From positions 1-44,509 of the IMG/VR virus record IMGVR_UViG_3300044704_000019: a DNA stretch of 44,509 bases. The stretch is one strand, 5' to 3'. Of the stretch, positions 1 to 44,509 are shown one piece after another. The notes beneath the pieces were generated by a model that saw only the letters and a program-made list of their open reading frames with translations, had not been told where the DNA came from and did no database searches. A program made the translations under genes and the position numbers. Origin of the DNA: a virus. Every line of letters starts with the position of its first letter. Position 1 is the first letter of the stretch.

Positions 1-57
1 AAACGCGGCAAGGCTATCGCCGACACCCGACAAAAACTCTCGTAGGGGGGCTTCGTC

Positions 58-492
58 ATGCCTTGGTGGTCCGACTACCCAGTTCTTTCGGTTCGCAAGA
101 ACGGTGATCGCATGATCGGGACCAACGACGTGTACTCGCGCGACTCATATGCGATGGGGATTCCGACTATGAACGGTCTGGCCGCCAACCAGCCAGTCTC
201 GGAGCGGATAGCGCACGTTCGGATCGGTGATGTGCTTCGAGTCGAGCGCGACGAGAAGGGCTGGGTACTGCTGGACAACGCTGGCGTTCTTGGTCGGCTG
301 CGCTGGCGCCTCAGCGACGACGCGCGCGTGCACCCTGTGAACGGGAGCGCCATCCGGTTGCCGTCCGCGGGCCTGCTGTACGTAGAACGCATCGTGGTCA
401 ACCCTGCCGGCGAAGTGAAGGACGTCTCGGGATACGTGACCGCAAGGCGATCTAGCGCGCCAGCCCTTCCCCCCGACCTACCTCACCGATAG
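58..492 (+). CDS. Hypothetical protein, plus-strand, left end
   Basis: Encodes 144 aa of unknown function. The ATG follows a G-rich stretch (GTAGGGGGGCTTCGTC) that could act as a ribosome binding site. The middle (about residues 50-90) alternates basic and hydrophobic residues and is followed by a likely beta strand (LLYVERIVV), suggesting a small beta-rich domain, but I recognise no family. Its 3' end overlaps the 3' end of the convergent HTH gene by about 40 bases. Third-position GC looks lower than in the late genes, which would fit a recently acquired gene. The reading frame is open and has normal protein composition, but the call rests on that alone. Confidence 0.5.
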   Translation: MPWWSDYPVLSVRKNGDRMIGTNDVYSRDSYAMGIPTMNGLAANQPVSERIAHVRIGDVLRVERDEKGWVLLDNAGVLGRLRWRLSDDARVHPVNGSAIRLPSAGLLYVERIVVNPAGEVKDVSGYVTARRSSAPALPPDLPHR

Positions 493-670
493 GTCCTGCT
501 GCAGGGATCTGGCGCAGGAGCCCCTCGACCTCGGCCTCGTCGATCCTGATCAGCCTCCCGGGCTCGAGCCGGTACGCCGTGAGGTGGCCGTCGGACACCC
601 TCCTTCGCACGGTCCTCTTGGTGACGCCCAACAGCGCAGCCGTCTCAGCCAGCGTTAACCACTTCTTCAC
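452..670 (-). CDS. Excisionase/MerR-like helix-turn-helix protein
   Basis: A 72-aa DNA-binding protein of the excisionase/AlpA-like HTH_17 type. The N-terminus (KKWLTLAETAALLGVTKRTV) is the typical helix-turn-helix with the LGVTKRTVRR recognition segment, followed by a wing (GHLTAYRLEPGRLIRI) and a short helix. The GTG at 670 is preferred over one at 679 because GAAGGAG lies 8 bases upstream of it. Such proteins act as recombination directionality factors for tyrosine integrases or as small transcription regulators. Two integrases lie more than 25 kb away, or close by if the element is circular. Two palindromes lie just upstream. Whether it is Xis or a regulator cannot be decided here. Confidence 0.8.
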   Translation of the reverse strand: MKKWLTLAETAALLGVTKRTVRRRVSDGHLTAYRLEPGRLIRIDEAEVEGLLRQIPAAGPIGEVGRGEGLAR

Positions 671-718
671 GCGACACACTCCTTCAGACCCCCTTCCGGC
701 GCTGTCACCGGCGGGTCT

Positions 719-749
719 CTCCTAGGAGCGGGTTTGGGGGCGATCGCCC
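719..749. promoter_or_regulatory. Two perfect palindromes upstream of the HTH gene
   Basis: CTCCTAGGAG (719-728) and GGGCGATCGCCC (738-749) are perfect palindromes whose centres are 20 bp apart, about two helical turns. They lie in the 155-bp gap between the HTH gene start (670) and the end of the RHH gene (826). This spacing is typical of dimer operators, so they may be binding sites for the HTH protein or another regulator. No convincing -10/-35 pair was found in the gap. Confidence 0.35.
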
Positions 750-825
750 AATGCGACCTACCACACGCGGGGATCCACTGGCCCCTATGTGAAGTTCTGG
801 GCTTGAAACTAACACGGCCCAAGGG

Positions 826-1095
826 TCAGTAGCCGTGGCTCTTGAGCTCGGCGTCCAGAGCGCGCGCGACCAGCCGCCCTTGGGGGATAAGGGTGCCGTC
901 CATGCATGCCTGAAGCCGGTCGTAGAGCTCCTCCGGGATGCGGACGGCGATCTGCTTCCCGCGACGCTTGATGGGCGCGGGGGAGCGGGCCGACTGTTGC
1001 GTGAAGGGCACCCCGTTGTCGGGCGCCGGCGTCACCTGCGGCAGGGGCGGCGTCTTCATGGTGGCCTTGGGCAACCGGGTGGCGGGCTTGGCCAT
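826..1095 (-). CDS. Ribbon-helix-helix protein, probable partition partner of ParA
   Basis: 89 aa. The first ~45 residues are a flexible, Pro/Lys-rich basic tail; residues 47-86 fit a ribbon-helix-helix fold: beta strand KQIAVRI, helix PEELYDRLQACMD, turn, helix PQGRLVARALDAEL. Its ATG overlaps the parA stop (ATGA), so the two are translationally coupled. Small RHH proteins with unstructured basic N-termini (ParG, Omega, TubR-like logic) are the centromere-binding partners of Walker-type ParAs in type Ib partition systems; they bind short tandem repeats upstream of the operon and repress it. The 11-bp CTAG repeats upstream of parA are the obvious target. Family and pairing are inferred from fold and position. 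Confidence 0.75.
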   Translation of the reverse strand: MAKPATRLPKATMKTPPLPQVTPAPDNGVPFTQQSARSPAPIKRRGKQIAVRIPEELYDRLQACMDGTLIPQGRLVARALDAELKSHGY

Positions 1096-1940
1096 CAGGA
1101 GACCTCCATCGTGGTGTGGATGCCGGCGGCCTGGAGCACGTAGCTGGCTAGTCGACCGTAGATGTCGCCGACCTCGCGGCCGGAACCCCCGAAGGCGCGG
1201 ATGGGTGCATGCGCACCCTCGGCCTGGTGCACAACTGCTCGCCTAGGTACTGCCTCGAGCAGCTGGTTCCCGTAGGACTCGCGCAGGTAGGCCAAGAGCA
1301 CGGCGTGGCGGGCCTCCCTGGCAACGCTGGTGGGCAGTACGCCGAGCAGCGCCGGTGAGCACCCGCCGCGGGCGTCGCGGACCTGGGCGAGGACCTCCAG
1401 GGTGCGGGGCATGCCTTCCATCGCGTTGTCGGCCGGCTCGGTGACCAGCAGGACGGCATCAGCAGCGTGCATTGCGGCCAGGAACAGGCCGCCCAAGCTG
1501 GGTCCGCAGTCGAGCACCACCAGGTCCACCTCGGCCGTTGGGTCGGCGAGTCCGAGCGCCAGCCTGTGCTCGGAGCCTCGGAAGGATTCGCCGTTGCGGG
1601 CGGCCAGGTCCTGGTTGGCCGGCGCGACCTGCATCCGCGGCGACCAGTGTTCTCCGGCGGGCACTGCGACCTGGAACAGCGTGCCGCCCTGGGTCGCCGC
1701 CCCTTCGCGTTCCTGGGCTGCATGCAGTGCGTCACTGACAGTGAGGGCTTGAGGCTTACCGAAGGCGTTGCCCTCGTACAGACGGGGTTGGGCGTCGGTG
1801 AGCGCCGTGGCGTTGCCCTGCGGATCCAGGTCGACCAGGAGGACGCGGGCTCCGCGCTCTGCGGCGGCGTCGGCGAGGTTGGCGGCGGTCGTGGTCTTGG
1901 CCACGCCACCCTTCTGGTTGGCGACCGCGAGCGTGTACAT
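1095..1940 (-). CDS. parA: ParA-family partition ATPase
   Basis: 281-aa ParA/MinD-type P-loop ATPase. The deviant Walker A motif KGGVAKTT (residues 10-17) has the signature lysine; DLDPQGN (37-43) is the A' motif and VVLDCGPSLG (about 141-150) is the Walker B region. ParA proteins move low-copy plasmids or chromosomes over the nucleoid by ATP-dependent binding and release, working with a centromere-binding protein. Start ATG has GGAG 5 bases upstream. It forms an operon with the RHH gene, and its 80-bp upstream region is filled with 11-bp CTAG repeats. No N-terminal HTH extension is visible, as in type Ib ParAs. Presence of parA suggests extrachromosomal maintenance. Confidence 0.93.
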   Translation of the reverse strand: MYTLAVANQKGGVAKTTTAANLADAAAERGARVLLVDLDPQGNATALTDAQPRLYEGNAFGKPQALTVSDALHAAQEREGAATQGGTLFQVAVPAGEHWSPRMQVAPANQDLAARNGESFRGSEHRLALGLADPTAEVDLVVLDCGPSLGGLFLAAMHAADAVLLVTEPADNAMEGMPRTLEVLAQVRDARGGCSPALLGVLPTSVAREARHAVLLAYLRESYGNQLLEAVPRRAVVHQAEGAHAPIRAFGGSGREVGDIYGRLASYVLQAAGIHTTMEVS

Positions 1941-1959
1941 GAGGCTCCTGGGACTTGAC

Positions 1960-2013
1960 GGCTAGGCAACGGCTAGCCAGTGTCTAGCACGGGCTAGCCA
2001 ACTATTAGTCGCA
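1960..2013. repeat. CTAG iteron array 1, upstream of parA
   Basis: Four clear units and one degenerate unit with CTAG (or TTAG) cores at 1962, 1973, 1984, 1994 and 2005, spaced 11, 11, 10 and 11 bp. Units read GGCTAGGCAAC, GGCTAGCCAGT, GTCTAGCACGG, GGCTAGCCAAC, TATTAGTCGCA. One unit per helical turn puts all cores on the same DNA face. Directly upstream of a ParA/RHH operon, this is the expected layout of a combined centromere and operator. Three related arrays lie elsewhere in the window. Confidence 0.8.
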
Positions 2014-2021
2014 CGACACGC

Positions 2022-2291
2022 TCAGGAGTGATGGACCGCGGTGCGGCGGCGCGACGTCATCGACCGCTGGCGCCGAGCGGGTGGCGGACGCCACCCGCGA
2101 GCCATCTCCAGCCAGCCAGGCGGGTGGCTGCGAACCCAGACGAGCACGGCGTACTGCCACGTCTGGTCGGGATGGAAGTGGGCTTGGCGCCAGTAGTCCG
2201 CCTCTCGGCTGTGCCACTGGGAGTAGCGGAAGCAAAGAATCGACAGGCCGGAGCCGAGCACGATCCCGATCTCCGTCAGCGTCGCGATCAC
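2022..2291 (-). CDS. Small membrane-anchored protein, paralogue A
   Basis: 89 aa. Residues 2-21 (IATLTEIGIVLGSGLSILCF) form a probable N-terminal membrane segment followed by a soluble Trp-rich part. It is clearly related to the protein at 4445-4708: both have a membrane helix, then a W-H-x-x-EA-x-(Y/F)-W segment, then WV(R/K)(S/T)HPP and a second Trp-Arg-Pro region near the C-terminus. GTG start overlaps the stop of the gene upstream (GTGA). Function unknown; small inner-membrane proteins in this position could be exclusion or signalling factors, but nothing in the sequence shows it. Confidence 0.65.
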   Translation of the reverse strand: MIATLTEIGIVLGSGLSILCFRYSQWHSREADYWRQAHFHPDQTWQYAVLVWVRSHPPGWLEMARGWRPPPARRQRSMTSRRRTAVHHS

Positions 2292-2635
2292 GTGTCCCCC
2301 GGCTCACGCACGAGCAGCAACCGCCCGTTGCCCAGCAGCTCGGCCTGGTACCGGCCGGGCGCGGGTTTCGGGGTGTGCGTCACTGCGGCGTTCAGGGGGC
2401 AGTTGCGCAAGCCCTTAAGACGGCAGGAGGCGGTGTGCTCGAGGATCCATCCGCCTAGGGAGACGTCGAGGATGTGCTCACCTTCGGGCACCACCACCAG
2501 GCCGGACCGCTCGAGGGCCTTCAGGACGCCCTCTGCCATCGCGCGCGACGCACGGAGCCGCTCAACTGGCAGACCGACCCCGTGTGGGCTGTAGCTGAGC
2601 GCGTCCGCGATGACGCTCAGCGCGGTCGCCGTCAT
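2288..2635 (-). CDS. Conserved phage-type hypothetical protein with probable winged-helix N-terminus
   Basis: 115 aa. Residues 5-50 resemble a winged helix (helices around VIADALSYSP, RLRASRAMAEGVLKALERSG, then a strand LVVVPEG). The rest carries a GWILEH...CRLKG...CPLN pattern and a C-terminal LLGNGRLLLV strand, which I associate with small proteins common in actinobacterial phages and mobile elements; I cannot name the family with certainty. The ATG at 2635 lies only 2 bp from iteron array 2 and has no Shine-Dalgarno sequence, so the transcript may be leaderless or the start may lie further in. The array would then act as an operator over this gene. Confidence 0.6.
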   Translation of the reverse strand: MTATALSVIADALSYSPHGVGLPVERLRASRAMAEGVLKALERSGLVVVPEGEHILDVSLGGWILEHTASCRLKGLRNCPLNAAVTHTPKPAPGRYQAELLGNGRLLLVREPGDT

Positions 2636-2637
2636 GC

Positions 2638-2670
2638 GGCTAGCCGCTGGCTAGCCATTGGCTGTAACCG
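2638..2670. repeat. CTAG iteron array 2
   Basis: Units GGCTAGCCGCT (2638-2648), GGCTAGCCATT (2649-2659) and a degenerate GGCTGTAACCG (2660-2670), in exact 11-bp register with CTAG cores at 2640 and 2651. It abuts the start codon of the gene ending at 2288 and supplies the stop codon of a relic reading frame (2651-2704). Same unit and spacing as the array before parA. Confidence 0.75.
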
Positions 2671-2704
2671 GGGGTGTAACCGAAGGACTGTTCGGTGCGG
2701 TCAC
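2651..2704 (-). pseudogene. 17-codon relic of an MTAPN-type gene
   Basis: A 17-codon frame, MTAPNSPSVTPPVTANG, starts at a GTG that overlaps the stop of the preceding gene in the operon (GTGA, 2701-2704) and ends at the TAG inside iteron array 2. Its first nine residues match the N-termini of the genes starting at 3042, 3551, 4086 and 7492, at DNA level too. I read it as the truncated 5' end of a former operon gene interrupted where the iterons now stand. It could alternatively be a functional leader peptide. Confidence 0.5.
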
Positions 2705-3042
2705 GACGCCATCACCCGCTTGATCGCAGCCTGCAGGTCACCGGTGTCGAGCCCATCCCAGTAGATGACCTCAACGGCGACCCTGCGCAGCGCTGGCGGG
2801 CAGTGAGCACCGGGCGCCAGGACCGCGATGATCGGCTTGTCCAACATGATGGACAAGCCCAGCTCCACAGCGAACTTGATGTCGCTCGGGCCTTTCGGGA
2901 CCAGGCTCACGGTGATCGCCGAGCTCTGGATCATCGGCACGAGGTAGCCCGTGACTTCTTCCGCCCAGGCGATGAAGTCGGGATCCGACTCGACCCAGCG
3001 ATCTTCTGGTGGCAGCCCCGAAGGCGAGTTGGGTGTGGTCAT
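2701..3042 (-). CDS. Small alpha/beta protein, nucleoside deoxyribosyltransferase/TIR-like fold candidate
   Basis: 113 aa. The core has strand SAITVSLVPKG, then SDIKFAVELGLSIMLDKPIIAVLAPG and a later strand VEVIYWDG. A strand, a D-x-KFAVELGLA helix and the next strand DKPIIAV is the arrangement of nucleoside 2-deoxyribosyltransferase-like and some TIR-like domains, where an acidic residue in the helix is catalytic; here E63-like glutamate in AVELG is a candidate. The protein is shorter than the ~140-160 aa enzymes. Start ATG at 3042 overlaps the upstream stop (ATGA). Substrate unknown; a nucleotide- or NAD-directed role is only a hypothesis. Confidence 0.6.
   Translation of the reverse strand: MTTPNSPSGLPPEDRWVESDPDFIAWAEEVTGYLVPMIQSSAITVSLVPKGPSDIKFAVELGLSIMLDKPIIAVLAPGAHCPPALRRVAVEVIYWDGLDTGDLQAAIKRVMAS
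2834..2859. repeat. Perfect 10-bp inverted repeat within a coding region
   Basis: GGCTTGTCCA and TGGACAAGCC flank a 6-nt spacer inside the gene at 2701-3042. It encodes the GLSIMLDKP part of the protein, so coding constraint may explain it, but the arms are perfect. In mRNA it would form a stable hairpin. Confidence 0.5.
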
Positions 3043-3551
3043 GGCACTGCCACCGCGAGGTGCTGGGCGAGCTGCGAGCACTCAGCGGTGACGTAGTCGA
3101 TGTCCCGGTACACCTCGTGGTAGGCGGTGAGGAAGCCGGAGGCCGGTCTCATCATTGAAGGCGCCAGGTCGCCGGAGTGCACGCAGTCGAAGCCCAGCCA
3201 CCAGAGGTCAGCTGCCCGGCCGGGCGCCGGGACGTGGCAGATGCCGTGTGCGTCCCCGAGGTCGCTCTCCTCGCAGCCGGCCGCGAACGTCAGGCCGCCA
3301 TGCGCATCAAGGTTGAAGCGCTCCCAGGCCTCGTCGTAGCCAAGCCCATGGGCTGGGTGTCCGGGTGGGACGCCGACGTACCCGCAGAGCGCGCCCAGCG
3401 GGCCGCGGACGATGAGGCAGTCCAGGTCGGTGGCCGGGTCGATCCACTGGACCTTGTCGGGCTCGCTCTTCCAGGGTCCGTCGGGAAGGTCGTCGGTGGC
3501 CCCGTTGCGCCACTCCAGGCGGCGAACCGAAGGGGTATTGGGTGCGGTCAT
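3039..3551 (-). CDS. Conserved actinophage hypothetical protein
   Basis: 170 aa. Contains LDCLIVRGPLGALCGYVGV, PPGHPAHGLGYD, HGGLTFA, ICHVPAPG, WWLGFDCVHSGD and a C-terminal YRDIDYVTAECSQLAQHL. These blocks are familiar from a widespread small protein of actinobacterial phages and prophages whose function is unknown. Conserved Cys and His residues (CHVP, FDCVHSGD) could bind metal. ATG at 3551 begins with the MTAPN module shared by several operon genes and overlaps the upstream stop (ATGA). Translation is coupled to both neighbours. Confidence 0.75.
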   Translation of the reverse strand: MTAPNTPSVRRLEWRNGATDDLPDGPWKSEPDKVQWIDPATDLDCLIVRGPLGALCGYVGVPPGHPAHGLGYDEAWERFNLDAHGGLTFAAGCEESDLGDAHGICHVPAPGRAADLWWLGFDCVHSGDLAPSMMRPASGFLTAYHEVYRDIDYVTAECSQLAQHLAVAVP

Positions 3552-3769
3552 CGGACTCCCTCGATGAAGTCGCGCATCGCCTCAGGCGTACGCAGTTGGC
3601 CGGCGAACAGCTGCATGGCACCCAGCTCGATCGCGGTGTGGTACCTGGTGCCGTCGTGCTTGCTCAGGTCGGAGACGAGCGAGGAGAAGGCCTCATTTAC
3701 CTGGTCGGCGTCGAGGTACTCGAGCGCCCGCACTTTGCACCAGGCGACGTGCTCGTCTCGCGTGGTCAC
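3548..3769 (-). CDS. Conserved small phage protein (MTTRDEHVAWCK type)
   Basis: 73 aa, mostly helical. The opening MTTRDEHVAWCKVRALEYLD, the SSLVSDLSKH centre and the FAGQLRTPEAMRDFIEG end match a small protein seen in many actinobacterial phages, function unknown. GTG start at 3769 overlaps the previous stop (GTGA). It sits between two MTAPN-type genes in the coupled operon. Confidence 0.75.
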   Translation of the reverse strand: MTTRDEHVAWCKVRALEYLDADQVNEAFSSLVSDLSKHDGTRYHTAIELGAMQLFAGQLRTPEAMRDFIEGVR

Positions 3770-4086
3770 ACGTCACCGCCCAGGTGCACGCCTTCGTGGC
3801 CGGCCAACCGGTTGCACAGCGGCGGACTGCAGAAGGTGTTGGAACCCTCCAACACCTCGTTCTTGATCAGGCAGCTCGCCAGGTGCTCGGCATCGCCAAG
3901 CAGCTCGCGGGCCACGGCGATGGCCTCCAGGACCAGCCGGGGCTCGGCGCTAGGTCCCCAGACCGCCTCGCGGTTTCGGCCGACGTCGAGCGCCTCCATC
4001 GCCTTGCGCAGCAGGTGGTTGATGCCCTCACGGTGCGTGGCCGGCGGGATCTCGGGCCGCACCGAAGCGGCCTTGGGTGCAGTCAC
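3766..4086 (-). CDS. Hypothetical protein with MTAPK leader
   Basis: 106 aa. GTG at 4086 is chosen because it overlaps the upstream stop (GTGA) and gives the MTAPKAASV N-terminus shared with neighbours; a start at 4119 would extend into the gene upstream. The middle (INHLLRKAMEALDVG, EPRLVLEAIAVARELLGDAEHLASCL) is helical; the C-terminus has a CSPPLCNRLAGHEGVHLG element with Cys and His residues that might bind zinc. No family recognised. Confidence 0.65.
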   Translation of the reverse strand: MTAPKAASVRPEIPPATHREGINHLLRKAMEALDVGRNREAVWGPSAEPRLVLEAIAVARELLGDAEHLASCLIKNEVLEGSNTFCSPPLCNRLAGHEGVHLGGDV

Positions 4087-4448
4087 GACGTCGGTACTCC
4101 CTGTGTGAGCGCCACCCACGGCGACGCGGGACGCGCCGGGCAGAAGGGGCAGGCAGGGTCGTCACACTTCGCCTCGAGCCACTGGTTGCATCCCCGGCAG
4201 GCGTAGCTGTCTGCCCACCCGAGGTACACCGCCGGCGCGCCGCAGATCGTGCAGCCAGCTGGACCAAGGGGAGCCTTGTTGAGAGCCGGCCGAGCTTCAT
4301 ACGGTCTCGGGCCCGGCGTCGCGACGGTCGAGATGTAGCAGCGAACGTGCCCGCCGCCGCCGTGCCGCCACACCTCGCTGGTGCCCCAGTCCTCGCGCTG
4401 GATCGCCAGCCCACAATGCTTGCAGAAGCCGGTCTCGATGACCTTCAC
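4083..4448 (-). CDS. Zinc-ribbon-type hypothetical protein
   Basis: 121 aa with many Cys pairs: CKHC (9-12), CTIC, CRGC and CDDPACPFC, plus HGGGGHVRC. These look like two zinc-binding modules, one N-terminal (CKHC...HVRC) and one C-terminal built from three CxxC-like pairs. Zinc-ribbon proteins of this size in phages may bind nucleic acid or protein, but no direct function can be read. ATG at 4448 overlaps the stop of the gene upstream (ATGA) and its own stop overlaps the next start. Confidence 0.65.
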   Translation of the reverse strand: MKVIETGFCKHCGLAIQREDWGTSEVWRHGGGGHVRCYISTVATPGPRPYEARPALNKAPLGPAGCTICGAPAVYLGWADSYACRGCNQWLEAKCDDPACPFCPARPASPWVALTQGVPTS

Positions 4449-4708
4449 GGTGCTACTACCTCCGCGTCAGAGTTGTGTCGGCGACGGTCCTGCGGGGAGC
4501 GCCAGGGGCGGACCTGCTCGACCAGCGACGGCGGGTGTGTCTTCACCCATGCCAAGAGTGCTGGGGCATCGGTGGGTGCCATGTCGAGGAGCGACAGGTG
4601 GTGGATGCGCTGCCAGAAACTCGCCTCGCAACGATGCCAGGATGAGGCGCGACCACAGGCCACCATGACCAGGATCAGCGCGAGAAGCACGACGTAGATG
4701 TAGATCAC
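4445..4708 (-). CDS. Small membrane-anchored protein, paralogue B
   Basis: 87 aa. Residues 2-19 (IYIYVVLLALILVMVACG) form a clear membrane helix, followed by a soluble region with SSWHRCEASFWQRIHHL and LLAWVKTHPPSLVEQVRPW. It is a paralogue of the protein at 2022-2291 with the same order of Trp/His motifs. The GTG start overlaps the upstream stop. Orientation is probably N-out with a cytoplasmic tail, because of the basic C-terminal part; function unknown. Confidence 0.7.
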   Translation of the reverse strand: MIYIYVVLLALILVMVACGRASSWHRCEASFWQRIHHLSLLDMAPTDAPALLAWVKTHPPSLVEQVRPWRSPQDRRRHNSDAEVVAP

Positions 4709-5004
4709 GGCTGGACCTCCCCGGCGCCGAGCGCGGTGTAGCCGGCGTTGTTGGTGGTCTTGTCGGTGACCTTGTCGGTCTGCTGCAAACCGGCGTTAGT
4801 TGCCGATGGAGTCCTGGCGGGTGCGATCAGGCCGACACACGGTGCGACCGGGTAGGACAGGTGGGCGGCGAGGAAGAACTCCGCGCTTGCTTCTGAGCGA
4901 TACGCCCAGTGCATCCCCCATGCGTCGCACGAGAACCCGTGCGCGCCGTTGAGCAGGATGACCTCGTGCTCATGCTTCACGGGCGACGAAGTCCGCCCCG
5001 TCAC
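4705..5004 (-). CDS. Hypothetical protein
   Basis: 99 aa starting at GTG 5004, which overlaps the stop of the short membrane-protein gene upstream (GTGA). The frame stays open further upstream, but that part covers three other genes and has the Arg/Ser/Pro bias of a shadow frame. The N-terminal half contains HEVILLNGAHGFSCDAWGMHW and EFFLAAHLSYPV. The C-terminal tail (QQTDKVTDKTTNNAG) is similar to a relic frame at 6279-6386 (EQTDKATHNITDNAQ), pointing to a duplicated 3' end. No family recognised. Confidence 0.6.
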   Translation of the reverse strand: MTGRTSSPVKHEHEVILLNGAHGFSCDAWGMHWAYRSEASAEFFLAAHLSYPVAPCVGLIAPARTPSATNAGLQQTDKVTDKTTNNAGYTALGAGEVQP

Positions 5005-5090
5005 TTGCCGCTCCCGAAGGCGATGCAGGCGATGATGATGACCGCCGAGGCGAAGTAGGCCGCGAGGACAAGAACGTCCGTGCCGCTCAT
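5001..5090 (-). CDS. 29-aa single-span membrane peptide
   Basis: MSGTDVLVLAAYFASAVIII followed by ACIAFGSGK: almost the whole peptide is one transmembrane helix. ATG at 5090 overlaps the stop of the gene upstream (ATGA), and its own stop overlaps the next start (GTGA), so it sits exactly in the coupled operon. That placement supports it despite its size. Possible roles are a small regulator or partner of a membrane protein; none can be shown. Confidence 0.6.
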   Translation of the reverse strand: MSGTDVLVLAAYFASAVIIIACIAFGSGK

Positions 5091-5290
5091 GGCGACACCT
5101 GCTGGACGAGTCCGAGCATGGCCCAGAAGTGGAGCAGGGAACCTGCACACGGCCATTCGACGTACTGCTTCTGAGCACTGGAGCAGCCCTCGCAGCACCA
5201 CTCGGGACCGCGCACGGAGCGCACGCGGGTGTGCGGGTGGGCTGATGGAGTCCGCCCCGGCGTTGACTCATAGGGGCGCTCGGTGCTCAT
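5087..5290 (-). CDS. Hypothetical Cys-containing small protein
   Basis: 67 aa. N-terminus MSTERPYES belongs to the PYES-type leader shared with the genes starting at 5586, 5984 and 7031. The middle has CCEGCSSAQKQYVEWPC, a likely zinc site, and the C-terminus is moderately hydrophobic (LLHFWAMLGLV). ATG at 5290 has GGGAGG 4-5 bases upstream and overlaps the preceding stop (ATGA). No family recognised. Confidence 0.6.
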   Translation of the reverse strand: MSTERPYESTPGRTPSAHPHTRVRSVRGPEWCCEGCSSAQKQYVEWPCAGSLLHFWAMLGLVQQVSP

Positions 5291-5586
5291 TCGCCCTCCC
5301 CGGCGCTAGTTCCTGTGGACGGACCGGGCCACCGGATGTCATGGGTGACGCCCTCCGCCGTCCACAGGGACAGCACGCACTCGTTGTCGGTGTCATAGCG
5401 GTTGGCCCCGACGTACATGCCCAGCGGGAGCCTGAGGAGCATCAAGACCGGGTTCGGTGGGGCTTCGTCGCCCTCGGTCATGCGAGCCAGAATGCTGGCG
5501 TCCTCGACCATCCGGGTGGCTAGACGGCGCATGAACGAGGCGTCCTGCCGACGCTGGTGCAACGGCTCATAAGGGTCGGTGCTCAC
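5287..5586 (-). CDS. Hypothetical protein
   Basis: 99 aa, N-terminus MSTDPYEPLHQRRQD. Residues 15-35 are helical (FMRRLATRMVEDASILARMTEG), followed by a likely beta region (VLMLLRLPLGMYVGANRYD, ECVLSLWTAEGVTHDIRW). GTG at 5586 overlaps the stop of the upstream gene (GTGA). It shares its start module with neighbouring genes but not its body. No family recognised. Confidence 0.6.
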   Translation of the reverse strand: MSTDPYEPLHQRRQDASFMRRLATRMVEDASILARMTEGDEAPPNPVLMLLRLPLGMYVGANRYDTDNECVLSLWTAEGVTHDIRWPGPSTGTSAGEGE

Positions 5587-5984
5587 GCTTGCCCCCCGGC
5601 GCTAGGTGACGGCACGAGGTCGCGGTAGTTCAGGCGCAGGACGGCCCTGTTGTCTCCGATGGAGCGCACGACGCCGGGGGCCATGACGATGCTCGGATTG
5701 ACGTTCAGGTCGCCGTAGAACACCAGGATTGGCTCGAAGTAGCCGCCGTACCAGGTGCCCCACCATTCGCCGTACTCGCTGGTCACAGGCTCGCGGAGCC
5801 TCACCAGAAGGTCGTTCAGCGACCCCGCAGGCATGTTCTCCACGACGAGCAGGCTGTAGCCGTGGGCTCGACCGTCAGGTAGGCCGTAGCCCTTCGGGTG
5901 GTTGGCGCGGACACACACGACGCTCCTGGTATCAGGGTCGTCCTGGCCCGACTCATAAGGGTGCTTTGCGCGCTCGACCGTCAC
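5583..5984 (-). CDS. Hypothetical protein with MTVERAKHPY leader
   Basis: 133 aa. The first ten residues and 43 bp of upstream DNA are identical to those of the gene starting at 7031, because both lie in a 74-bp direct repeat. The rest differs: a beta-rich region (HGYSLLVVENMPAG, EWWGTWYGGYFEPILVFYG, NRAVLRLNYRDLVPS) probably forms a small beta domain. The GTG start overlaps a TGA belonging to the copied 3' end of another gene, preserving the GTGA coupling signal although the upstream partner gene is missing here. Confidence 0.65.
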   Translation of the reverse strand: MTVERAKHPYESGQDDPDTRSVVCVRANHPKGYGLPDGRAHGYSLLVVENMPAGSLNDLLVRLREPVTSEYGEWWGTWYGGYFEPILVFYGDLNVNPSIVMAPGVVRSIGDNRAVLRLNYRDLVPSPSAGGQA

Positions 5985-6027
5985 GTCGTCACCTCACCCA
6001 GGAACGAGGTGCGCCGCTCGACGTCGC
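5954..6027. repeat. 74-bp direct repeat, copy 1
   Basis: Bases 5954-6027 are identical to 7001-7074. The repeat holds the first ten codons of one gene (MTVERAKHPY) and, reading into it, the last ~15 codons of another (…RRTSFLGEVTT) joined by a GTGA overlap. In copy 1 the upstream gene is missing apart from this tail. The repeat therefore records a duplication of about 1 kb or a copy-paste of a gene junction. Confidence 0.95.
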
Positions 6028-6040
6028 CTTAGCGAGCGGT

Positions 6041-6277
6041 TCAATGTCCGCCATTCCACACCGCTTCCTCGTCGTCGGGCTCTGGTAACAGGGACTCCAG
6101 GTGCGCGATTGCGGGCTTGGCTGCGAGGCACGCGGCGATGGCCTCACGTAGTTCCACATCGTCCTCAGGGACGTCATCCACGCTCAGGCCGTAGCCGAAC
6201 AGCATGTCGAGGATGCCGCCCTCGTAGTCGGCCTTGCTGGACAGTTCCTGACGGCTCTCGTAGCGGGGTGCGCTCAC
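6041..6277 (-). CDS. Hypothetical acidic protein
   Basis: 78 aa from GTG 6277, which has a strong CAGGAGGG site 7-8 bases upstream. Protein starts MSAPRYESRQELSSKADYEG and is acidic and helical (LFGYGLSVDDVPEDDVELREAI, PAIAHLESLLPEPDDEEAVW). The same frame stays open upstream to 6478 with no stop, so a fused 145-aa product is possible; I prefer the internal start because of its ribosome binding site and the abrupt change from Arg/Pro-rich to acidic sequence there. Followed by the 74-bp repeat scar. Confidence 0.6.
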   Translation of the reverse strand: MSAPRYESRQELSSKADYEGGILDMLFGYGLSVDDVPEDDVELREAIAACLAAKPAIAHLESLLPEPDDEEAVWNGGH

Positions 6278-6478
6278 GTCAGCCCTCCTGGGCGTTGTCA
6301 GTGATGTTGTGAGTGGCCTTGTCGGTCTGCTCTTGCGCGCAGGTCGTCGAGGCGGTAGTCGGTGGACACGCCTCAGGCGCTCGCACTCATCACACCGCTC
6401 AGGCGTGACGAGCAACCATGAGCGCGAAAGGTAGAAGTGACGGGAGCACAGCGGGCGTCCCGAGGTCGTTGTCACCAT
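6041..6478 (-). CDS. Zinc-finger ORF that reads through into the downstream gene
   Basis: The ATG at 6478 overlaps the region of the upstream stop (ATGGTGA), the usual operon junction. The first ~37 residues (MVTTTSGRPLCSRHFYLSRS... then CDECERL) carry C-x2-H and C-x2-C, a compact zinc site. After residue ~40 the sequence becomes Arg/Pro/Thr-rich and looks out of frame, and no stop occurs before the downstream gene begins at 6277. Either this is a real 145-aa fusion, or a frameshift removed the stop of a ~45-aa zinc-finger gene. Alternative frames here hold the relic at 6279-6386 and a 23-codon frame (GTG 6369 to TGA 6298). Confidence 0.4.
   Translation of the reverse strand: MVTTTSGRPLCSRHFYLSRSWLLVTPERCDECERLRRVHRLPPRRPARKSRPTRPLTTSLTTPRRADVSAPRYESRQELSSKADYEGGILDMLFGYGLSVDDVPEDDVELREAIAACLAAKPAIAHLESLLPEPDDEEAVWNGGH
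6279..6386 (-). pseudogene. Relic 3' end of a small operon gene
   Basis: In the frame one base offset from the open ORF, codons 6386-6279 read EQTDKATHNITDNAQ then EG and a stop, matching the tail QQTDKVTDKTTNNAG of the protein at 4705-5004. The TGA lies 2 bases before the next start (GTG 6277), as expected of the original operon. The corresponding N-terminus appears to be the zinc-finger frame at 6478, in a different frame. I read this as a frameshifted or recombined gene remnant. Confidence 0.4.
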
Positions 6479-6771
6479 CCAGGACAATCTGGGTCGTCCT
6501 GGATGCAGCGGTAGCCGGTGCAGCGCGCGTGGATCACGGGGCTCCTGACCTGGTCGAATACGTGCCAGCAGTTCTCGCGCTCAACGACGACGAAGCGGTC
6601 CTTGGGCAAGATCCGGTGAAGCGCCCATCCGTCGATCGGGGACACCTCGTTCCCCGTGCCGAGCGGACTTGACCGAAGAGCGGCCAAGACCTCGTCAGCC
6701 AACTGTCCGGTACGGCGATGGAGTAGGCCGTCATGGGTGCGGACCTCGACCCAGTGCTCCTGGTCGGTCAT
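6472..6771 (-). CDS. Hypothetical protein
   Basis: 99 aa starting at ATG 6771, which overlaps the previous stop (ATGA); an upstream start at 6813 would run into that gene. Sequence MTDQEHWVEVRTHDGLLHRR begins a beta-rich body (DRFVVVERENCWHVFDQV) and ends with RCTGYRCIQDDPDCPGW, three Cys that may coordinate metal. No family recognised. Coupled to both neighbours. Confidence 0.65.
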   Translation of the reverse strand: MTDQEHWVEVRTHDGLLHRRTGQLADEVLAALRSSPLGTGNEVSPIDGWALHRILPKDRFVVVERENCWHVFDQVRSPVIHARCTGYRCIQDDPDCPGW

Positions 6772-7031
6772 CGCTCCACCCGCTTGTTGTCGAGCCTTCC
6801 GAGGGCGCGGCACCGAGGACAGGCGTCGTGGTCCTCAACCCGCTCGGGGGTGCAGATGCAGAGTTGGCGTTGGATGAACTCGACGGCGAACTGCAGCGCA
6901 CACACCATGATCCACGGCTCGGCCATGTCGTCGTCGGCGGGGTTGAGCAGGTTGATGATCTCGTCTCGCAGGTACTCGTAGTCGGTCGGCTCGACCGACG
7001 CATAAGGGTGCTTTGCGCGCTCGACCGTCAC
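6768..7031 (-). CDS. Hypothetical Cys-cluster protein with MTVERAKHPY leader
   Basis: 87 aa. Starts with the same ten residues as the gene at 5583-5984, in the second copy of the 74-bp repeat. Helical middle (YEYLRDEIINLLNP, WIMVCALQFAVEFIQRQL), then CICTPERVEDHDACPRC, a CxC...CxxC zinc-binding pattern, and a basic end. The GTG start overlaps the stop of the conserved gene upstream (GTGA). No family recognised. Confidence 0.65.
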   Translation of the reverse strand: MTVERAKHPYASVEPTDYEYLRDEIINLLNPADDDMAEPWIMVCALQFAVEFIQRQLCICTPERVEDHDACPRCRALGRLDNKRVER

Positions 7032-7074
7032 GTCGTCACCTCACCCAGGAACGAGGTGCGCCGCTCGACGTCGC
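7001..7074. repeat. 74-bp direct repeat, copy 2
   Basis: Identical to 5954-6027. Here the upstream gene whose tail lies in the repeat is intact (7028-7492), so this is probably the parental copy. Confidence 0.95.
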
Positions 7075-7492
7075 TGCTCAGCTCATACACGAAGTACGGG
7101 TCGTTCCCGGGCCCGTGCAGGGGTGCCCATGGGCGGACCTCGACGCCGCGGTCATCCATGAAGCGTGTGAACTCACACGCCTCGTGGGTCTCGATCTCGA
7201 TCAGCCGGTCCAGGATCCAGCGACGCCACGACCGCTCGTTGTAGGCCGCGGCCGGGACGATGAAGTAGTGGGCCACGTGCGTCTGGCGCAGCGGGTGGTA
7301 GGCGTCCTGGGTCTGCGACCAGACCTGGAACGTCAGGCCCTCGCTACCTTGGCCCCGGTCGATGCTGCTCAGGCCGAAATGCCAGCCCAGCTTGTACCGG
7401 AGCGCACCGACAAGCCGCGCGAGGACCTCCGGGTAGGGCGCGGTCTGGATCATCGGCTCGGGCTCAACCGAAGAGCCATTGGGTGCGGTCAT
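7028..7492 (-). CDS. Conserved actinophage hypothetical protein
   Basis: 154 aa. Blocks LARLVGALRYKLGWHFGL, SIDRGQGSEGLTFQV, VAHYFIVPAAAYNERSW RRWILDRL, ETHEACEFTRF and LHGPGNDPYFVYEL are characteristic of a widespread but uncharacterised protein in actinobacterial phages. The MTAPNGSSV start belongs to the shared leader set. ATG at 7492 overlaps the upstream stop (ATGA). Its last ~15 codons are duplicated in the 74-bp repeat at 5954-6027. Confidence 0.75.
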   Translation of the reverse strand: MTAPNGSSVEPEPMIQTAPYPEVLARLVGALRYKLGWHFGLSSIDRGQGSEGLTFQVWSQTQDAYHPLRQTHVAHYFIVPAAAYNERSWRRWILDRLIEIETHEACEFTRFMDDRGVEVRPWAPLHGPGNDPYFVYELSSDVERRTSFLGEVTT

Positions 7493-7854
7493 GACCGGCT
7501 ACCAGGCCGCAAGCCCCGGGTGCGTTCAAGGATGGCGACGAGCTCGTCAGTGGGGTCAGGGCGGCCGTGCTCGCGGACCGCGCAGGTGAGGGCCAGGACT
7601 GCCAGCACGATCCCCATGCAGGCGTACGACGTCGCCGCGGTGCCCGACCTCAGGACGTCGACCTCGCTCGAGATGACTTCGACCAGCGCGAGCCACACGA
7701 AGAAGCCGGGCCTGAGCCATGCGCTCCCGCCCGTCCTTCCCCTGGTCGGGCGGGGGCGCGTGGAGCTCACTCCTTCCTCCCGGGGATGAACCGTCCGCCC
7801 CCGCGGCACATCTGCTTGGAAAACGGGGGCGGACGGAGCGCGTGGGTTCCTCAT
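7489..7854 (-). CDS. Two-span membrane protein
   Basis: 121 aa. A basic, Arg/Pro-rich N-terminus (about 45 residues) precedes two probable membrane helices (PGFFVWLALVEVISSEVDVL and YACMGIVLAVLALTCAV) and a soluble C-terminus. ATG at 7854 overlaps the preceding stop (ATGA). No family recognised; the small soluble parts suggest a partner or regulatory role at the membrane. Confidence 0.65.
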   Translation of the reverse strand: MRNPRAPSAPVFQADVPRGRTVHPREEGVSSTRPRPTRGRTGGSAWLRPGFFVWLALVEVISSEVDVLRSGTAATSYACMGIVLAVLALTCAVREHGRPDPTDELVAILERTRGLRPGSRS

Positions 7855-8408
7855 GACGCCAATTCCTCGGGTGCCAGGTGATCGAGCAGGGTGGCGTCAC
7901 CCTTGCCGGCCGAGCTCTTCCGGACCCGGATGCGTCGCGGGGGAGCGGGCGGTGCCGGGACCGGCCGGGTTGGCCGGGCAGGGACCTTGAGCCAGAAGCG
8001 GGCGATCGCGCCGGAGGGGTGTCGGACGTAGAAGTCCTCCTTGATCCGGCCCTCGTCGACGTGGGTGCGCACGTAGACGTGGGTCACGTTCCAGGCGGCC
8101 GCGATCTCGTACACCGTGATCAGTTTGACCCCCGATGGCGGGATCGGTGGCAGCTTCGGCCGCGGGGTCCGTTTCGCCGGCTTCCGCCTGGCCTTCGCCG
8201 CGGCGCCGGCCACCTTGGGAACCTTGAGCCTGGCAGCGGCCTTCGCCGGGCCGGGCGTCGTCTTGGGCTTGGCTGCCGCGCCGGCCACCTTGAGCCTGGC
8301 GATCGCCTTCGCCGGGCCAGGCTTCGACCTAGGCCTGGCCTTGGTAGGCATGGGCTTGGTCGCCTTGGCCGTGTCCGGGCTGGCCGTGCTGGTCTTGGGC
8401 TTGGTCAT
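7851..8408 (-). CDS. Histone-H1-like tail fused to a DNA-binding-type domain
   Basis: 185 aa. Residues 1-90 are Lys/Ala/Pro-rich with imperfect repeats of PGPAKA(I/A)ARLKV and AGAAAK, like histone-H1 or HU-type basic tails of actinobacteria. Residues 92-145 (KLITVYEIAAAWNVTHVYVR, THVDEGRIKEDFYVRHPSG) look like a helix-turn-helix plus wing. The C-terminus is again Pro/Arg-rich. It probably binds DNA non-specifically through the tail and specifically through the HTH; a nucleoid-associated or silencing role is inference. ATG at 8408 overlaps the upstream stop. Confidence 0.65.
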   Translation of the reverse strand: MTKPKTSTASPDTAKATKPMPTKARPRSKPGPAKAIARLKVAGAAAKPKTTPGPAKAAARLKVPKVAGAAAKARRKPAKRTPRPKLPPIPPSGVKLITVYEIAAAWNVTHVYVRTHVDEGRIKEDFYVRHPSGAIARFWLKVPARPTRPVPAPPAPPRRIRVRKSSAGKGDATLLDHLAPEELAS

Positions 8409-9379
8409 ACCGGCGGATCCGGTTGGCTCAGCTGCTGGGTCTCGACGTCCATCAGGTCTCCCTCGCTTTCAGGATGATCTACGGCTCCGACAGCGGACTC
8501 ACCGCCGGCGGATGACGAACCGGGCGGAGGCCGGCCCTCGTCGTCATGGCCGGGCGCGGAGCGCCCTTCGCTTGAGGTTTTGCGCTTGGCTGCCGCGCGA
8601 GCAGCGATCTCGTCAGCGATGGCCCTGGCAGTCGGGAGGTTCCGGTGGTTGACCTCCAGTCGCTGATCGGGCGGGGTGGCGTTGCGCATGAAGTCCGCCA
8701 CGCGTGTCAGCCCCTGGGCCTTGGCGGCGGCCTGGCGTAGCGCCCGGGGGTTGGTCCCGCACGCTCGACACGAGGCGCAGGGCTTGCCGCGGATGGCTGC
8801 CGTGGGGCACGTGGTCGCGCCGGCGGAGCCGGGGGAGGGGTTTGCAGTCGGGCGAAGCCCGGCCGCTTGGCCTGAGGGTCCCTGGCCCGGAACGGGTAAG
8901 GGCAGATGGTCTCGGAAAGACTGGGGCGCGCGCGCGTATGGGGGGGTCAATCCTGACGACTCTGAGTTGTCAGGGAGACCACTCTGAGTGGTCTCACACG
9001 AGGTCCGCACGGCGCCGCCAACGACAACCTGGTCGGCCATCTCTGCGGCTCGCTCGGCGTACGCCTCCAGCTCGCAACCGACCGGGGTCAGGACGAGCTT
9101 GTAGGCCGTGTGAGCCCGTCCCAGGCCCGATGCCACCACGAGCACCAAGCCGGTCTCCGCAAGCTCTCTGCGGGCGCGGCAGATCGACGACTCGCTCCAG
9201 CCGGTCTCGCTCATCAGGTAGCGGTCGCGGACGACGCCGAAGTTGAGGTCACCCGACTCGTCGTCCTTGCAGCAGGCCAGGAGGACTTCGTAGACGTCGC
9301 GGGCCTTCTTGGTCAGGCCTCGCGCCGCCGGCCGGTTCAGGTAGTAGCGGATCCGCGGCCGCCGCATAGGGCGGATCAT
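8405..9379 (-). CDS. Winged-helix protein, candidate replication initiator
   Basis: 324 aa from ATG 9379 (overlaps upstream stop, ATGA); the frame extends further upstream but only as a shadow of the next gene. Residues ~8-100 form a winged-helix domain (LTKKARDVYEVLLACCKD, MSETGWSESSICRARRELAE, TGLVLVV). A low-complexity linker follows, then CASCRACGTNPRALRQ, a Cys cluster, and a helical C-terminus. The domain order resembles phage and plasmid replication organisers and HTH proteins of actinophages. Given parA nearby and no other replication gene in the window, it is the best Rep candidate, but this is unproven. Confidence 0.6.
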   Translation of the reverse strand: MIRPMRRPRIRYYLNRPAARGLTKKARDVYEVLLACCKDDESGDLNFGVVRDRYLMSETGWSESSICRARRELAETGLVLVVASGLGRAHTAYKLVLTPVGCELEAYAERAAEMADQVVVGGAVRTSCETTQSGLPDNSESSGLTPPYARAPQSFRDHLPLPVPGQGPSGQAAGLRPTANPSPGSAGATTCPTAAIRGKPCASCRACGTNPRALRQAAAKAQGLTRVADFMRNATPPDQRLEVNHRNLPTARAIADEIAARAAAKRKTSSEGRSAPGHDDEGRPPPGSSSAGGESAVGAVDHPESEGDLMDVETQQLSQPDPPV

Positions 9380-9663
9380 CGGGGCACCGCGATCACGTAG
9401 CGGCTGCGGCGGTGGCCGGTGCCGGGGACAACCTCGACGAGCCCGCGGGCGCGTAGCTCGCGGCGTGCAGCCTTGAGGTGCGTGCTGCTGTAGCCGGCGC
9501 GTTCGGACAGCTGCTCGTCGCTCACTTTCACCTGGAGAATGCCGTCCCGGGAGGCGCACAGTTCCAGGAGCGTCCGGTAGACCTCGCGGACGTGCCGGGG
9601 GAGGTCTTTCACTCCCGGACGGGCTAGGAAGCGGTCCACCGCTGAGGCCCTCACGTGAGGCAC
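9376..9663 (-). CDS. Small winged-helix protein, paralogue of its neighbour
   Basis: 95 aa. The body (LPRHVREVYRTLLELCASRD, LSERAGYSSTHLKAARRELR, ARGLVEVVPGTGHRRSRYVI) aligns throughout with residues 8-110 of the adjacent 324-aa protein, so the two arose by tandem duplication. It consists of the winged helix alone and may regulate or compete with the larger protein. GTG 9663 is taken because GAGG lies just upstream; GTG 9654 is also possible. It is divergent from the gene at 9687, with a short inverted repeat between them. Confidence 0.65.
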   Translation of the reverse strand: MPHVRASAVDRFLARPGVKDLPRHVREVYRTLLELCASRDGILQVKVSDEQLSERAGYSSTHLKAARRELRARGLVEVVPGTGHRRSRYVIAVPR

Positions 9664-9679
9664 CGAACCTCGGTACGGT
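9662..9679. promoter_or_regulatory. Inverted repeat and -10-like element between divergent genes
   Basis: ACCGA and TCGGT (9662-9674) form an inverted repeat with a 3-nt centre, overlapping TACGGT (9674-9679), which matches the TAnnnT pattern of actinobacterial -10 elements. The ATG at 9687 lies 8 bases beyond, compatible with a leaderless transcript. The inverted repeat could bind one of the winged-helix proteins. No clear -35 is visible. Confidence 0.3.
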
Positions 9680-9686
9680 GCCGCCC

Positions 9687-9938
9687 ATGGAATCGCTCTT
9701 GGACGACGGCATGGGCATCTATGCCTCCGGCGCAGACGCTCTCCTCGCGGCCTGGGACGGCAGCCTTGACCGGGTGGGCCGCCGGATCGCGGAGAGTGGC
9801 AACAGCGAGTACCTCGCGCCTGGACTGGCCATGCTCGCCGCGAACCTTCTCAGTCGGTTCGGCATCACGCGCGACCAGCTGGTCACCGAGCTCAACCTCA
9901 TCGCGGCCGAAGAGGACGCCTACCAAGACCAGCCCTAG
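9687..9938 (+). CDS. Small helical protein on the opposite strand
   Basis: 83 aa, MESLLDDGMGIYASGADALL onward, mostly alpha-helical and acidic. Codon third positions are about 86% GC, above first positions, as in a true high-GC gene. There is no Shine-Dalgarno site, but TAnnnT lies 8 bases upstream, so it may be leaderless. It is the only plus-strand gene in this part. A competing minus-strand frame (9651-9977) covers the same DNA and has 4-base overlaps at both ends, so the call is not secure. Function unknown. Confidence 0.5.
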   Translation: MESLLDDGMGIYASGADALLAAWDGSLDRVGRRIAESGNSEYLAPGLAMLAANLLSRFGITRDQLVTELNLIAAEEDAYQDQP

Positions 9939-9973
9939 CCCGCGCCTCAGGTCCCGATCGACCTCGCGGGCCC

Positions 9974-10147
9974 TCATGGCCGCCCCCAGGGGAGCATGGC
10001 TGCGACGACGTACGTCGCGGCCGCCAGCACGCCGTAGCCGACCGCGGCGCGGGTGTTGCGCACGATTGCCGCGACGACGGCGGCCAGGCCCCACAGCAGC
10101 GCCAGGCGGGCCAACAGAAGCGGATCTGGAGTTCGGATGGTCCTCAC
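9974..10147 (-). CDS. 57-aa two-span membrane protein
   Basis: Starts MRTIRTPDPLLLARLALLWG and contains two hydrophobic segments (LLLARLALLWGLAAVVAAIV and YGVLAAATYVVAAML) separated by a short RNTRAAVG loop, typical of a hairpin membrane protein. GTG at 10147 overlaps the stop of the gene upstream (GTGA). Holin-like size, but it is far from the lysis genes, so another role is as likely. Confidence 0.65.
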   Translation of the reverse strand: MRTIRTPDPLLLARLALLWGLAAVVAAIVRNTRAAVGYGVLAAATYVVAAMLPWGRP

Positions 10148-10431
10148 AGCACCCTCCCCAGCCAGCCTCGGAACTCGGCCTCATGGAGGGGGCAGAACGC
10201 GGTCTCGCCGGCCATGTTCTGGCACTCGGTGAGGGTGCAGTAGTCGGGCAGTTCGTCGACGACGACGGCCACCCTGCTCCGGACGATCTGGCGCATTCCC
10301 AGCACGACCTCGTTGACCGTGACCCAGGCGTCGTCAGCAAGGTGGGGGAGCAGGTGCTCGAGTTGGCCGGCCCAGCCGCTGAGCAGCACCGACAGCGGCG
10401 TCAGGGTCGTCTCCTGGAGCGAGCCGGTCAT
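10144..10431 (-). CDS. Hypothetical protein with Cys/His motif
   Basis: 95 aa from ATG 10431 (ATGA overlap with upstream stop). Two helical stretches (TPLSVLLSGWAGQLEHLLPH, WVTVNEVVLGMRQIVRSRV) lead to a C-terminal DYCTLTECQNMAGETAFCPLH, which has the spacing of a small zinc site. No family recognised. Part of the operon that begins at 11245. Confidence 0.65.
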   Translation of the reverse strand: MTGSLQETTLTPLSVLLSGWAGQLEHLLPHLADDAWVTVNEVVLGMRQIVRSRVAVVVDELPDYCTLTECQNMAGETAFCPLHEAEFRGWLGRVL

Positions 10432-10946
10432 GACGGCAACTCGGCGTGCTCGTCGACGGTCTGGCCGGCGAAGCCGGTGTGGCCGTGCAGGTCGCACCAG
10501 CGGGTCCGCTCGCAGTCGCCGGCGGCCGCACCCCGCCATCCGCGGCAGGACCGGGTCGAGTAGACCGACCCGTACCCGCAGATCACGCACCACGGGCCGG
10601 TCTCCTCGTCGCCGTTCATCACCTCCCCGGCGTCGGTGCCCCCGGCTGCATACAGCGAGGCTCTGACAACGACCGGCAGCAGGCAGCGAGCCTGCTCGAC
10701 GGTGAGCACCCCAAGCTGCTCGATGCGGTCCGGTTCCCTGGCGAACGCCAGCACCGTCAGCTGGCTCAACAGCCGGCCGACCTGGCCCCCCTGGAACAGC
10801 ACCTGCCGGCCGCTGGTGGTCACGTGATGACGGACCAGCTCGGGGCCGCGGGTGGACGCCACGAAGACCTCGAGTTGGCCACAGCCCGGGTTGGGCACAT
10901 CGACCGCGGCATCGTCCCAACCGGGCACGCTGTAGTAGACGCTCAT
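10428..10946 (-). CDS. Hypothetical zinc-binding-type protein
   Basis: 172 aa from ATG 10946 (ATGA overlap). N-terminal half has a beta-alpha character (LEVFVASTRGPELVRHHVTT, RQVLFQGGQVGRLLSQLTVL); the C-terminus has CVICGYGSVYSTRSC and CERTRWCDLHGH, suggesting a treble-clef or similar zinc site. No family recognised; coupled to both neighbours. Confidence 0.65.
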   Translation of the reverse strand: MSVYYSVPGWDDAAVDVPNPGCGQLEVFVASTRGPELVRHHVTTSGRQVLFQGGQVGRLLSQLTVLAFAREPDRIEQLGVLTVEQARCLLPVVVRASLYAAGGTDAGEVMNGDEETGPWCVICGYGSVYSTRSCRGWRGAAAGDCERTRWCDLHGHTGFAGQTVDEHAELPS

Positions 10947-11245
10947 GACGCCACCGGCACCAGGTCGATGGGCCACAGGTCGATCGGGACGTCGACCGGG
11001 GACGGCAGCGTCAGCCAGCCTTCGAGGGTCGGCATCGGGGCGCGGTGCGCCTCGGCGTACTCCTGGGTCTCGATGAGCCGGTCCATCAGGTCGGCCGTGA
11101 CCCCGGGCAGTTCGATCAGCCGGTAGTGCATCGCGCCTGCGGAGTCGTAGCACTCGCAGCTGAGGGCTTCAGGGCAGTAGATGACGTCCTGGTCCATGAC
11201 CAGAACGGGACTGTTGAGCAGGAAGGGAACAGCGGGATTGGTCAT
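10943..11245 (-). CDS. First gene of the 11245 operon, hypothetical
   Basis: 100 aa, MTNPAVPFLLNSPVLVMDQD onward. Contains a YCPEALSCECY cluster and a helical TADLMDRLIETQEYAEAHRA. No family recognised. It is the first gene of a leftward operon (11245 to about 9974); a weak GAGAGAAG lies 9-10 bases upstream of the ATG. The long leader before it can form three hairpins and may control the operon. Confidence 0.65.
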   Translation of the reverse strand: MTNPAVPFLLNSPVLVMDQDVIYCPEALSCECYDSAGAMHYRLIELPGVTADLMDRLIETQEYAEAHRAPMPTLEGWLTLPSPVDVPIDLWPIDLVPVAS

Positions 11246-11645
11246 TCGAGGCTTCTCTCGGAATTGAGCCGAGGAAAGCCCGACACACGCGCAGAACTAA
11301 TAGACCGCGTCGCCTCATACGACGTAGTCTTGCGAGTGCCGGGGCTTCTTCCGGCAGTACGGACCTAGGGCGCCGCCTCATACGGCGCCCTTCGTCATTT
11401 CAGCGACCTGCGCTGACCTCCCCCCGGGTTCAGCTCTCTGGTTCGCCGATAATCGACAAAATGATCTTGATGCCACTTCTGCCACTCGCGTAACAGGAGC
11501 GGAGGATCAGGCGATTACCGCATTGCCGTGGAGCCTTGACGGGGACACGTTTCGCTAGACATCTCCAAGGGGTGATGTGCCTGGGAATCCAAGCAAGGTG
11601 GAACATACCGCTGAATCGTCGTGCTGTCGCTGTGTTGACTCCAGT
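11246..11645 (-). promoter_or_regulatory. 400-bp gene-free leader/promoter region
   Basis: No credible gene lies here on either strand. The proximal part (11303-11390) can form three hairpins described separately. The distal part (11400-11645) shows no clear repeat, tRNA or motif, but must contain the promoter of the leftward operon starting at 11245. I could not assign -35/-10 elements with confidence. Confidence 0.5.
11303..11390. ncRNA. Three-hairpin structured element with two identical loops
   Basis: Hairpin 1 (11303-11329): CGTCG/CGACG closes loop CCTCATA, extended by GAC/GTC. Hairpin 2 (11338-11355): GCCGG/CCGGC. Hairpin 3 (11368-11390): GGGCGCCG/CGGCGCCC closes the same loop CCTCATA. 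The 15-mers GTCGCCTCATACGAC and GCCGCCTCATACGGC differ by one compensatory pair, T-A to C-G, which argues for selection on structure. On the minus strand the loops read TATGAGG and lie in the leader of the 11245 operon. On the plus strand hairpin 3 is followed by TTCGTCATTT, so it could instead be a terminator. Confidence 0.5.
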
Positions 11646-11840
11646 TCACGTACCTCCCGGCGTGTCGGAATAGGCCGTGATGTCGACGGCGACCCGGCCG
11701 TCCTCGGACTCCCAGCGCTTCTCGACGACCGCGCCGAGACTCGCCACGGTGTGCATCAGGTCTTCGACCTTGATGTCCCAGAGCGTCTCGCTCTCGCCGT
11801 CGATGGTGAGACGAACGGTCAGGGTTGTCACCACAGCCAT
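11646..11840 (-). CDS. Small hypothetical beta-alpha-beta protein
   Basis: 64 aa. ATG 11840 is preferred to GTG 11843 because GGAGG lies 5 bases upstream. Sequence AVVTTLTVRLTIDGESETLW then a helix and VAVDITAYSDTPGG suggests a compact beta-alpha-beta fold. It overlaps the stop of the upstream gene by one base. No family recognised. Confidence 0.65.
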   Translation of the reverse strand: MAVVTTLTVRLTIDGESETLWDIKVEDLMHTVASLGAVVEKRWESEDGRVAVDITAYSDTPGGT

Positions 11841-12298
11841 CACGACCTCCGATCACCTCCGCAGGGCACCTCGCTCCAGTGACGCGAGGCGCGGTGTTTG
11901 CCGTCCGCGGGCAAGGTGACTGATCCACAGACGGCCACGGCCTGGCCTTGCTCGTAGAAGTAGACCCACCGGCCGTGCGCGAGTTCGGCGCCGCAGAGCT
12001 CGCAGGTCTGCCGTCGGTCGACGATGTACCCCGGGCAGGAGGGCCGTGGCTGCCGGCAGTTGATGACGGGCCCGGCGATGTGTATGACGGCCGGGGGACG
12101 TTCCACTCCGGTGTTCCGCCAGCGCTTCTCACGGGTCCAGGTGAGCCGCAGGTCAGCCAGGAGCTCGACGGCGGCCTGGGCGTGCTCGCCACCGCTGGCC
12201 GCGACCTGCTCAAGGAGCATCGCGGTGCGTTCGCGGAGCTCGTACACCCCGAGTTGGCTGTCATAGACGCTGACCCACTTGCCCGCGCTGTCCCACAT
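11840..12298 (-). CDS. Hypothetical protein with a CxxC motif
   Basis: 152 aa. The N-terminal half is helical (GVYELRERTAMLLEQVAASG, HAQAAVELLADLRLTWTREK); the C-terminal half has CPGYIVDRRQTCELCGAEL and GRWVYFYEQGQAVAVC, a zinc-ribbon-like arrangement. ATG 12298 opens this two-gene leftward unit, divergent from the plus-strand late region. No clear Shine-Dalgarno site. No family recognised. Confidence 0.6.
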   Translation of the reverse strand: MWDSAGKWVSVYDSQLGVYELRERTAMLLEQVAASGGEHAQAAVELLADLRLTWTREKRWRNTGVERPPAVIHIAGPVINCRQPRPSCPGYIVDRRQTCELCGAELAHGRWVYFYEQGQAVAVCGSVTLPADGKHRASRHWSEVPCGGDRRS

Positions 12299-12495
12299 GG
12301 CTTGCCCCCCGGCCCGCGCTCGCCGGAGGCAACATAGGTGGCTCAGAGCGACCTTTCTCGCGCGCCACGCGGGGTGGGTGGCCGTTCTGACCCGGTTGGT
12401 GCACTGCCGTCCTGGTTCCTTGTGCTCATCTTTGCCGAAGGCTGTGACCTTTAGCGCCAGGAGAGGGACGTTGGTCGCGGGGACTTATCCACAGG
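12299..12495. promoter_or_regulatory. Divergent intergenic region with one DnaA-box-like site
   Basis: This 197-bp gap separates the leftward and rightward transcription units and should hold promoters for both. It contains TTATCCACA at 12485-12493, a perfect canonical DnaA box. A single box and no obvious AT-rich stretch or iteron set is weak evidence for an origin; chance occurrence in 44 kb is quite possible. Confidence 0.3.
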
Positions 12496-13371
12496 GTGTG
12501 GCATGGTCGGGCCTCAGGATCATCTTCGAAACCAGGGTGGACCATCGCAACAACGGCGTCAGTGCACGGCCTACAGGCCGTCAAGGACCAGCACACGATC
12601 CGGGTCGAGACCCTCACCCGGCTGCTGGGGGAGACGTTCGTCGACGACGATGAGGTCGAGCATCACGGCCTGACGTGGCTCTACCCACTGGTGAAGAAGT
12701 GGCCCATGGTCCGTTCGCTCGGAGGCGGTAGCGGGAAGCCCGGCTCCAGGGTGCCGTTCAACGCGGCGGCCCTGGACTTCCTCGGGAGCTTCTACTGGAC
12801 CGGGGAGAGCAGCCAGGACCGCTGCAGCCACGCCGAGCTGATGGACGAAGACAACTACCAGCCCGGCTTCGAGCCCACCGTGCTCGGCATGGAACGCTCA
12901 GTCCGCATCGCCCTGAAAACCGGCCCGCCCCCGACCCGCCAACCGCAGGTCCCAGGGGACATCCTCAAGCCCATCCCGGCGGTCGTCGACGCGATCGCCT
13001 GGCTGCTCGCAGCTGTCGACGCGATCGCCGCCGACCCCAACCTGTACGCGCTGGTCAAGAGCGAGGCGACACGGCTGGCGACCCGCGCGGCGTCGATGAT
13101 CTTCGGTTCACGCTTCTCCGCCTCCCGCAGCCAATGCCCGCACTGCTACCAGCCCGACAGCGTCATCAGCGACGAGGACCGGGCCGTCTGCGTCAACCCG
13201 TGGTGCCGCACCGCTACCGGCGGTCGTAGCTGCTGGGAGTGGCTCGCCAACAAGCCGGCCCTGGCCGCCGACGACTGGCGCCCGCAGTGGATCGAGGTCC
13301 CTGAGCCTGATGTCCGCGGCCGCGGGCAGGTCAGCGACGAGCAGCTGTCCCGGTGGGCGCAGACCGGCTGA
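12496..13371 (+). CDS. Conserved actinophage protein with C-terminal zinc motif
   Basis: Up to 291 aa from GTG 12496; GTG 12562 is an equally good start, as neither has a clear ribosome binding site. N-terminal half includes TIRVETLTRLLGETFVDDD and HHGLTWLYPLVKKWPMVRSL; the C-terminal third has SQCPHCYQPDSVISDEDRAV and CVNPWCRT then RSCWEWL, a zinc ribbon. This combination is common upstream of HNH/terminase genes in actinobacterial phages; its function is unknown. It is the first gene of the rightward region and is followed by a strong terminator. Confidence 0.7.
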   Translation: MWHGRASGSSSKPGWTIATTASVHGLQAVKDQHTIRVETLTRLLGETFVDDDEVEHHGLTWLYPLVKKWPMVRSLGGGSGKPGSRVPFNAAALDFLGSFYWTGESSQDRCSHAELMDEDNYQPGFEPTVLGMERSVRIALKTGPPPTRQPQVPGDILKPIPAVVDAIAWLLAAVDAIAADPNLYALVKSEATRLATRAASMIFGSRFSASRSQCPHCYQPDSVISDEDRAVCVNPWCRTATGGRSCWEWLANKPALAADDWRPQWIEVPEPDVRGRGQVSDEQLSRWAQTG

Positions 13372-13480
13372 GCGCACCCGAATACCGGGACTTTCCAGGC
13401 ACTTTCCGGGTTCCGCTTGACCGCGCGTGCCGTCAGCCCGCATGGTTCTCAGCACTGCGGCAGAGGTGTGTCCGCGACCA

Positions 13481-13510
13481 GGCCGACCCAGTGGGTCGGC
13501 CTTCGTCGTT
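13481..13510 (+). terminator. Rho-independent-type terminator
   Basis: GGCCGACCC (13481-13489), loop AGT, GGGTCGGCC (13493-13501), followed by TTCGTCGTT. A perfect 9-bp stem with a T-rich tail, 110 bp after the zinc-motif gene, which separates it from the following small genes. Confidence 0.75.
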
Positions 13511-13606
13511 CCCCCTCCGCGTCACAGGCTCCCCCTAAGGGCCAACCAAGGCGTACGGCTCCACGCGCTGAACAGCCAACGGGCCACAAGCCACGGAGGC
13601 TGCGGC

Positions 13607-13774
13607 ATGGAGGAGACCTCATGCCCGCAGAGCTTCGGACCACCGGCGTGCGAGCCCTGCAACGCCGACTGTCACGAGCAGTGCAAGGGCTGTCGGGGCT
13701 GCGGCTGCGAGTACTCGGCGCGCTGGGCAGCGGCGCAAGGCCCGGTGCTGCCCAAGCCGGAGGCGTACCGGTGA
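13607..13774 (+). CDS. Cys-rich small protein
   Basis: 55 aa from ATG 13607, with CGGAGG 7 bases upstream. Eight Cys lie in residues 6-33 (including CEPCNADCHEQCKGCRGCGC), enough for two zinc sites or a small metal cluster. The frame is open further upstream through the terminator, but that part is not protein-like. Its stop overlaps the next start (GTGA). Function unknown. Confidence 0.65.
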   Translation: MEETSCPQSFGPPACEPCNADCHEQCKGCRGCGCEYSARWAAAQGPVLPKPEAYR

Positions 13775-13944
13775 GCCTCGAGTTCGACGTCGTGTCCCGG
13801 CACCCGAGTGGGCGCTGGTCGACGGTGCGACTGCGGGGTGATGCCGCCGGCATCACCCTCCCGCGGATCGGTGTGTTCACGCCCGTCCTGCAACCACCCT
13901 GCCCGAAGGCCACCAGGCCTGGCACCAGAAGGAGCACGGCGTGA
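13771..13944 (+). CDS. Small hypothetical protein
   Basis: 57 aa from GTG 13771, coupled by GTGA to the Cys-rich gene and, through its own stop, to the next gene (GTGA at 13941). Contains likely strands LEFDVVSR and WSTVRLRG. Short and without recognisable family; operon junctions at both ends support it. Confidence 0.55.
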   Translation: MSLEFDVVSRHPSGRWSTVRLRGDAAGITLPRIGVFTPVLQPPCPKATRPGTRRSTA

Positions 13945-14240
13945 ACCTCGCCCAGGCTGCAGTGATCTACCTCCGCGACCAGCCCACCATGGACGCGATC
14001 GGCAAGGACCTCGACGAGGCGAAGAAGACCATCAAGGCGCACTTCAAGGCCAAGCAGCCCTCGGTGTACAAGGGCATCACCTACAGCTGCAGCCCCTTCA
14101 GCGCCCTGGACGTCGGGCTGGCCCGGATCGCCCTGGGCCCGAGCAAGACCGCGGAGTGCACCGTCTCGCGGCTCCGCGAGACCCTCACCCTGCCGGCGCA
14201 CCTGCGCCGCGGTGCCGTGCTGCTGGGCAAGACGGCCTGA
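13941..14240 (+). CDS. Conserved small actinophage protein
   Basis: 99 aa from GTG 13941, AGGAG about 8 bases upstream and GTGA overlap. Helical N-terminus (NLAQAAVIYLRDQPTMDAIG, DLDEAKKTIKAHFKA) and a second half GITYSCSPFSALDVGLARIA then LGPSKTAECTV. Similar proteins occur beside HNH/terminase genes in actinobacterial phages; role unknown. Confidence 0.7.
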   Translation: MNLAQAAVIYLRDQPTMDAIGKDLDEAKKTIKAHFKAKQPSVYKGITYSCSPFSALDVGLARIALGPSKTAECTVSRLRETLTLPAHLRRGAVLLGKTA

Positions 14241-14252
14241 GCGACCAGCGCC

Positions 14253-14435
14253 ATGAGCGACCAGGAGCTCGCCAACGCCGCCGCCATCTACTTCGGCGGC
14301 CGAGCCCGTGCCGAGCACTGGCTGAGCTGCAGCCGCTGCCACTCCGACGACCAAGGCCGGCCGGTGCTGTGCACCAGCCACCCCGACAGGAGCAGCCATG
14401 CGCACCAGAGCGCCCGGCTTGCCTTCTCCTGCTGA
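14253..14435 (+). CDS. Small CxxC/CxxH hypothetical protein
   Basis: 60 aa. MSDQELANAAAIYFGGRARA then HWLSCSRCHSDDQGRPVLC and TSH, giving a C-x2-C...C-x3-H zinc pattern. No good ribosome binding site (GCGCC before ATG). Its last ~12 codons overlap the next gene in another frame. The true end may be earlier or later. Confidence 0.45.
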   Translation: MSDQELANAAAIYFGGRARAEHWLSCSRCHSDDQGRPVLCTSHPDRSSHAHQSARLAFSC

Positions 14436-14544
14436 GCGCTACCCAGCGGTGCGCTTCGAGCTCCGCCTGCTGGCCTGCCTGCTCAGCCTCGGTGCTGCGC
14501 TCGGCGCCTGCATCGGGTACTGCACCTGGGATGAGGATGCATGA
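14398..14544 (+). CDS. 48-aa single-span membrane protein
   Basis: ATG 14398 has AGGAG 6 bases upstream. A basic, Pro-containing N-terminus is followed by a hydrophobic helix (LRLLACLLSLGAALGACIGY) and a short acidic tail. Its stop overlaps the next start (ATGA at 14541). Function unknown. Confidence 0.55.
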   Translation: MRTRAPGLPSPAERYPAVRFELRLLACLLSLGAALGACIGYCTWDEDA

Positions 14545-14822
14545 ACGACGGACGCACACCTGATCAGGTCAGCACCGACGACGCGCTGACTGCGGCGATC
14601 GAAGCGCACAACCGTGCCTACTACCCGGACCAGCCGGCCGCGCTGCTGACGGACTACATGGTGGTGTTCGTCGATCAGTCGTTCGATGAGGACGGCGACA
14701 CCACCACTGGGATCGGCACCGCACCGCGTGATGGTGACCTGCCGCTATACCGGCAGATCGGGATGCTCGAGCACGCACTGACCCGAGCTCGGCAACGCAT
14801 CTGCGAGGGCCAGAGCTTGTGA
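14541..14822 (+). CDS. Small conserved phage protein
   Basis: 93 aa, ATG 14541 (ATGA overlap). Features LLTDYMVVFVDQSFDEDGDT and LPLYRQIGMLEHALTRARQR; the acidic DEDGD segment and the C-terminal helix are typical of small proteins near the packaging genes of actinophages. Function unknown. Its stop overlaps the HNH start (GTGA). Confidence 0.65.
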   Translation: MNDGRTPDQVSTDDALTAAIEAHNRAYYPDQPAALLTDYMVVFVDQSFDEDGDTTTGIGTAPRDGDLPLYRQIGMLEHALTRARQRICEGQSL

Positions 14823-15175
14823 GCCCACGCGCACTGCGCGTCTGCTCCACCCCAGGCTGCCCGACGTTCGTCACGCAAGGGCGCTGCTCGAAGCATCTGC
14901 AGCAGGCCGACCAGGCCCGCGGCACCGCCACCGAGCGGGGCTACAACACCCACGGTCACCGCCGCTTCCGGGCCGCGGTGCTCCGCACCGATCCGATCTG
15001 CGTGCTCTGCCAGCTGGCGGTGAGCACGGTTGCTGACCATCACCCGCTGAGCCGACGCGAGCTGCTCGACCAGGGCCTGGACCCCAACGACCCGAGCCGC
15101 GGCCGCGGGCTGTGCAAGCGCTGCCACGACACCCACACCGCCACCGCCCAGCGGGGTGGCTGGAACGACCGCTGA
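14819..15175 (+). CDS. HNH endonuclease
   Basis: 118 aa from GTG 14819. N-terminal CSTPGCPTFVTQGRCSKH is an extra zinc motif; the HNH core is CVLCQLAVSTVADHHPLSRR and GLCKRCHDTHTA, with the DHH catalytic His, and Cys pairs that hold the structural zinc. HNH proteins next to terminase genes in HK97-type phages assist terminase in cutting cos ends during DNA packaging. The position just before the small terminase fits that role. About the usual length for the group. Confidence 0.92.
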   Translation: MSPRALRVCSTPGCPTFVTQGRCSKHLQQADQARGTATERGYNTHGHRRFRAAVLRTDPICVLCQLAVSTVADHHPLSRRELLDQGLDPNDPSRGRGLCKRCHDTHTATAQRGGWNDR

Positions 15176-15176
15176 C

Positions 15177-15230
15177 CCCTTGTGCACGTGCACAGGGGGG
15201 GTGGGGAGGGCCCCCCTCGGGGGGCCCGTC
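15177..15230 (+). terminator. Double hairpin between HNH and small terminase
   Basis: TGTGCACGTGCACA (15181-15194) is a perfect 14-bp palindrome flanked by CCCC and GGGG. It is followed by GGGCCCCCC (15208-15216), TC, GGGGGGCCC (15219-15227), a perfect 9-bp stem. No T-tract follows. The 183-bp gap could carry a terminator, a promoter for the late operon, or the cos site. No CDS is visible in it. Confidence 0.55.
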
Positions 15231-15358
15231 TCAGGACCGCCGGGGAGGCCTCTCGCACCCGCGGAGGGTTCAGACATTCGCGCCCTTGGTCCGTTGCACA
15301 ACCCCTGAGCCGCATGGCACCGGGCACCCGCCGCACGGCGAGCAGGAGCTGATCTGTC

Positions 15359-15880
15359 ATGGCCAGAGGTGGCCCCCGCAACCGTTCCGGCCCGCCGGCC
15401 GACCCGAACTCGGGCCGTTCGGACGACCGGGGCCTGGCCCTGACGGCCCTCCCGTCGAAGGGGCACCGCGGCCGCGCACCGGCCTTCCCGCTGCCGGACT
15501 GCGAGGTCACCGTCGACGGCGGTGAGGCCTCCGACTTCAAGGTCGTCGACGACGAGCGAACCGCCCGCGAGCTCGTGGTGTGGCGCGAGGTGTGGAAGAC
15601 CCCACAGGCCCACGCCTGGGCGCTGGAGTCCTGGCGCTGGCGCACCGTGGCGCTGTACGTGCGCTACTCGGTGCGGATGGAGGCCGGCGACTGCCCATCC
15701 TCAGTCGCCTCGCAGGTGATCCGGCTCGCCGACCAGATCGGCCTCACCCCGGCCGGGCTGCGCGAGAACGGCTGGACGATCACCTCCACCAGCACGGCCA
15801 AGCCCAAGACGGCGGCGGTGTTCGCCTCGGTCGACGACCCGCGCGACCGCTTCGAGGTCCTGGCAGATGGCGGCGGCTGA
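15359..15880 (+). CDS. terS: Terminase small subunit
   Basis: 173 aa. Begins MARGGPRNRSGPPADPNSGR, the usual start of actinophage small terminases, followed by a region with a helical core (ELVVWREVWKTPQAHAWALE, WRWRTVALYVRYSVRMEAGD) and RLADQIGLTPAGLRENGWTI. It recognises the packaging site and recruits the large subunit. AGGAG lies about 10 bases upstream. Its end overlaps the terL start by 14 bases. Confidence 0.88.
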   Translation: MARGGPRNRSGPPADPNSGRSDDRGLALTALPSKGHRGRAPAFPLPDCEVTVDGGEASDFKVVDDERTARELVVWREVWKTPQAHAWALESWRWRTVALYVRYSVRMEAGDCPSSVASQVIRLADQIGLTPAGLRENGWTITSTSTAKPKTAAVFASVDDPRDRFEVLADGGG

Positions 15881-16916
15881 GCCGCGCTACACCGCCCCGA
15901 CCTGGCCCACCCTGTGGATCGTGGTCGCCTGGATGGAGCGGCACTGCGTCGTCCCGGACGGGTTCCGGAAGGGCCAGCCATTCCGGCTGTACGACTGGCA
16001 GACCTGGTGCACCCTCAACCACTACCGGATCCGCGACGGCATCCGGCAGAACCCCGACCCGGACAACCCGCTGCGGGCCGGCGCGTTCTTCTACCGCCGC
16101 TCCCAGGTCGTCGCGCCGCAGAAGACCGGCAAGGGCCCGTGGAGCGCCGGGATCGTGGCCTGCGAGGCCGTCGGCCCGGTGCTGTTCCTGGACTGGGCCC
16201 GCGGCGGCGAGGTCTACCGCTGCGAGGAGCACGGCTGCCCCTGCGGCTGGACCTACACCTACCGCCCCGGCGAGCCGATGGGCCGGCCCTGGCCGTCACC
16301 GCTGATCCAGCTGATGGCGTCCTCCGAGGACCAGGTCGCGAACGTCTACCGGCCGCTGCAGGCGATGATCCGCGGCGGCTGCCTCGGCGAGCAGATGATG
16401 ATCCGGGAGGGCTTCATCCGGCTCCCCAACGACGGCCGGATCGACGTCGTCACGTCCTCGGCGATGAGCCGGCTCGGGAACCCGACCACCTACGCCCAGC
16501 AGGACGAGACCGGCCTGTACACCAAGTCCAACAAGCTGCAGGACGTCGCGGACGTCCAACGCCGGTCGCTGGCCGGGATGAGCGGCCGGGCCCTGGAGAC
16601 CACGAACTGCTGGAACCCCGCCGACGCCTCCACCGCCCAGCAGACGTACGAGTCCCGCAGCACCGACCTGTTCCGGTTCTACCGCAAGCCCCCCGAACAC
16701 CTGTCCTACACCAACAAGGCCGAGCGCCGGCGGATCCACCGCTTCAACTACGCCGACAGCCCGCACGTCGACCTGGACAGCATCGAGGGCGAAGCAGCCG
16801 AGCTGCTCGAGCGCGACCCACAACAGGCCGAACGGTTCTTCGGCAACCGGATCGTCTACGGCGCCGGGTCGTGGCTACCCGACCAGCTGTGGGAGACCAG
16901 CAGGGCGGCCGCATGA
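15867..16916 (+). CDS. terL: Terminase large subunit, ATPase part
   Basis: 349 aa. Contains the packaging ATPase: VVAPQKTGKGPWSAG is the Walker A-like motif (around residue 87-101) and YAQQDETGLY the Walker B/acidic motif. It also has a zinc-like insertion (YRCEEHGCPCGW). It powers DNA translocation into proheads. The ORF stops at the linker before the nuclease domain, which is encoded by the next ORF (ATGA overlap). Together the two make ~543 aa, the size of single-chain homologues, so this is a split terminase. Confidence 0.9.
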   Translation: MAAAEPRYTAPTWPTLWIVVAWMERHCVVPDGFRKGQPFRLYDWQTWCTLNHYRIRDGIRQNPDPDNPLRAGAFFYRRSQVVAPQKTGKGPWSAGIVACEAVGPVLFLDWARGGEVYRCEEHGCPCGWTYTYRPGEPMGRPWPSPLIQLMASSEDQVANVYRPLQAMIRGGCLGEQMMIREGFIRLPNDGRIDVVTSSAMSRLGNPTTYAQQDETGLYTKSNKLQDVADVQRRSLAGMSGRALETTNCWNPADASTAQQTYESRSTDLFRFYRKPPEHLSYTNKAERRRIHRFNYADSPHVDLDSIEGEAAELLERDPQQAERFFGNRIVYGAGSWLPDQLWETSRAAA

Positions 16917-17497
16917 TCGACGTCTGCCTGGGCTTCGACGGCAGCGACTGGGACGACTGGACCGCGATCCGGGCCGAGACCCTGTCCGGCTGGCAGTTCA
17001 CCCCGACCTACGGCCCCGACCAGCGCCCGACGATCTGGAACCCGACCGAGTGGGGCGGGAAGATCCCGCGGCTGGAGGTCCGGGCAGCCGTCGCGGAGCT
17101 GTTCAGCACCCTGCGGGTCGCCCGGATGTACGCCGACCCGCCGTACTGGTCCACCGAGATCGACGAGTGGGCGCTGGAGTACGGCGACCAGCGGGTCGCC
17201 CGCTGGGCGACCTACCGCCTCGTGCAGATGCACTCGGCCCTCGAGCGGTTCGTCACCGACCTCGGCAGCGGCGCCCTGACCCACGACGACTGCCCGATCA
17301 CCACCCAGCACGTCGCGCACGCCCGCAAGCTCGCCGCGAAGGGCTCCGCGGAGCGCTACTACCTCGGCAAGCCCTCCCAGGCCCAGAAGATCGACGCCGC
17401 GGTCACCTCCGTCATCTGCCACGAGGCCGCCGCGGACGCCCGCGCCGCCGGCTGGGCACCGCCACCGCCCCCGCCCCGAATGATCGTGATGCGCTGA
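16913..17497 (+). CDS. Terminase large subunit, nuclease part (separate ORF)
   Basis: 194 aa, ATG 16913 overlapping the ATPase stop (ATGA). MIDVCLGFDGSDWDDWTAIR holds the first catalytic acidic motif of the RNase H-like nuclease; VARMYADPPYWSTEIDEWAL the second; QAQKIDAAVTSVICHEAAAD the third. All expected acidic residues are present. It cuts concatemeric DNA at packaging start and end. The ends of the two ORFs fall exactly in the interdomain linker, so the split may be functional. Confidence 0.88.
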   Translation: MIDVCLGFDGSDWDDWTAIRAETLSGWQFTPTYGPDQRPTIWNPTEWGGKIPRLEVRAAVAELFSTLRVARMYADPPYWSTEIDEWALEYGDQRVARWATYRLVQMHSALERFVTDLGSGALTHDDCPITTQHVAHARKLAAKGSAERYYLGKPSQAQKIDAAVTSVICHEAAADARAAGWAPPPPPPRMIVMR

Positions 17498-17512
17498 ACA
17501 GGAGAGCCGGCT

Positions 17513-18913
17513 GTGCCTGACCTCTCCGAGCTGCAGTGGGTCGAGCGGCTCTGCCGCGCCGGCGACGCCGAGCATCCCGACCTGGAGAAGCTGAACCGGC
17601 ACTACGAGGGCGAGCAGCCCCTGACCTACATGCACCCCGACCTGCTCCGCGAGCTCGACGGCCGGGTCAAGCAGCTGGTCATCAACTGGCCGCGGCTGGT
17701 CGTCGACGGGCTCGAGGAGCGCCTGGACATCGAAGGCTTCCGGTACTCCACCGACGCGAGCGCCACCGAGGACCTGTGGGCGGTCTGGCAGGCCAACGGC
17801 CTGGACTACGGCTCGCAGCAGGCCCACCTGGACGCCCTGGTGATGCGCCGGTCGTTCGTCGTGGTCGGCACCGGTATCGACCTGGAGATCCCGCGGGTGA
17901 CCGTCGAGTCGCCGCTGCAGATGAACGCCGACTTCGACCCGCAGACCCGCAAGGTCCGGTTCGCACTGAAGCGCTGGAGCGAGCAGGAAGCCACCATGGC
18001 GACCATCGGGGCCGCCCGTGAGGACTTCGCGACCCTGTACGCGCCCTTCAGCACCGTGCACTACCAGCGCGGCCGCGGCGGCTGGGCCGTCCTGGACCGC
18101 GACGACCACATGCTGGGCCGGCCGCCGGTGGTGGTGCTCGCCAACCGTGGCCGGCTGCTCAACCCGGGCGGCGTCAGCGAGCTCAAGGACATCATCCCGT
18201 TGTCCGACGCGGCCTGCAAGATCGCCACCGACATGATGGTGTCGGCCGAGTTCCACGCCATGCCACGGCGCTGGGCGCTGGGCTTCAACGAGAGCGACTT
18301 CCAGGACGAGGAAGGCAAACCGGTCTCGACCTGGTCCAAGATCGCCGGCCGGATCTGGGCGACCACCAAGTCCGCGAAAGAGGGCGCTGAGGTCGGGACC
18401 TTCCCCGAGGCCGACCTGAAGAACTTCCACGAGACCCTGAACGCACTGGCACGGCTGGTCTCGGCAATCGGCGCGGTCCCGCCGCACGAGCTGGGCTTCA
18501 CCACCGACAACCCGGCCAGCGCCGACGCGATCCGGTCCGCCGGCGACCGCCGCACCAAACGGGCCGAGCGCCGCCAACGGGCCTGGGGCGAGCCGTGGGA
18601 GGACGCCCAACGGCTGGTGCTGCGGATCCGCGACGGCGACTGGGACCCGCGGGCCGCGTCGCTGGAGACCATGTGGCGCGACGCCTCCACCCCGACGGTG
18701 GCCCAGAAGGCCGACGCGGCGGTGAAGCTGCACGCCGAAGGCATCGTGCCCACCGAGCAGACCCGCGAGGACATGGGCTACTCCGCCGAGCAGCGCCGCC
18801 GGATGACCGAGATGGACGCCGCCGCCAAGGCAGACCCGCTCACCGCCGAGCTGCTCCGCGGACTCACCCACCCCACCCCGGCCCCGGCGGTGCCTGTTGC
18901 TGCGGGCGGCTGA
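17513..18913 (+). CDS. Portal protein (SPP1 gp6-like)
   Basis: 466 aa from GTG 17513, with AGGAG 9 bases upstream. LNRHYEGEQPLTYMHPD, VINWPRLVVDGLEERLDIEG, PVVVLANRGRLLNPGG, FTTDNPASADAIRSAGDRRT and the C-terminal helical region are typical of the Phage_prot_Gp6 portal family. Dodecameric portals form the DNA entry vertex and connect head to tail. Usual length. The 3' end overlaps the next ORF. Confidence 0.92.
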   Translation: MPDLSELQWVERLCRAGDAEHPDLEKLNRHYEGEQPLTYMHPDLLRELDGRVKQLVINWPRLVVDGLEERLDIEGFRYSTDASATEDLWAVWQANGLDYGSQQAHLDALVMRRSFVVVGTGIDLEIPRVTVESPLQMNADFDPQTRKVRFALKRWSEQEATMATIGAAREDFATLYAPFSTVHYQRGRGGWAVLDRDDHMLGRPPVVVLANRGRLLNPGGVSELKDIIPLSDAACKIATDMMVSAEFHAMPRRWALGFNESDFQDEEGKPVSTWSKIAGRIWATTKSAKEGAEVGTFPEADLKNFHETLNALARLVSAIGAVPPHELGFTTDNPASADAIRSAGDRRTKRAERRQRAWGEPWEDAQRLVLRIRDGDWDPRAASLETMWRDASTPTVAQKADAAVKLHAEGIVPTEQTREDMGYSAEQRRRMTEMDAAAKADPLTAELLRGLTHPTPAPAVPVAAGG

Positions 18914-19826
18914 GGAGCACTACCGAACCTCAGCCCGGCGCGCCGCCCTTGCAGCCCGGCAAGCCCGCGCAGCCTGGGACCAGGTCCCCGTGAACGCCCT
19001 GGACCGCTGGTCAGCCCGCGCGTTCGCGCAGCTCATCACCGCCCTGCAGTACACCGCCGCGGCCGCAGCTGACGGGTACGTCACCGCCGCCCTGCTCGAG
19101 CAGAACATCGACCCGGTCGCCAACGGCCAGGTCAACCCGTACGGCTTCGCCGGCACGGCCGGGGACGGCCGCAGCCTGGAGACCCTGTTCGACCAGCCCG
19201 TCATCGCCGCCAAGACCCTCATCGGCCAGGGCCTGGAGCCCCTCACGGCCTGGACCAGCGCCCGCAACACCGTGCAGATGATGGCCGTCACCGCCGTCCA
19301 GGACGCCGGCCGAGGCGCTGCCGGCGTCGCGAGCAGCGCCCGGCCCCGGGTCAGCGGCTTCGTCCGGATGCTCACCCCACCGTCCTGCTCGAGGTGCGCG
19401 GTGCTGGCCGGCCGCTGGTACCGCTACGACGCCGGCTTCAACCGACACCCGCGCTGCGACTGCATCGGCGTCCCCGCCAACGAAGACACCAGCGGAGACC
19501 TGCGCACCGACCCGCGGCAGGCCGTCGAGAGCGGCAACGTCACCGGTCTGAGCCGCGCCGACACCAGAGCGATCACCGACGGCGCCGACGTCAGCCAGGT
19601 CATCAACGCCCACCGCGGGATGTACACCGCCGACGCCTACGGCCAGCGCGTGAAGGCAACCCAGGAAGGCGTCACCCGACACGGCCTGGCCGGCCAGCGG
19701 CTGCGCGCCCAAGGCGGCAGCTACGGCCGCACGCCGCGACTACGCCCAGAGGCGATCTACCGGCTCGCCGGCGCCGACCGGGCCGAGGCCATCCGGCTGC
19801 TCACCAGGTTCGGCTACCTCACCTAG
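18897..19826 (+). CDS. MuF-like minor head protein
   Basis: About 309 aa from TTG 18897, overlapping the portal end. The N-terminal part is helical (ARRAALAARQARAAWDQVP); the signature is RMLTPPSCSRCAVLAGRWYR YDAGFNRHPRCDC, the Cys/His core of MuF-type proteins, which join the capsid near the portal and may be injected. The C-terminal part has long helices and an RLRAQGGSYGRTPRLRPEAI tail, with no obvious toxin domain. The start is uncertain because the 5' end is buried in the portal gene. Confidence 0.85.
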   Translation: MLRAAEEHYRTSARRAALAARQARAAWDQVPVNALDRWSARAFAQLITALQYTAAAAADGYVTAALLEQNIDPVANGQVNPYGFAGTAGDGRSLETLFDQPVIAAKTLIGQGLEPLTAWTSARNTVQMMAVTAVQDAGRGAAGVASSARPRVSGFVRMLTPPSCSRCAVLAGRWYRYDAGFNRHPRCDCIGVPANEDTSGDLRTDPRQAVESGNVTGLSRADTRAITDGADVSQVINAHRGMYTADAYGQRVKATQEGVTRHGLAGQRLRAQGGSYGRTPRLRPEAIYRLAGADRAEAIRLLTRFGYLT

Positions 19827-19831
19827 ACCCC

Positions 19832-19849
19832 CCGACCCGCACGGGTCGG
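19832..19849 (+). other. Hairpin upstream of scaffold gene
   Basis: CCGACCCG (19832-19839) and CGGGTCGG (19842-19849) form an 8-bp stem between the MuF-like gene and the scaffold gene. No T-tract follows, so it may be a processing or stability element rather than a terminator. Confidence 0.5.
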
Positions 19850-19872
19850 ACATCCCGCATGGGAGAACGCAC

Positions 19873-20484
19873 ATGACCACACCCGTCACACCGCCCGTCA
19901 TTCCGCCGGCACCCGACGCACCCGTCACACCGCCCGTCACGCCCCCGGTCGCGACCCCACCTGTGGTCACTCCGGCGGACGAGCTCGCGGTCTGGAAGGC
20001 CGAGTCCCGCAAGCACGAAGCGCGGGCCAAGGAGAACAAGGCCGCCGCCGACGAGCTCGCGACCCTGAAGGCCGCGCAGCTCACCGACGCGGAGAAGGCC
20101 ACCGCCGCCCTGGCGACAGCCGAGAAGCGCACCGCGGACCTCACGAACCGCACGGTTCGGGCCGAGATCCGGGCGCTGGCCGCGGAGTCCTTCCAAGACC
20201 CCTCCGACGCCCACCTGTACCTCGACCTGAGCAAGTACGTCGACGACGGCGGCGAGATCGATGCCGCCGCCATCACCGCCGACCTGGCCGCGGTCCTGAC
20301 CAGCAAGGCGCACTTGGCGAAGGCCACCGGGGCTCCGCGGCTCAAGCCGAACCCGGCACAGGGCGCGGTCCCGGACGGCACTCCCGCGTTCGACCAGCGG
20401 ATCGCGGAGGCCCAGAAGGCCCGCGACACCGGGCTGTCCATCGCTCTGAAGCTCGCCAAGCAAGAAGCGGCGACCACGCAGTAA
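19873..20484 (+). CDS. Scaffolding protein
   Basis: 203 aa. The N-terminus is a Pro-rich low-complexity tail with repeated TPPV units (residues 1-35), then a charged coiled-coil (LAVWKAESRKHEARAKENKA, ADELATLKAAQLTDAEKATA), then a C-terminal part with YVDDGGEIDAA. This is the layout of actinophage scaffolding proteins, which guide assembly of the major capsid protein and leave the head. GGGAG lies 8 bases upstream of ATG. Directly before the capsid gene. Confidence 0.85.
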   Translation: MTTPVTPPVIPPAPDAPVTPPVTPPVATPPVVTPADELAVWKAESRKHEARAKENKAAADELATLKAAQLTDAEKATAALATAEKRTADLTNRTVRAEIRALAAESFQDPSDAHLYLDLSKYVDDGGEIDAAAITADLAAVLTSKAHLAKATGAPRLKPNPAQGAVPDGTPAFDQRIAEAQKARDTGLSIALKLAKQEAATTQ

Positions 20485-20521
20485 CCCCCCTGCCTGACCG
20501 GTCAACGGGATGGCGCTCACG

Positions 20522-20534
20522 CTCCTGAAAGGAG
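20522..20534 (+). promoter_or_regulatory. Hairpin carrying the capsid-gene ribosome binding site
   Basis: CTCCT (20522-20526), loop GAA, AGGAG (20530-20534). The right arm is the Shine-Dalgarno sequence of the major capsid gene (9 bases before ATG 20544). The 5-bp stem would sequester it in mRNA and could tune translation. It is a common short complement, so function is uncertain. Confidence 0.4.
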
Positions 20535-20543
20535 TGCCCCACC

Positions 20544-21731
20544 ATGGCCGGTATCACCGGGCTCGGCACCACGTACAACCTGCCCAACTTCGTCGGTGAG
20601 CTGTTCGACGTCACCCCGAGCGACACCCCGTTCCTGTCCGCGATCGGGGGTCTCACCGGCGGTGTGCAGGCCGTCGGGACGCAGTTCGAGTGGCAGGGCT
20701 ACGACCTGCGCTCCGCCGGTCAGAACACCGCCCTGGAAGGCGCGGCGGCCCCGACCGCGCAGGAGCGCGTCCGGTTCTCGGTCAACAACGTCTGCCAGGT
20801 CCACCAGGAAGCCGTGAAGGTCTCCTACACCAAGCAGGCCGCGGTCGGACAGCACAACGGTCTGATCATCTCAGGCAGCAACCCGGTCACCGACGAGGTC
20901 GGCTTCCAGGTCAGCGCGATGCTCAAGCAGATCGCCCGCGACGCTGAGTGGTCGTTCCTGAACGGCAGCTACAACCTGCCGGTCGACAACACCACGACCC
21001 GCAAGACCCGCGGGCTGCTCGCCGCGATCGCCACCACCCGGCAGAACGCCGGCTCCGCCGTCGCCGCGACCCTGCAGTTCGCCGCGGACACCATCACCAA
21101 GACCGCGCACGGTCTGGTCGCCAACGACCAGGTGGTCCTCGACACCATCGTGACGACCACCGGCCTGACCGCCGACGTCGTCTACTACGTCTCGGGCACT
21201 GTCGCGGCCAACACCTTCCAGATCGCCACCACGCGCGGTGGCGCGGCGATCGACATGGGCACCGCGGACGGCACCGCCAACTACACCAAGACGGTCGCGC
21301 TCACTAACACTGCGATCGACAACGTGCTGCAGTCGGTGTTCGACAACGGCGGCATCACCGAGTCCGAGACCGCCACGCTGATCTGCAACAGCAGCCCGAA
21401 GCGGGCCCTGACCGCGGCCTACGCCAACCTGTACGGCAAGCACGTCGAGAACACCCGCAACGTCGGCGGCGTGAACCTGACGACCATCGAGACCGACTTC
21501 GGGGTCCTCAACATCATGCTGGACCGGCACATGCCGCAGCACAAGGTCGCCGTCGTGAGCCTCGACGAGTGCGCCCCGGTGTTCCTGGAGATCCCCGGCA
21601 AGGGCCACCTGTTCGTCGAGGACCTCGCCAAGACGGGCGCGTCGATCGACAAGCAGATCTACGGCGAGCTCGGCCTGAAGTACGGCAACGAGAAGGCCCA
21701 CGGCCTGGCGTCGAACTTCCTGGTCACCTGA
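20544..21731 (+). CDS. Major capsid protein (SU10-like HK97 fold) with inserted domain
   Basis: 395 aa. MAGITGLGTTYNLPNFVGEL and FDVTPSDTPFLSAIGG start the SU10/DUF5309-type major capsid protein; GLKYGNEKAHGLASNFLV ends it. Residues ~175-250 (TLQFAADTITKTAHGLVAND... AANTFQIATTRGG...) form a beta-rich module not expected in the ~310-aa core and separate flanking HK97-fold segments (RGLLAAIA and VALTNTAIDNVLQSVFDNGG). Insertions of this kind project from the capsomer surface. Strong ribosome binding site, AAAGGAG. Confidence 0.9.
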   Translation: MAGITGLGTTYNLPNFVGELFDVTPSDTPFLSAIGGLTGGVQAVGTQFEWQGYDLRSAGQNTALEGAAAPTAQERVRFSVNNVCQVHQEAVKVSYTKQAAVGQHNGLIISGSNPVTDEVGFQVSAMLKQIARDAEWSFLNGSYNLPVDNTTTRKTRGLLAAIATTRQNAGSAVAATLQFAADTITKTAHGLVANDQVVLDTIVTTTGLTADVVYYVSGTVAANTFQIATTRGGAAIDMGTADGTANYTKTVALTNTAIDNVLQSVFDNGGITESETATLICNSSPKRALTAAYANLYGKHVENTRNVGGVNLTTIETDFGVLNIMLDRHMPQHKVAVVSLDECAPVFLEIPGKGHLFVEDLAKTGASIDKQIYGELGLKYGNEKAHGLASNFLVT

Positions 21732-21804
21732 GTCACCCCACGGCACCCGGGTCCCGCCCGTCACCTGACGGGCGGGACCTGGCCGACGATGACCGGAGCC
21801 CGTG

Positions 21805-22188
21805 ATGGTCGACGCCCTGTTCGTCGACGGCGCAGGCACCCCCTACACCGAGCTCCCCGTCAGGGACGCGACCGGGAACGCACAGCTGTCCCGCCGGTTC
21901 GGTGGCGCGAAGCTCGCCTACTCCGCGCTGCTGATCGCCACCACCGACCTGACGCCCACCGTAGGGAAGACCCTGCGGGCCCTGTGGGTCGCGTTCGTCC
22001 CGAACGCCGACAACGCCACCAGCAATCTGGTGCAGATCGGGTTCGTCGGTGCCGCCAGCCAGCTCTACACCGGCTACGCCCTGGCCCACTGGGAGCGGTT
22101 CGACGCCCCAGCCGTGAACACGGCCTTGCGGATCACTCTCGCGAACACGCAGCCCGTGGCCTTGACCGTTCACTACGAGGAGTTCTAG
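21805..22188 (+). CDS. Putative capsid accessory protein
   Basis: 127 aa from ATG 21805, GGAG 6 bases upstream. Beta-rich (ALFVDGAGTPYTELPVRDAT, LRALWVAFVPNADNATSNLV, LTVHYEEF). Its place right after the major capsid gene suggests a head decoration or completion protein, but no family is recognised. The next gene starts in the base after its stop. Confidence 0.6.
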   Translation: MVDALFVDGAGTPYTELPVRDATGNAQLSRRFGGAKLAYSALLIATTDLTPTVGKTLRALWVAFVPNADNATSNLVQIGFVGAASQLYTGYALAHWERFDAPAVNTALRITLANTQPVALTVHYEEF

Positions 22189-22887
22189 ATGCTGATCGAC
22201 CGGTCGCTGCTGCCTGGCGCGGTGGGGATGCTCAACCGTGGCGCGCTGCCGCCGATGCGGGAACTGAGCCTCGAGGACATCTACCGCTGGGGCCGCCCCG
22301 AACGTGGGCTGAGCGACGAGGTCAACGACTGGCGCCTCGACAACTTCCAGATCATCGCTGAGCGTGGCCTGCCGGAACTGCTGGAGGCCAGAGCCAAGCG
22401 GCTCCCGTACTTCTACGGCGCCCTGTTCCTGGCTCGGTCGCCACACGGAGACGACCCGCTCGACCACTTCGGCCTCGCCTCACTGCGAGTCGTCACCAAC
22501 AACGGCGTCGGCTTCATCGTCAACGCCTTCCTCGGCACCACCGCACTGACGAACATGAAGTACCACGGCATCGGCACCGGCACCGCCGCTGAGGCCCAGA
22601 CCGACGCCGCGCTGGTCACCGAGTGCACAACGGCCCTCAACCCGGACAACGTCCGGGCGACCGGCACCACCGTCGCGTTCGCCGCCAACATCTACCAGAC
22701 CGTTGCGACCAACAACGTCGACGCCATCACGGCGGTCGCCGAGCACGGCATCTTCTCGAGCGCGACCGTGGCCGCGGCGTCGGCGTCCAACGTGCTGTGG
22801 GACCGGTCGCAGTTCGCGGCGGTCAACCTCGCGATCGGGGACGGCATCCAGACCGACTACCGCGGCACCTTCACGGCAGGCGGCTGA
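22189..22887 (+). CDS. Structural protein
   Basis: 232 aa. N-terminal ~90 residues are helical and charged; the rest is beta-rich with YHGIGTGTAAEAQTDAALVT, VAFAANIYQTVATNN, HGIFSSATVAA and VLWDRSQFAAVNLAIGDGIQ. The second half matches a structural protein pattern often found in actinophage and other Caudovirales heads/tails (a T-x-GTG-x-x-E start and WDRS-F-x-I-x-x-GD end). Precise role unknown. Confidence 0.65.
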   Translation: MLIDRSLLPGAVGMLNRGALPPMRELSLEDIYRWGRPERGLSDEVNDWRLDNFQIIAERGLPELLEARAKRLPYFYGALFLARSPHGDDPLDHFGLASLRVVTNNGVGFIVNAFLGTTALTNMKYHGIGTGTAAEAQTDAALVTECTTALNPDNVRATGTTVAFAANIYQTVATNNVDAITAVAEHGIFSSATVAAASASNVLWDRSQFAAVNLAIGDGIQTDYRGTFTAGG

Positions 22888-22889
22888 TC

Positions 22890-23183
22890 ATGCGTAACCC
22901 CACCGAGACCGATATCGCGCTCGCGAAGGACCGGCTGCGTGGCACTGGTGCGTGGAACGGCCAGGGACTGCTGGTCCATCTGGCTCTCACGAGCCGCAAA
23001 GACCCGGAGCGGGAGTGGATGCAGCCCCTCGCCGACCTGTGCTCCCGCGTCGTGGCGGCCGAGGAGGACGGCGAGGTCCTCGAGTTGGACGACGACCAGG
23101 CCGGGATCTTCGACGACATGGCGGCGTACTCCGAGACCTTCCACGAGGCCATCGCGGAATCGCGCGCGGCCGACCCGGAGTAG
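22890..23183 (+). CDS. Hypothetical acidic protein
   Basis: 97 aa from ATG 22890, two bases after the previous stop. The acidic helical C-terminus (VVAAEEDGEVLELDDDQAGI, DDMAAYSETFHEAIAESRA) suggests an assembly helper. No family recognised. Frames covering the region on the other strand look like shadows. Confidence 0.6.
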   Translation: MRNPTETDIALAKDRLRGTGAWNGQGLLVHLALTSRKDPEREWMQPLADLCSRVVAAEEDGEVLELDDDQAGIFDDMAAYSETFHEAIAESRAADPE

Positions 23184-23186
23184 TCC

Positions 23187-24329
23187 GTGCCGACGACGGC
23201 CACCGACTTCTACCTGTCGCCGACCGCGAACGACCAGACCTTCGGCACCGACGTCCGGAAGCTGACGGAGACCTCGCCCGCCACCGATAACACGACGATC
23301 TGCGCCCACCCCAGCGCGGCCGGGACCACGGTCATCACCGTGGACCCCTACTCGAGCCGCTCCACCACCGGTGACGCGACCACCCTGTTCGGTTGGGCGT
23401 TCAACAACGGTGGGGCGGACGGACTCGGCTCGACGTCCACGGTGAAGCGTCGGATCCCGGCTAGTCACTGGAACTTCAACGGGACCCTGACGCTCCCTGC
23501 CCCGGCAGCGTTGGGCAGCATCACGGCGTTCGTCGCGATGTACGTCTACCGAGTCGCCACAGGCGGTGGAGCCCGGACGCTTCTTGGCGGGGGCACCGGC
23601 ACCGCCGTGTCGAACACCGCCACCAACAGCGGCATTGCTGCGGCCTCCACCGTGATCGGGATGTATGTCGACCTGCCAGAGATCGTGGTGCAACCCGGCG
23701 AGACGCTGATGGTCTCGTTCACGATGTCCTCGACGCAGGTCGGGACTCCCGCCGTCGGGACCACCGTCGCCAACAACATCATCTTCGTCGTGGGCGGTGG
23801 CACCAACTTCGGCCACATCAACCTGGCTGGCGGCCCACCCAACTCGCTGTTCATCTCAGCCCTGACAGGCGCGACCCAACCAGCGGGCACCGAGAAGTCC
23901 ACGGTCACCAAGTACATGACCTCGACCTCGGTGCCGAGCGGTTCACTCAAGAAGACGCCGGCGCTGTTCAAAGCCGGAGCCGTCACTTCCGGCGGCGGCC
24001 TGGTCAAGACCCCGCTCAAGAAGTTCGCCACCGGGAACGTCACCCTGTCCGCTGGCGTACTGGTGAAGGTCGACAAGAAACTGGCCGGTTCGACGACCGC
24101 AGCCTCGGGCGGGCTGATCCGGACCCCGATCAAAGTCCTCACCTCCTCAACCGCCTCCTCGAGCACGCTGGCACGCAAGGTCGTGAAGTTCTTCACCGGC
24201 GGCGTGACGCCCGCCGGGACGAACAGGAACACGATCGTGAAGCACTTCACCGGCACCCTGTACGGCCCAGCCGGGTCCGGTAGCGCCATCGTCCGCAAGG
24301 TCATCAGCTGGATCATCGTCGACGACTGA
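23187..24329 (+). CDS. Structural/fibre-like protein with C-terminal short repeats
   Basis: 380 aa from GTG 23187 (GGAG 6 bases upstream). Residues 1-210 are beta-rich and Thr/Gly/Ala-rich, with a jelly-roll-like character (ITAFVAMYVYRVATGG, VDLPEIVVQPGETLMVSFTM). Residues ~230-375 consist of about seven imperfect repeats of 20-23 residues with a recurring pattern such as SGSLKKTPALF, GGGLVKTPLKKF, SGGLIRTPIKVL. This looks like a beta-strand array in a fibre or capsid-surface protein. No exact family recognised. Confidence 0.65.
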   Translation: MPTTATDFYLSPTANDQTFGTDVRKLTETSPATDNTTICAHPSAAGTTVITVDPYSSRSTTGDATTLFGWAFNNGGADGLGSTSTVKRRIPASHWNFNGTLTLPAPAALGSITAFVAMYVYRVATGGGARTLLGGGTGTAVSNTATNSGIAAASTVIGMYVDLPEIVVQPGETLMVSFTMSSTQVGTPAVGTTVANNIIFVVGGGTNFGHINLAGGPPNSLFISALTGATQPAGTEKSTVTKYMTSTSVPSGSLKKTPALFKAGAVTSGGGLVKTPLKKFATGNVTLSAGVLVKVDKKLAGSTTAASGGLIRTPIKVLTSSTASSSTLARKVVKFFTGGVTPAGTNRNTIVKHFTGTLYGPAGSGSAIVRKVISWIIVDD

Positions 24330-24341
24330 GGGAGCGCGCTG

Positions 24342-24548
24342 GTGACGATCGCGCTCCGCCTCCCCGACACCGCTGCCGTCGCCGATGTCACCGCCGCCCG
24401 CGACCAGGTCCTGACCGCCCTCGCGACCCTCACGACCCTCGTGGGCACCCCGGCGCAAGCAGCTGCTCTGACCGCAGCCCGCGACCAGATCCTCACCGCC
24501 ATCAGCAACAACGCCGGATCCCTCCGGTCGATCAGCAGCGGACCATGA
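24342..24548 (+). CDS. Small helical protein with internal duplication
   Basis: 68 aa from GTG 24342, GGAG upstream. Contains VTAARDQVLTALATL and LTAARDQILTAISNN, a duplicated ~15-residue helix, probably a small coiled-coil. Placed between structural genes; function unknown. Confidence 0.6.
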   Translation: MTIALRLPDTAAVADVTAARDQVLTALATLTTLVGTPAQAAALTAARDQILTAISNNAGSLRSISSGP

Positions 24549-24561
24549 CAGGAGACCCCCG

Positions 24562-25449
24562 GTGGGCGTGATCAACCGCACCGTCGGCAGCACCCTCGCG
24601 ATCCCGCTGACGGTCAACCCGGCCGCGACCGTCCTACCGGTGGTGCTGCTGTTCACCGACCCGCCCCGCACCCTCGCCTACACCGGCGCCGCCCGGGTCG
24701 TCACCGGAGCGGTCCCCGGGAACAGCTTCAGCTACCTGCCGACCGACCTGCCCGTCGGGACGTACTACGCCCGGGAGAGCGCCACCACCGCCTCCGGCCC
24801 GGTCGGCCCGAGCGACCTGGACTCGATCGTGGTCGCACCGGCGAGCATCGGCAGCACCGGCACCGACTTCGCCACCGCCGACGAGCTCGCCGCCCGCCTG
24901 GGCGTCACCTTCAACGCCGTCCAGACGGCGCAGGCCACCGCCGCCATCGCCGACGTCACCGCGCTGTACCGCACCCACCTGGGACGGCAGATCACCCTCG
25001 GCACCTACAGCCACGACCTGCCCTCCCACCCCAGCTGCGACCTGCTGCTGCCCGAACGCCCCGTCAGGTCCGTCACGTCGGTCACGATGGACGGCGTCGC
25101 CATCACCGACTTCCGGCTGGTCGGGAACGTGCTGTACCGCGAGCTCGGTTGGCAGCCGGTGATCGGGCAGCCGCCGTTCCTCGGTCGGCAGTGGCAACGC
25201 ACCGAGTACTCCACCCGGATCCCGGTCAACATCAACGTGGTCTACGCCGCCGGGTACACCGTCTCGCCGCCGGACCTCAAGGCGCTGTGCCTGGCCCGGG
25301 TCGCCGCGATGGTCACCAACCCGACCGGGGTGTCGTCGGAGAAGATCGACGACTACGCCGTCAGCTACGGCCCAGTCGGGCCGCTCACCGACGCGGACCT
25401 CCTCGGGCTGCGGCGGTACACCCGGGCCGCGTTCACGGTGCCGCAGTGA
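24562..25449 (+). CDS. Head-tail connector with N-terminal beta domain
   Basis: 295 aa from GTG 24562, AGGAG 8 bases upstream. Residues 1-100 form an Ig-like/beta domain (LAIPLTVNPAATVLPVVLLF, YARESATTASGPVGP). Residues 105-295 fit a gp6-like head-tail adaptor: helices around TADELAARLGVTFNAVQTAQ, RPVRSVTSVTMDGVAITDF, INVVYAAGYTVSPPDLKAL and EKIDDYAVSYGPVGPLTDAD. It forms the first ring below the portal. Usual connectors are ~120-190 aa, so the N-terminal domain is an addition. Confidence 0.8.
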   Translation: MGVINRTVGSTLAIPLTVNPAATVLPVVLLFTDPPRTLAYTGAARVVTGAVPGNSFSYLPTDLPVGTYYARESATTASGPVGPSDLDSIVVAPASIGSTGTDFATADELAARLGVTFNAVQTAQATAAIADVTALYRTHLGRQITLGTYSHDLPSHPSCDLLLPERPVRSVTSVTMDGVAITDFRLVGNVLYRELGWQPVIGQPPFLGRQWQRTEYSTRIPVNINVVYAAGYTVSPPDLKALCLARVAAMVTNPTGVSSEKIDDYAVSYGPVGPLTDADLLGLRRYTRAAFTVPQ

Positions 25450-25850
25450 CCGCCGCCACCGCCACGCTCGCGGGCCGGCGGGCCGCCGACGGGCTGATGA
25501 CCGACACCTGCACCATCACCCGCGGCAACCCCAACCCCGGACCGTTCGACACGGTCACCGGCACCTACAGCACGCCAGCCGCGACCGTGATCTACACCGG
25601 GAAGTGCCGGGCCCGGGGGAGTGCCCGCTTCGACAAGGTCGTCGACGCCGGCGGGCAGCCGATCACGTTGTACCGCTTCACCGTCAGCCTGCCGGTCGAC
25701 GGCACCGTGTTCCACGTCGACGACATCGTGCTGCTGACCAGCTCGGCGCTGGACCCGGCGCTGGCTGGGCTGCTGCTGCGGGTCCGGGAGCCGGAGTTCG
25801 GCTCGCAGATCACCGCCCGCCGCCTCGGCTGCGAGGTCAACGCCGGATGA
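25446..25850 (+). CDS. Head-tail stopper-like protein (DUF6093-like)
   Basis: 134 aa from GTG 25446 (GTGA overlap). Starts MTAATATLAGRRAADGLMTD then TCTITRGNPNPGPFDTVTGT and a beta-barrel-like body (RFTVSLPVDGTVFHVDDIVL). Short proteins of this kind follow the connector in actinophages and close the head channel. Its stop overlaps the next start (ATGA). Confidence 0.75.
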   Translation: MTAATATLAGRRAADGLMTDTCTITRGNPNPGPFDTVTGTYSTPAATVIYTGKCRARGSARFDKVVDAGGQPITLYRFTVSLPVDGTVFHVDDIVLLTSSALDPALAGLLLRVREPEFGSQITARRLGCEVNAG

Positions 25851-26227
25851 GCGGCGACAGCGACATCAGCCAGCTGCTCGGCCTCGCGGCTGACCTGCGC
25901 CAGGCCGGCCCGGTCACCCGGGCCCAGGCCCGGGGGGTGGTGGCCAAGGGCGCCCAGAACATCAAGAAGGACTGGCGCGCCGGGTGGAAGGGCCTCAAGC
26001 ACGCCCCCCGGCTGCCCTACGCCATCGACTACGACCTCGCCAGCGGACCGGCCGGCCCCGAGGCCGAGATCGGCCCGAACAAGGACAAGACCCAAGGCGC
26101 CCTCGGCAACCTGCTCGAGTTCGGCAGCAGCAAGAACCCGCCGCACCCGGCCGGCCAAGCCGCCCTGGACCGGGAGGAGCCGCGCTTCATCGCGGCCCTG
26201 ACCGAGATCGCGACGCGGGTCTGGTGA
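25847..26227 (+). CDS. HK97 gp10-like neck/tail-completion protein
   Basis: 126 aa from ATG 25847. Includes GPVTRAQARGVVAKGAQNIK KDWRAGWKGL, PYAIDYDLASGPAGPEAEIG and GNLLEFGSSKNPPHPAGQAA, the typical fold of gp10/Neck1-like proteins, where the E-x-G-x-SK-x-PPHP segment is a landmark. Position between stopper and terminator genes agrees. Confidence 0.8.
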   Translation: MSGDSDISQLLGLAADLRQAGPVTRAQARGVVAKGAQNIKKDWRAGWKGLKHAPRLPYAIDYDLASGPAGPEAEIGPNKDKTQGALGNLLEFGSSKNPPHPAGQAALDREEPRFIAALTEIATRVW

Positions 26228-26655
26228 GCCTCTACCTCGGGAACCCGCACAACCAGGCCGTGCTCGACCTGCTCCGGACCGCGTGGCCGCTGGTGGGGGA
26301 CTGCGAAACGCCGGCAGGCCTGACCTACGACAGCAACCACGCCCTGATCGTGGCGTACCTGATCGTGTACCCGCTCGGGTCGCCGACCTTCGACGGCTCG
26401 CTCGCCCCCGGCGATGAGCAGTCCATCGCCTGGCCCAGCACCCAGGTCACCGCGGTCGGCCGGGACCGCAACCAGGCCGGCTGGCTGCGCGACAAGGCCC
26501 GCGCGGTGCTGCTCGGCAGCTACCTGACCGCAGCCGGCCGCCGGGTCGGCCCGATGCGGCTGCGCGACGAGCAGCCCGTCGAACGCGACGACGACGTCAC
26601 GCCGCACCTGTTCTACGCCGTCGACCGCTACCGCGCCGTCAGCACCACCGCATGA
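26224..26655 (+). CDS. Tail terminator-like protein
   Basis: 143 aa from GTG 26224 (GTGA overlap). Begins MSLYLGNPHNQAVLDLLRTA with central strands AYLIVYPLGSPTFDGS and WPSTQVTAVGRDRNQAGWLR, a late DDVTPHLFYAVDRYRAV. This order is typical of tail terminator proteins that cap the tail tube. No closely named family seen, but the place is as expected. Confidence 0.75.
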   Translation: MSLYLGNPHNQAVLDLLRTAWPLVGDCETPAGLTYDSNHALIVAYLIVYPLGSPTFDGSLAPGDEQSIAWPSTQVTAVGRDRNQAGWLRDKARAVLLGSYLTAAGRRVGPMRLRDEQPVERDDDVTPHLFYAVDRYRAVSTTA

Positions 26656-26701
26656 GCGCCCACGTCCTACTTCCCCTGCTTCTCCGACGAAGGTGCCGCT
26701 G

Positions 26702-27975
26702 ATGCCCAAGTCCGCCCCCCAGCCGGTCCTCACCGGATCCGCCCTCGATCTCGCCGACAGCGTGCCGTTCCGGAACCAGTTGAGCGTGGAGGCTGACACC
26801 GGGGTCATCAAGGTCGGCGACGGCGTGACCACCCACCTGGCCTTACCGATCTCGCACGACCCGTCGCTTAGCGGCTCTTATAGTCCGTTGACACCTCCCT
26901 CGGCAGGCACGGCGCTGTACGCCTACGGCAGTTCGTTCGTGGTCGGCGGCAACAACTCCACGCTGGCCGCTTCCTTCGTCAATCGGGTCAACACGCTGGG
27001 CCAGTTTGCCAGCGTCAGCAACCGAGGGCTTAGCGGCGCGACTGTGGTGGAGAATGCCTTTGACGCCCTGACCGGAGCGCATACGGGAGTCCCCATCTGG
27101 ACTCCGGGCACCAAGGGCATCGTGATCGTGGACGCAGTCATCAACAGCATCCAGTTGTGGGGCAATGACGCTCGGGGGATCGCTGCCGCCGGGAACGCCC
27201 TGCGGACGCTGTGCGCCCTCATCCGTTCCAGCAGCAAGGTCGAAAGTTCAGACGCCTCGTTCGCCTACACCGGGACTTGGACGACGAACACGCTAAGCGT
27301 CTTCTCGGGCGGCGACGCCAAAGCCACGACTGTTGCCGGTTCCTATGTTGACGTGACCTTCACGGGCACGGAGCAGACATCATTCTGACGTCCAAGGACA
27401 ACACTTCAGCCGGTGGCGCCACCTATGGGCCGGTTGACGTGAGCATCGACGGTGGCGCGACCACTCGGTACGCCCTCACGGACTTGGCCAAGAGTTACAC
27501 ATCTTCGACTTCCCAAAGCACCCGCTACGTGAGTCCGTTGATCTACGCTCCGTATGCGTTGCGCCTCACTGGGCTTTCGGCAGGGTCGCACACCGTCCGT
27601 TTGACCCTGCCCGTGGCGGGCGCTCTGCTTGTTGACTGCCGCCTCGTTCCTTCCGCGACCCCGCCTGGGATTGTGCTGGTGAAGGACGTGCCGCGTCTGG
27701 ACAGCCCTGGCGGTTGGAGCACGTCCACCGCGACGGGGGCTAGCAACACGACGCTGGCGATCTACAACGCCCAGGTGTCCGGTGTCGCGGCCGAGTTCGG
27801 CGGGGTGTCTGCCGGTGTCGCCGTCGCTGACCCCACCCCAGGGTGGGACATCGCCACCTTGTCTACCTCCACCGACAGCAAGCACCCCAACGACCACGGC
27901 CATGCGGTCTATGCCAACGCGATCCAGCAGGCCATCAACAGCCTCGGGTACAGCGCGGGTTGGAACACCCTCTAG
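26702..27975 (+). pseudogene. SGNH/GDSL-like hydrolase with fibre N-terminus, frameshifted
   Basis: Frame 1 (26702-27388) starts MPKSAPQPVLTGSALDLADS, then VEADTGVIKVGDGVTTHLAL, a common tail-fibre N-terminal motif, then YAYGSSFVVGGNNST, the SGNH block I (G76-S77-S78). It stops after VTFTGTEQTSF. The continuation lies one base back: from 27370 the codons read GADIILTSKDNTSAGGATYG and run open to 27975, ending with block V (DSKHPNDHGHAVYAN). The composite would be ~424 aa. No slippery heptamer is present at 27368-27373, so a 1-base deletion or a sequence error is more likely than programmed shifting. Intact, it could deacetylate glycans on the host surface. Confidence 0.75.
27439..27975 (+). 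CDS. C-terminal part of SGNH hydrolase (separate ORF if expressed)
   Basis: 178 aa from GTG 27439 (MSIDGGATTRYALTDLAKSY). It carries a beta region and the DSKHPNDHGHAVYANAIQQA block V with the catalytic Asp-x-x-His but no Ser block, so alone it is not a full hydrolase. No ribosome binding site precedes it. Best read as the downstream part of the frameshifted gene. Confidence 0.5.
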   Translation: MSIDGGATTRYALTDLAKSYTSSTSQSTRYVSPLIYAPYALRLTGLSAGSHTVRLTLPVAGALLVDCRLVPSATPPGIVLVKDVPRLDSPGGWSTSTATGASNTTLAIYNAQVSGVAAEFGGVSAGVAVADPTPGWDIATLSTSTDSKHPNDHGHAVYANAIQQAINSLGYSAGWNTL

Positions 27976-28056
27976 AACCGCACGCTAAGGCCGATCCTGC
28001 TCGGTCCCCCGGACGGCGCCTAGCCACCCCGGCAGGCGCGGGTTACGGTCGCGGCG

Positions 28057-28123
28057 GCCCTCAACCGAGGGCGGCCCCCGCCGGTGTTATCAGCACCGGA
28101 CGAGGGCCTAGGACACCACCTAG
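28057..28123. promoter_or_regulatory. Hairpins and paired CTAG sites before recombinase 1
   Basis: GCCCTC/GAGGGC (28057-28072, AACC loop) and CCGGTG/CACCGG (28081-28099, 7-nt loop) form two hairpins in the 163-bp gap. Further, CCTAGG and CCTAG (cores at 28108 and 28120, 12 bp apart) lie just before the recombinase start. The gap may hold a terminator, a promoter, or recombination sites. The two CTAG sites do not match the 11-bp iteron unit. Confidence 0.4.
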
Positions 28124-28138
28124 TTGGAGGTGGCGGCC

Positions 28139-29086
28139 ATGCCGTCGCACGCTATCGCCCCGTCCCCGGTCTCCGTGGGAGACCTCACCGCACTCGCCCC
28201 CGCCGACCTGGCCGTCGCCGGGTTCCTGGCCCGCTACCGCGGCCGGACCCTGCAGCAGTACCGGGACGACCTGAAGCTCTACCTGTCCTGGTGCCTGGGG
28301 CTGCAGCTGCCCCTGCTGACCGCGACCCGGCCGCACCTGGAGCTCTACCAGCGCTGGCTGGAGGTCCAGACCAGCCAGGCCGGCACCCGGTGGGCGGAGT
28401 CCACCATCAGCCGCCGGTTCGGGACCGTCGCCACGATGTACCACTACGCCCACCTCGACGGCCTGATCCCCGCCGACCCGGCCGTGCACGTCACCCGCCC
28501 GGTGGTGCACCTGGCGGCCCAACGCCGGCTGTTCTACACCCCGCTGGAGTACGCGCTGGTGCTCGAGGCGGCCCGCCGAGGCCGGCCCGGCGACCACGCC
28601 CTGATCGCGCTGCTCGGGATGCGCGCCCTGCGGATCGGGGAGACCTGCGCGCTGGACGTCGAGGACCTCACCACCCTGCGCGGCTACACCGCCGTCACGC
28701 TGACCCGCAAGGGCGGCATCGTCGTCACCCTGCCGCTGCCGATGCCCGTCACCCGGGCCGTCCTGGAGCATCTCGAGGGCCGCACCACCGGACCGCTGCT
28801 GCTGAACTGCCGCGGCCACCGGCTCGACCGGAACTCCGCCAGCCGCGCGATCGCGCGCTGCGCCGAGGCCGCCAAGATCGTCACCCCGATCAGCCCGCAC
28901 GGGCTGCGCCGGACCTGCCTCACCACCATGTTCACCCTCGGCATCCCGCTGCGGGACATCCAGCTCGCCGCCGGCCACGCCAGCCCCAAGACCACCGTCA
29001 TCTACGACATGGCCTCCACCAACCCCGACCGGGACGCCACCCACCGGCTGGCCTCCTACATGGCCGGCATCAGCGCCGGCGGCTAG
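28139..29086 (+). CDS. int: Tyrosine recombinase 1
   Basis: 315 aa from ATG 28139 (GGAGG 8 bases upstream). N-terminal SAM-like core-binding domain (RGRTLQQYRDDLKLYLSWCL, HLELYQRWLE), then the catalytic domain with R165 (ALRIGE), K191, H254 and R257 (HGLRR), H280 (GHAS) and nucleophile Y289 (IYDM). All expected residues are present. It is paralogous to the recombinase at 43116, with similar N-terminal motifs. Unusually it lies inside the late operon. It ends at a TAG inside CTAG array 3. It could integrate the phage or resolve plasmid multimers. Confidence 0.93.
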   Translation: MPSHAIAPSPVSVGDLTALAPADLAVAGFLARYRGRTLQQYRDDLKLYLSWCLGLQLPLLTATRPHLELYQRWLEVQTSQAGTRWAESTISRRFGTVATMYHYAHLDGLIPADPAVHVTRPVVHLAAQRRLFYTPLEYALVLEAARRGRPGDHALIALLGMRALRIGETCALDVEDLTTLRGYTAVTLTRKGGIVVTLPLPMPVTRAVLEHLEGRTTGPLLLNCRGHRLDRNSASRAIARCAEAAKIVTPISPHGLRRTCLTTMFTLGIPLRDIQLAAGHASPKTTVIYDMASTNPDRDATHRLASYMAGISAGG

Positions 29087-29113
29087 CCCAGCGCTAGCCC
29101 GCGGCTAGCACTA
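29081..29113. repeat. CTAG iteron array 3
   Basis: Units GGCTAGCCCAG (29081-29091), CGCTAGCCCGC (29092-29102) and GGCTAGCACTA (29103-29113), CTAG cores at 29083, 29094 and 29105, exact 11-bp spacing. The first unit supplies the TAG stop of recombinase 1. Same unit as arrays 1, 2 and 4. Confidence 0.75.
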
Positions 29114-29124
29114 CCAGGCACCTG

Positions 29125-29160
29125 CTGAGGGCCGATCACCACCCGGCGATCGGCCCTCAG
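29125..29160 (+). terminator. Long perfect hairpin after recombinase 1
   Basis: CTGAGGGCCGATC (29125-29137) and GATCGGCCCTCAG (29148-29160) form a perfect 13-bp stem with a 10-nt loop. No T-tract follows, as is common for actinobacterial terminators. It separates the recombinase/iteron insert from the tail genes and might equally be a recombination or protein-binding site. Confidence 0.6.
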
Positions 29161-29239
29161 CCATGTCTACCCACCCACATCCCACCCCGAGCGCAGCTCG
29201 GGGACCTCGGCACGCCCCAACCCGTCCAGGAGGACGTTC

Positions 29240-29560
29240 ATGGCAGTCATCGCCCCTCAGGTCGTCCAGGTCGCCGGGACGGCCCCCACCTACGCCGCCG
29301 CGTCCGCCGGCGGTGACACCGTCGCAGCCGGGGACCGCACCTGGATCCACGTCAAGAACGGCTCCGGTTCGCCCGTCACCGTCACCATCGTCACCCCCGG
29401 CACCGTCGCCGGCCTGGCGATCGCCGACATCACCGTGTCGGTCCCCGCGACCACCGGGGAGAAGCTCATCGGGCCCCTCACCGCGAGCCTGGTCGGGGAC
29501 CCCGCCCAGATCTCCTACTCGGCCTCCGCGACGGTCACCGTCGCCGCGCTGAGCATCTGA
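29240..29560 (+). CDS. Small conserved phage structural-type protein
   Basis: 106 aa, AGGAGG 6 bases upstream. MAVIAPQVVQVAGTAPTYAA start and beta-rich continuation (TWIHVKNGSGSPVTVTIVTP, IADITVSVPATTG). Such proteins are frequent before the tail-tube gene in actinophages; probably a minor structural protein. Last base overlaps the next start. Confidence 0.7.
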   Translation: MAVIAPQVVQVAGTAPTYAAASAGGDTVAAGDRTWIHVKNGSGSPVTVTIVTPGTVAGLAIADITVSVPATTGEKLIGPLTASLVGDPAQISYSASATVTVAALSI

Positions 29561-29853
29561 TGCTCATCAGCCACCCCGACGTCAGCGGCATCGGCGACGT
29601 CGACCCCGAGGGCTACGAGCTGCTCTACAAGTACCGCGGCTGGCAGCCCTACACCGCCCCGGCCCCCGACAGCGACCCCGAGCCGACCAACCCCCCGGAC
29701 GCCGGCGAGGTGGCCGGCTCGCCGGAGCCGCTGGTCCGTGCGCCCTTGTGGCCCGAGCACCTCCCTGACCGCACCGGCATCACCGACGACCCCGACGTCG
29801 GTGATGCCGCCGGCATCACCGACACCAACCGCACTGAGGAGCCCACGTCATGA
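29560..29853 (+). CDS. Hypothetical acidic protein before the tail-tube gene
   Basis: 97 aa, MLISHPDVSGIGDVDPEGYE onward; TPAPDSDPEP-like acidic linkers follow. The N-terminal half contains a GWQPYTAPAP motif similar to small phage proteins in this position; the C-terminal half is low-complexity and acidic (DDPDVGDAAGITDTNRTEEP). Function unknown. Confidence 0.6.
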   Translation: MLISHPDVSGIGDVDPEGYELLYKYRGWQPYTAPAPDSDPEPTNPPDAGEVAGSPEPLVRAPLWPEHLPDRTGITDDPDVGDAAGITDTNRTEEPTS

Positions 29854-30323
29854 GCAGGATCGTCTTCGACGGCAACTACCACGTCTACTGGCTCGCGGCG
29901 TCGCCCGCCAACGCCGCCGCCCCGACCGTCGCGGAGATCACCGCCGGTGTCGAGCTCACCACCTACATCCCCAAGGACGGCTTCAACCCCGCAGTCACCA
30001 ACAACCGCGTCACCGGCGGTGACCTCAACGGCGCGTTCGTCGACGAGGCGATGGGGACCTGGGGCTCGCAGCTGGAGGTCACCGCCTACCGCGACAGCGT
30101 CGGTGGCAGCGACACCGCCTACACCACCCTGACGGACTTCGCGACCGGCGCGATCGTCGTCACGCCCTTCGCCGCCAAGGCCACCGGCGTGAAGGCTTAC
30201 GTGTGGCCGGACGTGCAGTGCGGGGTCCGCATCCCGATGCAGACCGCCGAGAACGCGCTGCAGAAGTTCACCGCCCAGCTCGCGGTCCGCAAGACCCCCA
30301 ACATGAACTCCACCGTCGCCTGA
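29850..30323 (+). CDS. Major tail (tube) protein
   Basis: 157 aa. MSRIVFDGNYHVYWLAASPA and ELTTYIPKDGFNPAVTNNRV then GTWGSQLEVTAYRDSVGGSD: the beta-rich layout of actinophage tail-tube proteins; ends KTPNMNSTVA. Builds the non-contractile tail tube. Its position, directly upstream of the chaperone pair and tape measure, supports the call. Stop overlaps the next start (TGATG). Confidence 0.88.
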   Translation: MSRIVFDGNYHVYWLAASPANAAAPTVAEITAGVELTTYIPKDGFNPAVTNNRVTGGDLNGAFVDEAMGTWGSQLEVTAYRDSVGGSDTAYTTLTDFATGAIVVTPFAAKATGVKAYVWPDVQCGVRIPMQTAENALQKFTAQLAVRKTPNMNSTVA

Positions 30324-30928
30324 TGGACCCGCAGGCACCGGACACCGGCCAGGACGCGCCCAGCTTCGACAGCGTCCTGGCCGGCGCCAAGCCGACCATC
30401 AAGCGGACCCGGATCTCCATGCGCGGGGACCTCATCGACGAGATCGAGCAGCTCGAGCCGCGGATGCAGCAGGCCCGGCTGACCGACGAGATGGAGAACC
30501 GCGAGCCGGAAGCCCCCGTCATCGCCTCCCGGATCGTCGAGCTGACCCGACAGGCCCGGGACGCCGAGGTCGAGTTCAGCTTCAAGGCGATGCGCCGGCG
30601 TGACTGGCGTGACCTGATAGCGGCGCACCCCCCGACCGAGGAGCAGCGCAGCAAGGGCGTCGACTTCAACCCTGAGACCCTGCCGGCCACCGCGATGGCC
30701 GCCTGCTGCGTCAGCCCATCCGGGGCGACCCTCGCGAAGTTCGAGGAGCTCCGCGACGGGGACCTGATCGGCGACTCCCAGTGGAACGAGCTGTGGGCTG
30801 TCGTGCACAGCGCCAACACCGGGGGGGCACAGATCCCTTTGTCCGTAGCCGCGTTCGTGCTAGCGAGGGGTACCGGCGAGAGCTCCGAGTCGCAGAACGC
30901 TACGGAGTCCCTCGCAGCATCCTCCTAG
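30323..30928 (+). CDS. Tail assembly chaperone G
   Basis: 201 aa from ATG 30323. MDPQAPDTGQDAPSFDSVLA then KPTIKRTRISMRGDLIDEIE; the domain AMRRRDWRDLIAAHPPTEEQ followed by SQWNELWAVVHSANTG is the standard gpG-type chaperone of siphoviruses. It binds the tape measure protein during tail assembly and is not in the virion. The 3' end overlaps a second frame that makes the GT fusion. Confidence 0.9.
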   Translation: MDPQAPDTGQDAPSFDSVLAGAKPTIKRTRISMRGDLIDEIEQLEPRMQQARLTDEMENREPEAPVIASRIVELTRQARDAEVEFSFKAMRRRDWRDLIAAHPPTEEQRSKGVDFNPETLPATAMAACCVSPSGATLAKFEELRDGDLIGDSQWNELWAVVHSANTGGAQIPLSVAAFVLARGTGESSESQNATESLAASS

Positions 30929-31209
30929 GCCGGCCCTGGCCGGTCGCGGGTGAACCGCTGTTCCTCCCGGAGGACACCGACGGGGCGCTGGCGTTGCTGC
31001 TCGAGGAGGACTCGATCGGTCCGTGCGGGCAGCCCCACGACGAGTCGATGCAGCCCGCGATGGAAGGCAAGTACCACGTCCGGCAACTGTCCTGCCACGC
31101 CTGCGCGGAGAAGAGCAAGGCCCAGCGCGACCTGCATGAGGGCACCTCCGATCACGGGATCTTCCTGATCGTCGAACCCGACACCCACCCGAGAGGAGGA
31201 CCGTCATGA
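30323..31209 (+). CDS. Tail assembly chaperone GT (frameshift product)
   Basis: A -1 slip at CCCTTTG (30835-30841), in frame C-CCT-TTG, joins gene G to the overlapping frame ending 31209, for ~295 aa. The extension begins VRSRVRASEGYRRELRVAERYG then VPRSILLGRPWP, and carries a CGQPHDES...CHACAE zinc-like motif typical of the T part. GT is made at a low ratio and recruits tape measure to the tail tip. The mRNA stays in one reading direction; the T frame ends overlapping the tape-measure ATG (ATGA). Confidence 0.85.
30835..30841 (+). other. Programmed -1 frameshift slippery heptamer
   Basis: CCCTTTG in the register X XXY YYZ of gene G (codons CCT TTG). It meets the canonical tandem-slippage rule and is located 87 bases before the G stop. 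An upstream GGGGGGG run (30821-30827) is a poorer match. Confidence 0.75.
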
Positions 31210-34200
31210 CCCGCACCGTGACGGTCGCCCTCAAGGCCACGAACACTCAGTTCGACGCCGCCTACGCCAAGTCCGGCGGCCTCGCGAAGGGCCTCGGGGC
31301 GGAGGTCGACAAGTCGGGCGCGAAGAGCAAGAAGGCGATGACCGAGGTCGGCCGCGGCGGCGTCCTGCTCGGGGGGGCGCTGGTCGCCGGCTTCGGGCTG
31401 GCGGTGAAGGCCGCGGCGGACTTCAACGCCCAGATGAGCCAGGTCAAGACCCTCAGCCACGCCACCGGGTCGCAGCTCGACCAGCTCCGGCACGCGGCCC
31501 TGACCATGGGGCAGGCCATGGGCTTCTCTGCCGGCCAGACCGCGGACGCCGAGACCGAGCTCATCAAGGCCGGCATCAGCGTCGCCGACATCATGGGCGG
31601 CGCCCTGAAGGGCGCCCTGGCGCTCGCGGCGGCTGGGCAGATCGACGTGGCGAAGGCCACCGAGATCGCCGCGATCGCCATGACCCAGTTCAAGCTCGCC
31701 GGCAAGGACGTCCCGCACATCGCGGACCTGCTCGCCGCCGGCGCCGACAAGGCCCTCGGTGGCGTCTCCGACCTCGGCGAGGCCCTCAAGAGTGGCGGCC
31801 TGGTCGCCGCCCAGTTCGACGTCAGCGTTGAGACCACCATCGGGGTTCTCGCCGCGTTCGCGCAGAACGGTCTGATGGCCGAGTCCGCCGGCACCGACCT
31901 GCGGCAGATGCTCCTGAAGCTCGCGGCCCCGTCATCCGAGGCTGCCGACCTGATGCAGAAGTACGGCATCGAGGTCTACGGCGTTACCGGGAAGTTCGTC
32001 GGCATGGTGGGGCTCGCCGGGGAGCTGCACGACAAGCTCGGAAAGCTCGACGAGGCCACCCGTAACTCCACGATGGCCACCATCTTCGGGGCCCGGGCGA
32101 TCGTCGGCGCGAACATCCTGTACCAGAACGGTGCAGCCGGCATTCAGGGCTGGATCGACAACGTCAACGCCAGCGGCTTCGCGATGGAGCAGGCCACCGG
32201 CAAGATGGACAACCTCAAGGGTGACCTCAGCAAGCTCAAAGCGGCGTTCCAGACCGACCTGATCGACAGCGGCACCACCGTCAACGGCGTGCTGCGCGGC
32301 ATGACCAAGGGCGCCACCGAGGTCCTGAAGATTTTCGGCGAACTCCCCAAGCCCATCCAGGCGGGCGCGACAGCCCTCACCGGAATCGTGGGTGCCGCGG
32401 CACTCGTCGGTGGCGCGGCCCTGGTTGCGACCCCAAAGGTGCAAGCCTTCGACGTCGCGCTGCTGGAGATGACCGGCGGCGCGATCGGCGCCAAGACGGC
32501 CCTGGCCGGAGTCGGCAAGGGCCTGGGTGTGATCGCTGCGCTGACAGGGGTTTACGCGGCCGCAGACGCCATCGGCAACCACTTCGGCCCTCAGGCACCC
32601 AAGGTCAACGCCCTCACCAGCAGCCTCATCGACCTGGCTCGGACGGGAAAGCCAACGGGCGAGTTCGCCAAGGCATTCGGTGACGATCTGCGCGGATTCA
32701 ACAAGGAGCTCAAGACTGCGTCAGACCCGTCCCTCCTGACCAGGATCGAGAAGCTCGGGGTGTGGCTGTCCCCGGCCGGCCGGGCTGCGGGATCGGGCGA
32801 TGCGTGGAAGAAGGCCGAGAAGGACATCAAGGCTTTTGACCAGTCGCTCGCCGGCTTGGTCACGTCCGGCAACGGAGACGTCGCGGCCATGGCCCTGCGC
32901 GTCGTTGGCGTCTCGGCCAAGGATGCCGTCAAGAAGTTCTCGGCCTACGCCGAGGCGCTCGCCGGCGCAGACGTCGGGGCCAAGCTCGCCGGCACCAGCG
33001 CCGATCTGCTCAGCGGGAACATCAGCGCCTCGGGCGCTGCCGCCGGCCTCGCCGTATCCAGCCTGTCCGCCTATGCCTCCGCTCTGAACCTGAGCAAGGA
33101 CGAGATCAAGGCGCTGTCCGATGAGGTCGAAGCCTGGGCGAAGGCCCTCGCCGGGTTCGTACAGCCGTTGGGTGCCTACACCGACCTGCTGAAGACCAAG
33201 CAGGACGCCGAGCAGAAGAGCGCGCAGGCCACAGCTGACGCCACGAAGTCGAGCAAGGACTCCTGGAAGGACTACGTCAGGAGCGTCTCGGTCTCGGTCG
33301 CGGAGTACGAGGCCGCGCTGCAGAAGCAGGTCGATGACCAGCAGAACTGGGCCAAGAACATGCTCACGCTGTCCTCGCGGGTCTCCTCCGACACCTTGGA
33401 CCAGCTGGCCCGGATGGGTCCGGAGGGCGCGCCGCTGGTCGCGAAGCTCGTGAAGGCCTCCGGGGCGGAGCTCGGCAAGCTGGACACCCTGTTCGCGGCC
33501 GCCACAGCGAGCGCGACCGACAAGATGGCAACGACGCTGTTCCTGGCGCAGCCGGTGCTCACGCAGATCGCCGCCAAGTTGGGGCAGAAGACCGCCGACA
33601 AGCTCGCTGCCGCGCTCGCTGCCGGCACCACCACTGTCGCGTTGATCGCGGCGAAGTACGGCATCAGCATCGCCGATGGCGTGAAGGCTGGGGTCGACGC
33701 TGCCAAGGCCAGCATCCACAGCCTCGTCCTGTCCCTCACTGCCGTCGGCGGCGTCGCGATCGGAGTGGAGACTCCGACCGTCACCGCCCCGGGTGGCGCG
33801 CTCGACCCACTGGGCCTCACCGGTAAGAAGCACGCACTGGGCGGGCTGCTCGACGGGCCGGGCTCGGGCACGTCGGACAGCATGCTGATCCGGGCGTCCA
33901 CCGGCGAGTTCGTGGTCAACGCCAAGGCCACCCGGCACAACCTGGCGCTCCTCAAGGCGATCAACGACCCGACCGCGTACGCCACCGGGGGGCTTGTCGG
34001 CTTCGCCGGCGGGGGACAGGTCGGATACAACCCGCGCGCTGGGTCGCTGTCCTCGCAGGCCAACCGGATCGCGCACAGCGGGGGCGGCGCGGACCAGATC
34101 AACGCCCTGGTCGCGGCGTACGACGCCTACCTGCACGCGCTGGACCAGGCCGCGCAGCGCGAGAAGCTCCTCGCCACCATCCACGACAACCAGGTCGCGA

Positions 34201-35933
34201 AGGGCAAGGCCAACGCCAAGGGCCGGGCCGAGGCGCAGCAGAGCCTCAACGACGCGGTGAAGGCCCTCGCGGACTTCGACAGCGCCGCCCAGATCGACCG
34301 GGAGAAGGCCGCCACCGACCGGCTGCTGGTGTCGATGCAGAAGCGTCAGGACGCCCTGGTTCACACCCGGCAGCTGCAGGACAACATGTTCGAGGTCGGC
34401 AAGATCAGCGCCGCCCAGGAGATCGGCCTGCTGAACCAGCGGATGGCCGGCCTGGAGAAGTACTCCGATGAGTGGACCGCGCTGTACAAGCAGCAGCAGC
34501 AGATCATCGCTGACCAGCAGACCGCCGCAAAAGACGCCGCGGACGCGCAGCAGGCCGCGGCGGACAAGGCCAAGCAAGCCACCGCGGACCAGTTGGCGGC
34601 GCTCAACAAGCTCCTCGACGAGCAGCAGGCGGCGAAGGACAAGCTGGCCGCCGCCGACAAGACCTACGCGGGTAAGCAGGCGGACCTGCTCAAGCAGCAG
34701 ACCAAGGCCGAGACCGACTTCTACGCCGCGATGGGCAAGGCCGCCAGCGACTACGCCAGCACCGTCGACCAGTTGCTCGCGACCCGGCAGGACAGCCTGG
34801 CCGGCTGGATCAACGCCGCGGACAAGGGCACCACCGCGTGGGGCGCGTCGGTGCGGTGGCTGACGGGGAACGTCAACGACCAGATCAGCGCGTTCGCGGA
34901 CTGGATGGGCGCCCTGAAGGCCGCCCGCGGCCGCGGCGTGTCTGAGGCCGTCATCAGCGCCCTTGGTCTCGACCAGGGCCCGCAGACCCTCAACCAGCTC
35001 CGCCAGTTCACCAGCGCCACCCAGGCCGAGATCGACGCCCTGAACACCGCCGTGGCGAGCAAGACCGCGCTGGCGGGGCAGGAGACCCACGACGAGCAGG
35101 TCGCCGGGTACGGCCAGCTCGGCCAGGACCTCACGGCCGCGCAGCAGAGCTACGCCGAGGCGACCACGTCGCTGCAGCAGCAGTTCCAGGCCACCCAGGC
35201 TGACCTCGCCAGCCAGCTCGAGCAGGCCCAGGCTGACTTCCGCGACGCCCAGACGCAGTACGCCACCGACCTCGCCGCGATCGGGCAGGACCAGGGCCGG
35301 TCCTACGCGGCCGCGCTCGCCGATGGGCTGGCCTCCGGGCTGCCCGCGGTAGTCGCCGCCGCGCAGGCCCTCGCGGCGGCCGCCAGCGGCGGCTTCACCG
35401 GCAGTGCTGGTGGTGGCGGCGGGGTACCCGGTGTGGGCGGCAACCCTGCCATCCCGACCGACCCGTTCTCCGGCCGGCAGGACGACGGCAAGGGGCACAA
35501 CTTCAACGCGGACACCATCCGTGGCCTGTCCAACGAGGGCGCGGTGGAGAACTACCTGTACGTCGCCTACGACGGCTTCTCGAACCTGACCTACCACGCT
35601 AGCGGCGACGGGATGCGCGGCCCGTACTACACCTTCGACACCCCCGCCGGCGCCAACGGCCTGATCCCGGCCGACATCAAGCAGCGCCAGGGCTACGACT
35701 CCGGCGGAGTGTTGCAGCCAGGGCTGTCGCTGATGTGGAACGGCACCGGCGGCCCGGAGCAGGTCTACACCCCGCGGCAGGCCGCCGACCTCGCCGGCAG
35801 CGGCGGCTGCGGTGGCGGTGAGGTGCGGGTCTTCATCGGCGACCGGGAACTCACCGACATCGTCCGGGTCGAACGTGAGCAGGGCCTGGGTGCGCGGAAG
35901 AGTTCGAGCGCGATCGCGGGCAAGCGTCCGTGA
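31206..35933 (+). CDS. Tape measure protein
   Basis: 1575 aa. N-terminal 1-370 holds the TP901-type tape-measure core (FNAQMSQVKTLSHATG, IFGARAIVGANILYQNG). Long helical and coiled-coil stretches follow, with gaps for membrane-type segments (GLVGFAGGGQ). The C-terminus has QGYDSGGVLQPGLSLMWNGT, a familiar tape-measure tail motif. It sets tail length and is ejected into the host during infection. RBS GAGAGGAGG precedes ATG 31206. The length would predict a tail of roughly 230-250 nm, taking about 1.5 angstrom per residue. Confidence 0.93.
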   Translation: MTRTVTVALKATNTQFDAAYAKSGGLAKGLGAEVDKSGAKSKKAMTEVGRGGVLLGGALVAGFGLAVKAAADFNAQMSQVKTLSHATGSQLDQLRHAALTMGQAMGFSAGQTADAETELIKAGISVADIMGGALKGALALAAAGQIDVAKATEIAAIAMTQFKLAGKDVPHIADLLAAGADKALGGVSDLGEALKSGGLVAAQFDVSVETTIGVLAAFAQNGLMAESAGTDLRQMLLKLAAPSSEAADLMQKYGIEVYGVTGKFVGMVGLAGELHDKLGKLDEATRNSTMATIFGARAIVGANILYQNGAAGIQGWIDNVNASGFAMEQATGKMDNLKGDLSKLKAAFQTDLIDSGTTVNGVLRGMTKGATEVLKIFGELPKPIQAGATALTGIVGAAALVGGAALVATPKVQAFDVALLEMTGGAIGAKTALAGVGKGLGVIAALTGVYAAADAIGNHFGPQAPKVNALTSSLIDLARTGKPTGEFAKAFGDDLRGFNKELKTASDPSLLTRIEKLGVWLSPAGRAAGSGDAWKKAEKDIKAFDQSLAGLVTSGNGDVAAMALRVVGVSAKDAVKKFSAYAEALAGADVGAKLAGTSADLLSGNISASGAAAGLAVSSLSAYASALNLSKDEIKALSDEVEAWAKALAGFVQPLGAYTDLLKTKQDAEQKSAQATADATKSSKDSWKDYVRSVSVSVAEYEAALQKQVDDQQNWAKNMLTLSSRVSSDTLDQLARMGPEGAPLVAKLVKASGAELGKLDTLFAAATASATDKMATTLFLAQPVLTQIAAKLGQKTADKLAAALAAGTTTVALIAAKYGISIADGVKAGVDAAKASIHSLVLSLTAVGGVAIGVETPTVTAPGGALDPLGLTGKKHALGGLLDGPGSGTSDSMLIRASTGEFVVNAKATRHNLALLKAINDPTAYATGGLVGFAGGGQVGYNPRAGSLSSQANRIAHSGGGADQINALVAAYDAYLHALDQAAQREKLLATIHDNQVAKGKANAKGRAEAQQSLNDAVKALADFDSAAQIDREKAATDRLLVSMQKRQDALVHTRQLQDNMFEVGKISAAQEIGLLNQRMAGLEKYSDEWTALYKQQQQIIADQQTAAKDAADAQQAAADKAKQATADQLAALNKLLDEQQAAKDKLAAADKTYAGKQADLLKQQTKAETDFYAAMGKAASDYASTVDQLLATRQDSLAGWINAADKGTTAWGASVRWLTGNVNDQISAFADWMGALKAARGRGVSEAVISALGLDQGPQTLNQLRQFTSATQAEIDALNTAVASKTALAGQETHDEQVAGYGQLGQDLTAAQQSYAEATTSLQQQFQATQADLASQLEQAQADFRDAQTQYATDLAAIGQDQGRSYAAALADGLASGLPAVVAAAQALAAAASGGFTGSAGGGGGVPGVGGNPAIPTDPFSGRQDDGKGHNFNADTIRGLSNEGAVENYLYVAYDGFSNLTYHASGDGMRGPYYTFDTPAGANGLIPADIKQRQGYDSGGVLQPGLSLMWNGTGGPEQVYTPRQAADLAGSGGCGGGEVRVFIGDRELTDIVRVEREQGLGARKSSSAIAGKRP

Positions 35934-36352
35934 CCGCGGTCGTCCTGGCCAAGGCTGACCTGGCGTTGTTCGCCGACCTGACGCAGCGGGTCCAGATCCC
36001 GCGCCTGACCGCCAGCGCACCGGCCCGTAAGTACGCCGGCGCGACCGTGCAGTTCGCCGGCGACCAGTACCCGACGCCGTTCCGCGGCACCACCCGCGCG
36101 AAGTCGTGGGCCTTCACCGCGCGCTACATGGCAGCCGACCAGGCGCTGATGCTCTCGCTGATCTCGCTGATCGAGACCGCTGCGGACGCACCCGACTCCC
36201 GTCTGCTGCTGCGCACCCACTACGGCCAGGCCGTCGGCCTGGATGAGGCGACCGCGGTGATCGTCCTCGAGGTCGACCCGGCCCCCCAGATGGGCCTGTA
36301 CGCGGACCTGAGCTTCACCTGCGAGGCCTGCCAGTTCACCCTGGAGGTCTAG
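35930..36352 (+). CDS. Distal tail-type minor tail protein
   Basis: 140 aa from GTG 35930 (GTGA overlap). LADLTQRVQIPRLTASAPAR, KSWAFTARYMAADQALMLSL, LIETAADAPDSRLLLRTHYG suggest a beta-sandwich plus helix, as in short distal-tail/adaptor proteins that cap the tube and attach the hub. Right after the tape measure, as expected. Confidence 0.7.
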   Translation: MTAVVLAKADLALFADLTQRVQIPRLTASAPARKYAGATVQFAGDQYPTPFRGTTRAKSWAFTARYMAADQALMLSLISLIETAADAPDSRLLLRTHYGQAVGLDEATAVIVLEVDPAPQMGLYADLSFTCEACQFTLEV

Positions 36353-37540
36353 GTGCAGGCCCTCACCGGCGGTCCCCGCGCGGCCCTGACCGCGGCCGCC
36401 GTCAGCGAGGCGCTGGACCTCAAGCGTGGCGGCCACATCCGGCACGGGATCACGGTGCTCGACACCGCGGGCAACGACACCACCGAGACACTGCGGTTCA
36501 CCAGCGCCACCGTGACCTGGTCCTACCGGCCGCCCGACCTGACCGCTGGGCAGCAGGCCGAGGTCGCCGCGGTCCGTCGGCAGGCCAGCGTCCAGACCGC
36601 CGGGGCGGTCAGCATCAACCTGGTCACCCGCCGGCTGCGGTTGTGGACTGAGTGGCAGCTCGCCGACAGCAGTTGGGCCCGCTTCCACCTAGGTGTGTTC
36701 GTCATCGTGAACCCCGGCGCGCTCGCTGATGACGGGGTGGTGCTGACCCGCACGCTGCAGCTCGCGGACAAGAGCTACCTATGGCAGCTCGCGACCCTGA
36801 CCGACCCGCTGACCGTGGCAGCTGCGACGGCAGTGGTGGCCTGGATCAAAGCCGACCTGACGTCCCGGTTCGGGGAGACCTCGTTCGCGATCACCGACAC
36901 CGGCGCGACCCTCGGCGGGGCCGTGACGTTCGAGTCCGGCACCACCTGGCTCGAGGTGTACAGCAGCCTGCTCGCCGCCGTCGCGTACGACCAGCTGATC
37001 GCTGATGAGGACGGCCACCCCGCCTCCACCCCACTCGCGACGTTGACCGGCAAGGGCCCGGAGCGCGCCTTCGGCCCTGGCCTCGGGAAGATCGTCGAGG
37101 CGGGGTCGCTCGAACCGTTGCAGCCGGTGCTGCCCAACCGGCTCCGGTTCACCGCCCGGCAGGGGCCGGCCTCAGGAGGGTCGGTCGGGAACGGCATCTA
37201 CATCGTCGACAACGCCAGCGCCGGCCCGGCCTCGATCAGCTCCCGCGGTTACGTCGTGGAGCAGCGCGTCGACGTCGAGGCTTACGACCAGGCCACCCTG
37301 GTCGCGGTCGGGGATGCGGAGAAGCAGCGCTACTTCGCGGGCGGTGGCGACAAGTTCACCGGCTCCGTGGCCCTCAACCCGCGCGCCTCGGACCGGGACG
37401 TCATCGCGATCACGCTGCCGCGCTTGAGTATCACAGGCACCACGTGGCTGGTCACGGACTGGACCTACCCGATGAACCCGGCGCTGGCCGACAGCGGGTC
37501 GATCCTGATGCCGATCGTCGCCGAGCGGCGGGTCACGTGA
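36353..37540 (+). CDS. Tail hub/minor tail protein
   Basis: 395 aa from GTG 36353. HIRHGITVLDTAGNDTTETL, AVRRQASVQTAGAVSINLVT and LWTEWQLADSSWARFHLGVF form the first domain; the middle (LADKSYLWQLATLTDPLT...) and C-terminal VEQRVDVEAYDQATLVAVGD continue a baseplate-hub-like fold. These features resemble DUF5047-type hub proteins of actinophages. It likely forms the tail tip attached to fibres. Confidence 0.7.
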   Translation: MQALTGGPRAALTAAAVSEALDLKRGGHIRHGITVLDTAGNDTTETLRFTSATVTWSYRPPDLTAGQQAEVAAVRRQASVQTAGAVSINLVTRRLRLWTEWQLADSSWARFHLGVFVIVNPGALADDGVVLTRTLQLADKSYLWQLATLTDPLTVAAATAVVAWIKADLTSRFGETSFAITDTGATLGGAVTFESGTTWLEVYSSLLAAVAYDQLIADEDGHPASTPLATLTGKGPERAFGPGLGKIVEAGSLEPLQPVLPNRLRFTARQGPASGGSVGNGIYIVDNASAGPASISSRGYVVEQRVDVEAYDQATLVAVGDAEKQRYFAGGGDKFTGSVALNPRASDRDVIAITLPRLSITGTTWLVTDWTYPMNPALADSGSILMPIVAERRVT

Positions 37541-38136
37541 GCCGCCTCGGCTGGGTCACCCAGCTCTCACCGTTGCGGGTGCAGCTGCTCGGTGACACCA
37601 CCGACGCCCTCGCCGAGGTGGTGTCGGACTTCACCGGCGCGACCGCCACCGCCAGCCCCGCCACCGCCACCCTGGTACTGGTCGAGACGGTCGAGGCCCG
37701 CCGGTTCGCGACCCGCATCCTGCTGCCCGGCGCGGCCGTCGACCTCAGCGCCTGGACCGCCTATACCCCAGCGCTGGGCGGTGCTGGCTGGGGCCTCGGG
37801 AACGGGACCTTGGCCTGCGCCTACCAGCGAATCGGCAAGGGCGTGCTCTACCGGATCTCCTTGACCTTGGGCTCGACCTCGACCGCCGGCACCGGCGGGC
37901 TCACCCTCGCGCTGCCGCTCACCGCGCTGCTCGGAACTGACCAGCCCCGCACTGAGGGTCAGTTCCTGAAGGCCTCCAACAGCGCCCGCTACCCACTGCA
38001 GGGCCTCGGCACGTCCACCACCGTCGACTCGGTGTTCGTCGCGACCTCCCCGATGGGTGCCCTCACTTCCACCGTCCCGGTCGCGCCGCTGACCGGCGAC
38101 AAGGTGCTGCTCGCCGGCCTGTACGAGGCCGCCTGA
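37537..38136 (+). CDS. Minor tail protein
   Basis: 199 aa from GTG 37537 (GTGA). Starts MSRLGWVTQLSPLRVQLLGD; the second half (WTAYTPALGGAGWGLGNGTL, LYRISLTLGSTSTAGTGGLT) looks like a small trimeric tail-tip domain often found as a separate protein. Function inferred from place and composition. Confidence 0.65.
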   Translation: MSRLGWVTQLSPLRVQLLGDTTDALAEVVSDFTGATATASPATATLVLVETVEARRFATRILLPGAAVDLSAWTAYTPALGGAGWGLGNGTLACAYQRIGKGVLYRISLTLGSTSTAGTGGLTLALPLTALLGTDQPRTEGQFLKASNSARYPLQGLGTSTTVDSVFVATSPMGALTSTVPVAPLTGDKVLLAGLYEAA

Positions 38137-38167
38137 TGACACCGCCGATGAGTAAGGAGGAATCGTT

Positions 38168-38380
38168 GTGGCCAAGGCCATCTGGACGACCGGCCTAGCC
38201 GTGCAGACCGTCGCCGTGGACGGGACCTTGACGATGACCGTCCCGATGCTCAACACCGGCGTCCGGCTCGGTGTGATGGTCCTGACCCTCACCGCGGACT
38301 ACGTGCTGCGCTTCGACTGGCGCCAGGACTCCGGCACGTTGCCGATCGTGTCGCTCGCCGCGGCCTGGAGCAACGTCTGA
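38168..38380 (+). CDS. Small tail-region protein
   Basis: 70 aa from GTG 38168, with the strongest ribosome binding site in the window (AAGGAGG, 8 bases). A beta-rich peptide (IWTTGLAVQTVAVDGTLTMT, LGVMVLTLTADYVLRFDWRQ). No family recognised; perhaps a fibre cofactor. Its stop overlaps the fibre ATG (TGATG). Confidence 0.65.
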   Translation: MAKAIWTTGLAVQTVAVDGTLTMTVPMLNTGVRLGVMVLTLTADYVLRFDWRQDSGTLPIVSLAAAWSNV

Positions 38381-40455
38381 TGGTCGCGACCGTTGTCTCC
38401 AACGCCTCGGTACAGGTCAACGCGACCGGCGCCTACAGCGGCCGCAACTTGGACCGCAACACCGACGGCACCATCTGGACCTGCGTCGGCTGGGCCGGCT
38501 CGGTCCTGGAGCTCTACTACAGCAAGGACGGCGGAGCGACTTGGACCTACGCCGGCGCCGGGAGCGACGTCGCCGCCGCCGGTGGAGGTGCCAACGGCCG
38601 GTCGCTGTTCATCGACCTCGACGACTACGCACACCTGGTCTACAAGGACAGCAGCAGCGGCAACATCTCCTACCTCCGTGGAACCCCCAACGCCGGCCGC
38701 ACGTCCTGGACCTGGAGCACTGCCTACGACTGCTCGTCCGTCAGTGGCGCGGTGTACTCGTTCTTCCCTGACGTGGTCGCGCACCGGGACGTCAGTGGCG
38801 GCGGATGGACTGCACACGTCGTCTGCTCCGACGCCAACGGCGGCAGCGCCCTGACGCGATACGCCCGCATCGCGATCACCTCGACCGGAACGATTACCGC
38901 CACGAAGTTCAACGACCAGGTCAACTACGGGGGTGGGGCTCAGGCCTGGCCCAGCGTTGACTTCCATCACACCGGAGACGGCAAGACCGTCAAGGGCGGC
39001 ACCCCGCACGTCTTCATCTTCTCCAGCAACCCAAGCGCCACCCGCACCATGCTCACCAAGTACAGCTACGCGACCGGGTCCTGGACGCAAGGCAGCTTCT
39101 CCAGCCCCGACCTCGTTCACTACTTCCAACCCACATCCGGCCCAGGTGCATGGGCTCAGATGTTCTTCGACGGAACCCGCGTGGTCTGCGCTGGGGCGTT
39201 CCTCAACGCCGGCGCGTATGACCTCATGATCTTCGAGCGGGACGTCCCAGACACCACCTGGACGGTCCGGACCCTCGCCAGCAACATCGGCACCACGACG
39301 GGTGCGATCAAGTGCGGCTCAGCGACCTTCGACGTCTCCAGCAACGTCTACCTACTCGGCTATGACGGCAGCACCCCCCCACAGACCGTCTACCGCAAGT
39401 GGGTCCGGGGAACCTCCACCCTGAGCTCAACCACGGTCATCGACAGCACCGACGCTGGGGCTGGCCCGGTCATCTCCACCCGCCGGGCGTGCGGCAACTA
39501 CGCCCGGCTCGACGCTGTCGGAACCAAAGGAGCGAGCCCCTACACGGTCGTGTCCCAGACCGTCGACCTGAACACCGCACCGTCCGCCCCGACTGGTCTG
39601 GGCCCGACCGGCGGCCTGACGATCGACCGGACCGTCGCGCAGACCTTCTCGTGGACCTTCAACGACAGCGACCTCGCTGACAGTCAATCGGCCGCCACAC
39701 TGCAATACCGGATCGTCGGCGCCGGCACTTGGACGACCGTCACGACCGGGGCAACCCCGAGCTACACGTTCGCGCCCAACGCGCTCGCCGCCGGTGACTA
39801 CGAGTGGCAGGTCCAGACCACCGACAACCATGCAGCACTGTCACCGTTCAGTGCCTCATCGTTCTTCACCGCCGCCAACCCCCCAGCCAGCCCAACCATC
39901 ACTGCTCCCGCCTCAGGCGGCTCAGTGTCGACCACGGCCAGCCTCACCTGGACCGCGTCCTCGCAAGACGCCTACGAGGCCAGGACCGTCGCAGACGCCG
40001 GTGGGATCCCCGACACCGCCACCGTCTACACCACCTCCGGGATCGTCATCGACAGCAGCGGCCGGTCCCGCACGGTCAGCTACGCCGTCAATGGCAGATA
40101 CGAACACACCCAGCTCAGGGTCCGCGTCACGGGCTTGTGGTCGGCCTGGTCGTCAGTGCGGGTTCTGGTGTCCTTCACACCACCAGCGGTACCAGTCCTG
40201 ACGGTCACGCCCAACGTCACCATCGGGACCGTCGCCGTCACCGTCGTCAACCCGTCACCCACGGGAGGGCAGCCCACGGTCACCTCCTGGGACACCTACC
40301 GGCGGGTCGGGCCGAGCGGTACAGCGATCCGGATCGCGAAGGGCCTCAACGGGGCCTGGACCGACTACACCCCAGCCGACGGCGTCGACTACCGCTACCT
40401 GGTCCGAGCGATCGGCACCAGCGGGGCCACCACCGACAGCACCTGGAGTACCTGA
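38380..40455 (+). CDS. Tail fibre protein with propeller-like and Fn3 domains
   Basis: 691 aa. Residues 1-390 contain repeated blades (GTIWTCVGWAG, YYSKDGGATWTYAG, YSFFPDVVAHRD, HVFIFSSNPSATRT) that look like a beta-propeller of the sialidase-like (Asp-box) type: SKDGGATW is a typical Asp box. From ~395 to 691 come three fibronectin type III-like domains (APSAPTGLGPTGGL, PPASPTITAPASGG, PPAVPVLTVTPN). Probably binds a host surface polymer. No obvious catalytic set was identified. Confidence 0.8.
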   Translation: MVATVVSNASVQVNATGAYSGRNLDRNTDGTIWTCVGWAGSVLELYYSKDGGATWTYAGAGSDVAAAGGGANGRSLFIDLDDYAHLVYKDSSSGNISYLRGTPNAGRTSWTWSTAYDCSSVSGAVYSFFPDVVAHRDVSGGGWTAHVVCSDANGGSALTRYARIAITSTGTITATKFNDQVNYGGGAQAWPSVDFHHTGDGKTVKGGTPHVFIFSSNPSATRTMLTKYSYATGSWTQGSFSSPDLVHYFQPTSGPGAWAQMFFDGTRVVCAGAFLNAGAYDLMIFERDVPDTTWTVRTLASNIGTTTGAIKCGSATFDVSSNVYLLGYDGSTPPQTVYRKWVRGTSTLSSTTVIDSTDAGAGPVISTRRACGNYARLDAVGTKGASPYTVVSQTVDLNTAPSAPTGLGPTGGLTIDRTVAQTFSWTFNDSDLADSQSAATLQYRIVGAGTWTTVTTGATPSYTFAPNALAAGDYEWQVQTTDNHAALSPFSASSFFTAANPPASPTITAPASGGSVSTTASLTWTASSQDAYEARTVADAGGIPDTATVYTTSGIVIDSSGRSRTVSYAVNGRYEHTQLRVRVTGLWSAWSSVRVLVSFTPPAVPVLTVTPNVTIGTVAVTVVNPSPTGGQPTVTSWDTYRRVGPSGTAIRIAKGLNGAWTDYTPADGVDYRYLVRAIGTSGATTDSTWST

Positions 40456-40486
40456 TGGTCGGCTCCGCGCAAGCTCGGCTCGTCCC

Positions 40487-40876
40487 GTGGCTACACCGGA
40501 CGCACCGGGCTACTTCGCCGTGGTGCTCTCCCTGCTCGTCACCCACGCCGCGCTCGCCGTCGATGCATTTCTGCCCGGTCGGCACTCGCTGCCGCTGTTC
40601 GCCTACGCCCGAGAGGGGATCGGCGCGTTCGGGGTCGTGCACGCCACCATCGCCCTGGCGCTCCTCATCGCCCTGTACCTGCCGCCGGCCAAGTCGGGAC
40701 TCGGCCGGCTCGCCTGCCTGGCGTCGGTGGCGACCTGCAACGCCGTCGCCGTGACCTTGTTCGCCGCCGCCGTGAACGACCCACGCGTCTCCTTCCTCCC
40801 GGCCGTGGTCCTGGTCTGCATGAGCGGCTCGAGCGTCGCAGCGTGGCGTGAACCGATCGTGCAGGCCCACCGATGA
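40487..40876 (+). CDS. Four-span membrane protein, putative holin
   Basis: 129 aa from GTG 40487. Four hydrophobic segments (YFAVVLSLLVTHAALAVDAF, GVVHATIALALLIALYLPP, LACLASVATCNAVAVTLFAA, FLPAVVLVCMSGSSVAA). Position at the head of the lysis cassette, between fibre and endolysin genes, suggests a holin or holin-like protein. Weak start signal. Its stop overlaps the next gene start (ATGA). Confidence 0.7.
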   Translation: MATPDAPGYFAVVLSLLVTHAALAVDAFLPGRHSLPLFAYAREGIGAFGVVHATIALALLIALYLPPAKSGLGRLACLASVATCNAVAVTLFAAAVNDPRVSFLPAVVLVCMSGSSVAAWREPIVQAHR

Positions 40877-41376
40877 CGCCGTCGGACTTCGGGACCATCG
40901 GCGCCGGCGCCGCAGCGGTCCTCACCGTCCTGTGGGCCGTCATGAAGGACCGGCGCAGCGAGCGACGCAGCAACGTCCAAGAGGACGCCTCGAGCGCCAC
41001 CGCCGCCTTCGCCGGGTTCGAAGGTCTCGTCTCGGACCTGCGCAAGGACCTCGTCCGGCTCCGCGCGGAGCGCGACGACGACCGGCTCCGCAGCTCCGCG
41101 GCTGAGGCCCGTCAGGTCGCCCGCGAGCTCATCCTGAACGCCGAGATCGATCGCCTGCGCCGGGAGGTCGAGCTCCTCCGCGCGCAGCTCGCCGCGGTTG
41201 GCCAAGGCCGCCCGGGCAGGGACGGCGCGGACGGGGTCGACGGCAGCCCCGGTCACGACGGCCGCGACGGGGCCGCCGGCGTGAACGGCACGAACGGCAC
41301 CAACGGTCTCAACGGCGTCCGGGACCGCAACCCAACCGAGCGCGAGCGCTCCACCGACACGCAGGGGGAACGATGA
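40873..41376 (+). CDS. Membrane-anchored coiled-coil protein with collagen-like tail
   Basis: 167 aa. Residues 8-23 form a membrane helix (TIGAGAAAVLTVLWAV); residues 40-110 form a long coiled coil (LVSDLRKDLVRLRAERDDD, EIDRLRREVELLRAQLAAVG); residues 112-150 are about 13 collagen-like G-x-y triplets (GRDGADGVDGSPGHDGRDGA). The collagen-type part and coiled coil predict a trimer anchored in the membrane. It lies between putative holin and endolysin genes; a spanin-like or endolysin-linked role is a guess. Confidence 0.75.
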   Translation: MTPSDFGTIGAGAAAVLTVLWAVMKDRRSERRSNVQEDASSATAAFAGFEGLVSDLRKDLVRLRAERDDDRLRSSAAEARQVARELILNAEIDRLRREVELLRAQLAAVGQGRPGRDGADGVDGSPGHDGRDGAAGVNGTNGTNGLNGVRDRNPTERERSTDTQGER

Positions 41377-42101
41377 GCGCGACTGCCGCGGACCTGATCC
41401 GCATCGCTGAAGGCCAGGTCGGCTACGTCGAGCAGGGTGGCTCGACCGGTCACAACGGCAACCTCACCCAGTTCGGCAAGGCCTACGGCCTGGACGGCTA
41501 CGCCTGGTGCTCGATCTTCGTCTGGTGGTGCTTCCACACCCTCGGGATCGACGTGCGGCACACCGTCGCGGCGAACTACTCCGGCGCCGAGCAGGCCATG
41601 GAGGGCTTCTTCCGGCACGGCTGGAAGGTCGCCGGGACCGACCATCAACCGCACCCGGGTGACGTCGTGTTCTTCCACTTCGACGGGGAGCACTCCGGCG
41701 CTAACCACACCGGCATCGTGGTCAGCGCCGACGCCGGTGGCGTCCACACCATCGAGGGCAACACCTCCACCGGTGACCGGGGCTCCCAGGTCAACGGCGG
41801 CGGCGTCTACCGCCGGTACCGGCGGTGGGGCGTCGTCATCGGCTACGGCCGCTACCCACTGCCCACCGCAGCCCCGCAGCCGGCGCCCCCCGCCCGCCAG
41901 TACCCGACCCTGAAGCAGCCGATGGGCAGCGCCGGGCCCCCCTCGAGCGACGTCCACAACATGCAGAAGCTCCTGCACCTGAACGCGGACGGCATCTACG
42001 ACAGCCGCACTGCGAAGGCCGTCGGCCGGTTCCAGGCTGCCCACAGCCTGCACGTCGACAACATCGCCGGCCCGGCGACCTTGAGAAGGATGGGGTTCTA
42101 G
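41373..42101 (+). CDS. Endolysin: CHAP plus peptidoglycan-binding domain
   Basis: 242 aa from ATG 41373 (ATGA overlap). Residues 1-150 form a CHAP amidase/peptidase with C46 (YAWCSIFVWWC), H112 (ANHTGIVV) and a downstream EGN polar residue. Residues 180-242 contain a PG_binding_1 repeat (MQKLLHLNADGIYDSRTAKA VGRFQAAHSL). A Pro-rich linker separates them. It cleaves host peptidoglycan at lysis. Full-length for this architecture. Confidence 0.92.
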   Translation: MSATAADLIRIAEGQVGYVEQGGSTGHNGNLTQFGKAYGLDGYAWCSIFVWWCFHTLGIDVRHTVAANYSGAEQAMEGFFRHGWKVAGTDHQPHPGDVVFFHFDGEHSGANHTGIVVSADAGGVHTIEGNTSTGDRGSQVNGGGVYRRYRRWGVVIGYGRYPLPTAAPQPAPPARQYPTLKQPMGSAGPPSSDVHNMQKLLHLNADGIYDSRTAKAVGRFQAAHSLHVDNIAGPATLRRMGF

Positions 42102-42287
42102 ATGATCACCAAGCTCAAAGCCGAGCCGGTGGCGTTCTGGGGCGGGCTCGTCACTGCTGCCTTGGCCATCATGGGCTTCGCCGGGGTGAGCGCTGACCTG
42201 ATCGCTCTGGTGGGGACGGTGTCGACCGCCGTGGGCATCCCGGTCGTGCGGTCCCGCGTCAGCCCCGTCAAGGTGACGCGCACCTAA
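42102..42287 (+). CDS. Small holin-like membrane protein
   Basis: 61 aa, starting in the base after the endolysin stop. Two short hydrophobic segments (VAFWGGLVTAALAIMGFAGV, LIALVGTVSTAVGIPVV) separated by SAD, with a basic C-terminus: a typical small holin of actinophages. Stop overlaps the convergent HNH stop on the other strand. Confidence 0.8.
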   Translation: MITKLKAEPVAFWGGLVTAALAIMGFAGVSADLIALVGTVSTAVGIPVVRSRVSPVKVTRT

Positions 42288-42733
42288 CCGGATTTCGGTG
42301 CAAGCTCCATCTGTCCCCTCGGTGCCCGCTGTTGCCTCCGGCGTTCGCCGGCCGGCCGCGCCCAACCCCGCTCAGCCGTCCGGATCCGGTGGCAGTTCGC
42401 ACAGACCACGTCGCACTTCGCGATCTCAGCGTCGATGTCGGCCAGAGTGGCGCTCGTGACTAGTGCTGCCACCGATGCTCGCTTCGGCCCGGTGCCGGGC
42501 CGATGATCAAAGTCCAGGGCTGCCGGGTGGTCGGAGTACCCACAGTCCATACATCCGCGCTCCAGCTTGATGGCGTCCACGTGCGCCCGTCGGGCTGCGA
42601 TCCGCTCAAGACTGGCCCTGGCCGTGCAGACGCGACATCTCGAGTCCAGGAACGCCCGGCCCGTTCTCGGTCGGTGCAGTTGGAAGTTGCTCAGCGGTAG
42701 CTCCTGCTCACACCCGATGCAGGTCTTCGTCAT
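42284..42733 (-). CDS. HNH endonuclease-like protein, minus strand
   Basis: 149 aa, convergent with the holin gene. CIGCEQELPLSNF...CRVC is a first zinc knuckle; CMDCGYSDHPAALDFDHRPG and CDVVCANCHRIRTAER form the HNH core with DFDH catalytic His. It resembles homing-type or recombination-linked HNH proteins. It interrupts the rightward transcription at the end of the late operon and could be a mobile passenger. Confidence 0.85.
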   Translation of the reverse strand: MTKTCIGCEQELPLSNFQLHRPRTGRAFLDSRCRVCTARASLERIAARRAHVDAIKLERGCMDCGYSDHPAALDFDHRPGTGPKRASVAALVTSATLADIDAEIAKCDVVCANCHRIRTAERGWARPAGERRRQQRAPRGQMELAPKSG

Positions 42734-42782
42734 CCCCGCAGGCTTGCAATGACTACCGACAGATCGGGTGCAGCGCTAGAAC

Positions 42783-42995
42783 CTAGGAACCCGGAGCGAG
42801 GTCCTGCTGCAGCGCGGTGCCCAGGGTGGCCACCAGCTTCTCGGCACTCGACCGGGCCTCCCGGATGTTGTCCCGCATCGGCCCGCGCTGGGTGCGCAGG
42901 TCGACTCCCTGCAGTGACGCTGCCGCGCGCCCAGCGGCGACATGCGCATCCGACAGCAGCCGGGACGTGGACTTTTCCTGGACCGAGCGAGGCAT
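42783..42995 (-). CDS. Small helical protein next to recombinase 2
   Basis: 70 aa from ATG 42995, AAGGAG 6 bases upstream. Mostly helical and basic (VQEKSTSRLLSDAHVAAGRA, RGPMRDNIREARSSAEKLVA). Divergent from recombinase 2, with a 27-nt palindrome between them. Possibly a regulator or recombination factor, but nothing identifies it. Confidence 0.6.
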   Translation of the reverse strand: MPRSVQEKSTSRLLSDAHVAAGRAAASLQGVDLRTQRGPMRDNIREARSSAEKLVATLGTALQQDLAPGS

Positions 42996-43057
42996 GGCGT
43001 TCTCCTTCGTGAGGGGCCGTGCGGCCCGATCGGCCCAAATTGGAACACATCCAGCCA

Positions 43058-43084
43058 ATGCGTGAAGCGAATCGCTTCACGCAT
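43058..43084. promoter_or_regulatory. 27-nt palindrome, 13-bp arms
   Basis: ATGCGTGAAGCGA, centre A, TCGCTTCACGCAT: perfect 13-bp arms. It lies between divergent genes (42995 and 43116). Such near-continuous symmetry is typical of a repressor operator. CCAAATTGG (43035-43043) nearby is a second short palindrome. No transcriptional regulator gene is adjacent, so the cognate protein is unknown. Confidence 0.65.
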
Positions 43085-43115
43085 CACGCCTCACCGAAGG
43101 ATCGGGAGCCCCCCC

Positions 43116-44009
43116 ATGACGGAGCTCGCGGTCGTGCACCACGGCGTCCTCGAACCGCACCAGCCTGCTGCCGGGCCCGGGCCGGCGTTCTACGCCCAGG
43201 CCTTCCTGGCCGGCTACAGCGGCCGGACCAGGGAGTCCTACGAGACGACCCTGCGGCAGTGGGGGACCTGGTGCCTCGAACACAGCGTCGAAGTGATGGC
43301 CGTGCAGCGCGCCCACGTCCAGGTCTACGCCCGCGACCTCGAGCAGGCCGGCCGAGCACCCGCGACCATCGCCCAGAAGCTGTCCGCCGTCGGCGGGCTG
43401 TACGCCTACCTCGTCATCGAAGGCGTCCTGCCCAAGAACCCGGTCCAGCACGTACGCCGGCCCAAGGTCAGCGACGAGAGCCCCCGCTTCGGCCTGGACA
43501 AGGCCGAGCTCCTGCAGCTGTTGGCGATCGCCAACACGCACAGCCCCGAGGCGCACTGCCTGATCTGCCTGCTCGCCCTCAACGGCCTGCGTGTCAGCGA
43601 GGTCTGCGGGGCCGGCGCCGACGACCTCGACGTCGAACTCGGCCACCAGGTCCTCGCCATCATCCGCAAGGGCGGCAAGAAGGCCCGGGTGCCGCTCGGT
43701 ACCCGCACCGCCCAGGCCGTCGCCGATCTAGGCCGAACGGCCGACGAGAGTCTCATCGGTTTGGACCGATACGCCGCCTGGCGCCTCGTACGGCAGCTCG
43801 TCGACGAGGCCGGCATCACCAAGCGGATCTCGCCCCACTCGCTCCGTCACACGTTCGTGACCCTCGCCCTCGAAGCCGGCGCCCCGTTGCACATCGTCCA
43901 AGAGGCCGCCGGCCACGCCGACCCCCGCACCACCCAGCGCTACAACCGCGGCCGCAAGCGCCTCGACAACCACGCCACCTTCGCCCTACAGACCTTCCTC
44001 GACCAGTAA
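43116..44009 (+). CDS. int: Tyrosine recombinase 2
   Basis: 297 aa from ATG 43116 (GGGAG upstream). Core-binding domain (YSGRTRESYETTLRQWGTWC, HVQVYARDLEQAGR) then catalytic residues R159 (GLRVSE), K185, H241 and R244 (HSLRHT), H267 (GHAD), Y276 (RYNR). XerC/D-like, complete. Both N-terminal regions (FLAGYSGRT..Y..L..W..WCLE) resemble recombinase 1. Likely phage integrase; the HTH gene at the left end would be its directionality factor if the element is circular. Confidence 0.93.
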   Translation: MTELAVVHHGVLEPHQPAAGPGPAFYAQAFLAGYSGRTRESYETTLRQWGTWCLEHSVEVMAVQRAHVQVYARDLEQAGRAPATIAQKLSAVGGLYAYLVIEGVLPKNPVQHVRRPKVSDESPRFGLDKAELLQLLAIANTHSPEAHCLICLLALNGLRVSEVCGAGADDLDVELGHQVLAIIRKGGKKARVPLGTRTAQAVADLGRTADESLIGLDRYAAWRLVRQLVDEAGITKRISPHSLRHTFVTLALEAGAPLHIVQEAAGHADPRTTQRYNRGRKRLDNHATFALQTFLDQ

Positions 44010-44048
44010 CCAGTAACAAGAAACCGGTAAGTACCGGTACCTCACACT
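44010..44048. other. Short repeats downstream of recombinase 2 (possible att region)
   Basis: Just after the stop are direct repeats CCAGTAA CCAGTAA (around the stop codon) and ACCGGTA repeats (AACCGGTAAGTACCGGTACC). Integrase-adjacent repeats are often att arm or core sites. There is no tRNA-like core, so this is only a candidate. Confidence 0.3.
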
Positions 44049-44095
44049 CCGCCCCGGCGCGACCGTCCCCTCGGTCGTTACCGGGGCGGTTCATT
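44049..44095 (+). terminator. Strong terminator after recombinase 2
   Basis: CCGCCCCGG (44049-44057) pairs with CCGGGGCGG (44081-44089); inside, CGACCG (44060-44065) pairs with CGGTCG (44072-44077). A T-rich TTCATTGCATT follows. The lipoprotein gene beyond must have its own promoter. Confidence 0.75.
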
Positions 44096-44135
44096 GCATT
44101 CCAACCTTCTCCCACGACCAAGCCGGGCCGGGAAC

Positions 44136-44141
44136 TATGGT
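44136..44141 (+). promoter_or_regulatory. -10-like element of the lipoprotein gene
   Basis: TATGGT fits the TAnnnT pattern and lies 9 bases before the ATG at 44150. With no Shine-Dalgarno site before this ATG, a leaderless transcript starting at or near the ATG is plausible. The -35 region is not clear. Confidence 0.3.
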
Positions 44142-44149
44142 CCGCCCGC

Positions 44150-44479
44150 ATGAGACACATCGTGATCGGCTTGACTCTGCTTCTGGCGGCCGGTTGCGGT
44201 GGAGGCGACCCCCATGCCCAGGCTGCGTGCCGACATGTTCGAGAGGCTGCCGCGGTAGATGAGCGCACTGACTCAACGTCGCTCGGGGCGATGGTGGATG
44301 TGGCCAAGGCAGAGTTCGCCGCGATTGCAGAAGCCAAGAAGGCCGGGAATCCTGGCCTGAGGAAGGCCGGGGGGGCGACGGATCTCGGCAGCGGCTTGCC
44401 CCTGGACGATCCGCTGTACCGCAACCCCGCTGATGTTGCCTTCAACGCTGTGCTGGACTGGTGCCGTGCAAACGGCTAG
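44150..44479 (+). CDS. Putative exported lipoprotein
   Basis: 109 aa. MRHIVIGLTLLLAAGCGGGD: a basic start, hydrophobic core and lipobox-like AAGC with C16 as the lipidated residue, then a soluble helical region (SLGAMVDVAKAEFAAIAEAK) and two Cys (ACRHV, DWCRAN) that may pair. Independent of the recombinase (terminator between). Small prophage lipoproteins next to integrases often exclude superinfecting phages or alter the surface; that role is inferred. Its TAG stop lies in CTAG array 4. Confidence 0.7.
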   Translation: MRHIVIGLTLLLAAGCGGGDPHAQAACRHVREAAAVDERTDSTSLGAMVDVAKAEFAAIAEAKKAGNPGLRKAGGATDLGSGLPLDDPLYRNPADVAFNAVLDWCRANG

Positions 44480-44495
44480 CCACTGGCTAGCAGCA
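44474..44495. repeat. CTAG iteron array 4
   Basis: Units GGCTAGCCACT (44474-44484) and GGCTAGCAGCA (44485-44495), CTAG cores at 44476 and 44487, 11-bp spacing. The first unit supplies the TAG stop of the lipoprotein gene. It lies at the end of the window, so more units may lie beyond. Confidence 0.7.
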
Positions 44496-44509
44496 GACCG
44501 CCCCGGAGT

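Follow-up and report, generated by a model that had tools for sequence, protein, structure and literature searches.

A Probable RHH-Type Partition Locus of Plasmid Kind and a Dispersed Family of Palindromic Repeat Arrays in a Tailed Actinophage Contig

Overview

A well-supported partition locus of the plasmid kind, probably of the RHH type, is present in the window, that is, the whole of the 44,509-base linear virus record IMGVR_UViG_3300044704_000019 (GC approximately 69%). It consists of a ParA ATPase gene, a coupled gene for a small, probable RHH protein, and an array of palindromic repeats upstream of parA. Repeats of the same type form arrays elsewhere in the contig. This dispersed array family is unexpected, and its regulatory role is putative. 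The best reading, which is likely though not certain, is that a tailed actinophage carries a ParABS module of the RHH type (type Ib-like), which stems from actinobacterial plasmids and has dispersed parS-like sites. The partition genes and the four arrays suggest that the phage can persist as a low-copy plasmid, and its inheritance may be tied to the control of other genes.

The structural genes (terminase, portal, head maturation protease, scaffold, major head protein, tape measure, and endolysin) are those of a tailed actinophage. The portal protein shows 60% identity to that of Streptomyces phage Kromp and about 50% to those of Arthrobacter phages such as Seahorse. The contig has no end repeats, and no long open frame spans the joined ends to decide circularity.

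ParA and Its Coupled Partner

The cassette and the gene adjoining it are as follows.

452–679, minus strand: MerR-type HTH/excisionase-family protein, 75 aa, adjoining the cassette (HTH_17, E 2.3e-11; TIGR01764, E 1.1e-13)
826–1095, minus strand: probable RHH centromere-binding protein/autorepressor (ParG/Omega-like), 89 aa, with weak RHH/Arc profiles, coupled to parA
1076–1107 (approximate bounds), minus strand: junction of the parA stop and the RHH start, TGATG-coupled, matched in plasmid pKRAD02 (see below)
1095–1940, minus strand: ParA ATPase, 281 aa, without an N-terminal HTH domain (phrog_164, E 1.7e-43; AAA_31, E 4.8e-30; Walker motifs)

The N-terminus of ParA begins with MYTLAVANQKGGVAKTTTAANL, and the deviant Walker A motif that the initial annotation had pointed out is indeed present as KGGVAKTT from residue 10 onward. 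The 89-aa gene lies directly 3′ of parA with a 1-base overlap in TGATG, and its GC3 is 0.91. Both frames are open and codon-biased. The size and the coupling of the small gene are thus as first described, and its RHH identity comes from weak matches: RHH_3 with E 0.032, which is below Pfam’s cut-off, and the Arc-like phrog_3180 with E 0.0083. A single-sequence AlphaFold model of low confidence places helices at residues 55–66 and 71–86, after a basic tail. An hhalign comparison with a profile of seven plasmid ParA partners gave a probability of 61% (E 8e-5, counted for a single comparison). When the seven-partner plasmid profile was run on the 355 ORFs of the window, the 89-aa protein ranked first, with a non-significant E of 0.089. 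An RHH profile built from four partners (RedRock and three plasmids) did not single it out, and a PDB sequence search with this protein returned no match. Fold similarity to centromere binders had been proposed as a check; the poor single-sequence model found no match with Foldseek and offers nothing usable either way. Judged from these comparisons, the support is weak but consistent, and the RHH fold is probable.

Plasmid Relatives of the Pair

ParA has its best matches on low-copy-type actinobacterial plasmids, at 33–36% identity. Matches in phages are fewer, all of them below 35%. In all 14 actinobacterial plasmids examined, a small gene comes right after parA; in two of these it is unannotated and was found by ORF inspection. 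Among the partners scanned, one matches Antitox_RHH (E 1.7e-05) and two match the centromere-binding ParB C-terminal domain. In the Prescottella plasmid pRSRe2287, the pair is annotated as parA-parG.

The Kineococcus plasmid pKRAD02 and plasmids of Rhodococcus, Prescottella, and Hoyosella encode ParA proteins 32–37% identical to that of the window in a multiple alignment, with similarly built partners. At the junction of the two genes, 27 of 28 nucleotides are the same in the window and pKRAD02 (one short match, picked by eye). The two ParA proteins themselves are far less alike, with 37% identity in the multiple alignment, and this contrast argues for a common descent of the gene pair. In pKRAD02, palindromic repeats precede parA and also follow the partner gene, although its palindrome is of the CATG type. 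Plasmids of the Kineococcus/Rhodococcus type differ from the window in being plasmids, not phages, and in a “recombinase family protein” gene, seen on the three plasmids checked. As a side observation, the CATG-type repeats of pKRAD02 (L272:8990–9110) flank the pair and are likely a parS pair, without annotation in its gene table.

By sequence similarity, the ParA/RHH pair of the window is of the actinobacterial plasmid type. The initial annotation had described a complete type Ib-like cassette; the ParA, the array 5′ of parA, and the small partner found in 14 of 14 plasmids agree with this, and the RHH fold is the weakly backed part.

Four Arrays of One Palindromic Repeat

Each array is built from an 8-bp palindrome, GGCTAGCC, repeated with a pitch of 11 bp. 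The arrays and the ORFs touching them are listed below; the arrays have no strand.

1960–1999: array A1, four GGCTAGCC-type units spaced by 11/11/10 bp, 20 bp 5′ of parA
2288–2635, minus strand: 115-aa ORF, weakly matching DUF6085, with its start directly at array A2
2638–2663: array A2, two perfect units and a partial one, immediately 5′ of ORF 2288–2635
29081–29110: array A3, three units pitched at 11 bp, with the TAG stop codon of int1 inside the first
44150–44479: small lipoprotein-like ORF with its TAG stop codon inside array A4
44474–44492: array A4, two units, near the right contig end and 465 bp downstream of int2

The layout of A1 is GGCTAGGC-AAC-GGCTAGCC-AGT-GTCTAGCA-CG-GGCTAGCC. Two units are perfect matches to the palindrome, one matches at 7/8 positions, and one at 6/8. 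The spacers between array units are not conserved, and no canonical promoter was found at A1. A helically phased repeat array 5′ of parA had been recognized from the beginning, and its four units bear this out. The name “iterons” given to them is loose, as the units look like operator or parS sites. A1 was the only one of the four arrays noticed at that time; A2, A3, and A4 were missed. Between A2 and A1 lie both ORF 2288–2635 and ORF 2022–2291. A3 is followed on its 3′ side by a hairpin (29124–29161) with 17-bp arms and then by tail genes.

Five pairs of GGCTAGCC units at 11 bp, both units with at least 7/8 matches to the palindrome, are observed against 0.005 expected from dinucleotide shuffles. 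When all 256 palindromic 8-mers were scanned without bias at seven spacings (8–14), this unit and spacing came out on top in the window, with four separate arrays, a number that no other reaches. None of 149 control sequences (other loci of at least 12 kb) exceeds three arrays, a number reached once; because the controls differ in length and kind, the scan serves as an empirical check and not as a p-value. The tetranucleotide CTAG is scarce in this genome: base composition predicts about 127 sites, 44 are present, and the four arrays account for 11 of these.

The exact pattern GGCTAGCCN3GGCTAGCC is seen in four IMG/VR contigs, none of them detectably related to the window. The array pattern has one match in 297 genomes, at a locus without a ParA or RHH gene, which is taken as chance. 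Queries with the RHH protein and int1 against viral contigs found no relatives. In 395 genomes of one class, the RHH query gave weak matches, and none of the 12 loci inspected has ParA alongside. Among 43 records of phage relatives collected by the portal protein, many of them fragments, none contains ParA. As these searches turned up no homologous phage sharing the arrays, co-occurrence lends no support to the pairing of the RHH protein with them.

Comparison with Known Partition Systems

RedRock is an actinophage with a proven parABS (PMC7157519). This system, known also from other cluster A phages, resembles that of the window in belonging to a temperate actinophage and in pairing a ParA with an 89-aa ParB that has a weak RHH_1 match. 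Arrays of 8-bp units are located 5′ of parA and 3′ of parB in RedRock, and one of them begins at the parB stop codon, much as A3 and A4 each take in a stop codon. Unlike the window, RedRock has a ParA of 185 aa (against 281 aa here; 33% identity in the multiple alignment) and about 7–8 units per array on an 8-bp pitch (against 11 bp here). It also has no integrase, and an array among structural genes is not described in the available part of PMC7157519. The homologous short ParA and the 8-bp-pitch parS arrays that mark the cluster A type are therefore absent from the window.

On pSM19035, one dimer of the RHH protein Omega binds each repeat and two bind with high affinity, while full activation of ParA requires four contiguous repeats (PMC9499535). 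The delta-omega system is similar to the window in having an RHH-ParB and several parS sites overlapping promoters of more than one gene; it differs in that its six sites contain 7–10 contiguous non-palindromic heptads, in contrast to two to four palindromic units on an 11-bp pitch (PMC9499535). The Myxococcus plasmid pMF1 has a type Ib par and six dispersed sites of 8-bp near-palindromic iterons, but its par is a three-gene parCAB and it is a plasmid (PMC3235114). Besides the six sites on pMF1, the same paper mentions several dispersed centromere sites on N15, RK2, and pSM19035 (PMC3235114).

Proposed Function of the Locus

We infer that the RHH protein binds arrays A1–A4, with one dimer per 8-bp palindrome. 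The two-fold symmetry of the units fits a symmetric RHH dimer, and because of the 11-bp pitch the dimers would stack on one face of the DNA. At A1, the protein would repress parA and its own gene and also form a partition complex stimulating ParA. Nucleoid-bound ParA could then spread prophage copies to daughter cells, and the XerC-like recombinases may resolve multimers, as on low-copy plasmids.

A2, A3, and A4 could be additional parS/operator sites. A2 would probably serve to repress the short operon 5′ of parA, and A3 might tether or quiet the late region. Given the requirement for four contiguous repeats on pSM19035, the four-unit A1 is the likeliest functional centromere and operator. 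Each of A2–A4 has fewer units than that, which counts against the best reading, as do the lack of a canonical promoter at A1 and the presence of an Xis-like gene; with two to three units, they could bind the RHH protein and regulate, and might activate ParA poorly.

Plasmid or Integrated Prophage

The contig contains two tyrosine recombinase genes.

28124–29086, plus strand: int1, XerC/D-like tyrosine recombinase (phrog_1, E 4.7e-36; XerD model, E 2.9e-23, below cut-off; 41% to Seahorse gp38)
43116–44009, plus strand: int2, XerC/D-like tyrosine recombinase (XerD model, E 6e-43, below cut-off; 41% to Seahorse gp38)

The gene int1, whose first ATG is at 28139, is located between head and tail genes; int2 is located after the lysis genes, and its product is 34% identical to that of int1. 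Seahorse, Constance, and Kiko each have a small XerC-like enzyme with which both proteins align (34–41%); with the other integrases of these phages they hardly align. The initial annotation took the presence of two tyrosine recombinases for an unusual set. This is wrong for the clade, as two are common in the related Arthrobacter and Gordonia phages (PMC9670964, PMC9584220). Relatives have an arm-domain integrase near their XerC-like one. What is unusual here is that both recombinases are of the small XerC-like class: no third tyrosine recombinase, arm-domain integrase, or serine recombinase domain was found in the contig, which may be incomplete.

Such an XerC-like-only set fits a replacement of integration by partition, as in the cluster A phages, where parABS takes the place of the integration cassette (PMC7157519). 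Low-copy plasmid maintenance had been regarded as implied by the cassette. That exceeds the evidence of a linear contig without end repeats, and plasmid maintenance of the prophage is better called plausible.

Alternatively, ParA and the RHH protein could partition the phage while it still integrates, through a XerC-like enzyme or a canonical integrase absent from an incomplete contig, the cassette being a relic or of transient use. This is conceivable but doubtful. The Xis-family gene, the contig ends, and the arm-domain integrase of the relatives are all in line with it, but no third recombinase was found, the parA and RHH frames are open and codon-biased, and the cluster A phages offer the precedent of parABS in place of integration. 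Early genes, the terminase region, and late genes follow one another without a break in the contig, an order that suits an integrated prophage as well as a plasmid.

Other Roles Considered for the Arrays

The arrays could instead be stoperator-like operators of another phage regulator, either the HTH protein at 452–679 or an unseen repressor, with ParA and the RHH protein forming a separate pair that has its own site elsewhere. Excisionase and BldC-type proteins bind direct repeats, the HTH_17/excise protein adjoins the cassette, and the arrays are spread over the genome, two of them at gene ends. This reading is nevertheless improbable: the four-unit A1 occupies the position expected for an autoregulating RHH-ParB, the perfect palindrome suits a symmetric dimer better than a directional HTH, and the par cassettes of RedRock and pKRAD02 are also accompanied by repeat arrays.

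The position of A3 at the int1 stop codon and of A4 downstream of int2 would suit arrays that serve the XerC/D-like recombinases as recombination or accessory sites. This is very improbable: no recombinase adjoins A1 or A2 in the contig, the unit spacers differ whereas crossover cores must match, the 3-bp gaps between units do not suit 6–8-bp crossover regions, and no array is found in the stretches read (short in some) 3′ of the homologous genes in Seahorse, Constance, Kiko, G692, G674, and G680. This last point led us to set the idea aside. In the phage record G692 (L261, IMG/VR), the XerC-like gene is placed between the portal/protease genes and the tape measure gene. No array is seen in the stretch read around it, so an array need not accompany such a recombinase cassette.

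Possible Phage-Wide Role and Significance

Within the favoured reading of a ParABS module, one might tentatively propose that the RHH protein doubles as a phage-wide regulator through the arrays at the par operon, the 5′ operon, and the recombinase/tail-gene boundary. Partition of the prophage would then be coupled to the control of late genes or XerC-like recombination, as an RHH counterpart of the dispersed centromeres of N15, in an actinophage that swapped integration for partition and Xer-type resolution. N15 differs from the window in its type Ia SopB and in being a linear plasmid with telomeres. Like the window with its putative sites, this plasmid-prophage is a phage with several dispersed ParB sites (cited in PMC3235114).

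A few groups of actinophages are already known to have RHH-type parABS, and dispersed RHH sites are known from plasmids. A phage combining dispersed sites, one of them inside the structural gene block, with a plasmid-type ParA that the 43 portal-protein relatives (many of them fragments) do not show, and with two XerC-like recombinases where no arm-domain integrase was found, would serve well as a model for the shift from integration to plasmid life. It would also test whether partition proteins double as lysogeny regulators, and the GGCTAGCC-N3 array provides a concrete DNA target for testing.

Other Genes of the Contig

ORF 58–492 has no phage match. The frame at 8405–9718, which includes an HTH region, may encode a replication initiator (phrog_270, E 0.0019), and its true start is probably internal. 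The gene for the terminase large subunit (15867–17497) seems to be split into an ATPase frame (15867–16916) and a nuclease part in another frame; that of Arthrobacter phage Seahorse is annotated as split likewise.
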